Origin: Brachybacterium avium
Lineage (GTDB): Bacteria > Actinomycetota > Actinomycetes > Actinomycetales > Dermabacteraceae
Assembly (NCBI RefSeq): GCF_002216795.1
Contig: NZ_CP022316.1
Coordinates: 1,798,001 to 1,862,000, forward strand
Direction of reading: 5' to 3'
Length of the DNA: 64,000 nucleotides
Position 1 is the stretch's first letter. Each line of letters opens with the position of its first letter. Shown here one piece after another: positions 1 through 64,000 of the stretch. The translations under genes were made by a program, and so were the position numbers. The notes under the pieces were generated by a model. That model searched no databases. It saw nothing but the letters and a program-made list of their open reading frames with translations, and was not told where the DNA came from.

Positions 1-134
1 CGGCCCACGTGCTCGCCGTAGCCGTGGGACAGCACGGCGATCCACCGTGGATCGGGGCGGGCCCACGCACGGCCTGCGAGGGTGCCGCCGTGGCCGGTGA
101 GGGAGAATTCCGTGGAACGGGCGTCAGGATTCAT
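1..134 (-). CDS. Alpha/beta hydrolase (monoacylglycerol lipase-like), N-terminal fragment
   Basis: Only the first 44 codons are in the window; the gene runs off the left edge. Reading the minus strand from the ATG at 134-132 gives a protein starting MNPDARSTEFSLTGHGGTLA and reaching WIAVLSHGYGEHVGR. The segment VLSHGYGEH is the conserved oxyanion-hole strand-turn of serine hydrolases of the lysophospholipase/monoacylglycerol lipase family (PldB, COG2267), where HGxGEH precedes the first helix. The catalytic GxSxG serine lies beyond the edge and cannot be seen. No in-frame start lies just upstream. Family assignment rests on this motif alone; substrate is unknown. Confidence 0.6.
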   Translation of the reverse strand, partial: MNPDARSTEFSLTGHGGTLAGRAWARPDPRWIAVLSHGYGEHVG

Positions 135-250
135 GGGGCCATGATGCCTCGTCGGAGCGATGATCGTCTCCCCTGGAATCTGCAGTGCGGACGTGGGGGT
201 CTCAGCATGCCCCGCGCCGCGGCTGCTCGCATCAGCCGGGACCGGAGACG

Positions 251-282
251 AAAAACCCCGGTTCACCTGGGTGAACCGGGGA
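251..282 (-). terminator. Rho-independent terminator of tRNA-Leu
   Basis: On the minus strand an 11-bp inverted repeat (CCCCGGTTCAC against GTGAACCGGGG, 256-281) is followed directly by five T residues (255-251). It begins 11 bases after the tRNA 3' end, so it should end the tRNA transcript. Confidence 0.85.
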
Positions 283-292
283 ATTCCTGCGG

Positions 293-376
293 TGCGCAAG
301 GGGGGACTTGAACCCCCACGCCGTCTCCGGCACACGGACCTGAACCGTGCGCGTCTACCAATTCCGCCACTTGCGC
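293..376 (-). tRNA. tRNA-Leu, anticodon CAG
   Basis: An 84-nt class II tRNA read on the minus strand. The acceptor halves GCGCAAG and CTTGCGC pair; the D-arm contains GGTAGAC; the anticodon loop carries CAG; a long variable arm is present; and the T-arm GGGGGTTCAAGTCCCCC is intact. The 3' CCA is not encoded (discriminator A). Confidence 0.95.
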
Positions 377-423
377 ATATCTTCGGCACCGGGCGTTGAA
401 CCACCGAGGCCGAAGGTTCCCTT

Positions 424-452
424 AGATTACCCCCGCTGCACTGTCAGCCCAA
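424..452 (-). promoter_or_regulatory. Probable promoter of tRNA-Leu
   Basis: On the minus strand TTGGGC (452-447) and TAATCT (429-424) are separated by 17 bp, a housekeeping-sigma arrangement, about 48 bases upstream of the mature tRNA 5' end. Assigned by inspection only. Confidence 0.5.
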
Positions 453-497
453 ACCGACACCGCCGACAGTAACGAACGCCACGTCGGCCCGGTCACA

Positions 498-1928
498 TCA
501 GCGCATCGCCTCCGCCTCCGCGAAGGCCTCCTCGATATCCGCGGGGTCCGTGCGACGCCGTGCGACAGCCATGTAGAGCACCACCGCGACCAGCACGGCG
601 GGCACGCCCACCAGTGCTGCGACCTGCATGCTGGGTCGCACCGCGATCGTCGCGAACACCGCCACCAGACCGATCAGGCCGACGATCGCGGTCAGTATCC
701 CGCCAGGCATGCGGAAGGTGGCCCCGCTGATCTTCCGACGCCGGAACGCGATGTAGGTGCACAGGATCAGCGCCCAGACCAGGATCACCGCGAACACCAC
801 CAGGCTCATCATGTAGCCGAACACGCCGCCCACTCCGCTGAAGGCCAGCAGCGCCGCTCCGATCAGGCCCACCGAGCTCAGGGCGATGCCGACCAGCGGC
901 ACCTTGCGGGCGGTGGTGTGGGCGGCGAAGCGCGGAGCGAGGCCGTCGGAGGCCAGGGAGTGCAGCATCCGGCTGCCGGCGTACAGGTTCGCGTTCGCGG
1001 CCGACAGCGCCGCGATGAGCACCAGCAGATTGGTGATGTGAGCGGCGCCGGGGATGCCCAGCTGGTCGAAGACCATCACGAACGGCGAGGTGGCGACATC
1101 CTCGCCGGAGCCGGCTGCGGTCCGCCACGGCACCAGGCACAGCACGAAGCCGATGCAGAACACGTAGAAGAAGGCCAGTCGCACGATCGTGGTGCGGGCG
1201 GCGGTCTTGATCGACCGGGCGGGGTCCTTCGCCTCGGCGGCGGTGATCGACAGCAGCTCGATGCCTCCGAAGGAGAACATCACCACCGACAGGGCGATCC
1301 ACACCGCGGCCCATCCGTTCGGGGCGAAGCCCCCGTCGGCCGTGAGCTGGGTCAGGCCCGGCGCCGGGGCATCCGGCAGGCCGAAGAACACCAGCACCGC
1401 ACCCACCAGGATGAACGCGAACACGGCGATCACCTTGATCGAGGACAGGAAGAACTCGACGATGCCGAAGGAGCCGACGCTCGAGAGGTTGATCGCGATG
1501 ATGACCGCGGCGAAGATCAGGATCCCGGCCCAGATCGGGATCGCCGGCACCCAGTAGGCGAGATAGGCGGCGCAGGCCACCAGTTCGGCACCGGTCACGC
1601 AGACGGTGACGATCCAGTACAGCCACCGCGTGATGTACCCCCAGAACGGGGAGAGGTAGTGCGCGGCCAGCGTGCCGAAACCGCCGCGGACGGGGTGGCG
1701 GGAGGCCATCTCGCCCATCGACAGGGCGATCGTCGCGGCGATCAGGGAGCCGAGCGCGAAGGAGATGATCACGGCGGGGCCGGCGATGCCGATCGCCTCC
1801 CCGGAGCCGAGGAACAGGCCGGTCCCGAGGGCGGAGCCCATGGCGATCATGGCCATCTGGCCATGGCCGAGGGAGCGGGCGAGGCCGCCGTCGGCGCGGC
1901 GGACGGTGTCGGAGGTCGAGGTGGTCAC
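498..1928 (-). CDS. Amino acid permease, APC superfamily
   Basis: A 476-residue integral membrane protein with about 12 hydrophobic helices. The first helix region (GQMAMIAMGSALGTGLFLGS) is the substrate-binding GxGLF signature of the amino acid-polyamine-organocation superfamily, closest in layout to the AAT group (proline, aromatic, GABA, D-alanine/glycine permeases). It should import an amino acid with protons at the cytoplasmic membrane; the substrate cannot be read from sequence. The GTG at 1928-1926 is chosen because the conserved cytoplasmic lead (ARSLGHGQMAMIAMG) begins shortly after it, whereas the longer upstream reading is arginine-rich shadow sequence. It lies 68 bases downstream of the small L7/L12-like gene on the same strand. 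Confidence 0.85.
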   Translation of the reverse strand: MTTSTSDTVRRADGGLARSLGHGQMAMIAMGSALGTGLFLGSGEAIGIAGPAVIISFALGSLIAATIALSMGEMASRHPVRGGFGTLAAHYLSPFWGYITRWLYWIVTVCVTGAELVACAAYLAYWVPAIPIWAGILIFAAVIIAINLSSVGSFGIVEFFLSSIKVIAVFAFILVGAVLVFFGLPDAPAPGLTQLTADGGFAPNGWAAVWIALSVVMFSFGGIELLSITAAEAKDPARSIKTAARTTIVRLAFFYVFCIGFVLCLVPWRTAAGSGEDVATSPFVMVFDQLGIPGAAHITNLLVLIAALSAANANLYAGSRMLHSLASDGLAPRFAAHTTARKVPLVGIALSSVGLIGAALLAFSGVGGVFGYMMSLVVFAVILVWALILCTYIAFRRRKISGATFRMPGGILTAIVGLIGLVAVFATIAVRPSMQVAALVGVPAVLVAVVLYMAVARRRTDPADIEEAFAEAEAMR

Positions 1929-1996
1929 CGTACGAGGGTAGCCATGCCGGGAGGGGCCGTCATACCGGTCCGTCGGCACGTGGGGTGAATACGGCC

Positions 1997-2275
1997 TCAG
2001 AGGGAGGCGCGGTACCGATCGATCGCCTCCTTGGCCTCCCTGAGGCCGGCACCCGTGCGCTCGCGATACACCTTGATCGCCTGGATGACCTTGTCCTCGG
2101 CGACGAGACGACGGCATTCCTCGGGGACCTGGGGACCGATCTCGCTGCGCAGCTGCAGCAGCTCGGCCTCACCGATCCAGGAGCGATGCGCGAGCTCCTG
2201 GACCAGGCTCTCGAGCGCGCGGTTCCTTTCCTCGAGGGTAGCGATCCGCGTCCACAGCTGACTGTTCCCGAACAT
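1997..2275 (-). CDS. Small protein with a ribosomal L7/L12 C-terminal-like domain
   Basis: A 92-residue protein. The first half is coiled-coil-like (IATLEERNRALESLVQEL). The second half, KVIQAIKVYRERTGAGLREAKEAIDRYRA, matches the L7/L12 C-terminal fold signature (KIxVIKxVRExTGLGLKEAK). It lacks the L7/L12 N-terminal dimerization and hinge regions, so it is not the ribosomal stalk protein. Similar stand-alone proteins occur widely in Actinobacteria with unknown role. It sits upstream of the permease on the same strand. Confidence 0.7.
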   Translation of the reverse strand: MFGNSQLWTRIATLEERNRALESLVQELAHRSWIGEAELLQLRSEIGPQVPEECRRLVAEDKVIQAIKVYRERTGAGLREAKEAIDRYRASL

Positions 2276-2356
2276 GCTCCCGACGCTATCCCGGACACCC
2301 CGACCGGTGCCCCCGTCGAAGGTCGAGTTCTGCGATCTCGCAGCACGTCGATCGGG

Positions 2357-3076
2357 TCAGGCGTGGCGCAGCAGGCCCACCGTGAGGGGGCTCCCGCTCA
2401 TGGAGATCGCCGGATACAGGGTGATCTGCACCGGAGCCTCGGTCCCCTCGGCAGCGGCGGTGCAGGTGACGATGGTGCCGTTCTCGGTCGTACAGTCCTG
2501 GACTCCCGTCGCCAGTCCCATGTCCGATAGCGCCATCTCGGCGCGGAGGCGGAGGGACTCCGGGTCGAGTCCCGCGGGATCCTCGGCGAACAGCCCTCCT
2601 CCTGCGGCGTACTGGACGCTGACCTCGGGATCCGTGACCTCGGTCAGGAGGTCTTCCGAGAGCGCAGCTGCAGTGAGCAGGACGGCGAGATCGGAGCCGC
2701 CGATGCCGCTGCGGACGAGATGCGCGGTGTACTCGGGGCCGCTATCACCCACCGTGCAGGTCGTCACCGGGGCTTTCAGGGCGAGGTCGGCCTCGCAGTG
2801 GACGCCCTCGACCTTCGCTGTCTCGGCGCCGGCCGTCAGGTCCTCGGGGAGGTCCGCGAGCGCGTCCGGACCCTCCACCGGTGCCAGGGCGAGTCGTGGG
2901 AACGCCCCGCGATCGGCGACGTCGTTCGTCGTCGGGGATTGCGACGGGACCGCCGTTGCCGTCGGCGCCGGGGTCACCGGGCGGCCGTCTCCCGCGGTGC
3001 AGCCGGCCAGGAGGAGGAGCCCGACTGCAGCTGCGACGGGCAGGCGGCCCCCGCTATCGATCCGTCCGCGGCTCAC
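2357..3076 (-). CDS. Secreted lipoprotein of unknown function
   Basis: A 239-residue protein. The start (GTG at 3076-3074) is placed so that the N-terminus is a lipoprotein signal: SRGRIDSGG, a hydrophobic stretch VAAAVGLLLL, then the lipobox LLAGC. After the lipidated cysteine comes a Pro/Thr/Ala linker typical of surface lipoproteins, then a mixed region with four cysteines (VHCEAD, TTCTVG, VQDCTT, VTCTAA) that could form disulphides outside the cell. I do not recognise a family with certainty; the two Cys-containing halves could be a DUF4333-like pair, but this is a guess. Confidence 0.65.
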   Translation of the reverse strand: MSRGRIDSGGRLPVAAAVGLLLLAGCTAGDGRPVTPAPTATAVPSQSPTTNDVADRGAFPRLALAPVEGPDALADLPEDLTAGAETAKVEGVHCEADLALKAPVTTCTVGDSGPEYTAHLVRSGIGGSDLAVLLTAAALSEDLLTEVTDPEVSVQYAAGGGLFAEDPAGLDPESLRLRAEMALSDMGLATGVQDCTTENGTIVTCTAAAEGTEAPVQITLYPAISMSGSPLTVGLLRHA

Positions 3077-3227
3077 GGCATCACCCCGGCGTCGGGCCCG
3101 CCCGTGCGGAAGGGGGTGGTCGTCTGCTGATCGGCCTCGGACATCAGCCAAGAATAGACGAACGGTTCCTGGTCGAGACCGGAAGGAGCGCGCGGGCTCG
3201 GTGACGCGAGGCAGGTGGGCAGAACGG

Positions 3228-3280
3228 GAGCGACCCCCGGCACGCCTCCCGTGAGGGGAGGGATGCAGGGGGTCGCGCTC
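3228..3280 (-). terminator. Large hairpin downstream of rplI
   Basis: Arms GAGCGACCCCC and GGGGGTCGCGCTC enclose a second inverted repeat (CCTCCC against GGGGAGG). It lies just beyond the rplI stop codon. There is no T-run, so termination is likely but not certain. Confidence 0.45.
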
Positions 3281-3300
3281 GTAGATCAGGCGCTGAGAAG

Positions 3301-3774
3301 TCAGGCCTTGGCAGCCGCGCCCTTGGCGGCGATGACCTGGACGACGAGGTTGGCGAAGATGTCCTCGTGCAGACGGACGGTCGCCTTGTGCTCGCCGAGC
3401 GAGCGGATGGGCGTCACGAACTCGACGGTGCGACGGTCGATGTCCTTGTCGAAGATCGCCTTCACGCCCTCGGCGATCTCCTTGGAGGAGACCGCACCGA
3501 AGAGACGGCCGTTCTGGCCGGCGCGCTCGGCGATGACGACGGGCTTGGACTCGAGCGAAGCCTTCAGCGACCGTGCGTCCTCGATGTTCGCGATCGCGCG
3601 CTTGCCACGGGCCGCGCGGATCTGGTCGAGCTGCCGCTGGCCGCCCTTGGTCCACGGGGTCGCGAGACCGCGGGGCATGAGGAAGTTCCGGGCGTAGCCG
3701 TCCTTGACGTCGACGACGTCGCCGGCGGCTCCGAGGCCGGTGACCTCGTTGGTGAGGATGAGCTTGGTGGTCAT
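3301..3774 (-). CDS. rplI: 50S ribosomal protein L9
   Basis: A 157-residue protein, close to the usual 148-152. The N-terminal domain shows the L9 signature: LILTNEVTGLGAAGDVVDVKDGYARNFLMPRGLA. A long connecting helix (TPWTKGGQRQLDQIRAARGKR) leads to the C-terminal rRNA-binding domain (NGRLFGAVSSKEIAEGVK). L9 bridges 23S rRNA domains and helps reading-frame maintenance. It is the last gene of the rpsF-ssb-rpsR-rplI operon, 17 bases after rpsR. Confidence 0.97.
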   Translation of the reverse strand: MTTKLILTNEVTGLGAAGDVVDVKDGYARNFLMPRGLATPWTKGGQRQLDQIRAARGKRAIANIEDARSLKASLESKPVVIAERAGQNGRLFGAVSSKEIAEGVKAIFDKDIDRRTVEFVTPIRSLGEHKATVRLHEDIFANLVVQVIAAKGAAAKA

Positions 3775-3791
3775 ATGTTTCTCTTCCTCGC

Positions 3792-4027
3792 TCAGCGACC
3801 GGAGGTCGCGTACGGCAGCAGGGCGATCTCGCGGGCGTTCTTCACGGCCTTCGCGATCTTGCGCTGCTCCTGGACGGAGACGCCGGTGACCCGACGGGCG
3901 CGGATCTTTCCGCGGTCGGAGATGAACTTGCGCAGCAGCGCGGCATCCTTGTAGTCGACGGTCTCGACTCCCGCAGCCTTCAGCGGGTTCTGCTTCTTCT
4001 TCGGGGACGAAGAGAGGGCTTGGCCAT
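3792..4027 (-). CDS. rpsR: 30S ribosomal protein S18 (one-base frameshift near the 5' end)
   Basis: The downstream frame reads [21 protein letters not shown] followed by [20 protein letters not shown] and ends LLPYATSGR, unmistakable S18. The proper start, ATG at 4027-4025 with the ribosome binding site AAGGAG, encodes MAKPSLR and then goes out of frame at the G run 4003-4006 (CCCC on the coding strand). One extra C would give [20 protein letters not shown] and a normal 78-residue S18. S18 pairs with S6 on the 30S platform and is essential, so a sequencing deletion is more likely than a mutation. It lies between ssb and rplI in the conserved operon. Confidence 0.92.
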
Positions 4028-4110
4028 CGTGGTGCTCCTTCTTTCTGAGGGAGCCCGGGAATTCACCCGGGATGGAATGGATCAGTGTGATGCTGTGATC
4101 GCCGGAGCGA

Positions 4111-4659
4111 TCAGAAGGGCGGGTCGTCGTATCCGCCCTGGTTGCCGCCGCCGGCCCACGGATCGGCTGCCGGAGCGCCCTGCGGGGCGCTGTTGAAACC
4201 GCCCTGGCCGCCCTGGTTGCCGTACCCACCCGGAGCGCCGCCCTGGGGCGCGCCCTGCGGAGCGCCGCCGAAACCGCCACGGCCTCCGCCGCCGCGCTGG
4301 ACCTTGTTGGCCTTTGCGGTGGCGTACTTGAGGGAGGGTCCGATCTCGTCGACGTCCAGCTCGATGCTGGTGCGGTTCTGACCTTCACGGTCGGTGAACG
4401 AGCGCTGCTTGAGACGGCCCTGCGCGACGACGCGGGTGCCCTTCTCGAGCGACTCGGCCACGTTCTCCGCGGCGTCGCGCCAGATGGAGCAGCGGAGGAA
4501 CAGCGCCTCGCCGTCCTTCCACTCGTTCGCCTGACGGTCGAACATGCGGGGGGTCGACGCGATGGTGAACGACGCGACCGCGATGCCGGACTGCGTGAAA
4601 CGCAGCTCGGGGTCGGCGGTGAGGTTGCCGATCACCGTGATGACGGTGTCATTCGCCAT
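4111..4659 (-). CDS. ssb: Single-stranded DNA-binding protein
   Basis: A 182-residue protein. The OB-fold (residues about 1-110) begins [20 protein letters not shown] and includes the conserved [20 protein letters not shown] and [21 protein letters not shown] Gly/Gln/Ala/Pro-rich flexible linker follows, then the acidic tip DDPPF, which recruits replication and repair partners. It coats single-stranded DNA as a homotetramer. It is second in the rpsF operon, the common position in bacteria. Confidence 0.96.
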
Positions 4660-4712
4660 GGATGCTCCTCTGCTCCGGGATGGGGTGGGGTGATGGGGTC
4701 AGCGACCGCAGA

Positions 4713-5003
4713 TCAGGCTGCGTCGAGACGCATGACCTTGGTGCGCATGACGGACTCGTTGAGCCCGAGCTGGCGGTCCAGCTCCTGTGCGGTGGAGGCC
4801 TTCGCGGTGAAGCTCAGGACGATGTAGATGCCCTCGGTCTTCTTATCGATCTCGTAGGCGAACTTCCGCTTGCCCCAGACGTCGACATTGTCGATGGTGC
4901 CGCCCTCGGTCGGAATGACCTGGACGAGCTTCTCGAAAGTTCCGGTGACGGTCCGCTCATCGACGGACGGGTCGAGGATCACGACCATTTCGTACTTGCG
5001 CAT
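4713..5003 (-). CDS. rpsF: 30S ribosomal protein S6
   Basis: A 96-residue protein of normal length: [19 protein letters not shown] at the start, then the S6 core [21 protein letters not shown]6 dimerises with S18 on the 30S platform. It is first in the operon with ssb, rpsR and rplI. The ribosome binding site AGGAGG lies inside a pairing element described separately, implying autoregulation by the S6:S18 complex. Confidence 0.97.
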
Positions 5004-5009
5004 GTTCTG

Positions 5010-5063
5010 TTACCCACCTCCTGTGGTCTCTGCGGCCACGGTCTCTCCGTGGCAGGAGGGTTC
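5010..5063 (-). promoter_or_regulatory. Probable S6:S18 autoregulatory RNA leader of rpsF
   Basis: On the minus strand CCTCCTG (5059-5053) can pair with CAGGAGG (5023-5017), which contains the rpsF ribosome binding site. Between them is a hairpin CCACGG-AGAGA-CCGTGG (5052-5036), followed at once by CCG (5035-5033). A CCG next to a hairpin inside a helix that hides the ribosome binding site is the hallmark of S6:S18 leaders known from other bacteria. Seen by inspection; not folded computationally. Confidence 0.6.
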
Positions 5064-5194
5064 ATGCCATCCGCTGAGGACATCGGCGATGCCCCTCACG
5101 GACCGGCTCAGCCTACCTGCGGCATCCGACATCGGCCAGAGCACACCGGCGGGTGCGCGGTGCATCACAGCCATCGGCTCCGGCGCGACGTCCG

Positions 5195-5398
5195 TCAGCT
5201 CCGCGGCGGGCGGCCCATCGCCCTGCGGACGCGGGCGTACCAGCCTCCGGTGCTCCTGCCTCCGGCGATCCCGCCCCCGGCGACGATGCCGGCGGTGCGG
5301 CCCTGCAGCCGGGTCCCGCAGCGGTCGCACAGCTTCCGGCCGGTGATCGAGGTGTAGGCCCTGCCGCGGATCTTCCGGTTGCACTGTTCACATCGCAT
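5195..5398 (-). CDS. Small zinc-ribbon protein
   Basis: A 67-residue protein with two CxxC knuckles, C3-x2-C6 (MRCEQC) and C24-x2-C27 (KLCDRCG), a spacing that would bind one zinc ion. The rest is basic and glycine-rich (AGIVAGGGIAGG). It starts 42 bases after the penicillin-binding protein stop on the same strand. Function unknown. The start is secure because the first zinc knuckle begins at residue 3. Confidence 0.6.
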   Translation of the reverse strand: MRCEQCNRKIRGRAYTSITGRKLCDRCGTRLQGRTAGIVAGGGIAGGRSTGGWYARVRRAMGRPPRS

Positions 5399-5440
5399 GA
5401 TCCGATGGTGCCATCGGCGCCGATGGCGCGGCTCCTCGCA

Positions 5441-7996
5441 CTACGGCGAGTCGCCGCCTCCCCGACCCTGGCGCTGGCCGCCGGCGCTGGTGTCGCCGTC
5501 TCCGCCGCCCTGCTCCTCGCTCGTCGGCTTCTCGGTGGGCTTGACGTTCTCGTCGTCCCCGTCGTCCGGCTCGGTGCTCGGCTTCTTCGACGGCTTCTCG
5601 CTCGGCTCCTCCGAGGGCTCCTCGCTGGGTTCGTCGCTGGGCTCCTCCGAGGGCTCCTCACTGGGCTCCTCCGAGGGCTCCTCACTCGGCTCCTCCGACG
5701 GCTCGTCACTGGGCTCCTCCGACGGCTCGGGCGCCCGAGTGGTCGGCGGTGGCGGAGGCGGCGGCACGTAGCTGCGCTCCCGAGTCTCGTTGTCCAGCCT
5801 GACCTCGTCGGGGAAGTCGAGCATCTCCTGCCCCTCGAGGGAGGTGGACATGATGTCGCCCCAGATGTCGGTGGGGAACTTGCCGCCGGTCATGTCCTGC
5901 ACACCCCCGAAGGAGGTGAGAGGCTGCTCGGAGCCGTCGTCCCCGGGCTGGAACATGCCCACGGCGGTGACCAGCTGCGGGGTGAAACCCACGAACCACG
6001 CGGAGCGGAACTTCTCGGAGGTGCCGGTCTTGCCGGCGACCGGACGGCCGTCCATGACACCCTGCAGGCTCCGGGCCGAGCCCACCGTCGGCGGGCCCTG
6101 GAGGGCGACGGTCGCATTGGTCGCGACATCCTCGTCCAGCGCGCGCGTCTCCTCGTCCTCGTGCTCGTAGCGGGTGGACCCGTCGGGCCGGGTCACCGAC
6201 TCGACGATGTAAGAGTCCCGATGGATGCCCCCGGAGGCGATGGTCGCGTAGACCTCGGCCATCTCGACGACCGTCGGAGAGGCCGAGCCCAGCACGTTGG
6301 ACGGCACCGGCTCGAGACCGGGAGTGTCCTCCGGCAGCCCGAGCTTGGTCGCGGTCTCCATCGTGTTCTCCGGACCGACCTCGATGTTCACCTCGGCGTA
6401 CGCGGTGTTGATCGAGCTGGCGGTCGCCTTCTCGAGCGACACCCGGCCGTAATCGGTGTTCCCGAAGTTGTTGACCGTCCAGCCGCCGGGGACCTCGGAG
6501 AAGCTCTTCGGGGAGTTCCCGTCCCAGCGCGAGTCCAGCGGGAATCCTTCTTCGAGGGCGGTGATCAGGGTGAAGGTCTTGAAGATCGACCCGGCCTGCA
6601 TCCGGGACTGGGTGGCGTCGTTCTGCGACTGGGTGACGTAGTCCGGTCCGCCGTACATCGCGCGGATCGCGCCGTTGCCGGGATCGAGCGTCACGGTGCC
6701 GACCCGGTTGTTCTCCGGCCGGTCGTCCGGCAGGTTGTCGACGGCCTGGACAGTGTTCTTCTGGACCGCAGGATCGATCGTGGAGACGATCGAGAGACCG
6801 CCGGTGTTGATCTCGTCCTCGGTGAAGCCCTGCTCGATCAGCTCATTGCGCACCTGCGTCAGCAGATAGCCATCGGGGCCGCCGAGAGAGTTCTCGGAGC
6901 GCGGCTCGATGACCTCGGGGAACTCGAGGGCATCGGCCTCCGCCGGGGTCATCTGCTCCAGCCCGACCTGCCGGGTGATCACCCGGTCCCAGAGGCTCGT
7001 GGCCTTCTCGGGATTCTTCGCGGGGTCGTAGTTCGAGGGGCTGGGGATCACGGCGACCAGCAGTGCCGCCTCAGCCTCGGTGAGCTCGGAGGCGTCCTTG
7101 CCGAAGTACGCCTGCGAAGCCTCCTGGACACCGTACGCACCGCGTCCGAAATAGATGGTGTTGAGATATCGGGAGATGATCTCGTCCTTCGGCAGCTCCT
7201 GGTCGATCTTCAAGGCCATGATCGCTTCCTTGGCCTTGCCCACGTAGGAGGTCTCGGTGCCGGTGTAGTACCGCTCGACGTACTGCATGGTGATGGTCGA
7301 GCCACCCTGCCGGTCCCTGCCCAGCACGTTGTTGACCAATGAGCGCACGATGCCGCGCGGGGAGACGCCGCGGTTCTCGTAGAAGCTCGAGTCCTCGCTG
7401 GCGACCACCGCCTGTTTGATGTCGTCGGGGATCTCGTCGGCCGGCAGCTCGGTGCGGTTGATCTCGCTGAACTGCCCCATCTCGGTCTCGCCGTCGGCGT
7501 AGTAGACGCGGGAGGTCTGGGCGAGAGCGAAGTCGGAGGGCTCGGGCACCTCGGTGTCGTTGTACAGCCACACGGCGAAGCCGAGACCGGCCAGCACCAT
7601 CAGCGCCATCGCGCCGACGATCAGCCGCAGCGAGGGGATCCAGCGCCAGGGGTTCTTCGCCCCGGCGCGCGGATAGTTCAGGAAATTGGTGGCGGCGGCC
7701 TTCTTCGCCCGGCCCTTCGACGCGGCGGCGGCCGACGCGGCACCGGCGTGGCGCGCCTTGACCGAGGTGCGGCCGCTGGGCGGCTTCGACGCACCGGCGG
7801 CCGCCGGGCGTCCGGTGCGACTGGTGCTCTTGGGCGCGGAGCTCTTCCCGGAGGGCTTCGGTGCGGAGGACGGGGAGGAGTGGGGCGTCGAGGCGCGACG
7901 CACTCCGGCGGCGCGACGGGCACCACCGGTCGTCGGCTTCTTCGATCGGCGCGATCGATCCGACGAGCCGCGGGACGAGCGTCGAGAGTCGCTCAT
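5441..7996 (-). CDS. Class A penicillin-binding protein (transglycosylase/transpeptidase)
   Basis: An 851-residue bifunctional cell-wall synthase. Order: a basic Ser/Lys/Ala-rich cytoplasmic tail (1-120), one membrane helix (about 124-146), a GT51 glycosyltransferase domain with VVASEDSSFYENRGVS (catalytic Glu near 201) and GGSTITMQYVERYY, then a transpeptidase domain with SIFK (Ser470-Lys473), SIN (528-530) and KTGTSE (656-658). A Pro run and an EEPS/DEPS repeat tail (757-810) follow, then a Gly-rich end. It polymerises and cross-links peptidoglycan outside the membrane. The start ATG (7996-7994) has the best ribosome binding site; an upstream in-frame ATG would add 24 residues. Confidence 0.94.
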   Translation of the reverse strand: MSDSRRSSRGSSDRSRRSKKPTTGGARRAAGVRRASTPHSSPSSAPKPSGKSSAPKSTSRTGRPAAAGASKPPSGRTSVKARHAGAASAAAASKGRAKKAAATNFLNYPRAGAKNPWRWIPSLRLIVGAMALMVLAGLGFAVWLYNDTEVPEPSDFALAQTSRVYYADGETEMGQFSEINRTELPADEIPDDIKQAVVASEDSSFYENRGVSPRGIVRSLVNNVLGRDRQGGSTITMQYVERYYTGTETSYVGKAKEAIMALKIDQELPKDEIISRYLNTIYFGRGAYGVQEASQAYFGKDASELTEAEAALLVAVIPSPSNYDPAKNPEKATSLWDRVITRQVGLEQMTPAEADALEFPEVIEPRSENSLGGPDGYLLTQVRNELIEQGFTEDEINTGGLSIVSTIDPAVQKNTVQAVDNLPDDRPENNRVGTVTLDPGNGAIRAMYGGPDYVTQSQNDATQSRMQAGSIFKTFTLITALEEGFPLDSRWDGNSPKSFSEVPGGWTVNNFGNTDYGRVSLEKATASSINTAYAEVNIEVGPENTMETATKLGLPEDTPGLEPVPSNVLGSASPTVVEMAEVYATIASGGIHRDSYIVESVTRPDGSTRYEHEDEETRALDEDVATNATVALQGPPTVGSARSLQGVMDGRPVAGKTGTSEKFRSAWFVGFTPQLVTAVGMFQPGDDGSEQPLTSFGGVQDMTGGKFPTDIWGDIMSTSLEGQEMLDFPDEVRLDNETRERSYVPPPPPPPTTRAPEPSEEPSDEPSEEPSEEPSEEPSEEPSEEPSDEPSEEPSEEPSEKPSKKPSTEPDDGDDENVKPTEKPTSEEQGGGDGDTSAGGQRQGRGGGDSP
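5567..5728 (-). repeat. 12-bp coding repeat encoding (E/D)EPS units
   Basis: About 13 tandem four-codon units (EPSE, EPSD, then KPSK and KPST at the end) in the extracellular C-terminal tail of the penicillin-binding protein. The DNA repeat units are nearly identical, so copy number could vary between strains. Confidence 0.9.
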
Positions 7997-8236
7997 GGCT
8001 GCTCCTGGTCCTTCGGGGGGCACGGACATGTGCGGGCGCGACTGTCGTTCCCTGGCGCACCCAGCCACTCAGTATGACCACGACAGCACGCCGGACGGAA
8101 TGATCCGGCGCTGAAGCACACAGGGTGTGCACGTCCGGTGCGGCCCCGCTCACATCGATGCAGGAGGGTCCTCACCGGGCCTCCATACGCACGCGCACAC
8201 CCCCGTGGCGCGCAGGGCCGGCCCGCCTCGGGCAGG

Positions 8237-9723
8237 TCAGGACTCCTCGCGGGCCGCCCACCAGGCGCGGAGCTCCTGGATCGCCCGCTCCTCACCGAGG
8301 GGGCCGTGCTCCATCCGCAGCTCGAGCAGGTGCTTGTACGCCTCGCCGACCACCCGACCGGGCGGCAGGTCGAGGACCTCCATGATCCGGTTGCCATCCA
8401 GGTCGGGGCGGATCTTCCCGATCTCCTCCTGCTCGGCGAGCCGGTCGATGCGCTCCTCGAGCTCGTCGTAGGCGCGGGCCAGGGTGCGGGCCTTGCGCCG
8501 GTTGCGGGTGGTGACATCGGCCCTGGTGAGTCGGTGCAGGTGCTGCAGCAGCTCCCCGGCGTCGGTGACGTAGCGGCGCACCGCGGAGTCGGACCACGGG
8601 GAGTCGACATAGCCGTGGAAGCGCAGATGCAGCTCCACCAGGCGGGCCACCTTCTTGGTGGTGTCCTTGTCGAAGGTCAGGGCCTTCATCCGCTTCGCGG
8701 CCATCTTCGCCCCACGGTCTCGTGGAAGCGGAAGGTGACCACCCCGCCCTCCTCGAAGCGGCGGGTGGCGGGCTTGCCGATGTCGTGCAGCAGCGCGGCC
8801 AGGCGCAGCACCAGGTCGGGGCTCTCGCACGGACCGTCCGAGCCGGCCGGGCTCTCCAGGTCGATCGCCTGGTCCAGCACGGTCAGGGTGTGCTGGTAGA
8901 CGTCCTTGTGGTGGTGGTGCTCGTCGATCTCGAGCTGCAGCGCGGGCAGCTCGGGCAGCACGTGCGCGGCCAGGCCCAGCTCGGTGAGCAGCTCGAGGCC
9001 GCCGCGCGGGTGGGCGCCGAGCATCAGCTTGACCAGCTCCTCGCGCACCCGCTCCGCGGAGACGATGGTGATCCGCTCGGCGAGCTCCTCGATCGCATCC
9101 GCGGTGGCGTCCTCGATGCGGAAGCCGAGCTGGGCGACGAAGCGCACCGCCCGCATCATCCGCAGCGGGTCGTCGGTGAAGGACTGCTGGGGGCCGACCG
9201 GGGTGCGCAGCAGGGTGCGGGCGAGGTCGGCGAGACCGTCGAAGGGGTCCACCAGCTCGAGGGACGGCAGCCGCACCGCCATCGCATTGACGGTGAAGTC
9301 CCGTCGCGAGAGGTCGCCGGCCAGGGTGTCGCCGTATTCCACCTGCGGTTTGCGGCTGGTGGGGTCGTAGGACTCGGTGCGGTAGGTGGTGATCTCGACC
9401 TTCACGCCGTCCCGCACGCCACCCAGGGTCCCGAAATCACGGCCCATGTCCCAGATCGCCCCGTCATGCGTCCATTCCCGCAGGATCGTCTCGGTCTGCT
9501 CGGGCCGGGCAGAGGTGGTGAAATCCAGGTCGGCGCTCGAGCGGCCCAGCACCGCGTCCCGCACCGGCCCGCCGACGAGGGCGAGCTCGTGCCCGGCCGC
9601 CTCGAACATCCGGCCCAGGACGTGGATCTCCTCCGGTAGGGCCTGGAACATCGAGGCCGCGCGGCGGCGGGCGGTGTCGAGCCGCTGGGCGGTGTCGGCA
9701 GTGTCGTCGACGGGATCGGTCAC
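8237..9723 (-). CDS. cca: CCA tRNA nucleotidyltransferase (one-base frameshift)
   Basis: Two overlapping frames together give one 495-residue enzyme. The N-part has the nucleotidyltransferase core LVGGPVRDAVLGRSSADLDF with the metal-binding DLD, then RRDFTVNAMAVRL and the HD motif ALLHDIGKPATRRFEEGG. The frame breaks at the C run 8710-8713; adding one base joins FRFHETVG to AKMAAKRMKALTF, as expected. The C-part carries the HD-associated helical domain. The enzyme adds or repairs the 3' CCA of tRNAs, consistent with tRNA-Leu here lacking an encoded CCA. GTG at 9723-9721 is the likely start. Divergent from the DUF6049-murJ operon, the usual neighbourhood in Actinobacteria. Confidence 0.93.
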
Positions 9724-9841
9724 GGGGGGTCCTGTCCTGGGGTCGGGGAGCTGAGAGCGGGGACCTGCGCTGCGCCACTGCCTTGTAGAGGTCTCGTGCA
9801 CCTGCAGGCTCTCTACGGTAACGGCCGCTTACAGTGTCACC

Positions 9842-12171
9842 ATGCCGTCGTCCCCGCCGTTCGTGCGCCCGGTGCTCGCGGCGCTGTTGACGGTCCTCCT
9901 CCTCACCTCATCAGCGCTGGTGAGCGGCCCGGTGACCCTTCTCCCGGCCGCGCACGCCGCGGTCGGGGCCCTCCCTCCTCACGCTCCGTCCGCTCCGCCG
10001 CCTGCAGCCGAGGACGCGCCGGTGAGCATGGATCTCGTCTCCTTGACCCCCACCTCGCTGGCCCCGGCGGCACCCTCGAGGCGCAGATCGACGTGACCAA
10101 CACCTCCTCGGAGCCGGTGTCGGCGCTCGCCCTCGAGCTGCGCAGCCGCACCTCCCGGATCACCGATCGCCAGCTGTTGGCCGACTGGCAGGGGGACACC
10201 GACGCGCAGCCCTCGGGAGAGGCGATCGCCAGCTCCGGGGCCCACGATCAGCTCGCCCCGGGTGAGTCGGTCCTCCTCACGGTGCAGGTCGCCGCCGAGG
10301 AGCTCGGCTACTCCGAGGAGCCGTACTACTGGGGCACCCGCCGCCTCGCGCTCACCGTCACGGCCGAGGAGGAGCCGCTGGCCACCCTGCGCACTTTCGT
10401 GGTGTGGCGCCCCCTGGATGCCGATGACGCCATCTCCCAGTCCGTGCTGCTGCCGTTGGCCGCCACGGACGCCTCGGCCGTGGCGACCTCGCCGGAGGAA
10501 TTCGACGCCTCCGTCGAATCGGGCCGGCTGGCATCGATGCACGAGCTCGCCGGGCATCCGGGTGTGGACTGGTGGCTGGACCCCGCTCTGCTGGATCCGC
10601 CGATGATGCCGGTGGAGACCGCCGGAGAGGATGGGACGACGCCCACCGAGGGCGAGGGGACGCCGCCGGCGACGGTCATCGAATACGCCCCCGAGCCGCG
10701 CGCCGCCGAGATCGCGGGCATTCTGGAGGACGCGGCCGACGGCCGCACCGTGCTGTCCATGCCCTACGCCCGGTCGGACACCGTCAGCCTGCGGGCCGCC
10801 GGCAGCGAGCAGCTCATCGACGCTGTCCGCGATCACGGCGACCAGGCATGGGATGCCGCAGGGATCGAGCCGCGCGCCCCGGCGATGCAGGTCGACGGCC
10901 CCACCGTCGATGCGGACACCCTCGAGGAGGTGCTCGCCGCGGGCGGCACAGCAGCGATCGTGCCTTCCAGCTCCCTGCGCCGTGATCCCGCCTCCACGGT
11001 CACCCCCAGCTCCGTGGGCGTGTACTCCTCCACCCGCCAGGAGGGCGCCGAGCTCGCGCTGCTGGCCCCGGATCCGGTGCTCTCCTCCGAGTTCTCCCTG
11101 CTCACCGGTGACTCCGACACGGAACAGGTCCAGCAGCGCCTGCTCGCGGAGACCGCGACGATCGCCTCCGAGTACGTCACCGCGCCGCGCCATCTGCTGA
11201 TCTCCCCGTCGATCGATGCCGTGCTGGATCCGGCCGCGGCGGGATCCGCCCTCGACGCGCTGGAGGAGGCCCCGTGGATCGTCGGCGGCGACACCGGCTC
11301 CCTGCTGGATGCCGCCGACGAGCAGAGGTGGACGTCGGACCCGCGCAGCGACGGGGATGAGCTGTACGCCCTCGGATCCGTCAGCGCCGAGGAGATCCAC
11401 CCCAGCGGGCCCTCCGAGGACGGGCGCTGGACGCAGCTGAGCAGTGCCGAGGATCCGCAGCTGCTGGCCCCCGAGTCGCTCGGCGAGCTCCAGGAGGCCT
11501 GGACCCAGGTGGACACGCTCGCCGCGGCGATGGAGGACGATGCGCCGCTGGACGCCTCGCGCCGCGAGATCCTCGCCGGCACCTCGATACGGTGGCGCGG
11601 CGAACCGGAGATCCCGGCCGCCCGCGCCCAGGACGCCTCCGAGCTCGCCTCCGAGCTGCGTGATCGCATCCAGGTGGTGCCCGCCTCCGGGTACAACGTC
11701 ATCTCGGACGCCGTGAGCGTCCCGATCACGATCAGCAACGGTCTGGACACCCCGATCACGGTGCAGATCGAGGTCACCGCCGACAAGCCTCTGGTGCAGG
11801 TCGGCGAGCCGGCGATGGTGAAGGTTCCTGCACGTGGCCAGATCGACGCGGCGGTGGACGTCGAAGCGATCGCGAACGGTTCGGTCACCCTCACCACCGT
11901 GGTCACCACCACGGACGGGCAGCCCCTGACCGCTCCGGTGCACGTGCCGCTGACGGTCAACCCGTCATGGGAGAACTGGACCACCCTGGTGCTGGTCATC
12001 GCGATGGGACTGCTGGTCGTGGTCGGAGTGGCTCGAGCACGCCGCACCGGGGCCGCCACCCGAGCACCGGGCTTCGCCGGCCCCGAGGACCCCGAGGAGC
12101 TAGCCCGCTCCGGGCGATCCACTCCCGACCGCACCCCCGCTCCCGAACCACCCGAGGAGGACCGCTCATGA
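9842..12171 (+). CDS. DUF6049 family membrane-anchored secreted protein (one-base frameshift)
   Basis: Reconstructed length 776 residues. The start at 9842 encodes a Sec signal peptide (VLAALLTVLLLTSSALVSG, ending AAHAA). The frame shifts near 10061-10067 (GCCCCGG, one base short); restoring it joins VSLTPTSLAP to GGTLEAQIDVTNTSSEPVSA. The rest is a large extracytoplasmic region with Ig-like ends (PVSVPITISNGLDTPITVQI), one C-terminal membrane helix (WTTLVLVIAMGLLVVVGV) and a short acidic, Pro-rich tail. The stop overlaps the murJ start (ATGA). This family precedes murJ throughout Actinobacteria, suggesting an envelope role; biochemistry is unknown. Confidence 0.85.
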
Positions 12172-13907
12172 GCACTGCTCGCCGGGTCCATCACGTACCC
12201 CGTCACCGTCGTCACGGCATGCCCTCCAGCAGCTCCGCGCTGCTGCGGGCCAGCGTCGTGATGGCCTCGGGGTCGATGATCTCGCGCCTGCTGGGCTTCG
12301 TACGGAACTTCCTGTTCGGCGCGATCCTCGGTGGCTCGATGTCCGCCGCGGCCAACGCCTTCAGCGCGGCGAACACGCTGCCCAACACCATCTGGCTGCT
12401 GGTGGGCGGCGGCACCCTGAACGCGATCCTGGTGCCCGCGATCGTGCGGGCCGTGAAGCGGCCGGATCGGGGCAGCGACTACATCTCCCGGCTGATGACC
12501 CTGGTCGCCACCGCGTCCCTGGCGGTCACTGCCGTCTGCCTGGTCGCGGTGCCGCTGCTGCTGACCCTCACCAGCGGTCTGCTGCCCCCGGAGACCTATG
12601 CGCTCGCGGTGCAGCTGGGCTACTGGATGATGCCCCAGATCTTCTTCTCCGCCCTGTACGTCATGTGCGGGCAGCTGCTGAACGCCCATGACAACTTCGG
12701 GCCGTACCAGTGGGCCCCGGTGTTCAACAATCTCGTGGGCATCATCGGCGCCGCCCTGTTCCTGGGGCTGTGGGGCACCGTCGGCGATCCGAGCCAGTGG
12801 ACCCTGCAGATGATCGTGGCGATGGCCGTGATCAACGTGGGCGGCTCCGCAGCCCAGGTGCTGTTCCTGTTCTGGTACGTCGAGAAGCTGGACCTGCGGC
12901 TGCGGCCGAAATGGGGGGTGCGCGGTCTCGGCCTGGGCAAGCTCAGCCGGATCGGACTGTGGTCGCTGGCGATGCTGGGGCTCGGTCAGCTCGGGATCTG
13001 GGCATCGCGCTGGGCGACCGGCGGGGCGGTGCGGATGACGGAGCAGTACCAGGGCCAGCCCGAGCTGGCCGCCCGTTACCCGGCCCTGCTCACCATGGAG
13101 TGGGCCTACCTGGCGTTCATGATCCCGCAGGGGATCATCGCGGTCACCCTGGTCACCGCCGCGTTCCCCTCGATCTCGCGCAGTGCGGCCGAGGCCGACC
13201 ATGCCGGTGCGCTGGTGCGCTACAGCCAGACCAACCGGCTGCTGGCCGTGCCGATGATGCTGTGCACCGCGGTGTTCATCGCCCTGTCGGGCCCGATCAT
13301 GTGGGTCATCGGCGGCGGCACCGGTGAGACCGCTGCCCGCGCCAACGGCACCGTGCTGGTCGCCTACATGCTCGGCCTGGTGCCCTTCGCCTCGCTGTAT
13401 CTGATCAAACGGGTGTTCTACGCCTATGAGGACGCCCGCACCCCGTTCATGGCGCAGATCCCGATCGCAGCGCTCACGGTGCTGTCGGTCCCGCTGATCC
13501 TGACGCTGGTCGATCCGATGTACGCGGCGATGACCGCCGCCGGCGCCATGAGCCTGGGCAACGTGGTGGCGTGGCTGGTGGGCATGTGGCAGCTGCGCCG
13601 CCATGCCGCCCGCCACGGCACACAGCCGCCGAGCTCCCGCGCCGGGGCGTCGCTGTTCGGGCGGCTGGCCGCCTCCGCACTGGTCAGCTGGGCAGTGGGC
13701 ACCGGTCTGGTGCTGCTGGCGGGGGATCTGCTGTGGAGCCACCGACTGGCCGCAGTGCTGCTCGGCGGAGTCATCGCCGGCGTGATGACCGCGGTGTTCA
13801 CCGTGCTCGCCTACCTGCTGCGAGTGCCCGAGGTGCAGCGGCTGGTCGCGGTGGCGCGACGGAGGCTGGACCGCCTGACCCGCCGGACGAGGACGGTGAC
13901 CTCGTAG
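12168..13907 (+). CDS. murJ: Lipid II flippase MurJ
   Basis: A 579-residue MATE/MVF-type membrane protein with about 14 helices. The N-terminal signature SMISRLLGFVRNFLFGAILG and the loop NTLPNTIWLLVGGGTLNAILVP are typical of MviN/MurJ. It flips lipid II across the cytoplasmic membrane for peptidoglycan synthesis. Translationally coupled to the DUF6049 gene upstream (ATGA) and followed after 55 bases by the pseudokinase gene. In mycobacteria MurJ carries a cytoplasmic pseudokinase as a fusion; here it ends soon after the last helix (RRTRTVTS), so that regulatory part is a separate protein. Confidence 0.95.
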   Translation: MSTARRVHHVPRHRRHGMPSSSSALLRASVVMASGSMISRLLGFVRNFLFGAILGGSMSAAANAFSAANTLPNTIWLLVGGGTLNAILVPAIVRAVKRPDRGSDYISRLMTLVATASLAVTAVCLVAVPLLLTLTSGLLPPETYALAVQLGYWMMPQIFFSALYVMCGQLLNAHDNFGPYQWAPVFNNLVGIIGAALFLGLWGTVGDPSQWTLQMIVAMAVINVGGSAAQVLFLFWYVEKLDLRLRPKWGVRGLGLGKLSRIGLWSLAMLGLGQLGIWASRWATGGAVRMTEQYQGQPELAARYPALLTMEWAYLAFMIPQGIIAVTLVTAAFPSISRSAAEADHAGALVRYSQTNRLLAVPMMLCTAVFIALSGPIMWVIGGGTGETAARANGTVLVAYMLGLVPFASLYLIKRVFYAYEDARTPFMAQIPIAALTVLSVPLILTLVDPMYAAMTAAGAMSLGNVVAWLVGMWQLRRHAARHGTQPPSSRAGASLFGRLAASALVSWAVGTGLVLLAGDLLWSHRLAAVLLGGVIAGVMTAVFTVLAYLLRVPEVQRLVAVARRRLDRLTRRTRTVTS

Positions 13908-13962
13908 CATGGGCGATGCACGCGACGGGCACACTCCCGCCGGACGACGAGAAGGACGGTCC

Positions 13963-16506
13963 GTGAACACGAACCCACAACCGGATGCACTGCGCTCCCG
14001 GTGGACGCTGGAAGGACAGGTCCCCCTGTCCGGCGTCGCCGACGGTGCCGTGTGGCACCGCGCGCGCTCGATCTCCACCGGTGAGGACGTCGTCCTGTTC
14101 GTCGTGCAGGGCGAGGCCGCCCTGGAGGCCGCCGACGCCGTCCGGCGCGCCTACCTCGTGGAGGATCCGCGCCTGCTCACGGTGAAGGACATCGTCGTGT
14201 TCGATGACCCGCGCGACACCTCGGCGGACCAGCCCACCGCGGGCTCCGCGGAAGGGCCGACGACCGTCGTGGAGTACGCGCTTCCTCCCGCCCCGCCGCT
14301 CGCCGCTCTGCTGGCGAAGGGGCCCCTGCACCCCGAGACCGCCCGCGCGATCATCGGCGAGGCGGCGACCGGGCTGGAGGCCGCGCGCCGACGGGGGGTG
14401 CGCCACCAGTTCCTCGATTCCAACCGGGTCTTCGTCGACACCGGGTCCGGCCAGGTGGTCCTCCTCGGCATCGGCGTGGAGGCGGCCGCGCATCCGGGGC
14501 TCGACCGCTCCCGGGAGGTGGCCTCCTTCCAGGACACCGCCGCCCTGGTCGCCCTGCTGTATCGGGCGCTGACCGGTCGCAGCCCGCGACATGACGCCAC
14601 CGGCACCGTGCCCCGACCGTCCACGATCGTGGACACCGCGATCCCGGAGGACCTGGATCTGCTGTGTGACCTGGTGCTGAACGAATCGGCCGACGAGATC
14701 CCGGAGACCACGCGCGGGCTCATCGAGGCGCTGCAGCCGTGGCAGTCCATCCCGGTGACCGTCGAGGCATACGCGCACACCACGAGGCCCGCCTCCGCGG
14801 ATGATGCCCCGGCAGGGGTCGCCGCCGGTGCCGCCATCCCGACTGCCGCCGAGGATGCGACCTCGGCGGACACCGAGTCCGAGGAGGACGACGGCGACGA
14901 GCTGGAGAGCACGGCCCTGATGGATGCTGTGCCCGATCAGGACGAGGCGGAGCTCCCGAGCTCCGCCGGGCAGGAGCATCCGGCCGAGGACACCGCCGCC
15001 GACACCTCGCAGCCGGAGTCACCCGATCCCGCGCCATCGGCCGCCCTCGCGACAGGAGCCGCGGCCGGAGCGGTGGCCGGGGCCGGGGCGGTGGCCGCGG
15101 ACGCAGCAGCTCCCGCCGGTTCCCCCGTCGACCGCCCGGAGGACAGGGAGCCTCCCGCGCAGACGACCGAGGACGAGACGAGCGATCGGGACGAGGAGTC
15201 TCGGCACACCTCCTCGGAGGCCAGCGCGCTGGTCTCCGAGCTCCAGCTCGACCAGAAGCGGGGCACCAGCCCGTTCCCCGGCCACCTCGAGATCACCCTG
15301 CCCCCCGAACCGGAGCCGGTCCCGGAACCGGTCTCGGGCCCGGACCCGGAAGCTGCGGAGTCCGCCGGGAGCGCCGCCGGAGCGGCCGCTGCCGGGGCGA
15401 CCTCCGACATCCCCTCACGCACCGCCGGCGCTCATTGGCCGCTCGCCCGCTCCGAGAGCCGGGCCGACGGGCAGGAGCCCTCCCTGGCCCCCTCAACCCC
15501 CTCCCCGGCAGCACCGGGATCGCAGCCACCGAGCACTGCGGGAGCGTCGGTCCCCTCGGCGGTGACGCCGGATCATTCCGCTCCCACGCCCTCGCAGCCG
15601 GTCACCCACAGCACCGATGCCGCTCCCTCCGCTCCGGTCCCCGTCTCCGGCCGTTCGTCCCCGGTGGCGCGGGGCCAGGACGCCGGCCCGATCGTGGTCC
15701 ACGGCCGGGACCGCTCGGTCTCCGAGGAGCCGGAGGAGGACACCACGCCCTACGCGCGCAGTTCGCTGCTGCGCGACGTGGTCGGGGTCGCTGTGGACAA
15801 CAACGCCCCCGGGACCTTCACGATGGGCCCCCGGGACCAGGAGAAGCGCTCCCTCCAATCGCAGTGGATCATCATCGGCGGCGCGATCGTCGTGATGATC
15901 GCGCTGGTCATCGCGTTGACCACGATCACCAGCGATGTGCGTGACATCCTCAAGGATCCGCTGGCCACCTCGCCGGCAGTGACGACTCCTGCCCCCACGG
16001 AGGCGGAGGAGACGGATGAGGCCCCGGTCGAACCCACCGCGGAGGAGACCGAGGAGGCGCTTCCCGCCCCGGAGGTGGAGGGCGTCGAACTGCTCGCGCT
16101 GCCGGCGGGCCAGGAACCGGATCACACCGATCAGCAGGAGCGTCTGACCGACGGTGACACGTCCACCTATTGGTCCACGCAGCATTACGCCAGCCCCGAC
16201 TTCGGAGGCCTGAAGGAGGGGGTGGGGATCCGTGTGCACTTCAGCGAGGCCTCCACCTTCACGGCCCTCACGCTCACCACGGCGAAGAACAACGGCGGGG
16301 TCGTCGAGCTGCGCACCGTGAACGAGGACGGCTCGCCCGGAGAGGTGCTGTCCACCGGCGAGTTCGTGGCGGACGGCGAAGTCCGTCTCGAGGCTCCAGA
16401 GGAGATGGAGACCGACGCGGTCATGGTGTGGATCCCGGAGCTCCCGCCGGACAGCGTCCAGGACGGTCGGTTCCGTGCGCGGATCGCCGAGATCCAGGCC
16501 GAATGA
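13963..16506 (+). CDS. Membrane pseudokinase with extracellular discoidin-like domain
   Basis: An 847-residue protein. Residues about 10-270 look like a protein-kinase fold: the expected catalytic loop reads HQFLDSNRVFVD (no HRD aspartate), the DFG position reads LGI, and no VAIK lysine is evident, so it is probably inactive. A 350-residue Ala/Pro/Glu-rich linker follows, then one membrane helix (about 634-655, WIIIGGAIVVMIALVIALTT) and a C-terminal domain (about 700-847) resembling a discoidin/F5-8-type sugar-binding fold (LTDGDTSTYWSTQHY). The same parts exist in mycobacterial MviN (Rv3910). It probably regulates MurJ. GTG 13963 is chosen by position after murJ. Confidence 0.8.
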   Translation: MNTNPQPDALRSRWTLEGQVPLSGVADGAVWHRARSISTGEDVVLFVVQGEAALEAADAVRRAYLVEDPRLLTVKDIVVFDDPRDTSADQPTAGSAEGPTTVVEYALPPAPPLAALLAKGPLHPETARAIIGEAATGLEAARRRGVRHQFLDSNRVFVDTGSGQVVLLGIGVEAAAHPGLDRSREVASFQDTAALVALLYRALTGRSPRHDATGTVPRPSTIVDTAIPEDLDLLCDLVLNESADEIPETTRGLIEALQPWQSIPVTVEAYAHTTRPASADDAPAGVAAGAAIPTAAEDATSADTESEEDDGDELESTALMDAVPDQDEAELPSSAGQEHPAEDTAADTSQPESPDPAPSAALATGAAAGAVAGAGAVAADAAAPAGSPVDRPEDREPPAQTTEDETSDRDEESRHTSSEASALVSELQLDQKRGTSPFPGHLEITLPPEPEPVPEPVSGPDPEAAESAGSAAGAAAAGATSDIPSRTAGAHWPLARSESRADGQEPSLAPSTPSPAAPGSQPPSTAGASVPSAVTPDHSAPTPSQPVTHSTDAAPSAPVPVSGRSSPVARGQDAGPIVVHGRDRSVSEEPEEDTTPYARSSLLRDVVGVAVDNNAPGTFTMGPRDQEKRSLQSQWIIIGGAIVVMIALVIALTTITSDVRDILKDPLATSPAVTTPAPTEAEETDEAPVEPTAEETEEALPAPEVEGVELLALPAGQEPDHTDQQERLTDGDTSTYWSTQHYASPDFGGLKEGVGIRVHFSEASTFTALTLTTAKNNGGVVELRTVNEDGSPGEVLSTGEFVADGEVRLEAPEEMETDAVMVWIPELPPDSVQDGRFRARIAEIQAE

Positions 16507-17069
16507 GCACCCGGCCGCCGGGCCGCCTGTCCTCATCGACAGAGAATGCTCGTCGCCCCCGCTTCGGTACGGTCCTCGGCATTCCCGTACCGGTGGTGCT
16601 GATCGCCCTGATCGCCTCCGCGCTGATGGGGGTCCAGCTGGCCGGAGCCCTCGGGCAGACCACCGACACCCGCAACGGCGCCGGCACGACCGCAGTCGAT
16701 GCCCAGGGCGGTGCCGGGAAGAAATCCATCGGCGTTCCCGTTGTCACTGAGACGACCCTCGGCACCGAGGTGCAGCGCCTGATCGATTCCGGCACAATCC
16801 AACCGATGACGAGCTTCGATGCGGCGAACTGCCTCCGGGAGCAGGGGATCCCGGATTCGATCCTGATCGTGGAGGAGGTCGCGTGGGGCGGCGAGCAGAC
16901 GGCAGGCTGGCTGCTGGTGCACGGCCCGCTGGACCGCGAGACGCTGCGGGCCAACGGTGGCATCGTCTCGGCCACCGTGGTCCTGCCCGCCTGTGGGACC
17001 GCCGACGACGCCCAGTCCCCGCAGCAGGACAAGCTCTGGTCCGGGGACGTGATGATCGGCTCCCTCTGA
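16503..17069 (+). CDS. Hypothetical single-pass membrane protein
   Basis: A 188-residue protein that overlaps the pseudokinase stop (ATGA), so it belongs to the murJ operon. A basic cytoplasmic start (RLSSSTENARRPRFG) is followed by one hydrophobic helix (IPVPVVLIALIASALMGVQL) and an exported domain of about 135 residues with two cysteines (AANCLREQG, VLPACGTAD) that may form a disulphide. No family recognised. The context suggests envelope maintenance with MurJ and the pseudokinase. Confidence 0.7.
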   Translation: MSTRPPGRLSSSTENARRPRFGTVLGIPVPVVLIALIASALMGVQLAGALGQTTDTRNGAGTTAVDAQGGAGKKSIGVPVVTETTLGTEVQRLIDSGTIQPMTSFDAANCLREQGIPDSILIVEEVAWGGEQTAGWLLVHGPLDRETLRANGGIVSATVVLPACGTADDAQSPQQDKLWSGDVMIGSL

Positions 17070-17166
17070 CCTCCTCCCACTCCCGGGCCGCCGACGGCGA
17101 CCTGTTCCATACTTGAAGACGGTCCTCCCGCTGACCGCCCGACCACTCCACGGAAGGACATCCTCC

Positions 17167-18228
17167 ATGTCGCAGCCCATCCAGGCACTCAACATCCTCG
17201 GCGCCCCCACGCCGGCCGCACAGCCCGCGGCAGTCGCAAATGCCGCGCAGGACGACACCGTCCATGAGGTCGTGATCGTCGGCTCCGGCCCCGCCGGGTA
17301 CACCGCCGCGATCTACACCGCGCGTGCCGAGATGAAGCCGATCGTGGTCGCCGGCGCCCTCGACGCCGGAGGCGCCCTGATGACCACGACCGATGTGGAG
17401 AACTTCCCCGGATTCCCCGATGGCATCCAGGGACCGGAGCTGATGACGAACCTCCAGGAGCAGGCCGAGCGCTTCGGCGCCGAGGTCGTCTACGAGGATG
17501 CGGTGGAGCTCGAGCTGGAGGGCGAGATCAAGCGGGTCACCCTCGATGACGGCACCGTCTACCGGGCGAAGTCCCTGATCATCACCACCGGATCCGCCTA
17601 CCGCAAGCTGGGGATCGACGGGGAGGAGTCGCTCTCCGGCAAGGGCGTGAGCTGGTGCGCGACCTGCGACGGCTTCTTCTTCAAGGACCAGGACATCGTG
17701 GTGGTCGGCGGCGGAGACAGCGCAGTCGAGGAGGCCACGTTCCTGACCCGGTTCGGCAAGTCCGTCACCCTCGTCCACCGCCGCGACGAGCTGCGCGCCT
17801 CGAAGATCATGGCCCGTCGCGCCGAAGCGGATCCCAAACTGAGCTTCGCCTGGAACAGCGAGCTCGTCAGCATCAACGGCACCGACAAGGTCGAGTCCGT
17901 CACGCTGCGTGACACGGTCACCGGTCAGGAGCGGGTCATGCCCACCAACGCAGTCTTCGAGGCGATCGGTCACCTCCCGCGCACCGACCTGCTGCGGGGC
18001 AAGCTCGAGCTGGATGACGAGGGGTACATCGTCTGCACCGGCCGTTCCACGCTCACCTCGGTGCCGGGAGTCTTCGCCGCCGGTGACGTGGTCGACCACA
18101 CCTACCGCCAGGCCATCACCGCGGCCGGCACCGGATGCCAGGCCGCCCTGGATGCGGAGCGCTGGCTCGCGGATACTGCCGCCGGCATCGAGGTCGAGAC
18201 CGCCATGGCCGATATCGTCACCCAGTGA
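17167..18228 (+). CDS. trxB: Thioredoxin reductase
   Basis: A 353-residue flavoenzyme, slightly long because of a 30-residue N-terminal extension. FAD site VIVGSGPAGYTAAIYTARAE (G39 onward), redox pair C164-A-T-C167 (WCATCDGFFF), NADPH site VVGGGDSAVEEATFL, and a second FAD motif VPGVFAAGDVVD. It passes electrons from NADPH to thioredoxin. The next gene encodes a thioredoxin-fold protein that has lost both redox cysteines, so the reductase's real partner thioredoxin must be encoded elsewhere. Start ATG 17167 follows the ribosome binding site GGAAGGA. Confidence 0.95.
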   Translation: MSQPIQALNILGAPTPAAQPAAVANAAQDDTVHEVVIVGSGPAGYTAAIYTARAEMKPIVVAGALDAGGALMTTTDVENFPGFPDGIQGPELMTNLQEQAERFGAEVVYEDAVELELEGEIKRVTLDDGTVYRAKSLIITTGSAYRKLGIDGEESLSGKGVSWCATCDGFFFKDQDIVVVGGGDSAVEEATFLTRFGKSVTLVHRRDELRASKIMARRAEADPKLSFAWNSELVSINGTDKVESVTLRDTVTGQERVMPTNAVFEAIGHLPRTDLLRGKLELDDEGYIVCTGRSTLTSVPGVFAAGDVVDHTYRQAITAAGTGCQAALDAERWLADTAAGIEVETAMADIVTQ

Positions 18229-18313
18229 CCCCGCAGCTCCCCCGGGGAGCGGACCGGGACCAGGTACTGCCGATACCACCGCCGCGTCACAGCTTCCGAC
18301 GAAGGAACTTCCG

Positions 18314-18670
18314 GTGCTGGTGCTGGTCAGTGCGCCCTGGGCCGGCCCCGCCCGCCCCGCACCGACGGTGCTGCGGGAGCTCGCGCGCCGCTGGGGATCT
18401 GCGATACAGGTCCTGCTGGTGGAGGATCCCACCGACGAGCTGCTGGAGCACTACTGCGTCGATGTCCTGCCCACCTGGCTGCAGTTCGTGCTCGGTGCCG
18501 GTGAGGCTGATACCGGCCACACCCAAGAGCGGCTGATCCTGCAGGAGCTTCACGGCACCGATCTCGCCGGCGAGGACGTGAGCGTGGCCGGGCCCTGGAA
18601 GCTCGTGCACCGTCGCACGGGCGCCCAGCCCAAGCATGTCATCGATGCGGAGTTCGGTCCCGCCCACTGA
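18314..18670 (+). CDS. Thioredoxin-fold protein without active-site cysteines
   Basis: A 118-residue protein directly after trxB, where trxA normally lies. It has the thioredoxin strand-loop-helix LVSAPWAGPARPAPTVLREL and the later cis-proline loop VDVLPTWLQFVLG, but the usual WCGPC reads WAGPA: both catalytic cysteines are alanine (codons GCC and GCC). It therefore cannot carry out dithiol exchange. The only cysteine (HYCVDVLP) is outside the active site. GTG 18314 follows GAAGGAA; GTG 18320 is a possible alternative. It could be a structural or binding-only thioredoxin, or a decayed one under the trxB promoter. Confidence 0.75.
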   Translation: MLVLVSAPWAGPARPAPTVLRELARRWGSAIQVLLVEDPTDELLEHYCVDVLPTWLQFVLGAGEADTGHTQERLILQELHGTDLAGEDVSVAGPWKLVHRRTGAQPKHVIDAEFGPAH

Positions 18671-18781
18671 CCCGCGAGGCGCGGTCGCTCCCTCGAGCCA
18701 CTTCGGGCCGGCGTCGGCCAGGCTGTGTTCGTGTTCTGTCAACTCTCCCGATACTGCGGGCTTTGACGTGCGGATCCTTGA

Positions 18782-19034
18782 ATATCCACATGTTCGTCCA
18801 CATCGTTGTCCACAGCCCATATCACCTGCGTCCACATAGTTGTCCACAGTTGACTGTGGATAGAGGCGTCAGAACTATTCGTGCTGCCGTGGCGGGGATA
18901 GGGCTCTGACCTGCGATGATGCTGGTAGTGAGTGGAATGTCCGATCGCTACGCCCACCACGAGATGAGCGCCCGATTCCCACTACCACACTTTTCTTACG
19001 GTTGTACAGGGCTTTATCCACAAAGTTGCGCACA
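18782..19034. other. DnaA-box cluster, trxB side
   Basis: Six boxes in 82 bp: ATATCCACA 18782-18790, TCGTCCACA 18794-18802, TTGTCCACA 18806-18814 (perfect), GCGTCCACA 18828-18836, TTGTCCACA 18840-18848 (perfect), and CTATCCACA on the minus strand 18855-18863. Further on come TTATCCACA 19014-19022 (perfect) and TTGCGCACA 19026-19034. This is at least as dense as the dnaA-dnaN intergenic region. Confidence 0.75.
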
Positions 19035-19248
19035 CTGTGCATACCCCACTGCCGGCAATGCTCGGTGGCCCGATCGATGACTCTCCTCGTTGCTATCGTC
19101 GGCATTCGGACTGGACCATCGATGATCGCCGGCCGGTGCCGAGGAGCTGTTGCATGAGTGTGGGCACGGCCCGAGGCGCGCTCGTGCTGCGATGCACTTC
19201 TGGTGCTAGAGCATCGGCCCTCCCTACATGAGCGGCTGACCCCAGAGG

Positions 19249-20907
19249 GTTTCTCGTGAAACGCGCCTGTTAGCGTTGTTGGGCTTCTACGGGGAAGATC
19301 CTGGTTTCACGTGAATCGTCGACCTTGACGCCCACGGTATCGGTGCAGCTGACGCGCATTACGCACCCACCGGTCTGCCACGAGAAGCGAAGAGGGCTGT
19401 TCTTCCGAGTTTCACGTGAATCTCACCGTCTCCGCGTGTGCATGCAGCCCGCCACCTCTCGGGTAGAGAATCCTTCGTGCGGAGGTCGATGGGTGCCCAC
19501 CGGATTCTGGAGGATGGTCACGGTAGACGAGGGTTGCACGTGAAACGGCGAGGGATGTGGGCTGTTCTCGCGGCGTACGGTCGGGAAGTCGGATGTCGCG
19601 TTTCCCGTGGAACACTTCCAAGCACTCCTACGATGCATCGGAGTGAGCTTCTTCTACGGGGACATTTGCTGGGACTTATAGCAGCTCTCTCCCCGTCTCA
19701 GACGTTCGAGTCGAAGCCGCCTCGACCGGTGAGGTTATGAGTGTGCAGACGAGCAACAATGTGACCGCAGGCCGACCAAACAGTTCGAACGCCACCCGGT
19801 GTCGCAGCGAGCATTCACAGGCTGGACTCGCACCGGATCCGATGGGGAGGCCTCATGCCTCGCTTTTCGTCCGAGCAGACCCCTATCTGCATCATCGATC
19901 CATTTTCATAAAGAACGCACACACCAGAGAGACATAGCGGGGACACCGGCGAAGAGCCCTACTCGTCAACCGTCAAGCATTGACCCGCTGCCTCTTCAGG
20001 TCACGTCTCATCACGTGGTGATGTTTCGCGTGAAACCTCCTCCGCAATTGGAGCGCTCCCCAGCGCCTACCCGAGGGGATAGGCCATAAAAGTGGTCCGC
20101 ACGCAGTCGCTGACGCGGCGACCCATCGTCTTGCATGATCGTAAAGTTTCCCGTGGAACATCTCTATTCGTGCCGAGCATCAGTCAGCACAGCGCGACTG
20201 CTCCGCGGGCTTCTAGTGGAGGATTGGAGCTTCCCATCGCTCGCCGTCATGTCGATTCAACTCGTCAGGCTCGATCGAGGATTCACGGGAAACGTCCGCT
20301 TCACCTGGAAGCGACAAGGGTCATCTCCCGTGACCCAGCACCGTCGGCTACCGACCCTCTCCCCGTGCCTCACGCGCGGAGAGCGTTCCCATCCTCTGGG
20401 GGCCTGGACGATGCACATAGGGGTTTCACGTTGAACATTCGGTTCTTGCGGCGCGCTGCTCTTTCGTGGCGGAACACTCCCCACCACGCTCCGAGAGAGC
20501 GGAGCTGGTTGCCTCGGGGCTCGTTCCGTCGACGAAGCTGATCTGTCGGGCACGCGCGGCGCAGCTCTGGTGACTGCTCCATCGCAGGAGAGACCGAGGT
20601 TTCCCGTGGAACGCGTCATTGCATCGTCGGCGGCCGACTCTGGGGTTCACTGGAACGGCATGTGTGCGCCTGCAGTTCCGCTCCCAAGTCGACGTTCCAC
20701 GGGAAACGTACGGAAGTAGTGGACTGGATGGCGGAGATCAACGTGTGGAATGGGAAGCGGACGCTTTGCCCCATCTACGTGCTCGTTTCACGGGGAACAT
20801 CAGCGATCGTCTGCCAGTCGGCCGTGTCGAATGCGAACGGAAGTCCTTCATCAGCAATCGGTCGGACCAAGAAGGTCTCCGCCGACGCCTACAGTTTCCC
20901 GTGGAAC
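19249..20907. repeat. parS: Array of 13 (up to 15) parS-like sites
   Basis: 14-mers related to GTTTCACGTGAAAC. One mismatch: 19249-19262 (GTTTCTCGTGAAAC), 19304-19317 and 19409-19422 (GTTTCACGTGAATC), 19533-19546 (GTTGCACGTGAAAC), 20023-20036 (GTTTCGCGTGAAAC). Two mismatches: GTTTCCCGTGGAAC at 19600-19613, 20146-20159, 20599-20612, 20894-20907 and inverted at 20694-20707; GATTCACGGGAAAC 20280-20293; GTTTCACGTTGAAC 20423-20436; GTTTCACGGGGAAC 20785-20798. Weaker: 20644-20656 (one base deleted) and 20298-20312. Spacing is mostly 50-180 bp with one 409-bp gap. parB is adjacent, so these are the likely ParB nucleation sites. Confidence 0.85.
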
Positions 20908-21064
20908 CCGGACTCATCGTGCTGCCGCAGACAGCTAGCGGGACTCTGCGCGGGCATGCGGCCGGCTGGGATTCAGACCGGCAATTGAAGTCATATGCTC
21001 CGAACAGGGCCCGTGCGTGCTTTTGCCACGCACACAATTTGTCACTCCCCGTTGAGAAGACCGG

Positions 21065-21096
21065 ATGTCCACAAGGTTGTGCACATCGGTGGACAA
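21065..21096. other. DnaA-box group, parB side
   Basis: ATGTCCACA 21065-21073, TTGTGCACA 21077-21085, and TTGTCCACC on the minus strand 21088-21096. Three near-consensus boxes in 32 bp close the other end of the parS-like array. Confidence 0.6.
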
Positions 21097-21268
21097 CTTC
21101 GCGATCATGGTTCCCACCAGGCACTATCCTCGCGCGAGTGTCCCCGATCGTGAACTATCCGCACAGCAGGATCCGTTCGATCTGACGCTTGTTGACTTGA
21201 TGTCAGTATCCCGGAACCGGCCGCAATATTTGCGGAACCTCTCGCCATCCCGCGCCCAGCGCACAGCA

Positions 21269-21300
21269 AGAAGGGGACCCGCCTGAACGGATCCCCTCCT
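21269..21300 (-). terminator. Terminator of the parAB operon
   Basis: On the minus strand GGGGATCCG pairs with CGGGTCCCC around a TTCAGG loop (one internal mismatch), followed by TTCTTG, about 20-30 bases after the parB stop. Confidence 0.7.
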
Positions 21301-21317
21301 GGTGGTGCACAGCGATG

Positions 21318-23237
21318 TCACTCCTCGGAACTGGAGTCTCCTGCGGCGAAGGGCAGGTCCAAGCCCATGTTCTCCACGAGCCGCTCAAGATCCTCGAGAT
21401 TCGTGAATTCGAGGGTGACACGCCCCTTGCGCTTTCCGACGTCGATACGCACCGGTGCTTCCAGACGGTTGGACAGTCGGCTGGTCAGATCCACGACATG
21501 CGGATCGTAGGTGCTGCGTCGCACCGTGCGCGTGGCTGGCTGCTGGCCCCCACGGGCGACAAGACGTTCCACGGCACGCACGCTCAGGCCCTCCTGCACG
21601 ATGCGCTGGGCGAGCTCCTCCATCAGCCGAGGATCATCGAGCGAGAGGAGCGCACGGGCATGACCCGCGCTGATCGCACCGCTGGCCAGCCTGCGCTGGA
21701 CGAGGGCCGGCAGGCGCAGGAGGCGCAGGGTGTTCGTGATCTGCGGTCGCGAGCGCCCGATCCGGTCACCGAGCTCGTCCTGGGTGCAGCCGAAATCCTC
21801 GAGCAGCTGCTGGTAGGCGTTGGCCTCTTCGAGCGGATTCAGCTGGCTGCGGTGGAGGTTCTCCAGCAGGGCATCGCGCAGCAGATCATCATCGCTGGTC
21901 TCACGGATGATCGCCGGGATCGAGAGCAGACCGGCCCGGCGTGCGGCTCTCCATCGCCGTTCGCCCATGACCAGCTCGAAGGACTCCCCGTCCTCGGTGA
22001 CCGGGATCGGGCGCACGACCACGGGCTGCAGGACTCCGACCTCGCGCAGCGAGTGGGCGAGCTCGTCGAGCTCGTCGTCGTCGAACATCGTGCGAGGGTT
22101 GCGGGGGTTTTCCCGCACCTCGTGGATGGGGATCTCCGCGAACTCGGCGCCCGGCACGCTCACCAGCCCGCGGTCGTGAGAGGAGTCCTGCACCGGTGCG
22201 TCGGCCTCGGCAGAAGTCTGCGGGGACGGCTGCGGCTCCGGTGCGCGTGGTGCGGTCTCCTCCGCCTCATCGGGGGCGGCGAGGGGCTCGGGGATCCGGG
22301 CGGCGGTCGGGGTCACCGGTTCGACGTCCACGACCGGGCTGTCCTCGTGCCGTTCGCCGCGGTCTGCCGCCGGGGCCTTCGTGGTAGCCGAAACGCTGTC
22401 CGCAGGCGGTGCTGTGGCCGACGGAGCCTCCACCTCGGCGTCTGCGGGCTCTGCTGCATGAGGCGCGGACGAGACGGGCTCCGGCGCGGCGGGCGTCGAT
22501 TCCGGCGCCGGCTCCGCAGACGAGGAGCGGGGTGGTGCCGTCGTGGCGGTCGTCTGCTCGATCGACGGGGACGTCTCGGCAGCCGGTGCCTCGGTCTTCT
22601 CGGTCCCGGTGCTGCTGGATCCCGTCGTCGGCGGCTGCGGGGTCTTCGTGGCCGGAGCCTTCGGTGCGGAAGTCTTCTCCGCAGGGGTGGTCTTGGCGGG
22701 GGAGGTCTTCGCGGGGGTCTTCTTCGCAGGAGTCTTCTTCGCTGCGGTCTTGGTCGTTGACGCCTTGCTCTCCGACGTCGTCGTCGAGTCCTTCGCTGCC
22801 GACGCGGCGGATCGCTTGGACCCGCTCCTGGCGGCCGGGCTCTTCGAGGCGCGAGTACCAGTAGCGGGCGACGGGGCAGGATCCGCAGCGGGCGTCTTCT
22901 GCGTGCTCTGGCTCGCCGACCGGTCGGAGACGGCGCCGGTCCCGGAGGTGCGGCGTCCCGTTGTGCTGCCGGAGCGGCCTCGCCGCTCAGCAGCCGCACG
23001 GGCCATACCGGTGGCGAGATCGCGGGCACCTGCCCGCTCGCGCTGAGCATTCTCCTCGTCGCGCGTGGCCTTCTCCCCGGAGAAGAACATATCCACCGGC
23101 CGGGTGCTCCCGGGCTCGCCGCTCGGGCTCGACGCCGACTGCGTGCGCGTACGAAGCTCCTGCTCAGGCGCAGGGGTCGAGCCGGCGCCCGGGATCAGGG
23201 CACCCAGTCCTCGACCGAGTCCTCGCTTCTGCGTCAT
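21318..23237 (-). CDS. parB: Chromosome-partitioning protein ParB with a very long disordered insertion
   Basis: 639 residues, against roughly 300-380 in most Actinobacteria. The N-terminal tag RGLGRGLGALIP (5-16) should contact ParA. Residues about 20-365 are low-complexity: a basic part (81-190) with Lys/Ala/Pro repeats (AAKKTPAKKTPAK, 165-177), then an acidic Pro/Ala/Thr part. The conserved core follows: IHEVRENPRNPR (371-382), CTP-binding GERRWRAARR (425-434) and ENLHR (459-463), the helix-turn-helix TQDELGDRIGRSRPQITNTL (485-504), and a C-terminal dimerisation domain. It loads on parS as a CTP-dependent clamp. Start ATG 23237 precedes the conserved tag. Confidence 0.95.
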   Translation of the reverse strand: MTQKRGLGRGLGALIPGAGSTPAPEQELRTRTQSASSPSGEPGSTRPVDMFFSGEKATRDEENAQRERAGARDLATGMARAAAERRGRSGSTTGRRTSGTGAVSDRSASQSTQKTPAADPAPSPATGTRASKSPAARSGSKRSAASAAKDSTTTSESKASTTKTAAKKTPAKKTPAKTSPAKTTPAEKTSAPKAPATKTPQPPTTGSSSTGTEKTEAPAAETSPSIEQTTATTAPPRSSSAEPAPESTPAAPEPVSSAPHAAEPADAEVEAPSATAPPADSVSATTKAPAADRGERHEDSPVVDVEPVTPTAARIPEPLAAPDEAEETAPRAPEPQPSPQTSAEADAPVQDSSHDRGLVSVPGAEFAEIPIHEVRENPRNPRTMFDDDELDELAHSLREVGVLQPVVVRPIPVTEDGESFELVMGERRWRAARRAGLLSIPAIIRETSDDDLLRDALLENLHRSQLNPLEEANAYQQLLEDFGCTQDELGDRIGRSRPQITNTLRLLRLPALVQRRLASGAISAGHARALLSLDDPRLMEELAQRIVQEGLSVRAVERLVARGGQQPATRTVRRSTYDPHVVDLTSRLSNRLEAPVRIDVGKRKGRVTLEFTNLEDLERLVENMGLDLPFAAGDSSSEE

Positions 23238-23325
23238 GGCCGTTGTCCTTCCGAGAAATGTCGTCGCCGTCGAGGGGTCCAGAGGTCCCGCATGCACCAT
23301 CGCGTCAAGGATCCGTGGAACGGAG

Positions 23326-24249
23326 TCAGGGGGCGGAGCGGGAATTCAGTTCATGAGCTGCTGCACGATACGCGAGCGCGCCGCTCGAGCTCGGATCGTA
23401 GGTCAGCACCGTCTGGCCGTAGCTCGGTGCCTCCGAGATCCGCACCGAGCGCGGGATCGAGGTCTGCAGCGTCTGTTCGGGGAAGTGATCGCGGACGTCC
23501 TGGGCGACCTGCGCGGCCAGGCGGGTCCGGGCGTCGTACATCGTGAGCATGATCGTGGAGACCACCAGGTCAGGGTTCAGATGCTGGCGGATCAGGTCGA
23601 TGTTGTTCAGCAGCAGCGAGAGGCCCTCGAGCGCGTAGTACTCGGCCTGGATCGGGATCAGCACCTCGCGGGCGGCGACCAGGGCGTTGACCGTCAGCAG
23701 CCCGAGGGAGGGCGGGCAGTCGATCAGCACGTAGTCCAGGGGTTCCATCCCCTGCTGAGCGCGGTCCTCGAGATGGTCGCGGATCGCATTGCGCAGCCGG
23801 TTCTCGCGGGCCACCAGCGAGACCAGCTCGATCTCGGCACCGGAGAGGTTGATGGTGGCCGGGGCGCAGAACAGGCCCTTCATCTCGGGGACCTGCTGCA
23901 CCACCTCGGTCAGCGGCGCGGACTCCACCAGCACCTCGTACATGCTGGGGACCTCGGCGTGATGCTCGATGTTCAGCGCGGTGGAGGTGTTCCCCTGCGG
24001 ATCCGCATCGATCACCAGCACGTTCAGACCGCCCATGGACAGCGCGGCGGCGACGTTCACGGTGGTGGAGGTCTTGCCGACCCCACCCTTCTGATTGGCC
24101 ACGGTGATGATCCGGGTCTCGCCAGAGCGCGGGAACTCGAGGCCCTCGAGCTTCTTCCTGCGGGCGTGATCCCGGGTGAGCTCTCGCATCAGCGGGGTGT
24201 CTTCCATCGCGCCGCGCTCCGGGGAGGAATCATCGCGCTGTTCAGCCAC
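23326..24249 (-). CDS. parA: Chromosome-partitioning ATPase ParA
   Basis: 307 residues. The deviant Walker A box KGGVGKT (54-60) within ITVANQKGGVGKTSTTVNVA, DADPQGNTSTALN, and the Walker B-like VLIDCPPSLGLLTVNAL are diagnostic for ParA/Soj. It forms ATP dimers on DNA and moves ParB-parS complexes apart after origin duplication. The GTG at 24249-24247 overlaps the end of rsmG and follows the purine-rich GGAAGGGAG; an internal ATG 14 codons later is a possible alternative. parB follows 88 bases downstream on the same strand. Confidence 0.95.
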   Translation of the reverse strand: MAEQRDDSSPERGAMEDTPLMRELTRDHARRKKLEGLEFPRSGETRIITVANQKGGVGKTSTTVNVAAALSMGGLNVLVIDADPQGNTSTALNIEHHAEVPSMYEVLVESAPLTEVVQQVPEMKGLFCAPATINLSGAEIELVSLVARENRLRNAIRDHLEDRAQQGMEPLDYVLIDCPPSLGLLTVNALVAAREVLIPIQAEYYALEGLSLLLNNIDLIRQHLNPDLVVSTIMLTMYDARTRLAAQVAQDVRDHFPEQTLQTSIPRSVRISEAPSYGQTVLTYDPSSSGALAYRAAAHELNSRSAP

Positions 24250-24916
24250 GTGCGTCTCCCTTCCTGGTCGCCTTCGCACGGCGACGCACTTGGACCACTG
24301 TAGTGGGAACCTCGACCTCTCCCGTCCCGTACAGCGAGATGGTGGGATCCTCGCCTCCGAGCCGGGCCAGGGCCTTCTGTGCCTTCTCGACTTCGTCCGC
24401 CGCCGAGGAGCCCTTCATGGCCAGCAGCGAACCACCATCGGCCACCAGGGGCAGCGTCCAGCGGGCCAGCTTGTCCAGGGCCGCGACGGCGCGAGCGGTC
24501 ACCACGTCGAAGCTGCGCCGGCCGTGCAGGTCCTCCGCCCGGGTCCGCAGCACCTCGAGGCCGAGACCCAGCTCGGCATCGACCTCCTCGAGCCAGCTGG
24601 TGCGACGCTGCATCGTCTCGATCAGGGTGACCTGCAGGTGCGGGCGCGCGATCGCGATCACCACACCGGGCAGGCCGGCCCCTGAGCCGACGTCGGCGAG
24701 GGTGGAGACGGAATGGTCAAGAGCATCGATCGCGTCGACCATCAGCGCGCAGTTGAGCAGGTGCCGTTCCCAGAGCCGATCGACCTCGCGCGGGCCGATC
24801 AGGCCGCGCTCGGGCCCCTGCTCGGCCAGCATCGCGACGTAGCGCTCGGCGAGCTCGAGGCGGTCTCCGAAGAGACGCTCGGCCGTCGGGCGCAGGGTGT
24901 CGGGCAGAGGGTGCAT
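24242..24916 (-). CDS. rsmG: 16S rRNA (guanine-N7) methyltransferase RsmG
   Basis: 224 residues. The SAM-binding motif ADVGSGAGLPGVVIAIARP and the upstream LWERHLLNCALM (RHLLNS-type motif) identify RsmG/GidB, which methylates G527 of 16S rRNA. VTARAVAALDKL is the usual catalytic-side segment. It sits between jag and parA, its standard place near the origin. Nothing unusual in length or motifs. Overlaps the parA start. Confidence 0.95.
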   Translation of the reverse strand: MHPLPDTLRPTAERLFGDRLELAERYVAMLAEQGPERGLIGPREVDRLWERHLLNCALMVDAIDALDHSVSTLADVGSGAGLPGVVIAIARPHLQVTLIETMQRRTSWLEEVDAELGLGLEVLRTRAEDLHGRRSFDVVTARAVAALDKLARWTLPLVADGGSLLAMKGSSAADEVEKAQKALARLGGEDPTISLYGTGEVEVPTTVVQVRRRAKATRKGDARG

Positions 24917-24924
24917 GGCGGGCC

Positions 24925-25686
24925 TCAGGATGCCGGGTAGATCACGACGTGGCGGTTCTTGCCGTCACCGTCGGACTCCGAACGCAGTCCCTCGCGCTTG
25001 GCGACGTCATGGACGACCTTGCGCTCGAAGGGGTTCATCGCCCGCATCGGCACCGGGGCTCCGGCCTCCTTCGCCTCGGCGATCGCCGTCTCGGCGAGCT
25101 CCTCGAGGTTGCTCTTGTGCTCGGCGCGGAAGCCGCCGATGTCCAGCATCAGTCGGGACCGCTGCCCGGTGCGGGTCTGCACGGCCAGTCGCGCGAGTTC
25201 CTGAAGGGCATCGAGGAGTTCGCCCTTGGGTCGGTTCAGACGGGCGAGCTTATCCGCCCCGCGGATCTCCACGGAGGCGCGGTCGCCGTCCACGTCGATG
25301 TCCATATCGCCGTCCAGATCGGTGATGTCCAGCAGCTCCTCGAGGTAGTCGGCAGCGATGTCGCCCTCCTCCTCGAGGCGTCGCACCCGCTCCTCGGCGG
25401 ACTCCTCGGAGACCGGCTCATCGTCGCCCTCCGACGGTGCGTCCGACGCGGATGCGGCCGACGAGGTGGTGTCCTCAGCCGCCACGGCATCTTCGGGCGC
25501 TGCCTCGGCGGCCGCCTCGTCGGCCGGCTCGGCGGCCACCGCTGCCTCCGACTCCGCCGATGCCGATGCAGCCGTCTGCGCCGTCTCGGCCGGCTCGGGC
25601 GTCTGTGCCGTCTCGGTCTCGAAGTGCTGCTGCGAGCTGCTGTCCTCCGCCGCGGTGGGAGCAGGCGTGCCGTCGTTGACGTTCAT
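24925..25686 (-). CDS. jag: RNA-binding protein Jag/KhpB
   Basis: 253 residues. Residues 1-100 are an acidic Ala/Glu/Ser-rich tail. The folded part has a KH-like domain (about 150-185, LLDALQELARLAVQTRTGQR) and a C-terminal R3H domain (about 190-253) with the core MNPFERKVVHDVAKREGL. The KhpB family binds RNA and affects cell division and envelope functions. It lies between rsmG and yidC, its usual place. The Jag N-terminal domain seems replaced by the acidic tail. Confidence 0.9.
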   Translation of the reverse strand: MNVNDGTPAPTAAEDSSSQQHFETETAQTPEPAETAQTAASASAESEAAVAAEPADEAAAEAAPEDAVAAEDTTSSAASASDAPSEGDDEPVSEESAEERVRRLEEEGDIAADYLEELLDITDLDGDMDIDVDGDRASVEIRGADKLARLNRPKGELLDALQELARLAVQTRTGQRSRLMLDIGGFRAEHKSNLEELAETAIAEAKEAGAPVPMRAMNPFERKVVHDVAKREGLRSESDGDGKNRHVVIYPAS

Positions 25687-25753
25687 TCGGTCCTCCGGGG
25701 AATCCTGGGATGAGGGGATGCGCCCGGGAGCGGCTGTGCTCCCGGGAGCCAGG

Positions 25754-26856
25754 TCACTTCTTGCGCTTCTTCTTCGCGCCCTTGTTCAGAGCGCTCGAAC
25801 CTCGTGCCGGCGGCTTCGGCGCTTCACCGGCGGCCTCCTGGGCTCGGCGGCGCTCCTCGGCGGCCTTCGCACGCAGCTCCCGGGCCTGCTCGAGCTTCTC
25901 CTCGTCGGAGAGCTTCTTGCCGCCCTTGCTCTTGGAGGGCTGGACGCGGATCGGAGCCTCGGGCTCCGGCTCGGCGGAGACCGTCTTCGGCGGGGTGAAG
26001 TCGAGCGGCTCCAGGCCCTTCTTCTCGCGCTTGGCGTTGACACGCGCGTGGCGCTCCTTCTCCGCGGCGGAACCGGGGGTGGGAGCTGCGCTGATGACGA
26101 TGTACTGCTGGACGAAGGTCCAGATGTTGGTGGTGAGCCAGTAGATGAGCACACCGATCGGCATGCCCGGCCCCGTGATCACGTAGATGAACGGGAGCAT
26201 GTACAGCATCATCTTCTGCGTGCTGGCCATGGGGCCCTCGAGGGCCGTCTTGGGCATGTTCTTCATGGTCAGGGACTTCTGGGTGAAGAAGGTGACCCCG
26301 GACATGCAGGCGATGATGACCCCGGCGATGATCTTGGTGGTGATCCCACCGTCCCCGGAGTTGATGAAGCTGTTGGCGATGGTGACATCACCGAAGAACG
26401 TGGATTCCGAGGCGCTCCTGGCGAGCTGCTCGGTCAGCGGGCCGAAGTCCGTGCCCCGGCGGCCTCGGGCAGCTTGTAGAACAGCACCCGGAACAGGCCG
26501 AAGAAGATCGGCATCTGCAGCAGCATCGGCAGGCACGAGGAGAACGGGCTGGCACCCGCCTCCTTGTAGATGGCCATGGTCTCCTCGGCCATCTTCGCGC
26601 GGGAGTCCGAGTCGGTCTTCCCCTTGTACTTCTTCTGCACCGCCTGCAGCTCGGGCGAGACCATCTGCATCGCCCGCGAGGCGCGGATCTGGCGCACGAA
26701 CAACGGGATGATCAGGGTACGGACCACGACGGTCAGACCCATGATGGACAGCACCCAGGTGAGACCGGAGTCCGGAGCCAAGAAGGCGGACAGCAGCGCA
26801 TGGAACTTCACCATGAGCCATGCGACGGCCCACTCGATGGGATACAGGGGATTCAT
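25754..26856 (-). CDS. yidC: Membrane protein insertase YidC/Oxa1 (one-base frameshift)
   Basis: Reconstructed 367 residues. The N-part starts MNPLYPIEWAVAWLMVKFHA at ATG 26856 and contains the YidC core WVLSIMGLTVVVRTLIIPLF, QKKYKG and the helix LLQMPIFFGLFRVLFY. The frame breaks at the C run 26454-26457; one extra base joins LPEAAGG to TDFGPLTEQLA. The C-part has the last three helices and a long basic tail (RARVNAKREKKGLEPL and a Lys-rich end), typical of actinobacterial YidC. It inserts membrane proteins and is essential, so the frameshift is probably an error. It lies between yidD and jag. Confidence 0.92.
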
Positions 26857-26941
26857 CGGCCTGGTCTTCCTGCCGCACGGATGCGCATGTCGTTCATGCG
26901 AGGTGCCGGCTGTGGTCGGGAGTCTTGGACAAGAGTAGGCC

Positions 26942-27247
26942 CTAGGGGGCCGGGCGCCGCAGTCGGCGTGGATTCCTCCACATGCCGGGGGCGGGCACCG
27001 GATCCAGCCCCCCACGGGTGAAGGGGTTGCAGCGCAGGATCCGCCAGCAGGTGAGCAGGAAACCCTTCACGGCACCATGCACCCGCAGGGCGTCCATGCC
27101 GTACTGGGAGCACACCGGGTCATACCGGCAGGCCGGCGGGGTGTATGGGGAGATCCCCACCTGATAGCCGCGCACCGGCAGCATCAGCAGCCGGCGCGGC
27201 AGACGACGGAGCGCCCAGAACGGTCCATGTCCGGACCTGGATCTCAT
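26942..27247 (-). CDS. yidD: Membrane protein insertion efficiency factor YidD
   Basis: 101 residues. The core [20 protein letters not shown] followed by [16 protein letters not shown] and the ending [17 protein letters not shown] match YidD (YPxSP...CRFxPTCS). It assists YidC-dependent insertion at the membrane. Its ATG overlaps the rnpA stop (ATGA), so the two are co-translated. Confidence 0.93.
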
Positions 27248-27612
27248 CGAGCGCCCTCGGTGCGCCGGGCGAGCTTGCGCTCGGCGGTCTCCAGCCCGGT
27301 GTCGACGTCGGCCCGAAGAGCGGCGAACGGCTGCTCGTCGATGCCCGGCAGGGCCCGCAGCACGAGTGCCGAGCCCGGCGGCATCGTCGCCAGGCGCGGC
27401 CGGATGATCTCTCGCAGCCGCCGGGTGACGCGATTGCGCACCACGGCGTTGCCGATCTTCTTGGACACGACAAATCCCACGCGGGGTGCTTCTCCTCCCT
27501 GCGTCAGCAGGGTGAGGTGCACGACCACGTGGGATCGGGCGCTGCGCACACCGCCACGGGTGACAGCACGGAACTCGTCACCGGTGTGGAGCCGGTGGCG
27601 GGACCAGGTCAC
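27244..27612 (-). CDS. rnpA: Ribonuclease P protein component
   Basis: 122 residues. [20 protein letters not shown] followed by RRLREIIR is the RnpA signature (the RNR box). RnpA is the protein partner of the RNase P RNA that trims tRNA 5' ends. The GTG at 27612-27610 is chosen because rpmH ends 41 bases upstream and the family start ([14 protein letters not shown]) follows directly; the longer upstream frame overlaps rpmH and is implausible. Confidence 0.93.
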
Positions 27613-27653
27613 GGCGCCACGGGAGCTGTGCCGCGGATCGTCTCGGGACCGCC

Positions 27654-27791
27654 TCAGGCGGAGAGCTCGGCGCGGCCCTTGGAACGACGGGCGTTCAGGA
27701 TGGAGCGGCCGGCGCGGGTGCGCATGCGGGCGCGGAAGCCGTGCTTCTTGGCGCGACGACGGATGTTCGGCTGGAACGTGCGCTTGCTCAT
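27654..27791 (-). CDS. rpmH: 50S ribosomal protein L34
   Basis: 45 residues, the normal size: [20 protein letters not shown] and then [20 protein letters not shown]. It is the first gene of the rpmH-rnpA-yidD-yidC-jag-rsmG-parA-parB strand, with a clear promoter at 27973-28001. Confidence 0.97.
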
Positions 27792-27972
27792 GGTTCTCCT
27801 CGATCGTGGGCACCGACGTGCCCCTCGCGGTGGTCTGTGGTCTGCTGCACGAACGGGAAGTCCGGGCGCACCCGCCGGGACGGGGCGGCTGCCGAGGTCC
27901 GATCCGATGCCGGAGTGGGTCCGCAGTGGATCCGGGAACCGTATCGGGACGGCGCGCAGCGCTGACTGCACG

Positions 27973-28001
27973 ATTTTAGGCACCGGGATGCACGGGGTCA
28001 A
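27973..28001 (-). promoter_or_regulatory. rpmH promoter
   Basis: On the minus strand TTGACC (28001-27996) and TAAAAT (27978-27973) are separated by exactly 17 bp, a near-consensus housekeeping promoter about 180 bases upstream of rpmH. Confidence 0.75.
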
Positions 28002-28106
28002 CGTCTCAGCGCTTCTGCGGCCCGGTTGTGGCCGGATTCTCACTCCGCATCGGCGTTTCGCTGCGATCGGCACGCTCGAGCCGGGAGAGGAGGACCTCAC
28101 GACATG

Positions 28107-28150
28107 TTGTCCACATCCTTGATCCACAATACAGAAGCTATTGTGGAAAA
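28107..28150 (+). promoter_or_regulatory. dnaA promoter with overlapping DnaA boxes
   Basis: TTGTCC (28107-28112) and TACAGA (28130-28135) have a 17-bp spacer. The -35 is part of a perfect DnaA box TTGTCCACA (28107-28115); further boxes are TGATCCACA 28120-28128 and TTTTCCACA (minus) 28142-28150. This layout implies repression by DnaA itself. Promoter assignment is by inspection. Confidence 0.55.
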
Positions 28151-28189
28151 CTGTTCCGACCGCCCGCTCGACCTCAAGGGAGTGACCTG

Positions 28190-29890
28190 ATGACCGAGGC
28201 GAACGCCGACGCGATCTGGGAGCACACGCTCCAGACCCTGCGCCGTGACGACACCGTGTCGCAGCGGGTCATCGCTCTGCTCACGCTCTCCCGCCTGATG
28301 GCCGTGGTCGCGGACACTGCGCTGGTCGCAGCCCCGTCCACTTCGGCGAAGGAGCTGTTCGAGCACAGGATCGCGAGCTCGTTGAAGGCGGCCCTGAGCG
28401 AGGCCACCGGGCGGGACATCCGCTTCGCGGTGACGGTCGACGAGTCGCTGCTGCTCGAGGGGGACAGCCCCGATCCGGTGCCGTCGCCGCCCCTGACCTC
28501 CTCCTCCACCCAGAACAGTGCACATTTTGTGGACAACTCTGTGGACAGTGCCGGGCAGGATGTCCACACCGCCCCGTTCCGGCGGGACGAGGGCTCGGTC
28601 CTGCCCACGAGCGAGGAGCTGGGACAGGCGGCCCTGCCCCGCAGCGGCGCAGCCGGCTCCCCGGGCGCCGCCTCCGGGGCGGAGCGGTTCGCGACCCACC
28701 GCGACTACCGCGGTCGCGCGGCGGACGACCCCAGCGCCTACGCCGGTCTCTCGGCACTGACGGGGTCCTCGGCGCCCTCACCCGGCCCGGCTCCCCGCCG
28801 CCGGAGCACCGCTGTGGAGGGTGCGCTGGTCGAGGATTCCCGCCTGAACAGCAAATACACCTTCGACACGTTCGTGATCGGTTCCTCGAACCGCTTCGCG
28901 CAGGCCGCCGCATCGGCGGTCTCGGAGACCCCGGCCAAGGCCTACAACCCGCTGTTCATCTACGGCGGTTCGGGCCTGGGCAAGACGCATCTGCTGCACG
29001 CGGTGGGTCACTACGCGCAGAGCCTCTACCCCGACGTGGTGGTGCGGTACGTGAACTCCGAGGAGTTCACCAACGAGTTCATCAACTCCGTGCAGTCCGG
29101 GCAGTTCGGCAAGGCACAGGAGTTCCAGCGCCGGTACCGGGACATCGACATCCTGCTCATCGACGACATCCAGTTCCTGCAGCGGGCGCCGGAGACGATG
29201 GAGGCGTTCTTCCACACCTTCAACACGCTCTACAACTCGGACAAGCAGATCGTGATCACCTCCGATCTGCCGCCGAAGGAGCTGGGCGGCTTCGAGGACC
29301 GCATGCGCTCCCGCTTCGAGATGGGGCTGATGACCGATGTGCAGCCCCCGGACCTCGAGACCCGCATCGCGATCCTGCGCAAGAAGGTCGCCCAGGAGAA
29401 CACCGGCGAAGTCCCGCATGACGTGCTGGAGTACATCGCCTCGCACATCGCCACCAACATCCGCGAGCTCGAGGGCGCGCTGATCCGGGTGCAGGCGCTG
29501 CACTCCCTGTCCCGGCAGCCGATGGACGTCACCCTGGCCGAGAGCGTGCTGAAGGATCTGCTCTCGCACGACGACGGCGCCCAGATCACCGCCTCGACGA
29601 TCATCGCCCAGACCGCGACCTACTTCGGGCTCTCCGTCGAGGAGATCGTGGGCAGCGGCCGGTCACGGCGCCTGGTCTCGGCCCGACAGATCGGCATGTA
29701 CCTCTGCCGCGAGCTCACAGATATGCCACTGATCCGGATCGGCGACGAGTTCGGTGGTCGCGACCACACCACCGTGATGCATGCCAACAAGAAGATCAGC
29801 GAGCTGATGAAGGAACGACGAGCGATCTTCAACCAGGTCACCGAGCTCACAGCCCGGATCAAGAGCTCGAGCTCCGCGACCCGTCAGTGA
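28190..29890 (+). CDS. dnaA: Chromosomal replication initiator DnaA
   Basis: 566 residues. Domain I (1-100), a long Pro/Ser/Ala linker domain II (about 100-220), AAA+ domain III with Walker [21 protein letters not shown] (from about 258) and Walker [12 protein letters not shown], and the domain IV DNA-binding signature [16 protein letters not shown] (about 520-535). DnaA-ATP melts the origin. ATG 28190 follows AAGGGAG; the longer upstream frame runs through the promoter and is rejected. Three DnaA boxes lie inside the domain II codons (28528-28568). Confidence 0.97.
28528..28568. other. DnaA boxes inside the dnaA coding sequence
   Basis: TTGTCCACA on the minus strand 28528-28536 (perfect), CTGTCCACA minus 28540-28548, and ATGTCCACA plus 28560-28568. 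They encode part of the variable linker of DnaA ([16 protein letters not shown]), which tolerates such sequence. Confidence 0.6.
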
Positions 29891-30521
29891 CGATCGGCAG
29901 CACCCCTGGTTCGCTGCGCGGCCCGGAGCTCCGGATTTCGGGCGCTTCTTGTCAGTCTGAAGAACAATGCTGGTCAGAGCAGAGTTCTCCCCAATTGTGG
30001 ATAACCTTGTGGACACTGTGGAACCACAGGCATCCACGCAGGAGCCGATGTGCACGGCCGAATGACAGGAATCGCGCTCCGCAGCCTCTCCGTGCACAGC
30101 CGGCCCACGCCGCGCTGTGACTCCTCCCCGATCCGTCCACGACGTCGGTGATCCGTACGACCTGCAGTGATGATGCTTGTCCACGGAATCCACAGTCGTG
30201 ATGATGAGGACTGTCAGTACTTGCTCGGCGGTGGTGTGGACGGGACGGGGTGCTCGGGAACGATCGCCGGAGATGTTATTTCGGTGATGGGTGACGACAG
30301 GATTCCTTGACGAGGAGCGGAACTGTTCGGCGCATCGGTGACTGTTCAGGGGGTTCGCGAGTGGGCCGAACGAGGTCTGCTGGCGAGGGAAGTCAAGGAT
30401 CCTGCCCGGTGTGTCGGCGGCAGCTCTCCGGAACCGATACGCTGTGCACCGTTCGACCACGCCGCTGGACGGGGTGGTCGCCCCTGTTCTGTCATTCGAC
30501 CACTGCGAAGGAGTGGCAACG
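29891..30521. other. oriC: dnaA-dnaN intergenic region, candidate oriC
   Basis: 631 bases without a gene. DnaA boxes: TTATCCACA (minus) 29996-30004 (perfect), GTGTCCACA (minus) 30008-30016, TTGTCCACG 30177-30185, GAATCCACA 30186-30194, and CCGTCCACA (minus) 30235-30243. This is the usual actinobacterial origin position. Boxes are fewer and weaker than expected for a full origin, and no long AT-rich unwinding element stands out. Confidence 0.6.
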
Positions 30522-31646
30522 GTGAAGTTCCACCTCGATCGCGGCGTCCTCGGCGACGCCGTCTCCTGGGCCACCCGAACCCTTCCTGTGCGACCGGCGA
30601 TGCCGATCCTGCAGGGTGTGCGGATCATCGCTGAAGCCGGCGGGGAGCTGCAGCTCTCGACGTTCGACTACGAGGTCAGTGCCCAGATCACGCTCGAGGC
30701 GGAGGTCGATCAGCCCGGAGAGGTGCTGGTCCAGGGGCGGATGCTCTCGGATATCGTGCGCGCTCTGCCGAACAAGGACGTCTCCATCGCGCTGGAGGGC
30801 ACCAAGCTCCAGGTCCGCTGCGGCAGTGCCCGCTTCGCCCTGGCGACCCTGCCCGTCGAGGAGTACCCACAGCTGCCGAGCATGCCGCCGGTGGCAGGAT
30901 CCGTCGCCGCCGATGTGTTCGCCGAGGCGATCTCCCAGGTCACGGTCGCCGCCTCGAAGGACGACACCCTCCCGCTGCTGACCGGGGTGAAGGTCGAGAT
31001 CAGCGGCGAGACCATGACGCTGATGTCCACCGACCGCTACCGCCTGGCGCTGCGTGAGCTCACCTGGAACCCCACCACGCCCGGCACCGAGCTCACCGCC
31101 CTGGTGCGCGGTCGCACCCTCCATGAGGTCGCCCGTTCTCTGGCCACCGGAGGCAGCGTCGAGATCGCCCTGTCCGATGATGATTCCGCGACCCTGATCG
31201 GTTTCGAGGCCGGCGGCCGCCGCACCACCTCGACCCTGGTGGACGGCGAGTACCCGCCCGTGCGACGTCTGTTCCCGGATTCCTCGGCGATCACTGCCGT
31301 GGTCTCCACCGCCGGCCTGATCGACGCCGTCAAGCGCGTCTCCCTCGTTGCCGAGCGGAACACGCCGGTGCGGCTGTCCTTCACCGAGGGGCAGGTCGCT
31401 CTCGAGGCCGGTGCGGGCGATGACGCCCAGGCCAGCGAGGTGCTCGAAGCGCACCTCGAGGGCGAGGATCTGGTCGTCGGCTTCAACTCCGGGTTCCTGC
31501 TCGACGGCCTCGGCGCCCTGGGCAGCGATTTCGCGCGCCTGACCTTCACCGACTCGATCAAGCCGTCGGTGATGACCGGTCAGGACTCGCTCGAGGGCGA
31601 TCCCGACTCCTCGTACAGGTACCTGATCATGCCGATGCGGATCTGA
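30522..31646 (+). CDS. dnaN: DNA polymerase III beta subunit (sliding clamp)
   Basis: 374 residues, normal length. The family start VKFHLDRGVLGDAVSWATRT follows GTG 30522 with the ribosome binding site GAAGGAG, and the protein ends YRYLIMPMRI, the conserved clamp C-terminus (MPMR). Three repeated clamp domains are visible by conserved segments such as LMSTDRYRLALRE. It encircles DNA and tethers polymerase III. An upstream in-frame ATG would add 37 non-family residues and is rejected. Confidence 0.97.
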   Translation: MKFHLDRGVLGDAVSWATRTLPVRPAMPILQGVRIIAEAGGELQLSTFDYEVSAQITLEAEVDQPGEVLVQGRMLSDIVRALPNKDVSIALEGTKLQVRCGSARFALATLPVEEYPQLPSMPPVAGSVAADVFAEAISQVTVAASKDDTLPLLTGVKVEISGETMTLMSTDRYRLALRELTWNPTTPGTELTALVRGRTLHEVARSLATGGSVEIALSDDDSATLIGFEAGGRRTTSTLVDGEYPPVRRLFPDSSAITAVVSTAGLIDAVKRVSLVAERNTPVRLSFTEGQVALEAGAGDDAQASEVLEAHLEGEDLVVGFNSGFLLDGLGALGSDFARLTFTDSIKPSVMTGQDSLEGDPDSSYRYLIMPMRI

Positions 31647-31647
31647 G

Positions 31648-31665
31648 GGAGGGAGAGCTCCCTCC
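31648..31665 (+). promoter_or_regulatory. Hairpin covering the recF ribosome binding site
   Basis: GGAGGG (31648-31653) and CCCTCC (31660-31665) pair, enclosing AGAGCT, and the recF GTG starts on the next base. The purine arm contains the recF Shine-Dalgarno sequence, so the structure would hold recF translation low unless opened by ribosomes finishing dnaN two bases upstream. Confidence 0.5.
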
Positions 31666-32922
31666 GTGCAGCTGACCGCCCTCGACCTCACCGACTTCCG
31701 CTCCTACCCCGGCTGAGCCTGTCGATCCAGCCCGGCATCACCGTGCTCGTCGGTCAGAACGGGCAGGGCAAGACCAACATCGTCGAAGCTCTTTGGTATC
31801 TGGCCACACTGTCCAGCCACCGGGTTCCCCACGATGCCGCGCTCGTCCATCGCGGGGAGAGCACCGCGATCATCCGGGCGAGCTTCGTGCGCGCCGACCG
31901 GCCGCTCCAGGTCGATCTCGAGATCACGCCGGGCAGGTCCAACCGGGCACGGTTGCAGGGCCAGAACGTCTCCCGACTGCGCGACCTCCTCGGCGAGGTC
32001 CGAGCAGTGCTGTTCGCCCCGAAGATCTGGGCCTGGTCAAGGCCGATCCGGAGGGACGGCGCCGCTTCCTGGATGAGCTGCTGTTCGAGATCGCCCCCGC
32101 TTCGCCTCGGTGAAGGCCGACTACGACAGGGTGCTCAAACAGCGAGGCAACCTGCTCAAGCAGATGCGCTCGATGCGGCGCGGCGGCAGCGGACGCAGCG
32201 TGGCCGGCCTGGACCCGACGGACTCCGCGGCCTCGACGCTCGAGGTCTGGGACCAGCAGCTGGCCCGGTTCGGCGCCGAGCTGCTGCGGGCCCGCCTGCA
32301 CCTGGTCAACCGGCTCAGCCCCCACCTGGGCTACTCGTATCTGCGGGTCTCGACCGACGAAGGCGCTGAACCCGGGCTGGATCTGCCCCCTGACCAGCGG
32401 GGAGAGGTGAACTCCCCGGCCTCGATCCGCTATCGCTCCTCGGTGCTGGACGAGCTCGATGCGCCCGCCGGCTCCCTGCCCGGCACTCGGGAGATCCAGG
32501 ACGTGATGCTGGAGATGCTGACGGCCGGCCATGACGAGGAGACCGATCGCGGCGTGACCCTGACCGGTCCGCACCGGGACGATCTGGAGATCCGCCTCCA
32601 CGACTTCCCCGCCAAGGGCTATGCCAGCCACGGCGAGTCCTGGTCGCTCGCGCTCGCGCTGCGCTTGGCCTCCTACGATCTGCTGCGCCTGGAGGAAGGG
32701 GATCTGGGCGACGGCGAGCCGATCCTCATCCTCGACGACGTGTTCAGCGAGCTCGACACGCGTCGCCGTGAGCGCTTGGGAAAGATCGTCACCGACGCCT
32801 CCCAGGTCCTGATCACCACTGCCAACGACACCGACATCCCGGATTCCCTGGACGGTGAGATCCACGTGATCGATGTCAGCCTCGGTGACGCGGTGCCGCG
32901 GGGCAGCGGATTCCGGTCATGA
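31666..32922 (+). CDS. recF: DNA replication/repair protein RecF (three one-base frameshifts)
   Basis: Reconstructed 419 residues. Starting at GTG 31666 (VQLTALDLTDFRSYP), the frame breaks at C runs 31707-31710, 32017-32020 and 32094-32098; adding one C at each gives a continuous RecF: Walker A VGQNGQGKTNIVEALWYLA, then DLGLVKADPEGRRRFLDELL, KADYDRVLKQRGNLLKQ, and the Walker B region ILILDDVFSELDTRRR. RecF loads RecA at gaps with RecO and RecR. Three independent breaks in one gene could mean decay, but the pattern matches breaks in essential genes, so sequencing error is preferred. Ends in ATGA overlap with dciA. Confidence 0.88.
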
Positions 32923-33701
32923 CCGCGCGGGGCGGATCGCGCAGCGAGGGCGGCGGGCCGGTGCGTCCACGGCTCGCCAATCCTTATGGTCTGGGCACCT
33001 GGTCGGGGATAGGGACACCGTTCGAGGAGGAGTCGGAGGAGCCGCAGCGTCCCCGGGAGACGGAGTCGCGCCCGGCCCGGGACCGGGGCGGACGGACCGC
33101 CGGCCGGTCCGATGATGCTGGGCATCGGGAGGCAGTGCCGGTCCCCGACGAGGTCCTGTTCGATCCTCCGCAGCTGCCCGCCGCCGCGGATCCCTTCGAG
33201 CTCGCCCGACGCACCGTGAACCGCTCCCGAGCAGCGGCCCGGGACCGCGGACTCTTCCCCATCTCCGCGAAGACTCAGGCCAGAGACGTTCGCGATCGGT
33301 CCGGCCGCGCGCTCGGCTACTCCGGATCACGCCCCGACCCGCGGGATCCGCAGGGCATCGAGAACGTGCTGCGGAAGGTGCTGGGAAACCTCGGCTGGAA
33401 TGCCGGGATGAGCGCAGGACGAGTGCTGGAGGAGTGGGACGACATCGTGGGTGAACGGCTCGCCACCCATTGCCGACCGGTCTCCTTCGAAGCAGGAGTG
33501 CTGGTGGTCAGCGCCTCCTCCTCGGCCTGGGCCGCCCAGCTGCGGATGCTCACTCCCCAGCTGATCACCACGATCGAGGAGCGGGTCGGCTCCCACGTGA
33601 TCTCCGAGCTGACCGTCACCGGCCCGGCCGCCGCCCAGCGCAGCTGGAAGAAGGGCCGCCGCACCGTGACCTGGCGCGGCCCCCGGGACACCTACGGCTG
33701 A
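32919..33701 (+). CDS. DciA-like DUF721 protein
   Basis: 260 residues. The N-terminal 140 residues are polar and poorly ordered. The C-terminal domain (about 145-235) has the DUF721 pattern: VLRKVLGNLGWNAGMSAGRV, then WDDIVGERLATHCRPVSFEAGVL and WAAQLRMLTPQL. DUF721 proteins act as DciA, the ancestral loader of the replicative helicase DnaB. It overlaps recF and lies before the riboflavin operon; in many Actinobacteria it is followed directly by gyrB. Confidence 0.88.
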   Translation: MTARGGSRSEGGGPVRPRLANPYGLGTWSGIGTPFEEESEEPQRPRETESRPARDRGGRTAGRSDDAGHREAVPVPDEVLFDPPQLPAAADPFELARRTVNRSRAAARDRGLFPISAKTQARDVRDRSGRALGYSGSRPDPRDPQGIENVLRKVLGNLGWNAGMSAGRVLEEWDDIVGERLATHCRPVSFEAGVLVVSASSSAWAAQLRMLTPQLITTIEERVGSHVISELTVTGPAAAQRSWKKGRRTVTWRGPRDTYG

Positions 33702-34038
33702 TCGACGTGCTGTGAGGTGCTGGTCACCGGAGGCCGTCACGGGGCGGGTCCTGCTACTGTGAGCTCAGACGAGCTGATGCAGCTCGCGTGCACTGGGGTC
33801 GGTGAAATTCCGAGCCGGCGGTGACAGTCCGCGACCCGATGGCCTCTGGCCCTCGGCTGACCAGGTGGGATTCCTGGACCGACGGTGAGAGTCCGGATGG
33901 GAAGCGCACGCGAACGACGTCCTCGGGCGCACCGTCGCCGCGCTTCTGCTGCGCCGCATGGTGATTCCCGGGCGATGTCGTTCCCGTACACCCTTTCTCT
34001 CCCTCCGGGTCCGCGAGCAGCGGAGTGGAGGAGAGACC
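33702..34038. other. Riboflavin operon leader region
   Basis: 337 bases without a gene. It contains a candidate -10 hexamer TACTGT (33755-33760) and the FMN riboswitch (33786-33911), then about 125 bases of expression platform up to ribD. Confidence 0.75.
33786..33911 (+). promoter_or_regulatory. FMN riboswitch (RFN element)
   Basis: The closing stem GCGTGC (33786-33791) pairs with GCACGC (33906-33911). Inside are the conserved RFN blocks in order: GGGGTCGGTGAAATTCCGA, CCGGCGGTGACAGTCCGCGA, then GTGGGATTCCTGGACCGACG and GGTGAGAGTCCGGATGGGAAG in part. It senses flavin mononucleotide and lowers riboflavin operon expression when FMN is plentiful. Confidence 0.95.
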
Positions 34039-35100
34039 ATGCTGGATGCCGCCGAGCACCGTGCCCTGCGCCGTGCCCTCGAGATCGCGGCCGATCCCGC
34101 GGTGCCGCTGGGGCCGAACCCCCGGGTCGGCTGCGTGCTGCTGAGCCCGGCCGGCGAGATCCTCGCCGAAGGCCATCACCGCGGCGCCGGCACCCCGCAT
34201 GCCGAGGCCGATGCACTCTCCCAGGCCTCGAGCTCGGCCGCCGGCCCCTCTCTGCGCGGGGCCACCGCCGTGGTCACCCTGGAACCGTGCACGCATGTGG
34301 GTCGCACCGGTCCCTGCGCCGATGCATTGATCGAGGCCGGCATCGGCCGGGTGGTCATCGCCCGTCGGGATCCGAATCCCGTGGCCGCCGGGGGCATCCA
34401 GCGCCTGCGAGAGGCCGGGATCGAGGTCGAGCTCGAACTGCCCGAGGAGCTCGCGGCCGCCGCAGCCGCGCTGAACCGGGGGTGGGAGCACGGTCTGCAG
34501 CATGCTCGACCGCTGGTCACGGCCAAGGTCGCGCTCACCCTCGATGGTCGTGCGGCCGCCGCGGACGGCACCAGCCAGTGGATCACCGGGCCGGCCGCGC
34601 GCGAGGAGGTCCACCTTCTGCGCACCACCTGCGATGCCGTGCTGGTGGGCACCGGTACCGCCCGCGTCGACACTCCCACCCTCACCGCGCGTCGGCCCGA
34701 TGGGACGCTGCATTCGCGCCAGCCGCTGCGCGCCGTGATGGGCACCGGCACCGCCCCCTCGCTGCCCGCCGTCGACGGGGCCGGCGAGGAGCTCCGCCTG
34801 CTCACCCATGACCCGTCGGCCGCGCTGGAGGAGCTGTTCTCCCGCGGCATCCGGCACCTGCTGGTCGAGGGCGGCCCGATCATCACCGCCGCCTTCCTGC
34901 GCGCCGAGCTGGTGGACGAGCTGATCGTCCACCTCGCCCCGACCCTGCTGGGCGCCGGCCGTGCCGCCGTCGAGGACCTCGGGATCACCACCCTCGTGGA
35001 CCGGCTCGACCTGGACCTGGTCGATGCCTCCCCGCTGCCCTCCCCGGGCGGACCCACGGACCTCCGCCTCACCCTCCACCCCCGTCACCGCACCGCCTGA
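34039..35100 (+). CDS. ribD: Bifunctional riboflavin deaminase/reductase RibD
   Basis: 353 residues. The deaminase domain (1-150) carries the zinc-site motifs PHAEADAL and EPCTHVGRTGPCADALIEAG. The reductase domain (from about 155) contains ALTLDGRAAAADGTSQWITG and HLLVEGGPIITAAFL. It performs the second and third steps of riboflavin synthesis. ATG 34039 follows GGAGGAGAG and directly precedes the conserved MLDAAEHRALRRAL start. First gene of ribD-ribE-ribBA-ribH behind the FMN riboswitch. Confidence 0.95.
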   Translation: MLDAAEHRALRRALEIAADPAVPLGPNPRVGCVLLSPAGEILAEGHHRGAGTPHAEADALSQASSSAAGPSLRGATAVVTLEPCTHVGRTGPCADALIEAGIGRVVIARRDPNPVAAGGIQRLREAGIEVELELPEELAAAAAALNRGWEHGLQHARPLVTAKVALTLDGRAAAADGTSQWITGPAAREEVHLLRTTCDAVLVGTGTARVDTPTLTARRPDGTLHSRQPLRAVMGTGTAPSLPAVDGAGEELRLLTHDPSAALEELFSRGIRHLLVEGGPIITAAFLRAELVDELIVHLAPTLLGAGRAAVEDLGITTLVDRLDLDLVDASPLPSPGGPTDLRLTLHPRHRTA

Positions 35101-35115
35101 CCAGGAAGGACCACC

Positions 35116-35730
35116 ATGTTCACCGGAATCATCGAGGAGCTCGGCACCGTCGAGCCGCTCACCTCGGGCACCGACCCCACCCGTCTGCGGATCCGCTCCC
35201 CGCAGGTCCTGGAGGGAATCGCGCTCGGCGACTCGATCGCCGTCAGCGGCTGCTGCCTGACAGTGACCTCTCTCGAGGGCGAGCACTGGACGGCCGACGT
35301 CATCTCCACCACCCTGGCCGCGACCTCGCTCGGCGACCTCGCCCCCGGCGACACCGTGAACCTCGAGCGCTGCGTGCGGGCCGATGGACGCCTGGACGGT
35401 CACATCGTGCAGGGCCACGTCGACGGGGTCGGCACGATCACCGGCCGCGAGGAGGAGGCCGGCACCACCCTGCTGCGCCTCGCCCTCCCGGGCGGCCTGG
35501 CCCGCTATGTCGTGGCCAAGGGTTCGCTCGCGGTGGACGGCGTGAGCCTCACCGTCGCCGCGATCGACGGCGACGAGGTGACCCTCGGCCTCATCCCCGA
35601 GACCCTCGCCCGCACCACCCTCGGCCGACTCGGGATCGGGGATCGCGTGAACCTGGAGGTGGACGTGCTGGCGAAATACGTCGAGAAGCTCACTGCGAGC
35701 CTGCTGCCCGGAACGGAGGGGACCCGATGA
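35116..35730 (+). CDS. ribE: Riboflavin synthase alpha subunit
   Basis: 204 residues with two repeated lumazine-binding halves: MFTGIIEELGTVEPL...SIAVSGCCLTVTSLEG, and again GHIVQGHVDGVGTITGREEE...LAVDGVSLTVAAIDG. It makes riboflavin from two lumazine molecules. It lies 15 bases after ribD and its stop overlaps the ribBA start (GATGAG). Confidence 0.96.
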   Translation: MFTGIIEELGTVEPLTSGTDPTRLRIRSPQVLEGIALGDSIAVSGCCLTVTSLEGEHWTADVISTTLAATSLGDLAPGDTVNLERCVRADGRLDGHIVQGHVDGVGTITGREEEAGTTLLRLALPGGLARYVVAKGSLAVDGVSLTVAAIDGDEVTLGLIPETLARTTLGRLGIGDRVNLEVDVLAKYVEKLTASLLPGTEGTR

Positions 35731-36974
35731 GCGCGCTGCGCCTGGATCCGATCGAGGATGCGATCGCGGCGATCGCCGCCGGAGCCCCCGTCGTCGTCGT
35801 CGATGACGAGGACCGTGAGAACGAGGGGGACCTGATCCTGGCCGCCTCCACCGCGACCCCGGCCCTGATCGGCTTCGCCGTTCGCTACTCCAGCGGTCTG
35901 CTGTGCGCACCGATGAGCGCCGCCCGCGCCGATGAGCTCGAGCTGCCGTTGATGGTGCGCGAGAACGCGGACCCGCTGCGCACCGCCTACACCGTCAGCG
36001 TCGATGCGGCCGAGGGCGTGACCACCGGCATCAGCGCCTCCGACCGTGCCCGCACCCTCCAGGTGCTCGCCGGGCAGGACACCGTGCCCACCGACCTGAT
36101 CCGTCCCGGGCACGTGCTCCCGCTGCGCGCGAAGGACGGCGGGGTGCTCGAGCGCCGCGGCCACACGGAGGCAGCCGTCGACCTCACCCGCCTGGCCGGG
36201 CTGCCCGCCGTGGGGATGATCGTGGAGCTGGTCCACGACGACGGCGAGATGATGCGCGGTCCCGCGCTGCGCGACTTCGCCGACCGGCATGACCTGCGGA
36301 TGATCTCCATCGAGGACCTGGCTGCGCACCGTCGGCGCACCGACCGTCCGGCCCTGGAGATCACCGCGCCGGTCCCGCTGCCCACCCCGCACGGCACCTT
36401 CGAGGCGCTCGCGGTGCGCGAGGGGACCGCGGAGCACCTGGTGCTGGTGCGCGGGGACGTCACCACCGATCGGCCGGTCCTGACCCGCGTGCATTCCGAG
36501 TGCGTGACCGGGGACGTCTTCGGCTCGCGCCGCTGCGACTGCGGCCCCCAGCTCCAGGAGTCCCTGGCGCGGATCGACGAGGCCGGTCGCGGGGTGCTGA
36601 TCCTGCTGCGCGGTCACGAAGGGCGCGGCATCGGCCTGGTGGAGAAGCTGCGGGCCTACGCCCTGCAGGACGCCGGCCGGGACACGGTCGACGCCAACCT
36701 CGAGCTCGGCCTGCCGGTGGACTCCCGCTCCTTCGCGGCCGTGCCCGGCATCCTCGCCCATCTGGGGGTGACCGCGGTCGAGCTGCTCACCCACAACCCG
36801 GAGAAGGCCCACGCCCTGGTCGGCGGGGGCGTCGAGGTGACGGGGACCATCGACCTCGACACCCACCCCACCCCGGAGAACCTCACCTACCTCACCACCA
36901 AGCGGGACCGGCTGGGGCATCACCTCCGTGATCTCCCGACCCTGCCCACCACCACCGAAGGAGAGACCGCATGA
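35727..36974 (+). CDS. ribBA: Bifunctional DHBP synthase/GTP cyclohydrolase II
   Basis: 415 residues. The N-terminal DHBP synthase domain (1-205) shows [20 protein letters not shown] and [20 protein letters not shown]. The C-terminal GTP cyclohydrolase II domain has the zinc ligands [18 protein letters not shown] and the catalytic loop [17 protein letters not shown]. Together they supply both precursors of the riboflavin pathway. Overlaps ribE and ribH starts, so the operon is tightly coupled. Confidence 0.96.
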
Positions 36975-37471
36975 GCGGCCACGGAAGCCCCACGGCACAG
37001 ATCCCCCACAGCAGCGGCACCCGGCTCGCGATCGTCGCCGCGACCTGGCACGAGCAGGTGATGGACGGGCTGCTCGCCGGGGCGCTGCGCGGCGCTGCCG
37101 AGGCCGGCATCGCCGAGCCGACGGTGGTGCGCGCCCCCGGCTCCTTCGAGCTGCCGGTGCTCGCCGACGCCCTGGCCCGCGATCACGATGCCGTGGTGGC
37201 GCTCGGCGTGGTGGTCCGTGGCGGCACCCCGCACTTCGAGTACGTGTGCGAGGCGGCGACCGACGGCTTGACCCGGGTCGCCCTCGACCACGGCGTACCG
37301 GTCGGCTTCGGTCTGCTGACCTGCGATGACGAGAAGCAGGCGCTCGATCGTGCGGGTCTGCCCGGCTCCGTCGAGGACAAGGGCTACGAGGCCGCGGCCG
37401 CGGCGCTGACCACGGCGCACGTGCTGGCGGGCCTCGCGGCCGGGCGCGAGGGAGGATCCTCCCGGGTGTGA
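36971..37471 (+). CDS. ribH: 6,7-dimethyl-8-ribityllumazine synthase
   Basis: 166 residues. [57 protein letters not shown] and [20 protein letters not shown] are the conserved segments of lumazine synthase. The enzyme forms cage-like assemblies and provides the substrate for RibE. Last gene of the riboflavin operon. Confidence 0.96.
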
Positions 37472-40052
<2,581 letters not shown>

Positions 40053-40139
40053 TCATGGCCCCCGGGGCGGTGCCGGCCCGCCCGCGCACCCCCGGGGTCC
40101 CCACGAACCCTCGGCCCCAGCTGAAAGGCCTCTTGCCCC

Positions 40140-42990
<2,851 letters not shown>

Positions 42991-42993
42991 TCC

Positions 42994-43587
42994 GTGAGCA
43001 CCAGTGACTCCAGGACCACCGCCGGGCCCGCCGGCCCGGCAGAGTCCACGTCCAAGCTCCCGGCCTTCACGGAGAAGCCGTCGGCGGATTCCCCGGCGAC
43101 GACCGAGACCGCCGAACAGACCTCCGAACAGACCATCGGTGCAGGCAGGGGATCGGCCTCCCGGGGTGCCAGCCGCAGTCCGAAGAAGACCAGCGGCATC
43201 GCGAATCCCGCGGAGAAGGAGCGTCGCGGTCCGCGCCGCGTGCGCCTGACCCTGGCCCGGCTGGATCCGTTCTCGGTGATGAAGCTGTCCTTCCTGGCGG
43301 CGATCGCGATCGGCATCGCCACCGTGGTCGCGGTGGTCGTGCTGTGGAACCTGGTCGAGGCGATGGGCCTGTGGGCCTACATCGATCAGCTGGGCCGGGA
43401 CCTGAACAGCGGTGACCCGCTGCCGTTCATGGAGTTCTTCACCTTCTCGAAGATGACCAGCTACGGCACCATCGTCGCGGTGGTGAACGTCGTGATCATC
43501 ACCGCGCTCGGCACCCTGGGGGCGTTCCTCTACAACCTGGTGGCGGCGCTGCTGGGCGGGCTGAAGATGACCTTCACCGACGAGTGA
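42994..43587 (+). CDS. DUF3566 membrane protein
   Basis: 197 residues. A disordered N-terminal 75 residues, a basic stretch (RRGPRRVRLTLARLDPFSVM) and two membrane helices (LAAIAIGIATVVAVVVLWNL; YGTIVAVVNVVIITALGTLG). DUF3566 proteins follow gyrA in nearly all Actinobacteria; the best-studied relative in mycobacteria (CwsA/Rv0007-type context) points to the cell envelope, but function here is unknown. Start GTG 42994 is three bases after the gyrA stop. Confidence 0.85.
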   Translation: MSTSDSRTTAGPAGPAESTSKLPAFTEKPSADSPATTETAEQTSEQTIGAGRGSASRGASRSPKKTSGIANPAEKERRGPRRVRLTLARLDPFSVMKLSFLAAIAIGIATVVAVVVLWNLVEAMGLWAYIDQLGRDLNSGDPLPFMEFFTFSKMTSYGTIVAVVNVVIITALGTLGAFLYNLVAALLGGLKMTFTDE

Positions 43588-43596
43588 GGCCGGGCG

Positions 43597-44070
43597 TCAC
43601 GCCGGCGCGGTGATATCGGCGATCCGGGCGCCGAGATGGGTGAGGGCCTCCTGGGCGGGCACGGTCACCGCGACCCCGTGGGCGCCGGCGCCGAGGGAGA
43701 TCCTGCGCCCGGGATCGCCGGTGAGGTCTGCGTCGGCGATCACCGGCCAGGCGGTCGTGGCCCCGAAGGGCGTGATGGTCCCGCGCTCGTACCCGGTGAC
43801 CTCCCGGGCGACCTCCTTGTCCGGCATCGACAGCCGGTTCACGCCCAGCACCGATCGCAGCCGTGGCCAGGAGATCTCCCGGTCGCCGGGGACCAGCACG
43901 AACAGGAAATCCCCCTCCCCGCGCCGCACCACCAGAGTCTTGACGATGTCGCGCGGCTCGACGCCGCGCGCCGCCGCCGCGTCCGCGAGGGATCGCGCCC
44001 GCTCGTGCCGGGTGATCTCGAAAGGCAGTCCCGAGGCCGTCAGGGCATCGACGGCGCGCTGTTCGCTCAT
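43597..44070 (-). CDS. YbaK/EbsC-type aminoacyl-tRNA deacylase
   Basis: 157 residues. The YbaK/ProX pattern is visible: LPFEITRHERARSLADAAAA, then DIVKTLVVRRGEGDFLFVLVPGDREI with the conserved KTL lysine, and GYERGTITPFGATTAWPVIAD. This family hydrolyses misacylated tRNAs such as Cys-tRNA-Pro. It converges with DUF3566, nine bases away. ATG 44070 gives the standard family length. Confidence 0.9.
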   Translation of the reverse strand: MSEQRAVDALTASGLPFEITRHERARSLADAAAARGVEPRDIVKTLVVRRGEGDFLFVLVPGDREISWPRLRSVLGVNRLSMPDKEVAREVTGYERGTITPFGATTAWPVIADADLTGDPGRRISLGAGAHGVAVTVPAQEALTHLGARIADITAPA

Positions 44071-44193
44071 GAGCCCAGAGTAGGCCCGGCGCCCGGGGCC
44101 GGAGATTGTCCTCTGCGCCCAGCGGTACGGAAGAGGCGTGAGAGTGGTCGCGGGATCCTGGGGTCGGTGCGGCGGCATCAGTAGGCTCGAGGA

Positions 44194-44978
44194 ATGGTCT
44201 TCTCCTCGCTCGACCTCCCTGCCCGCCCCGCCGCCCCGGAGGACTATCCCTGGCTCGGGCCCGCAGTGCGGTCGGCGCTGCTGCTGAGCGACGGGGTCGC
44301 GGACCTCGACCCCAGCGGCGAGATCGGGGCCGCGACCGAGCAGCTGGACGAGCCGCTCGTGGACGTCGCCGCGATCGAGCAGGCGCTCGCGGCCGAAGGG
44401 GCGGCCCCGCTGGCCGAGCGCACCCTGGTGCTCGCCGTCGGCTCCAACCAGACGCCGCAGACGATCGCCCGCAAGTACCGTCGCTCCGGCCGCGACATCC
44501 CGGTGGCCACGCCCTTCGTGCGCTGCACCGTGCACGACCTGGCCGTCGGGCATGTCGCAGGGATCGCCGCCGCCGGCTACCTGCCGGCCGCCCCGTACCG
44601 CGCGCGGGGGAGCGGATGGAGCTGGTCGCCACCTGGTTCGATACGGCGCAGCTGGCCGTGATCGATGAGACCGAGCCGAACTACGACCGCCTCCGGCTGT
44701 CGACCGACCAGTTCCCGCTTCGCCTCGCCACCGGGCAGCAGCCACCGCAGTTCGACGTGTACGCCTCACACCGGGGCGTGCTCGCCGAGGACGACCGTCC
44801 GATCCCGTTGCGGCATCGTCAGCAGGAGATGTTCGACGAGCTGGTGGGCCTGACCGGCTCCTCGCTGACCCACGGCGATGCGGCGGAGGTCTGCGCCGCC
44901 CTCGCCGCGGCCCCCGGTGCCCTGGATGAGCTGGTCACTGCGCACGGGCTGGTCGCGCCCGATGGGCTGCCGCGCTGA
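44194..44978 (+). CDS. Hypothetical protein (one-base frameshift)
   Basis: Reconstructed 261 residues. The first frame (44194 on) contains TLVLAVGSNQTPQTIARKYR; the frame breaks at the G run 44606-44610, where one extra G joins APYRARG to ERMELVATWFDTAQLAVIDE. The VLAVGSNQTP segment and the later ETEPNYDRLRL recall gamma-glutamylcyclotransferase-like proteins (xxYGSNL near an active-site Glu), but the match is weak. No operon partner: it diverges from the YbaK-type gene and converges with the molybdopterin oxidoreductase gene. Confidence 0.65.
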
Positions 44979-44990
44979 GCGGAGCGCTGC

Positions 44991-46559
44991 TCAGACCACG
45001 CTGAAGCGCACCGAGTGCCAGCCGCTGGCACCGTTCGGTGCCGGGTTCGCGCGCTGGGAGGTCTGCAGCTCGCCCTCGGCGTCGGTGGCGCGGACCGTGA
45101 CCGAGTGGTCGCCGGGTTCGGCGTCCTGCCAGCGCAGCGACCACTGCACCCAGGTGTCCTCGGTGACCTCTGCGCCGAGATCGGCCTCGCGCCAGTCCCC
45201 GTCGTCGATCTGCACCTCGATCGAGGAGATGCCCCGCTGCTGTGCCCAGGCGGTCCCGCCGAGCATCACGGCGCCCTCGGCGTCCGGGCTCAGCTCCCCG
45301 AAGGAGCGGGGCACGTCCACCCGGGAGGCGATCTTGATCGGTCCGCGCTCGGTCCAGCCCCGGGTGGACCAGTAGGCGACGTCGTCCGCGAACGTGGTGA
45401 CCTTCAGCTCGGTGAGCCACTTGGTGGCCGAGACGTAGCCGTACAGGCCCGGCACCACCATCCGTACCGGATAGCCGTGCTCGGCGGGCAGCGGCTCACC
45501 GTTCATGCCCACCGCGATCAGCGAGTCGCGGTCGTCGGTCAGCGCCTCGAGGGGGGTGGAGGCGGTGAACCCGTCGATCGAGCGGGACAGGACCATGTCC
45601 GCCCCGTCCTTGACCCCGGCCCGCTCCAGCAGGGTGCGCACGGGCAGCCCCAGCCAGGTCGCGTTGCCCGCCAGATCCCCTCCGACCGGGTTGGAGACGC
45701 AGGCCAGCGTCACCTGCTTCTCGATCATCGGCTCCTCGAGCAGCTGCGCGAAGTCGATCGTGAGCTCCTGGTCCACCAGACCGTGGATCCGCAGCTGCCA
45801 GGTGCTCGGGTCCACGCGCGGTACCGCGAGAGCGGTGTCGATGCGATAGAACTCGTCGTTGGGGGTGACGAAGGGCGGCATCCCCTCGAGCTGGACCTGA
45901 GCGTCCGCGGGGATCGGCTCCGCTGTGCTGCGCGGCGTCGGCAGCACGTACTGCGCGGTCCGACGGGCGAGCTCGCGGCTCGCGGTGACGCTGCGCGCGG
46001 TCACGGCGCCGACCACGGCGAGCAGCCCCACGGCGCCGATGCCGAGCAGGGAACGACGACGGGTCCAGGCGGCCCCGGCATCGCCCACTGCGGCGGGGGC
46101 ACGGACGGTCCGCAGCAGGAGCAGCAGGGTGGGGACCGCGACCACGGTGCCGACCAGGGTGGGCAGCACATCGAGCACCGAGTTCTGGGCGCGGGTGAGC
46201 ACGAGGACCATCGCGAGCACGCCGAGACCGGCGAGCAGAGCGGCGGCCGGGCGGGGTCGGGTGGCTCCGAGCCGCCCGATCAGCGCGGTCAGCACCGCAT
46301 ACACCACGATCATCGAGGCGAACAGCACCACCTTGTCCAGGGTGCCGAACAGGCTGATCACCAGGTCCTTCACCCCAGGTGGGACGATGTCCACGAAGGC
46401 GCCGCCGACGGCCACGAAGGGCGCGGAGGAGGAGCTGAAGGCCAGCGAGAGCAGCTCCGCGACGGCCACCAGCACCAGACCGGCGACCACGCCGGAGACT
46501 GCCGACCAGCCGGGGGCGGAGCGGCGGTCGGGATCGAGCCGAGCGGACGGGGAGCTCAT
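44991..46559 (-). CDS. Membrane-anchored molybdopterin-dependent oxidoreductase (sulfite oxidase family)
   Basis: 522 residues. Five or so N-terminal membrane helices (20-190) precede an extracytoplasmic oxidoreductase domain (from about 225) with the pterin-cofactor cysteine at C287 in VTLACVSNPVGGDLAGNATW, and a C-terminal Ig-like dimerisation domain (WTERGPIKIASRVDVPRSFG to the end). The substrate is unknown; relatives reduce or oxidise sulphoxides and oxidised methionine. Its start overlaps the rskA stop (ATGA). In mycobacteria, SigK controls a comparable set of secreted and redox proteins. Confidence 0.88.
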   Translation of the reverse strand: MSSPSARLDPDRRSAPGWSAVSGVVAGLVLVAVAELLSLAFSSSSAPFVAVGGAFVDIVPPGVKDLVISLFGTLDKVVLFASMIVVYAVLTALIGRLGATRPRPAAALLAGLGVLAMVLVLTRAQNSVLDVLPTLVGTVVAVPTLLLLLRTVRAPAAVGDAGAAWTRRRSLLGIGAVGLLAVVGAVTARSVTASRELARRTAQYVLPTPRSTAEPIPADAQVQLEGMPPFVTPNDEFYRIDTALAVPRVDPSTWQLRIHGLVDQELTIDFAQLLEEPMIEKQVTLACVSNPVGGDLAGNATWLGLPVRTLLERAGVKDGADMVLSRSIDGFTASTPLEALTDDRDSLIAVGMNGEPLPAEHGYPVRMVVPGLYGYVSATKWLTELKVTTFADDVAYWSTRGWTERGPIKIASRVDVPRSFGELSPDAEGAVMLGGTAWAQQRGISSIEVQIDDGDWREADLGAEVTEDTWVQWSLRWQDAEPGDHSVTVRATDAEGELQTSQRANPAPNGASGWHSVRFSVV

Positions 46560-47451
46560 GACAGCACCCCGGCCGCGATCGGATCCATGGTCGGCTGTTC
46601 CGAGCCGCCGGCGGGCTCGATCGTCAGACCGACGGTCACGCCCTCCGGGATCGCGCCGTCATGCATGGCGGCGGCACCCGGGTCCTCGAGCAGCCCGGCG
46701 CTGGCGATACCGGAATCGTCGATCATCCACAGCTGGTAGGTCTCCTCCGCCGGCAGGGCGGGCAGGTCCGCGGCCTGCACGAGCATCGCCCCCTGCTGAC
46801 GGGAGTACATCAGCTGCAGGGAACCGCCGTCCTGGGAGGGGATGACCAGGTGCGAGGCATCGTCCGAGGCCAGGATGGTGGAGAGCATGGCCCGCTCCGC
46901 CTCGGCGTCGGCCTGCTCGGAGGCCATGGCCTCGAGGCTCGCACGGGCGTCCTGCTCGGCGATGCGCTCGTTGTTCCACAGCCCGGCCCCGGCGATGGTG
47001 GTCAGCAGCAGCGCGGACGCGGCGACCGCGGTCCAGCGGTTGCGGCGCACGCTCGCCCGGTAGCGGTCCAGGGAGACGACCTTCGCCGGTGGGTTCGGTG
47101 GTGCAGAGGCGTCCTCGACCGACGGAGCGGTCGGTCGCGGGGAGGGGACCTCGGCCGGTGCGACGTCGGGAGCCTCAGCCCTGGCCGTGTCGGTCTGCGT
47201 CTCCTCCTGCTCCGGGAGGGGGAGAGCTGGCGGGTGGTGCCGATGCGGGCCATCACTGCGGCCTTCAGCTCCGGGCGCGGGGCGAGCGGGGGGAGGCTGC
47301 CGGCGAGCTCGGCGGCGGTCTCCTCGAAGGCGGCGGCCTCGGCGGCGGCCTCGGTATCCTCCTCGAGGTAGCGGCGCATCTGCTCGCGCTCCTCCGCGTC
47401 CAGGGCGTTCAGGGCCCAGGCACCGGTCATGGTGTGCTTCTGCTCGTTCAC
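46556..47451 (-). CDS. rskA: Anti-sigma K factor RskA (one-base frameshift)
   Basis: Reconstructed 298 residues. The cytoplasmic anti-sigma domain starts VNEQKHTMTGAWALNALDAE and continues to LKAAVMARIGTTRQLSP; the frame breaks at the G run 47218-47222, and one extra base continues LPEQEETQTDTARAEAPDVA to the membrane helix WTAVAASALLLTTIAGAGLW and the extracellular RskA domain (LPALPAEETYQLWMIDDSGI). It holds SigK inactive at the membrane until proteolysis. The GTG start overlaps the sigK stop (GTGA). Confidence 0.88.
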
Positions 47452-48080
47452 GAGGTCACCCCCAATCTGTCCCGCAGCACGATCATGCCGTCCCGGATCC
47501 GAGTCTTCGCCGTCCCGATGGGGATGTCGAGCAGGGCGGCCACCTCGCGATGGCTGTATCCGCCGAAGTAGGCGAGGCGGATCGCCTCTGCCTGCGCCGA
47601 GGTGAGCGCTCCCATCGCCGTCTGCACCCGCTGGCTCTCGACCCTCATGATCCCCTCCTCCTGAACATCCACGACCTGCTGCTCCATCTGCAGCAGACCT
47701 TCCTCGGAATCCCTCCGGCGCGAGGCTTCGCTCGAGCGCACCGTATCGACCGCGCGGCGGTGGGCGATGGTGCACAGCCAGCCCCGTGCGCTGCCGCGAT
47801 GGGCATCGAAGCGGGTGGCCTGCCGCCATACCTCCACGAACACCTCCTGCAGCACCTCCTCGCTCATCGCCACGTCCCGCACCACGCGCCGGATCAGTCC
47901 GAACAGCAGCGGTGCGGTGTCGTCGTACAGGTGGGAGAAGGCGTCCTCGTCGCCGAGAGCGATGCGGCCCAACAGCTCGGGGAGCGTGGGTGCCCGCAGC
48001 TCCTCACCGTGCAGCGGGCGCAGAGCGGCATCACCGGGTGACCGGTTCGCCGCGTCGGCGGGGGTGGGCTCCGGAGGCAT
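47448..48080 (-). CDS. sigK: ECF RNA polymerase sigma factor SigK
   Basis: 210 residues. Region 2: LLGRIALGDEDAFSHLYDDT to EEVLQEVFVEVWRQATRFDA. Region 4: ALTSAQAEAIRLAYFGGYSH followed by REVAALLDIPIGTAKTRIRDG. The adjoining rskA and the upstream fasciclin lipoprotein reproduce the mycobacterial sigK-rskA-mpt83/mpt70 arrangement, which is why SigK is preferred over a generic ECF name. Start ATG 48080 follows GAAGGAG. Confidence 0.85.
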   Translation of the reverse strand: MPPEPTPADAANRSPGDAALRPLHGEELRAPTLPELLGRIALGDEDAFSHLYDDTAPLLFGLIRRVVRDVAMSEEVLQEVFVEVWRQATRFDAHRGSARGWLCTIAHRRAVDTVRSSEASRRRDSEEGLLQMEQQVVDVQEEGIMRVESQRVQTAMGALTSAQAEAIRLAYFGGYSHREVAALLDIPIGTAKTRIRDGMIVLRDRLGVTS

Positions 48081-48170
48081 GCGACTCCTTCTGTGCGGGG
48101 GCCCGAGCGGGCGGAGGGGGTGGTGCGCCCACCCCTCGCCCGCTCGGGGCGACAGTGCAGTCTGTCCCGC

Positions 48171-48872
48171 TCAGCCCTGCTCCGCCATCATCGGAGGCAT
48201 CAGAACGGTATCGATCAGGTAGACGGTCGCATTCTGGGTCTGGACCCCGCCGCAGATCACGGCCGCATCGCCCACCATCAGATCATCACCGCTGCCGGTG
48301 ACCTCGACGTCCTCACCCTGGACGGTGGTGAGGGTGCCGGCGATCTCGTCCGGGGAGAGCTGACCGGGCACCACGTGGTAGGTGAGCACCTCGGTGAGGC
48401 CCTCCGCGTCGCCGGCCAGGGCCGTCAGGTCATCGTCGGGGATGGCCGAGAAGGCGTCGTCCACCGGGGCGAACACGGTGAACTCGTCACCGTCGAGGGT
48501 GTCGGCCAGGTCCACGTCCGGGTTCAGCTCGCCCGAGATCGCCGAGGTCAGCGTCGTGAGCATCGGGTTGTTCGAGGCGGCGACGCTGACCGGGTCCTGG
48601 GCCATGCCCTCGACCGAGCCGGCGCCGTCGGGCACCATCGCGGCATAATCCGCGCAACCCGGGCCGACCAGGTTCGCCGCCGGGTCCATGGCCATCTCGC
48701 CGCCATCGTCGGAGGTCATTCCGCCCTCCTCGGCGGACTGCTCCTGCGTGGCGGCGGGCTGCTCGCCCTGGGAATCGGGTGCATCCTCACCCATGCCGCC
48801 GGAGCAGGCGCTCATCAGGGCTGCGGTGGCGACGAGGACCCCGAGACGGGGAAGGATCGTGGATCTGCTCAT
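48171..48872 (-). CDS. Fasciclin-domain lipoprotein (MPT83-like)
   Basis: 233 residues. The lipoprotein signal [15 protein letters not shown] is followed by an acidic Gln/Glu/Met-rich linker and one FAS1 domain: [20 protein letters not shown], then [20 protein letters not shown] and [22 protein letters not shown]1 domains mediate adhesion. It is the probable main target of SigK, as MPT70/MPT83 are in mycobacteria. It starts the operon, 90 bases before sigK. Confidence 0.9.
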
Positions 48873-49103
48873 GACGAACTCCTTGGGATGCTGCGGACAC
48901 GCTCACTGTGCGAGCGCCGGACATCCCCGGAAGGGGAGTCACATCAGGAGTTCGGAGCCGGGAGGGGATCGGATGGGACGTGAACCGGGGAGCGCTGTGA
49001 CCTCCGAAACACCGACCCCCGCGAGTTGGACGGCGCGCCACGTGCGCCGTACAGTGGTGCGTCGGTGGTCGACATCCGGAGCTGCTCCGGTCGTTGCCCC
49101 CAT

Positions 49104-49177
49104 GGGCCTATAGCTCAGTCGGTTAGAGCGCTGTCCTGATAAGACAGAGGTCACTGGTTCAAGTCCAGTTAGGCCCA
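49104..49177 (+). tRNA. tRNA-Ile, anticodon GAT
   Basis: 74 nt. Acceptor GGGCCTA pairs with TAGGCCC; anticodon stem CTGTC/GACAG with loop CTGATAA; T-loop GGTTCAAGTCC. CCA is not encoded. Confidence 0.96.
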
Positions 49178-49198
49178 CTTCGAGGATCGGAGGAACTC

Positions 49199-49378
49199 AT
49201 GAAGAAGTTCATCACCGCCGCCGTCCTGACCGGGACGTCGATCGCGGGACTCCTCGTTTGGCGGAAGGTCGAATCCGACCGCATCCGCAATGATCTGTGG
49301 AACGAGGCGGAGCGCATCTCCGCCGAGCAGGACACCGAGTCGGCGTCGGCACAGCCCGCACCGGCCCGTACCGCCTGA
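49199..49378 (+). CDS. Small membrane protein between tRNA genes
   Basis: 59 residues: MKKFITAAVLTGTSIAGLLV, then WRKVESDRIRNDLWNEAERI and an acidic, Ala/Pro-rich end. One N-terminal hydrophobic helix; the motif NDLWxEA is shared by small proteins found between tRNA-Ile and tRNA-Ala in many Actinobacteria (DLW-type). ATG 49199 follows GGAGGAA. Function unknown; missed easily because of its size. Confidence 0.75.
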   Translation: MKKFITAAVLTGTSIAGLLVWRKVESDRIRNDLWNEAERISAEQDTESASAQPAPARTA

Positions 49379-49390
49379 TATTCCACGCAC

Positions 49391-49463
49391 GGGGACTTAG
49401 CTCAGTTGGTAGAGCGGTAGCTTTGCAAGCTTCAGGTCAGGGGTTCGACCCCCCTAGTCTCCA
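49391..49463 (+). tRNA. tRNA-Ala, anticodon TGC
   Basis: 73 nt. Acceptor GGGGACT pairs with AGTCTCC; the anticodon loop TTTGCAA carries TGC; T-arm GGGGTTCGACCCC. CCA is not encoded. Confidence 0.96.
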
Positions 49464-49476
49464 CCAGGCACCAGGC

Positions 49477-49510
49477 AGAGGCCCTCTCCCGGATACGGGG
49501 GAGGGCCTCT
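49477..49510 (+). terminator. Terminator after tRNA-Ala
   Basis: AGAGGCCCTCTCCC pairs with GGGGGAGGGCCTCT around GGATAC, 14 bases after the tRNA. The stem is very stable; the T tract is poor. Confidence 0.75.
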
Positions 49511-49778
49511 CGTCATCGCCGCACCGGTGCTCGCCCGGCGAGGGACGTGTCGGCAGGGCGCGGGTGGGGCGCAGCGGCCGACCGATCGTTCGGCTCTGTC
49601 GGTGACTGCATAGTCGCAGGTGAGACCCGATTCCGGCACCGTCGTCCGGCCCCGGGACCGAGGGGGAGGACCGCTTCGAGGATTTTCTCCAATCCGCTCG
49701 CCGTCATGCTCCGAACCCCTCCTGGATCGCCGCCCACGACGGCCGAAGGGTCGTCCGGCGTTCGACGAAGGAGTCATC

Positions 49779-50558
49779 ATGCGTACGACGACGAAGCGAC
49801 TGCTCCCCCTCTTCGCGGCCACGGTCGCCCTCGGCACGCTCGGCGCCTCCGGTGCTGCGCTGGCCGACGACCATGACGGCGGGCAGGGGTCCACCACTCT
49901 CGAGGCCCACCTCAGTGAGCTGAACGACTCCGGAGCCTCCGGCACGGCGTGGATCACGCTCGACGGCAATGAGGTCACCGTGAAGGTCGACAGCTCCGGG
50001 ATGCTCGCCGAGGCCCCCCACGCCCAGCACATCCACATCGGCGGCACCAACCAGTGCCCGGACCCGAACATGGAGGGCACCGGTGTCGACGGAGCGATCC
50101 GCACCACCGACGCCGCCGACTCCTACGGCGGCGTGCAGGTCTCGCTGACCAAGGACGGCGACACCAGTCCGGACAGTGCCCTGGCCGTGGACCGCTTCCC
50201 GGTCGGTGACGCCAACTACGAGCGCACCTTCGAGGTCAGCGACGACGTCGCCGCGAGCCTCGAGAAGGGTGACGGCTCCGTGGTGCTGCACGGCGTGGAC
50301 CACAACGGCAACGGCACCTACGACGGTGACCAGGAGTCCGACCTGGACCCGAGCCTGCCCTCGGAGGCCACCGATCCCGCCGCCTGCGGCACCCTCGACC
50401 TGGCCCAGATGGAGCAGTGGCCCGAGGGCGGTGCCGAGACCGGTGACGGCACCACCGCCGGCATCGAGCAGTCCGGCGCCCTGCTGGCCGGCGGCGGTCT
50501 GCTGACCGCAGCGGCTGCCGGTGGCTTCGCGCTGCGTCGTCGTCAGACCCAGAAGTGA
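49779..50558 (+). CDS. Secreted CHRD-like surface protein
   Basis: 259 residues. Signal peptide LLPLFAATVALGTLGASGAALA, then a domain with GTAWITLDGNEVTVKVDSSG and PHAQHIHIGGTNQCPDPNME, the His-containing pattern of CHRD domains. At the C-terminus a hydrophobic stretch (SGALLAGGGLLTAAAAGGFAL) precedes RRRQTQK, a cell-wall sorting-like end but without LPxTG. The sortase gene starts two bases after its stop, so it is a likely substrate or partner. Confidence 0.75.
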   Translation: MRTTTKRLLPLFAATVALGTLGASGAALADDHDGGQGSTTLEAHLSELNDSGASGTAWITLDGNEVTVKVDSSGMLAEAPHAQHIHIGGTNQCPDPNMEGTGVDGAIRTTDAADSYGGVQVSLTKDGDTSPDSALAVDRFPVGDANYERTFEVSDDVAASLEKGDGSVVLHGVDHNGNGTYDGDQESDLDPSLPSEATDPAACGTLDLAQMEQWPEGGAETGDGTTAGIEQSGALLAGGGLLTAAAAGGFALRRRQTQK

Positions 50559-50559
50559 G

Positions 50560-51303
50560 ATGAGCCCCCAGGGAGCATCCCGTCACCACGGCGGCCGTCG
50601 CCCGGCGGTCGCCGTGGTGACGGTCCTCGCCCTGCTCGGCGCAGCCCTCCTGGTGTTCGCGCTGACCAGCCAGGTCGGCGCACCGCCGGAGCCGCCGCTG
50701 CGCAGCAGCGGCGCGATGGCCGGCGACGGCGCTGAGGAGCCGTCGGACGGCGGGGGCGCAGAGGCGTCGCCCGTCCCGACCAATGCGGCGGCCGACCCCT
50801 CACAGCAGCCGACCAGCGCAGCACCTGAGGAGCCCGTCGTGGCCCCCATGGCCGCGTCGGAGCCGACCGGACTGCGGATCGACGCGATCGGCGTCGAGGA
50901 ACAGCTCTTCCCGATCGGTCTCGGAGCCGAGGGGGAGCTGCTCGCGCCCCGTGGCGACCAGGCGGATCTGCCGGCCTGGTTCGAGGGTTCGCCCACCCCG
51001 GGGGAGACCGGACCCGCCGTCATCGAGGGCCATGTGACCTGGCACGGTGATCCGTCGATCTTCTTCGAGCTCGGGGGTCTGGAATCCGGTGACCTCATCG
51101 AGGTCGACCGCGAGGACGGGACCGTCGCGACCTTCGAGGTCTATGACGCGGCCCGGTACCCCAAGGACGAGTTCCCCACTGTGGCCGTCTACGGCAGGAC
51201 CGACGGGCCGGAGCTGCGTGTGATCACCTGCAGCGGCGACCTGGACGGGGACGAGCACCACCTGGACAACACCGTGATCTCTGCCCGGCTCATCGAGAAC
51301 TGA
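50560..51303 (+). CDS. Class F-type sortase
   Basis: 247 residues. An N-terminal membrane anchor (VVTVLALLGAALLVFALTSQ), a Pro/Ala/Ser linker, and a sortase beta-barrel from about residue 103 with the catalytic trio His158 (VIEGHVTWHG), Cys224 (LRVITCSGDL) and Arg243 (ISARLIEN). It attaches proteins to the cell surface or processes them. ATG 50560 is set by coupling to the CHRD gene stop. It converges with the lrp-type gene across a terminator. Confidence 0.88.
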   Translation: MSPQGASRHHGGRRPAVAVVTVLALLGAALLVFALTSQVGAPPEPPLRSSGAMAGDGAEEPSDGGGAEASPVPTNAAADPSQQPTSAAPEEPVVAPMAASEPTGLRIDAIGVEEQLFPIGLGAEGELLAPRGDQADLPAWFEGSPTPGETGPAVIEGHVTWHGDPSIFFELGGLESGDLIEVDREDGTVATFEVYDAARYPKDEFPTVAVYGRTDGPELRVITCSGDLDGDEHHLDNTVISARLIEN

Positions 51304-51319
51304 AGACAGGCGAGGACCA

Positions 51320-51348
51320 TCCCCGGGATGACCCCGCCATCCCGGGGA
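51320..51348. terminator. Bidirectional terminator between sortase and lrp-type genes
   Basis: An 11-bp perfect stem TCCCCGGGATG / CATCCCGGGGA with a 7-base loop, exactly between the two convergent stop codons. Confidence 0.75.
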
Positions 51349-51777
51349 CTATGTGGTCCGCAGCGAGCTGAACAGCAGACTCGTCTGGGTGGAGTTCACG
51401 CCCGGGATGGCGCGGATGCGTTCGAGCACCAGGTCGAAATCGGAGAGGTTGCGGCAGCGCAGCTGGATCACCAGGTCCCAGGTGCCGGTGGTCGAGTGGA
51501 ACTGCTCGATCTCGGGGTAGCCGCGGATCTCGTGGACGATGTCGTGATTGCGGCGGGTGTCGGTCGCCACGAGCATCACGCCCTGCACGGAATCCTGCTC
51601 GAGGTCGCTGCTGACCCGGATCGTGAAGCCCTCGATCACCCCGGTGTCCACGAGCCGGTCGATCCGCGAGGTGACGGTCGAGCGATTGATCCCCAGCTCC
51701 CGCGCCAGGACCGCCACCGGAGTGCGGCTGTTCGAGCGCAGAAGGGCGATGAGGCGGTAGTCCAGGTCGTCGAGCAC
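51349..51777 (-). CDS. Lrp/AsnC-family transcription regulator
   Basis: 142 residues. Helix-turn-helix LDYRLIALLRSNSRTPVAVL to LGINRSTVTSRIDRLVDTGV, then the RAM ligand-binding domain (VMLVATDTRRNHDIVHEIRG, FDLVLERIRAIPGVNSTQTS). Divergent from the LysE exporter, it probably senses an amino acid and controls export. GTG 51777 matches the conserved LDDLDYRLI start. Confidence 0.9.
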   Translation of the reverse strand: MLDDLDYRLIALLRSNSRTPVAVLARELGINRSTVTSRIDRLVDTGVIEGFTIRVSSDLEQDSVQGVMLVATDTRRNHDIVHEIRGYPEIEQFHSTTGTWDLVIQLRCRNLSDFDLVLERIRAIPGVNSTQTSLLFSSLRTT

Positions 51778-51938
51778 GCAGTCAGCGTAACGCCACCAGG
51801 CAGAGTGTTGGAGCATTGCGCATCCTGCCCGCAACTCGGCGATTGCGGCGCCACATCGCCGACCTCTATCTTCTCTCTTGGCCCAGGTGAGGGCATGGTT
51901 TTCGGGAGTTGCTCCCGCTGAGAGTCGAAGGTGGCGAA
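51778..51938. promoter_or_regulatory. lrp-lysE divergent regulatory region
   Basis: An inverted repeat TTGCG (51816-51820) and CGCAA (51830-51834) is followed by another TTGCG (51843-51847). Such spaced half-sites fit Lrp-type operators; direct proof is lacking. Confidence 0.4.
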
Positions 51939-52559
51939 GTGCTCGATGTGTCCGTCCTGCCCGCGTTCCTCGTGGCGGTGGTGGTGATCCTGGTGACCCC
52001 GGGGCCCGATATGGCGTTCCTGGTCGCGACCGGCATCAATCAGGGTCGTAGAGCGGCGGTGCGCGGAGCCTTCGGCGTGACCTCCGCGATGACCATCTGG
52101 GTGCTCGTCGCGGCGACGGGGTTGGGGGTCGCGCTGACGCAGCTGCCCGCCGCCCTCGATGCGATCCGGATCGCCGGCGCCGGCTACCTGGCCTTCCTCG
52201 CCATCACCACCTGGCGCAGCGCCGGGGCGGAGATCACGGAAGCGGGGACGGTCCCGAACGTGTTCCGGCGCGGCTTCCTGGTGAACATCACCAATCCGAA
52301 GGTAGCGCTGTTCTTCGTGGCCTTCCTGCCCCAGTTCCTCGGCTCGGCGGGGGAGCACCCCCTCGCGCAGATGCTCATGCTCGGCCTGCTGCTCCAGCTC
52401 ATCGGGCTGGTCGCGGACATCACCATCGGCAGCACGGCCGGGCTCTTCCGGGATGCCGTGCTCGGCCGGCGCCGCGTCCGCCTGGCCCTGGACGGTGTGG
52501 CGGGCACGGTCTACGGGGGGCTCGCCGTGCTCCTGCTGCTCGGGGTCGTCCGCGGATAG
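51939..52559 (+). CDS. LysE/RhtB-family amino acid exporter
   Basis: 206 residues with six hydrophobic helices. The family signature ILVTPGPDMAFLVATGINQG lies near residue 20, with the conserved helix FRRGFLVNITNPKVALFFVA in the middle. It exports amino acids or similar metabolites, with the divergent Lrp-type gene as likely regulator. GTG 51939 follows GAAGG. Confidence 0.9.
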   Translation: MLDVSVLPAFLVAVVVILVTPGPDMAFLVATGINQGRRAAVRGAFGVTSAMTIWVLVAATGLGVALTQLPAALDAIRIAGAGYLAFLAITTWRSAGAEITEAGTVPNVFRRGFLVNITNPKVALFFVAFLPQFLGSAGEHPLAQMLMLGLLLQLIGLVADITIGSTAGLFRDAVLGRRRVRLALDGVAGTVYGGLAVLLLLGVVRG

Positions 52560-52575
52560 CAGCGCAGAGGCGCCC

Positions 52576-54063
52576 TCAGGCCCCGTCGACCGCCCCCGAC
52601 GGCGCATGCCGCTCGAGGAACTCGAGCATCGTCACCCGATCCACGCCGGTGAAGGTGCCGGTCGGCATCGCGGCCAGCAGCGAGGCGTGCAGCCGTGCGA
52701 CCGGCCAGACCGACCCCTCCCAGCGGTCCACCAGCGCGGGATCCGGCTCCCGGCAGCAGGTGGGGTCGGGGCAGGACGACCCGTGGCGCACGGTCGTCTC
52801 CCGGCCCCGGAACCACTTCGTGTGCTGGAAGGCGGTCCCGACCGAGATCGAGAACTCCCCGCCCGGGCCGGACTCGATGTGCGAGGTGCACCAGTAGGTG
52901 CCTCCGGGCTTGTCGGTGTACTGGCAGTACTGGCGCATCCGGTCCTCGCTGCGGAACACCCGCCGCGCGCTCCACCACCGGCACACCCGCTGCCCCTCCA
53001 CCGCGCCGAGCGCATCGGTGGGGAAGCGCACCGCATCGTTCTGGTAGGCCTTGAGGATCGTGCCGGAGGCGTGGACCTTCAAGAAGTGCACGGGGATGCC
53101 CAGATGACGGGTGGCCAGGTTCGTGAAGCGGTGGGCGGCCATCTCGTAGTTCACCGCGAACTCGTCGCGCAGGTCCTCCACGCTCAGCTCCCGCTGCGCC
53201 TTCGCACTCTGCAGGAAATCGAGCGCCCCGGCTTCGGGCAGCAGCAGGGCGCAGGCCAGGTAGTTCGTCTCCACCCGCTGGCGCAGCAGCTCGCCGTAGT
53301 CGGCCGGTTCGTCTTTGCCCAGCACATGCGCGGCGATCGCCTGCAGCACCGTGGAGCGGGGATCCGAGGTGGAGCGGCCCAGCGGCAGGTAGATCCGCAT
53401 GTGCTCCGAGTCGGTGATCGACCGGGTGGAGTGCGGCAGGTCCGCCACCGAGTGCAGGGAGAAGCCCAGCTTCGCCGCCAGCAGCGAGACCTTGCTCTGC
53501 GAGAGCGGACCGCCCCGGTGCCCGATCTGCTCCAGCAGGTCGCGAGCGACCTCTTCGAGCGCGGCGTCATAGTTCCCGGCCCGGGACTGCTCCTCGCGCA
53601 GCTGCCCGTTCACCCGCCGCGCCTCCTCCGGGGTGGCGGCGCGCTGCTCGTGCAGGCTGCGCAGCTCCTCATGCAGCGCCAGGATGGTCTCGATCGCCGC
53701 GTCCGAGAGGGACTTGCGCACCGGCAGTTCCGGCAGCGGCAAGCTCCGGTACAGCGCACCGGCCTGCGCCTTCTCCAGTGCGATCTCGAGTGCCGCCCGA
53801 CGGTTAGGCGGCTCCGGCTCCAGCAGGTCGTCCACCCCCACCTCGAGGGCCCGAGCGATCCGACGCAGCTCGCCGAGCTTCAGCTCGCGCCTGCCGTTCT
53901 CGATCACCGACAGCTGGGAGGGTGCCCGCTGCACGGCGGCGGCGAGCTCAGCCAGGGAGAGCCCGCGCTCCTGCCGGCGGGCGCGGATGCGTTGGCCGAT
54001 CAGCAGCGGATCGAAGTCGTCGTCGGCCGTCGCCGGAAGAGATGCCGCCGCGTGGTGAGCCAT
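52576..54063 (-). CDS. ramB: RamB-type regulator of acetate/glyoxylate metabolism
   Basis: 495 residues. The N-terminal helix-turn-helix [20 protein letters not shown] to [20 protein letters not shown]; a middle domain containing [20 protein letters not shown] (peptidase-like IrrE segment); and a Cys-rich C-terminal part ([40 protein letters not shown]) as in RamB of Corynebacterium and Mycobacterium. It is divergent from aceA and upstream of aceB, its known targets. ATG 54063 precedes the conserved start. Confidence 0.9.
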
Positions 54064-54078
54064 GCGGACACGGTGCCA

Positions 54079-54103
54079 CAGAAATGTTCTGCCGAACAGA
54101 AAT
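54079..54103. promoter_or_regulatory. Candidate RamB operator between ramB and aceA
   Basis: The palindrome TGTTCTGCCGAACA (54085-54098) is flanked by the direct repeat CAGAAAT (54079-54085 and 54097-54103). It lies just upstream of ramB and in the aceA leader. Confidence 0.4.
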
Positions 54104-54245
54104 ACTGCTGAAGTTCTTCGAATCAGGGGCTTCCGGGGGTCTTGCGGGGCCCGCAGAGTGTGACTACCCGATGAAGTTCGTCGATTGCAGCATCCGCTGC
54201 GAAGTTCCGACCCCGATGACCACAGCCCCACCCGAGGAGCCGATG

Positions 54246-55571
54246 ATGACCGCACCCCTGCCTCCCACCACTGCCCGCCCCGGAGACCAGACTATGACCG
54301 CCCAGGAGCTCGCCCGCGACTGGGAGATCGATCCCCGCTGGCGGAACGTGCGCCGCGATCACACCGCCGAGGATGTCATCGCACTGGCCGGCCCCGTCCG
54401 GGAGGAGCGCACCCTGGCCCGCCGCGGCGCCGAGACCCTGTGGGACCTGATCGAGCAGAACACAGCCGATCCCGAGCACTGGGTGCGGGCGCTCGGTGCG
54501 CTGACCGGCAACCAGGCCGTCCAGCAGGTCCGCGCCGGGCTGCAGGCCATCTACCTCTCGGGCTGGCAGGTCGCGGCCGACGCGAACCTCTCGGGCAAGA
54601 CCTACCCCGATCAGTCGCTCTACCCGGTCAACTCCGTGCCCGCCGTGGTGCGCCGCCTCAACAACGCCCTGCAGCGCGCGACCCAGATCGAGTTCGCCGA
54701 GACCGGCTCCACCAGCCGTGAATGGATGGCCCCGATCGTCGCTGACGCCGAGGCCGGCTTCGGCGGCCCGCTGAACGCCTACGAGCTGATGCTCTCGATG
54801 ATCGAGGCCGGCGCCGCCGGGGTGCACTGGGAGGACCAGCTGGCCAGTGAGAAGAAGTGCGGGCACATGGGCGGCAAGGTCCTGGTGCCCACCTCCCAGC
54901 ACGTGCGCACCCTCAGCGCCGCTCGTCTCGCCGCCGATGTGGCGGGAGCGCCCACGGTGATCATCGCCCGCACCGACGCGCTCGCCGCGAACCTGCTCAC
55001 CAGTGACATCGATGAGCGTGACCAGCCTTTCCTCACCGGCAAGCGCACCGCGGAGGGGTTCTATGAGGTGCGCGGCGGGATCGAGTCGGTGATCGCCCGG
55101 GGCCTGGCCTATGCGGAGTACGCAGACCTGCTGTGGGTCGAATCCGCCGAACCGGATCTCGAGCTGGCCCGCACCTTCGCCGAGCGGATCCACCGCGACT
55201 TCCCCGAGCAGAAGCTCGCCTACAACTGCTCGCCGAGCTTCAACTGGAAGCGGCACCTGGACGACGCCCAGATCGCCTCCTTCCAACGTGAGCTCTCGGC
55301 CATGGGTTACGCCTTCCAGTTCATCACCCTGGCCGGCTTCCACTCGCTGAACCACGGGATGTTCGAGCTCGCCTCGGGATACCGGGAACGGCAGATGAGC
55401 GCCTACGTCGAGCTGCAGGAAGCGGAGTTCGCCGCCGCGGACCGCGGCTTCACCGCGCATAGGCACCAGGCCGAGGTGGGCACCGGGTACTTCGATCGGG
55501 TCGCCACCGCCCTGAACCCGGCCTCCAGCACTCTCGCGCTGGCCGGCTCCACGGAGTCGGCGCAGTTCTGA
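54246..55571 (+). CDS. aceA: Isocitrate lyase
   Basis: 441 residues. The catalytic motif KKCGHMGGK (Cys near 205), the loop [20 protein letters not shown] and the ending [20 protein letters not shown] are diagnostic. It splits isocitrate into glyoxylate and succinate, the first step of the glyoxylate shunt. ATG 54246 is best placed for the ribosome binding site GAGGAG; ATGs at 54216, 54243 and 54294 are alternatives. Confidence 0.96.
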
Positions 55572-55668
55572 ACGACGCCTCTCAGCACCGCGCAGCCCAC
55601 CACCGCCTCCTACCGGCCCGCGCCCCGCCGTCGGCCCCCACGCACCACCTCCCCGAAGGAGCAGGACC

Positions 55669-57348
55669 ATGACCCTCACCCAGCACCAGCGCCCCGCCTC
55701 GACCGGCAGCCGCTCCTCCCCTCCGGCTTCCACCCCCGCGTCCCCGAGCTGGATCGACCAGCTCGGATCCGCCGAGCACCGCTTCGAGGAGATCCTCACC
55801 CCCGAGGCGATGACCTTCCTCGCTGCGCTGCACGACCGCTTCGCCGCCCGCCGCTCCCAGCTGCTGACCTCCCGGGCGATGCGGCGCGAGGCGATCTCCT
55901 CAGGGGCGATGTTCGACTTCCTCCCGGAGACGGCCGCGATCCGCGACGATCCGACCTGGCAGGTGGCCGGCGCCGGCCCGGGCCTCGAGGACCGGCGGGT
56001 GGAGATCACCGGCCCCACGGACCGGAAGATGACCGTCAACGCGATGAACTCCGGCGCGAACGTGTGGCTGGCCGATGGTGAGGACGCGCTGAGCCCGACC
56101 TGGCACAACGTCATCACCGGGCAGCTCACCCTGCACGACGCGATCCGGCGGCGGATCGACTTCGTCACCGACGAGGGGAAGGAGTACCGGCTGGGGGAGC
56201 GGACGCCCACCATCGTGTTCCGGCCCCGCGGCTGGCATCTGCCCGAGCAGCAGCTGCGGTACCAGCGGGCCGACGGCCGCTCCTGCCGTGCCTCTGGCTC
56301 GCTGGTGGATGCCGGGCTGTACCTGTTCCACAACGCCCGTGAGCTGATCGCCCGCGGCGCCGGTCCTTACCTCTACCTCCCCAAGCTCGAGTCCCATCAG
56401 GAGGCGCGGCTGTGGGACGAGGTGTTCACCTTCACCGAGCAGCACCTGGGTCTGGAGCACGGCACCATCCGGGCCACGGTGCTCATCGAGACGCTGCCGG
56501 CGGCATTCGAGATGGACGAGATCCTCTTCGAGCTGCGTGACCACTGCGCGGGGCTGAACGCCGGCCGCTGGGACTACCTGTTCTCCGTGATCAAGCAGTT
56601 CCGCGACCGGGGACGGAACCGGGTCCTGCCCGACCGGGGCCAGCTGACGATGACGGTGCCGTTCATGCGGGCCTATACCGAGCTGCTGGTGCGCACCTGC
56701 CACCGGCGCGGCGCCCATGCGATCGGTGGGATGAGCGCCTTCATCCCCGACCGCCGCGAGCCCGCCGTCACTGCGAACGCGCTTGCAGAGGTCAGCGAGG
56801 ACAAGGCCCGCGAGGCGGCCGACGGGTTCGACGGCACCTGGGTCGCCCACCCCGACCTGATCCCCGCCGCCCGCGCCGAATTCGACGCCGTGCTCGGGCA
56901 GCACCCCCATCAGCTCGAGCGGCAGCGCCAGGATGTGCACGTCACCGCGGCGGACCTGCTGGACCTGCGGGTCGAGGGCGGCAGGATCACCACTGCCGGC
57001 ATCCGGCAGAACATCCGGGTGGCACTGCGCTACCTCGACTCCTGGCTGCAGGGACGGGGAGCGGTCGCGATCGACCACCTGATGGAGGATGCCGCGACCG
57101 CCGAGATCTCCCGCTCCCAGCTGTGGCAGTGGATCAACCAGGGGATGCTCACCGAGGAGGGCATGCCGATCCTCAAGGAGCGGATCGAGTACTTCATCGA
57201 CCGCTGCGCCGAGGAGCTCGCCCGCGCGGAGGAGCCCGGAGGGGGAGGCCGTGCCCGGGAGGCGGCGGAGCTGCTGAAGGAGGCGGTGCTGGGGGAGGAG
57301 TTCCCGGCCTTCCTCACCACTGCGGCATACGAGCGTCACCTCCGCTGA
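55669..57348 (+). CDS. aceB: Malate synthase A
   Basis: 559 residues. MNSGANVWLADGEDALSPTW, the acetyl-CoA site region YLYLPKLESHQEARLWDEVF, and IRATVLIETLPAAFEMDEIL with RDHCAGLNAGRWDYLFSVIK are signature blocks of malate synthase A. It joins glyoxylate and acetyl-CoA. It follows aceA by 97 bases on the same strand, giving a complete glyoxylate shunt under RamB. Confidence 0.96.
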   Translation: MTLTQHQRPASTGSRSSPPASTPASPSWIDQLGSAEHRFEEILTPEAMTFLAALHDRFAARRSQLLTSRAMRREAISSGAMFDFLPETAAIRDDPTWQVAGAGPGLEDRRVEITGPTDRKMTVNAMNSGANVWLADGEDALSPTWHNVITGQLTLHDAIRRRIDFVTDEGKEYRLGERTPTIVFRPRGWHLPEQQLRYQRADGRSCRASGSLVDAGLYLFHNARELIARGAGPYLYLPKLESHQEARLWDEVFTFTEQHLGLEHGTIRATVLIETLPAAFEMDEILFELRDHCAGLNAGRWDYLFSVIKQFRDRGRNRVLPDRGQLTMTVPFMRAYTELLVRTCHRRGAHAIGGMSAFIPDRREPAVTANALAEVSEDKAREAADGFDGTWVAHPDLIPAARAEFDAVLGQHPHQLERQRQDVHVTAADLLDLRVEGGRITTAGIRQNIRVALRYLDSWLQGRGAVAIDHLMEDAATAEISRSQLWQWINQGMLTEEGMPILKERIEYFIDRCAEELARAEEPGGGGRAREAAELLKEAVLGEEFPAFLTTAAYERHLR

Positions 57349-57353
57349 AGCAC

Positions 57354-57391
57354 CCGCGGCACCCGCGCCGATTCGGACCCGGGTGCCGCGG
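57354..57391. terminator. Hairpin between aceB and the sigma factor gene
   Basis: A 12-bp stem CCGCGGCACCCG / CGGGTGCCGCGG with a 14-base loop between convergent genes. Confidence 0.7.
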
Positions 57392-57421
57392 AGCAGCGCG
57401 GGCAGGATGGCGCGGCCGTCC

Positions 57422-58558
57422 TCACGCGGAGTTCAGCCGCGCGGCCTGCCGCAGCAGATGATCCCGCTCCGCCGTGCTGGCGGCCGTCCGCGCCGCCGCG
57501 GCGTACCGGCGGGCCGCCAGGGCGGCGTCCCCGTCGGCCTCGTGCAGGTGCGCCGCTACCGCCGCATGGCGCGGCAGGGTCTCCTCGAGCTCCGTGAGAG
57601 CCGTCAGTCCGCCCCGCGGCCCCGCGACCTCTCCGAGCGCCACCACCCGGTTCAGCCGGGCGATCGGGCTGTCCGTGAGCGCCACCAGCTCGTCGTACCA
57701 CTCGAGGATCTGGGGCCAGTCGGTCTCCGTCGTGCTCGCGGCGTCCGCGTGCAGGGCGGCGATCGCGGCCTGGGCCTGGAACTCCCCGAGCCGGTCCTGA
57801 CCCAGTGCCGCCTGCAGGATCCCGATGCCCTCTTCGATCAGGTCCGGGTCCCAGCGGGTGCGGTCCTGAGCGTCCAGCGGCACCAGGGCGCCCCGGGCCG
57901 TGAACCGTGCCGCCCGCCGCGCGTGGTGCAGCAGCATCAGCGCGAGCAGCCCGGCGACCTCGGGATGCGCGCGCACGGACCGCAGCTGCCGGGCGAGGCG
58001 GATCGCCTCTCCGGCGAGGTCCACGTCCCCCGAATAGTCCTCGTTGAAGATCAGGTAGAGCACCCGGAGCACGGTGGCGACGTCCCCCGGCCGGTCGAGT
58101 CGCTGCCCGGCCAGGGTGCGCTTGGCACGGGAGATGCGCTGGGCCATGGTCGCCTCGGGCACCAGGTATGCGGCCGCGATCTGGCAGGTGGTGAGCCCGC
58201 CGACGGCCCGCAGCGTGAGGGCGATCGCCGAGGCCGGGGTCAGCGACGGGTGCGCGCACAGGAAGAACAGCTCCAGCGAATCGTCGGCCGCGGAGACCGA
58301 CCCGGGAGCGGGATCGTGCTCGAACCGCTCCTCCCGGTGATGGCGGGCATCCTCCGCCCGCACCTGGTCGAGGAACTTCCGCCACGCGACGGCCACCAGC
58401 CAGCCCTGTGGATCCCGGGGAGGTTCACGCTCCCAGGCTGTGAGCGCCGCGATCAGTGCTTCCTGCACGGCGTCCTCCGCCGCCGCGAAATCCGCCCCGC
58501 GGCGGCGGAGGATGCCGATCACTGCGGGCACCAGCTCCCGCAGCCGGGACTCGTTCAT
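57422..58558 (-). CDS. ECF sigma factor of the DUF6596 (ECF42-like) type
   Basis: 378 residues. Sigma region 2 (AAAEDAVQEALIAALTAWER, WLVAVAWRKFLDQVRAEDAR) and region 4 (GGLTTCQIAAAYLVPEATMA, QRISRAKRTL), followed by a long C-terminal TPR-like extension (VLRVLYLIFNEDYSGDVDLA onward). This extension and the coupled YCII/DGPF gene upstream are characteristic of ECF42 sigma factors, which work without an anti-sigma factor. ATG 58558 overlaps the YCII stop. Confidence 0.9.
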   Translation of the reverse strand: MNESRLRELVPAVIGILRRRGADFAAAEDAVQEALIAALTAWEREPPRDPQGWLVAVAWRKFLDQVRAEDARHHREERFEHDPAPGSVSAADDSLELFFLCAHPSLTPASAIALTLRAVGGLTTCQIAAAYLVPEATMAQRISRAKRTLAGQRLDRPGDVATVLRVLYLIFNEDYSGDVDLAGEAIRLARQLRSVRAHPEVAGLLALMLLHHARRAARFTARGALVPLDAQDRTRWDPDLIEEGIGILQAALGQDRLGEFQAQAAIAALHADAASTTETDWPQILEWYDELVALTDSPIARLNRVVALGEVAGPRGGLTALTELEETLPRHAAVAAHLHEADGDAALAARRYAAAARTAASTAERDHLLRQAARLNSA

Positions 58559-58962
58559 CCCGTGGTCGGGGGAGTCACGCCGTAGAAGGGGCGCAGCTCG
58601 AGCCACTCGTGGATCGCAGCGCCGTCCTTGCCGGGCGCGGCCGAGAGCTCCCCTGCGAGCTCGATCGCCCGCTCGTGACTGTTCACGTCGATGATCATCC
58701 AGCCGGCGATGAGGTCCTTGGTCTCCGCGAACGGACCGTCGGTGACCGGAGGTCGACCCTCCCCGTCGAAGCGCACCCAGAGGCCCTCGGGGGAGAGGGC
58801 CTGAGAATCCACATACTCACCGGTCCGGGTGAGCCGGTCGGCGAAGTCGTTCATGTACGCCACGTGGGCATCGACCTCGTCGGGGGCCCACCGGTCCATC
58901 GGTACGTCGTTCACGGCGGTGGGGGCGCCGCGGTAATGCTTGAGCAGCAGGTACTTGGCCAT
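58555..58962 (-). CDS. YCII/DGPF-domain protein
   Basis: 135 residues. MAKYLLLKHYRGAPTAVNDV and GEGRPPVTDGPFAETKDLIA contain the DGPF motif for which the family is named. Such proteins are constant partners of ECF42 sigma factors. Its stop overlaps the sigma start (ATGA), so the pair is co-translated. Function unknown. Confidence 0.88.
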   Translation of the reverse strand: MAKYLLLKHYRGAPTAVNDVPMDRWAPDEVDAHVAYMNDFADRLTRTGEYVDSQALSPEGLWVRFDGEGRPPVTDGPFAETKDLIAGWMIIDVNSHERAIELAGELSAAPGKDGAAIHEWLELRPFYGVTPPTTG

Positions 58963-59066
58963 GAGGTCTCTCCTTCGAGCGGTGCGACCCATTGTGGTCG
59001 CCTGCACCCCGGGGACGGAACCGACCGACGGTTCTCGACATCTCCCGACACCATGGCTCGGAAGGG

Positions 59067-59453
59067 TCAGGAGCGCTCGTGCTCCTCGAGGATCTCGTCG
59101 AGGATCTCCGCGGTGTCATGGAGCCGGGCGATCTTCTTGGCGAGCCGCTCGCGGTGGGAACGCAGCGCCGCGAGGGAGCCGGCGGAGTCATGGGCGCAGA
59201 GCAGGACGGGCAGCACGGGCGCGATCTCGGTGCTGGACAGGCCCGCGGCGAAGAGCCGCTGCACCAGCAGCACCCGGTCCACCGCCTCGGCATCGAAACG
59301 CCGGTGCCCGGCGGCGGTGCGTCGCGGGGTGAGCAGACTCTGCTCCTCGTAGTAGCGCAGGGATCGCGGGCTCACGCGGGTGCGAGACGACAGCTCGCCG
59401 ATGCTCAGCACATCCTCATCGCCGGATGTCACACGGATGTCAACAGCGGTCAT
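59067..59453 (-). CDS. MerR-family transcription regulator
   Basis: 128 residues. Helix-turn-helix LSIGELSSRTRVSPRSLRYY followed by EEQSLLTPRRTAAGHRRFDA, then a dimerisation coil. It lacks the cysteine cluster of SoxR or metal sensors, so its signal is unknown. It lies between the YCII and ferredoxin genes on the same strand. Confidence 0.88.
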   Translation of the reverse strand: MTAVDIRVTSGDEDVLSIGELSSRTRVSPRSLRYYEEQSLLTPRRTAAGHRRFDAEAVDRVLLVQRLFAAGLSSTEIAPVLPVLLCAHDSAGSLAALRSHRERLAKKIARLHDTAEILDEILEEHERS

Positions 59454-59543
59454 GAAGGCACTGTACGAGCCGCAGCGTCCAGATCAGTGCAGGTCAGCGG
59501 CGTGTCGGCGGAGCTGACATCGATGTGAGGCAGCCGAGGCCGT

Positions 59544-59873
59544 TCAGGCCAGGGGGTTGGGCTGCGGAGGCAGCGCCTCGACGAGGGGGTGGTCCTTGTC
59601 GATCACGCCCATCTTCGCCGCACCGCCGGGAGCTCCCAGATCGTCGAAGAAGTCGACGTTGGCGTCGTAGTACTCGGCCCACTGGTCGGGGGTGTCGTCC
59701 TCGTAGAAGATCGCCTCGACCGGGCAGACGGGTTCACAGGCACCGCAGTCCACACATTCGTCGGGCTGGATGTACAGCATCCGGTTGCCCTCGTAGATGC
59801 AGTCCACGGGGCATTCGTCCACGCAGGCGCGATCCTTCACGTCCACGCACGGCAGGGCGATCACGTAGGTCAT
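59544..59873 (-). CDS. fdxA: Seven-iron ferredoxin
   Basis: 109 residues. The pattern PCVDVKDRACVDECPVDCIY and DECVDCGACEPVCPVEAIFY gives one 3Fe-4S and one 4Fe-4S cluster. It is a soluble electron carrier. The promoter contains a perfect palindrome fitting SoxR, so it may help reduce or repair iron-sulphur clusters in redox stress. ATG 59873 starts MTYVIALPCVD, the standard family start. Confidence 0.93.
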   Translation of the reverse strand: MTYVIALPCVDVKDRACVDECPVDCIYEGNRMLYIQPDECVDCGACEPVCPVEAIFYEDDTPDQWAEYYDANVDFFDDLGAPGGAAKMGVIDKDHPLVEALPPQPNPLA

Positions 59874-59903
59874 GGGGAGGTCCTTCCTGAGGCGTCGTTC
59901 AGG

Positions 59904-59934
59904 AGCGTAGGATCTCAAGTGCACTTGAGGTCAA
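59904..59934 (-). promoter_or_regulatory. SoxR-type promoter of fdxA
   Basis: On the minus strand TTGACC (59934-59929) and TACGCT (59909-59904) have a 19-bp spacer that includes most of the perfect palindrome CTCAAGTGCACTTGAG (59914-59929). A 19-bp spacer with the operator inside is the MerR-family layout, and the palindrome resembles the SoxR box CCTCAAGTTAACTTGAGG. Confidence 0.75.
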
Positions 59935-59956
59935 GGCGTGACGGGAGGGGGGAGGC

Positions 59957-60445
59957 GTGAATCCCACGCATGAGCCCGACGAGCTGCTGACCATCGGCGA
60001 GATGAGCCGTCGCACGGGTGTGGCCGCCTCGGCCCTGCGCTACTACGAGGAGCTGGGACTGGTGGGCTCGGTGCGCACGGGCGGCAACCAGCGCCGCTAC
60101 CCCCGCCACATGCTGCGCCGCGTCTCGCTGATCTCCGTCGCCAAACGACTGGGCATGCCGCTGTCCGACGTGAAGGATGCATTCGGCGAGGTCCCGATGG
60201 AGAGCACGCCCTCGCACGCCGACTGGCAGCGGGCCTCGCGCCGGTGGAAGAAGACGCTTGAGGAGCGACGGCGCGCGATCGAACGTCTCGAGCACGAGCT
60301 TACCGGCTGCATCGGCTGCGGCTGCCTCTCGCTGAAGGCCTGCGCGCTGCTGAACCCCGATGACGCCCTCGCCGCGACCGGGGCCGGCCCGCGGCGACTT
60401 CAGGACGTCGCCGAGGACGAGGAGTTCGCCGATGACGAACAGTGA
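59957..60445 (+). CDS. soxR: Redox-sensitive transcriptional activator SoxR
   Basis: 162 residues. MerR helix-turn-helix LLTIGEMSRRTGVAASALRY followed by YEELGLVGSVRTGGNQRRYP, then a dimer coil and the [2Fe-2S] cysteines C118-x2-C121-x-C123-x5-C129 (GCIGCGCLSLKACALL). It senses redox-active compounds. It lies between two promoters bearing its likely operator (fdxA upstream, sodA downstream). GTG 59957 follows GGGGGGAGG. Confidence 0.93.
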   Translation: MNPTHEPDELLTIGEMSRRTGVAASALRYYEELGLVGSVRTGGNQRRYPRHMLRRVSLISVAKRLGMPLSDVKDAFGEVPMESTPSHADWQRASRRWKKTLEERRRAIERLEHELTGCIGCGCLSLKACALLNPDDALAATGAGPRRLQDVAEDEEFADDEQ

Positions 60446-60454
60446 CGAGGCGCG

Positions 60455-60485
60455 TTGACCTCAAGGACGCTTGACGTTCTATGGT
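60455..60485 (+). promoter_or_regulatory. SoxR-type promoter of sodA
   Basis: TTGACC (60455-60460) and TATGGT (60480-60485) with a 19-bp spacer. The operator-like CCTCAAGGACGCTTGACG (60459-60476) matches the SoxR box in both half-sites except one base, and shares TTGACCTCAAG with the fdxA promoter. Confidence 0.65.
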
Positions 60486-60525
60486 CGTGGCATTCATCGA
60501 CCGCTACCCCACGAAAGGACCGACG

Positions 60526-61155
60526 ATGGCTGAGTACACGCTTCCTGATCTCGATTACGACTACGGGGCGCTGGATCCTTCGATCTCCGGGAAGATCATG
60601 GAGCTGCACCACTCCAAGCATCACGCGACCTATGTCAAGGGTGCGAACACGGCGCTGGAGAAGCTGGCGGCGGCGCGTGAGGCGAATGATTTCTCGACGG
60701 TGAACCAGTTCTCGAAGGATCTGGCGTTCAACCTCGGTGGCCACACGAACCACTCGATCTTCTGGAAGAACCTCTCGCCCGAGGGTGGGGACAAGCCCAC
60801 CGGTGAGCTGGCGCAGGCGATCGATGAGTTCTTCGGTTCGTTCGATGCGTTCCGGGCGCACTTCACGGCGGCGGCGCTGGGTATCCAGGGTTCGGGCTGG
60901 GCGGTGCTGGCGTATGAGCCGCTCGGTGGGAACCTGGTGATCGAGCAGTTCTACGATCAGCAGAACGGTGTGCCGGTGGCGACGATCCCGCTGTTCCAGC
61001 TGGATATGTGGGAGCACGCGTTCTATCTGGATTACCAGAACGTGAAGGCGGATTACGTCAAGGCGATCTGGAACATCGTGAACTGGGCGGATGTCCAGGC
61101 GCGGTTCGAGGCGGCGCGTTCGAGCGCTTCCGGGCTGGTCGTGCCCACGGCCTGA
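60526..61155 (+). CDS. sodA: Superoxide dismutase (Mn/Fe family)
   Basis: 209 residues, normal size. Metal-ligand regions [32 protein letters not shown] and [20 protein letters not shown]. It converts superoxide in the cytoplasm. ATG 60526 follows GAAAGGA; ATG 60481 overlaps the promoter and is rejected. Codon use differs from neighbours: GCG, GAT, TCG and GGT dominate instead of GCC, GAC, TCC and GGC, which may reflect high expression or acquisition. Confidence 0.95.
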
Positions 61156-61173
61156 GGCGCGTTCCGCTCCTGT

Positions 61174-61231
61174 CACGGACGGGCCGGTGGTGAGGTGACC
61201 TGGCGATATCGCCGGCGCACCTCGCCACCGG
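61174..61231 (+). terminator. Long hairpin after sodA
   Basis: CACGGACGGGCCGGTGG and CCACCGGCCCGTCCGTG pair perfectly, continuing into GAGGTG/CACCTC with one mismatch. It begins about 20 bases after the stop. There is no T-run, but stem strength makes termination likely. Confidence 0.7.
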
Positions 61232-61333
61232 CCCGTCCGTGTCTCTGCCGGGGGCGGGACCGGCCGGATCGGCTGCCGCCGCTCGACCATTCGGACGATG
61301 CCGCGTGCCCCGCCCCGCCCCTAGAGTGGCGAG

Positions 61334-62650
61334 GTGACCTCCGATCCCTCGACAGACCCCGCCGGACCCCTCGACCGCGAGGGGCTCCGCGACTCCGCCG
61401 GGCCGGGAGAGCCCGGCCTCGATCTCGCTGCCGATGACCCCGGCGAGACCGCCGCTGCCCTGGCCACCACGCTGCGGGGAGCGATGCACGTGGCCTTCGC
61501 GGTGCTGCCGAGCGTGGGGGCCGTGCGTGCCTACGGCACCGACGGCATCCCCCTGCCGCTCGCCCTGGTCACCGCTGCGGTGATCGTCGGCATCTACGTG
61601 ATCGGCTCCCGGTTCGCGCTGCGCCGGGGGGACGCCGGCCGCTCCGCCCAGACCGATCTGCTGCTGCCCTCCCGCGGCTGGGTGCTCGCCCTCGCCCTCG
61701 TCTGGATGGCCAGCACCTTCATCTCCTCCGCCTTCGTGTGGATCGCGTTCCCGCTCTTCTTCCTGGTCCTGTTCTCGCTCGGCCGGGTGGCGGGCCCGCT
61801 GGCCCTGGGCGCCGTCACGCTGTGGGCCGTGGTGGCGCCGCTGCTGGCGGAGGAGACCAGCTCGCTCGCGATCGGGGAGGTCCTCGGCCCGGTGGTCGGT
61901 GCCGCCTTCTCCCTGATCGCCCATGCCGTCTACCGTCGGCTGCTGATCGAGACCGACCGCAACCGGCAGCTGGTCACCCAGCTGCGGGCCGCGCAGAGCG
62001 AGCTCGCCGACTCCGAGCGCCGCAAGGGCATCGCCGAGGAGCGCCAGCGCCTCGCCCAGGACATCCACGACACCCTCGCCCAGGGGCTGAACTCCATCGT
62101 GCTGCTCAGCCGCGGGGCCCGAGCGGCCCACCCCGAGGCCGACGAGTCGTTCCTGCGCATCGAGGACACCGCCCGCGAGAACCTCGCCGACGCCCGCCGC
62201 CTGGTGCGCGATCTCGCCGACCGCGTGCCCCGCACCACCCTCGAGCAGGCATTGCGCGGCGTGATCTCTCGCGCCGAGATGCTGGGGGAGAGCCCCAGCT
62301 GGGAGCTGCGGATCGACGGGACCCCGCGAGAGCTCGCGCCGGCCCAGGTCGAGACCCTGCACCGGGCCGCCCAGTCCCTGGTCGCGAACGTGCAGCGTCA
62401 CGCCGGGGCCCGGCGCTGTGTGCTGACCCTCGCCTGGTGGCCGGGCCGGGTGAGCCTGGACGTGGTCGATGACGGCCGCGGTTTCGACCCCTCGACCACC
62501 ACCCGCAGCCACGACGGCGGCGACGGGCTGCGCCTGCTGCGCACCCGCCTCTCCCGCGCCGGTGGCGCCGTGGTGATCGATTCGGCCCCCGGAGAGGGCA
62601 CCACCATCGGCCTCACCCTGCCGACACACACCCAGGAGTCCGAGACATGA
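61334..62650 (+). CDS. Sensor histidine kinase (NarL-type partner)
   Basis: 438 residues. Five or six membrane helices (about 45-200), a coil, then the HisKA_3 motif ERQRLAQDIHDTLAQGLNSI with phospho-acceptor His245, and an ATPase domain (VDDGRGFDPSTT; GDGLRLLRTRLSRAGGAVVI). The signal is unknown. GTG 61334 precedes an acidic cytoplasmic lead. Stop overlaps the response-regulator start (ATGA). Confidence 0.92.
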   Translation: MTSDPSTDPAGPLDREGLRDSAGPGEPGLDLAADDPGETAAALATTLRGAMHVAFAVLPSVGAVRAYGTDGIPLPLALVTAAVIVGIYVIGSRFALRRGDAGRSAQTDLLLPSRGWVLALALVWMASTFISSAFVWIAFPLFFLVLFSLGRVAGPLALGAVTLWAVVAPLLAEETSSLAIGEVLGPVVGAAFSLIAHAVYRRLLIETDRNRQLVTQLRAAQSELADSERRKGIAEERQRLAQDIHDTLAQGLNSIVLLSRGARAAHPEADESFLRIEDTARENLADARRLVRDLADRVPRTTLEQALRGVISRAEMLGESPSWELRIDGTPRELAPAQVETLHRAAQSLVANVQRHAGARRCVLTLAWWPGRVSLDVVDDGRGFDPSTTTRSHDGGDGLRLLRTRLSRAGGAVVIDSAPGEGTTIGLTLPTHTQESET

Positions 62651-63312
62651 GCAGCACCCCAGAGCCGACGACGAGCATCCGGATCATGATGGTGGACGAC
62701 CACCCCGTGGTCCGAGCCGGGCTGCGCGCCCTGCTGGAGGCCGACGAAGGCATCGAAGTGGTCGCCGAGGTCGGATCCGGCGCAGCTGCGCTGGAGGAGC
62801 TCGACACCCTCGCAGCCGCGGCCTGCGGAGCCCCCGACCTGGTGCTGATGGACCTGAACCTGGGCGACGGCATCGGCGGCATCGAGACCACGCGCCGCCT
62901 GCGGGCCACCCACCCCGGGGTGCAGGTCCTGGCCGTGACCACCTTCGATGCGGAGGCCGACATCGTCGGCGCGCTCGAGGCCGGGGCGACCGGCTACGTG
63001 CTCAAGGATTCCCCCACCGAGGCGCTGATCGACGCCGTCGGCGAGGCAGCCGCGGGGCGCAGCATCCTCTCGCCCGAGGTCCAGCAGCGCCTGGTGCGAC
63101 GGATGACGAACCCGCACAGCGCCCTGTCCCCGCGGGAGACGGAGATCCTCGAGGCGCTCGCCACCGGCGCGACCAACCGCGAGGTCGCCAAGGCGATGTT
63201 CATCTCGGAATCGACGGTGAAGACCCACCTCGTGCACATCTACGACAAGCTCGGCGTCGACAGCCGCACCGCCGCGATCCGTGAGGCCCGCGACCGCCGC
63301 CTGATCCGTTGA
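62647..63312 (+). CDS. NarL/LuxR-family response regulator
   Basis: 221 residues. Receiver domain with Asp17-Asp18 (IMMVDDHPVVRAGLRALL), phospho-acceptor Asp69 (LVLMDLNLGDG) and conserved Lys in TGYVLKDSP. C-terminal LuxR helix-turn-helix LSPRETEILEALATGATNRE followed by VAKAMFISESTVKTHLVHIY. Forms a two-component pair with the kinase just upstream; targets unknown. Confidence 0.95.
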   Translation: MSSTPEPTTSIRIMMVDDHPVVRAGLRALLEADEGIEVVAEVGSGAAALEELDTLAAAACGAPDLVLMDLNLGDGIGGIETTRRLRATHPGVQVLAVTTFDAEADIVGALEAGATGYVLKDSPTEALIDAVGEAAAGRSILSPEVQQRLVRRMTNPHSALSPRETEILEALATGATNREVAKAMFISESTVKTHLVHIYDKLGVDSRTAAIREARDRRLIR

Positions 63313-63420
63313 CCTGCTCCGTGCCGCGGAGCACCGAGCCCGGACAGGGTCGGACCGGCGGTCCGGGAAGGGACTGCCGGTCCGAGAGATGGCCGGGGAA
63401 GGCGCCGTTGGGACGCGGGC

Positions 63421-63969
63421 TCACCAGCGATGGGCCACGTCGATGACCAGGCGGGAGCTGTCACCGGGACCGTCCAGGGTGAACACCCGCATCGGGAGCC
63501 GGGCGCGCACGCCGAGCCCGATCAGGGTCTGTCCCTCGAAGCTGCCGCTGAAGGCGACCTGACGGAAGGTGCGGTAACCGTTCACGTTGACCGCGTGCGA
63601 GCGATTGCGCGGGGAGTAGGTCGCGCCGGAGCTGCTGTCGTAGGCCGGGGCCTCGACCAGGATCGACAGATCCGCACCGCCGCTGAGCGGAACGGTGGAG
63701 CCGGAGCCGAGCTCGGAGACGCGATTGACGTACGCCACCGAATAGCCGGAGACATCACCCTCGAGGTCGATCACCAGCCGGTCGAAGCAGGTGTGCCGAC
63801 CGGTGCGGAGATTCTCGATCTGGGCGGAGGACATCCCCGAGGCGGACTCGGGCAGCGAGCCCCAGTGGATGCCGCAGTACGGTGCGGCGACGGCTGATGC
63901 CGGGGCGAGCACGGCCAGCCCGCAGAGCATGGCGCATGTGGCGAGGAGAGAGAGGATTCTTTTCTTCAC
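63421..63969 (-). CDS. Secreted AMIN-like domain protein
   Basis: 182 residues. Signal peptide KKRILSLLATCAMLCGLAVL, cleaved after ASAVAA, then a domain beginning CGIHWGSLPES with RHTCFDRLVIDLEGDVSGYS and ending GDSSRLVIDVAHRW. The beta-rich repeats around FDRLVIDL and SRLVIDV fit the AMIN-like family of actinobacterial secreted proteins, thought to bind cell-wall polymers. Two cysteines could form a disulphide. It converges with the response-regulator gene. Confidence 0.8.
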   Translation of the reverse strand: MKKRILSLLATCAMLCGLAVLAPASAVAAPYCGIHWGSLPESASGMSSAQIENLRTGRHTCFDRLVIDLEGDVSGYSVAYVNRVSELGSGSTVPLSGGADLSILVEAPAYDSSSGATYSPRNRSHAVNVNGYRTFRQVAFSGSFEGQTLIGLGVRARLPMRVFTLDGPGDSSRLVIDVAHRW

Positions 63970-64000
63970 AGCTGCCTCCTAGGGCGACGGCGAAAGCCAC

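Follow-up and report, generated by a model that had tools for sequence, protein, structure and literature searches.

The 64 kb stretch of Brachybacterium avium chromosome analysed here (the window) carries thirteen separate parS-like sites of intermediate strength beside parB and no perfect one, and from the sequence evidence below these sites probably form a functional ParB-loading centromere, a reading to which we give a probability of roughly 0.6. parS is usually regarded as a sequence selected toward perfection. The array suggests that a bacterial centromere can persist as many medium-strength sites rather than a few perfect ones. The steady number of good but imperfect sites that the genus keeps offers a natural test of whether single-site affinity or array capacity is the selected trait of a centromere.

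We scanned the window with GTTTCACGTGAAAC at up to three mismatches and obtained 13 matches, all at 19249-20907. None is exact; the nearest to canonical are five with one mismatch, and the remaining eight have two. Dinucleotide-shuffled versions of the window gave 0.69 ± 0.88 matches (maximum 5). Across the whole genome (3,568,502 bases, three contigs) the 13 array sites were the only matches within two mismatches, and the reversed pattern, run as a control, gave 0. The two scans thus bear out the description in an earlier note on this DNA, thirteen 14-mers within one or two mismatches and no exact site, and the genome-wide scan finds no match within two mismatches outside the array, so no canonical site lies elsewhere. 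The sites are as follows.

19249..19262, no strand assigned: parS-like site 1, GTTTCTCGTGAAAC, one mismatch
19304..19317, no strand assigned: parS-like site 2, GTTTCACGTGAATC, one mismatch
19409..19422, no strand assigned: parS-like site 3, GTTTCACGTGAATC, one mismatch
19533..19546, no strand assigned: parS-like site 4, GTTGCACGTGAAAC, one mismatch
19600..19613, no strand assigned: parS-like site 5, GTTTCCCGTGGAAC, two mismatches
20023..20036, no strand assigned: parS-like site 6, GTTTCGCGTGAAAC, one mismatch
20146..20159, no strand assigned: parS-like site 7, GTTTCCCGTGGAAC, two mismatches
20280..20293, no strand assigned: parS-like site 8, GATTCACGGGAAAC, two mismatches
20423..20436, no strand assigned: parS-like site 9, GTTTCACGTTGAAC, two mismatches
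20599..20612, no strand assigned: parS-like site 10, GTTTCCCGTGGAAC, two mismatches
20694..20707, no strand assigned: parS-like site 11, GTTCCACGGGAAAC, two mismatches
20785..20798, no strand assigned: parS-like site 12, GTTTCACGGGGAAC, two mismatches
20894..20907, no strand assigned: parS-like site 13, GTTTCCCGTGGAAC, two mismatches

All 13 begin with G and end with C, and the canonical half-site GTTTCAC makes up one half of seven of them and neither half of the other six. Two additional weaker copies claimed by the earlier note fell away: a weight matrix built from other species scores the 13 sites at 16.8-22.7 and the next-best 14-mer of the gap at 1.4, so that the array comprises 13 sites, not 15. 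The best scores elsewhere in the window reach 7.5, above that next-best 14-mer of the gap.

The array occupies a 2.6 kb convergent gap beside parB. To the left of the gap lies the thioredoxin reductase gene trxB (Pyr_redox_2, Pfam), then a short frame that matches nothing in Pfam and is taken as thioredoxin-like from its position and sequence. On the other side are the partition and initiator genes.

21318..23300, minus strand: parB, 660 aa as called, with Pfam domains ParB_N, HTH_ParB and ParB_C; its 3' end faces the array
23326..24279, minus strand: parA (AAA_31, Pfam)
28028-29890: dnaA (DnaA domains, Pfam), with more genes between parA and dnaA

The locus has several features of a chromosomal ParABS system: parA and parB, identified by their Pfam domains, adjoin the sites near oriC genes; the sites themselves are multiple clustered copies of a 14-16 bp parS palindrome near oriC, 13 in number with one or two mismatches each; and the ParB carries recognition residues of the parS type.

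A comparable array is present throughout the genus. We searched 38 genus genomes and took 35 gaps, with the window as a 36th; G001 and G005 yielded no match that could be used, and the gaps of G050 and G006, which run off their contigs, were excluded, leaving 34 species. Counting matches with up to three mismatches, each of the 34 species with a complete gap has 10-17 sites in its array; the 470 sites give a mean of 13.8 and a variance-to-mean ratio of 0.23. The arrays span 1.2-2.3 kb, save two at 3.6 and 4.3 kb. In another search, of 24 same-genus genomes, 21 have 10-16 matches within two mismatches; the three with none are 74, 84 and 88% complete. Across the genus only 2.3% of inter-site distances are below 40 bp, as against 17% under simulated uniform placement, and the median is 134 bp. 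A higher site number tracks weaker sites (rho 0.42, p 0.012, with no phylogenetic correction).

The DNA around the sites is far less conserved. The window array DNA is matched in none of the other genus genomes, including G004, whose ParB core is 96% identical, and over 107,148 site pairs flank similarity is about that of random positions, apart from the close pair G044/G017 and one stray pair; 453 of the 470 sites fall apart by flank comparison. Taken over all species, the longest chain shared between spacing series averages 4.60, against 4.57 after shuffling, and longer chains are kept in close species (13 in G044/G017, 9 in G044/G042, 8 in G004/G051). The 14-mers of close species differ from one another yet remain imperfect. 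Site positions are thus, by sequence comparison, inherited among close species, with no shared pattern detectable at greater distance, and the idea that sites are re-made at new places in every species finds no support for close species in the kept spacing series. Because close species retain similar spacing series, the 470 sites are not independent events and overstate the sample. The earlier note had proposed to look for conserved sites and spacing in the gaps of relatives and would have taken a lack of conservation of the 14-mers as refutation. That refuting test comes out half positive: the array is conserved, while the single 14-mers and spacings are not between most species. What is kept across the genus, though the array DNA is unalignable in nearly all pairs, is the number of sites, their minimum spacing and their quality of one or two mismatches. 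The array is not directional, as the perfect half faces either way (178 versus 150, p 0.14), and no helical phasing of the sites at 10.5 bp was found.

The second property of these arrays is the near-lack of exact sites. Zero, one, two and three mismatches account for 5, 229, 200 and 36 of the 470 Brachybacterium sites, and the exact site is missing in 32 of 34 species, four of the five exact copies being in G040 and one in G011. One perfect half is found in 328 sites, both in 5 and neither in 137, and a model of independent half-sites predicts about 121 exact sites where 5 are seen. In our first set (261 sites from the window and 18 loci), the halves were shuffled 2000 times; exact sites then averaged 37 and never fell below 24, again against 5 seen. 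On the other hand, four genomes from three other genera of the Dermabacteraceae (G201, G236, G096 and G286), which likewise have 11-18 matches within two mismatches, most of them within about 1-3.5 kb and with parB in the same fetched stretch, show no such deficit: 25 of their 60 matches are exact (7, 9, 7 and 2), and independent halves predict 28.8. In an order-wide sample of 297 genomes, at least one exact site is present in 230 of 278 outside the genus versus 2 of 19 inside it. Judged by these counts, the perfect site is shown to have lost the large over-representation that it has in related genera.

Tight clustering, which the earlier note had contrasted with the scattered sites of many bacteria, is no oddity in itself: in 25 genomes of other families, picked for their listed exact sites, the matches in the fetched stretch also cluster, spanning 0.9-9.0 kb. 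The unusual feature is the near-lack of exact sites, not the clustering within a few kilobases. The imperfect-only state is not unique to Brachybacterium, since 23 of the 278 genomes outside the genus resemble it in having zero exact but at least five one-mismatch sites. We viewed the site positions in four of these 23 (G225, G314, G154 and G290). G225 and G314 (genus g27, family f13) are a second lineage with imperfect-only arrays; their arrays hold 23 matches, 20 of them with one mismatch, and 18 of these 20 are GTTTCACGTGGAAC or its complement, in genomes picked for having zero exact sites. G154 and G290 (family f4, genus g23) were rejected as imperfect-only arrays, their one-mismatch matches being scattered genome-wide.

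If perfect sites are almost gone here and family relatives keep 2-9 each, the array might be a decaying relic, its function lost and its sites drifting from the consensus. We regard this as highly improbable. Site number is under-dispersed over the 34 species, only 36 of 470 sites have reached three mismatches, and in the close pair the sites are nearly frozen amid 26% spacer divergence. In G044 and G017, the only well alignable species pair, spacers differ at 25.7% of 1450 columns, and within sites the consensus bases differ at 3 of 174 positions and the mismatch bases at 1 of 22 (p 0.013). The G/C mismatch bases changed in 0 of 17 cases, compared with 21.6% of spacer G/C (p 0.016); read in reverse, from G017 to G044, 1 of 16 changed (p 0.11), and in comparisons with the more distant G042, 6 of 15 changed when G044 was the starting point (p 0.25) and 3 of 12 when G017 was (p 0.04). 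Kept sites in the compared species shift among one, two and three mismatches, and zero is never reached. Together, the exclusivity of the sites within the genome, the genus-wide array and this constraint on sites in the close pair support what the earlier note proposed, an imperfect parS array serving the adjoining ParB, and support taking the 13 window sites as its predicted parS sites.

The shortage of exact sites could also arise from a pure mutation-selection plateau, in which ParB saturates zero- and one-mismatch sites equally, GC-biased mutation yields the one-mismatch forms and nothing selects against the perfect one; we consider this possible, at less than even odds. Of the 737 mismatches, 599 run from A/T to G/C, and the GC-rich spacers favour one-mismatch forms. 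A flat plateau, on which the perfect site and all 42 one-mismatch forms are equally fit, predicts 4.7 exact sites by base composition or 4.2 by the trinucleotide model. The 5 seen come close enough to this that overall selection against perfect sites is not required; with G040 left out, 1 exact site is seen versus 4.05 expected on the flat model (P 0.088). The steep drop from one to two to three mismatches fits the same account, as do the degenerate C. glutamicum sites with at least three mismatches, reported in the excerpted text to have recruited no ParB (PMC7083940), and the genome G027, which at a GC content of 0.71 likewise has 1 exact and 4 one-mismatch sites. These sequence counts make it firm that the perfect site would carry no advantage here.

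Several observations do not sit well with a pure plateau. The GTTTCACGGGAAAC class, at 86 sites, is too frequent for an equally fit exact site, since equal fitness would give about 25 (base composition) or 40 (trinucleotide) exact sites, and the strongest sites may therefore be somewhat disfavoured. Of the 136 sites matching the consensus at every other position, 130 carry a change at position 6 on a single side, 5 carry none and 1 is changed on both sides; one-sidedness is not the rule at position 4, where C stands on both sides in 18 and on one side in 16. The recurrence of one asymmetric form in 18 of the 20 one-mismatch sites of the two g27 genomes, picked for zero exact sites, and the 5-8 exact sites retained by each of the GC-rich G031, G101, G035 and G086, picked for exact sites, also argue against it. 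The idea that the perfect site is disfavoured thus has partial support from the sequence patterns. The best reading of the state almost free of perfect sites is that a perfect site would bring no benefit and maybe a small cost.

We also weighed whether the Brachybacterium ParB has a changed or relaxed specificity, for which the natural sites are the true optimum. At the positions of Caulobacter R173, T179, A184 and G201 (numbered by hand along the alignment), the window ParB has R, T, R and G. Jalal et al. (PMC7383237) report that R173 and G201 are conserved among ParB proteins and describe K or R at 179/184 as permissive; in their engineered Caulobacter ParB, K/R at 184 is permissive and an RTKG variant promiscuous, so the R at the 184-aligned residue could speak for relaxation. 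The long ParB linker (239-465 residues in 19 Brachybacterium) could as well. Against this, the window ParB is unchanged opposite R173, T179 and G201, and no residue of the recognition region varies in step with the loss of exact sites. Relatives bearing exact sites also show the S/T and K/R differences, R at the 184 position among them, and the symmetric double of the favoured change, with C on either side at position 6, occurs a single time. A shifted ParB specificity, as suggested in the earlier note, is thus unsupported, because the recognition residues are canonical, and we consider it improbable. The Noc/NBS site is ATTTCCCGGGAAAT. Membership of that group calls for Q and R at the two specificity positions, where the window ParB has R and G, and 13 of 13 window sites start with G and end with C, unlike the Noc/NBS form.

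Between its RGLGRGLGAL motif and the ParB core, the window ParB has a long linker of 350 residues, low in complexity and with abundant Ala, Pro, Lys and Thr. Other genomes with the motif have 52-245 residues there (n=23), apart from G096 with 397. Linker length was rejected as the cause of weak sites: its correlation with site weakness has rho 0.41 (p 0.078, 19 species), and G096 combines its 397-residue linker with 7 exact sites, which counts against changed specificity too. A second ParB_N match lies on a small contig of the window genome (C3:14430-14630, 32.4 bits), possibly a plasmid partition protein. In G022 the reading frame of the parB core departs from its relatives about 166 residues in, where a sequencing error is likely because that genome is scored 85% complete.

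In the window genome, scored 100% complete, no bacterial SMC match above the TIGR02168 cut-off was found, and the SMC condensin that an SMC-loading platform implies was thus not found to be encoded; as a control, the profile exceeded the cut-off in 10 of 14 named genomes. The best match of the genome to the SMC profile, at 27.7 bits, falls in an SbcC_Walker_B/AAA_29 protein, which we take to be MksB/JetC-like. Almost all actinobacteria have Smc and ScpAB, according to a review (PMC4255298). The absence of SMC is a possible cause of the imperfect array, proposed from this one genome; if it holds genus-wide, Brachybacterium would give a natural instance of ParABS at work in the absence of SMC loading. 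A bolder account, which we hold unlikely, is that in this SMC-less lineage selection holds the sites sub-maximal, mostly with one half broken; ParB clamps would then be loaded and released fast, and many neighbouring sites could operate together without strong traps. Two published findings bear on ParB loading and parS in general: parS speeds closure of the ParB clamp, a step that requires two adjacent half-sites (PMC8494293), and in B. subtilis with altered or excess Smc, at least two distant parS sites hamper chromosome folding (PMC8357415).

For the preferred reading, a centromere of many intermediate sites, we propose a mechanism drawn from the literature. Each site would load ParB-CTP dimers, which would then slide out over the neighbouring spacer DNA (genus median 134 bp); jointly the sites would give rise to a single compact partition complex close to the origin genes, to be moved by ParA. 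Loading capacity would be spread over about 13 sites. If capacity belongs to an array of many sites within 2 kb, each site need only be good enough. Less securely, the lack of SMC in this genome may have altered the selection acting on the array.

Dense parS clusters and imperfect, graded sites are already known, from excerpts on Myxococcus and Caulobacter respectively; what is new is the near-exclusion of perfect parS sites throughout a genus. Myxococcus xanthus resembles our case in its 22 parS repeats, a 3 kb cluster of similar density about 4 kb from parA, with sites marked forward, reverse or palindromic (PMC3899335; the count is given as 24 in an excerpt of PMC3778016), and differs in that its consensus is the symmetric GTTCCACGTGGAAC core. 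In Caulobacter crescentus, parS 1-7 have graded ParB affinity, and the five strongest lie within 5 kb, about 8 kb from ori, according to the source excerpt (PMC5815017); there the sites are fewer, with distinct strong and weak ones. Corynebacterium glutamicum and Streptomyces share actinobacterial chromosomal parS near oriC, but the excerpts place ten sites over 35 kb in C. glutamicum and 16 within about 200 kb in S. venezuelae (PMC7083940, PMC4852455, PMC8743542). Among the open-licence papers listed, no title concerned Brachybacterium parS, also where SMC was included in the subject; one review names the genus among its genomes.

The order sample gave two further observations. In family f8 (genera g8, g26 and g46), none of the 11 sampled genomes has a parS-like site within one mismatch, which suggests a lost or different partition system. 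G227 (family f17) has 36 sites within one mismatch, 27 of them exact, with 19 listed places over about 240 kb.

Finally, the parS array of the window is flanked on both sides by groups of DnaA-box-like 9-mers.

18782..19022, no strand assigned: six DnaA-box-like 9-mers with at most one mismatch, three of them exact; trxB side, outside the array
21065..21096, no strand assigned: three DnaA-box-like 9-mers with one mismatch each; parB side

GC skew within the window was uninformative for placing the origin. In all 35 Brachybacterium gaps with sites, the trxB-side 800 bp holds 3-10 DnaA-box-like 9-mers (at most one mismatch), and of the 16 loci in which both regions could be counted, 13 have more such 9-mers there than in the dnaA-dnaN gap (392-700 bp) and 3 have fewer. 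As the trxB side is the richer in DnaA boxes, replication may start beside the array, or DnaA may be retained there. On the parB side, a stretch of about 35 bp at the DnaA boxes is matched in four relatives (G004, G051, G011 and G019).
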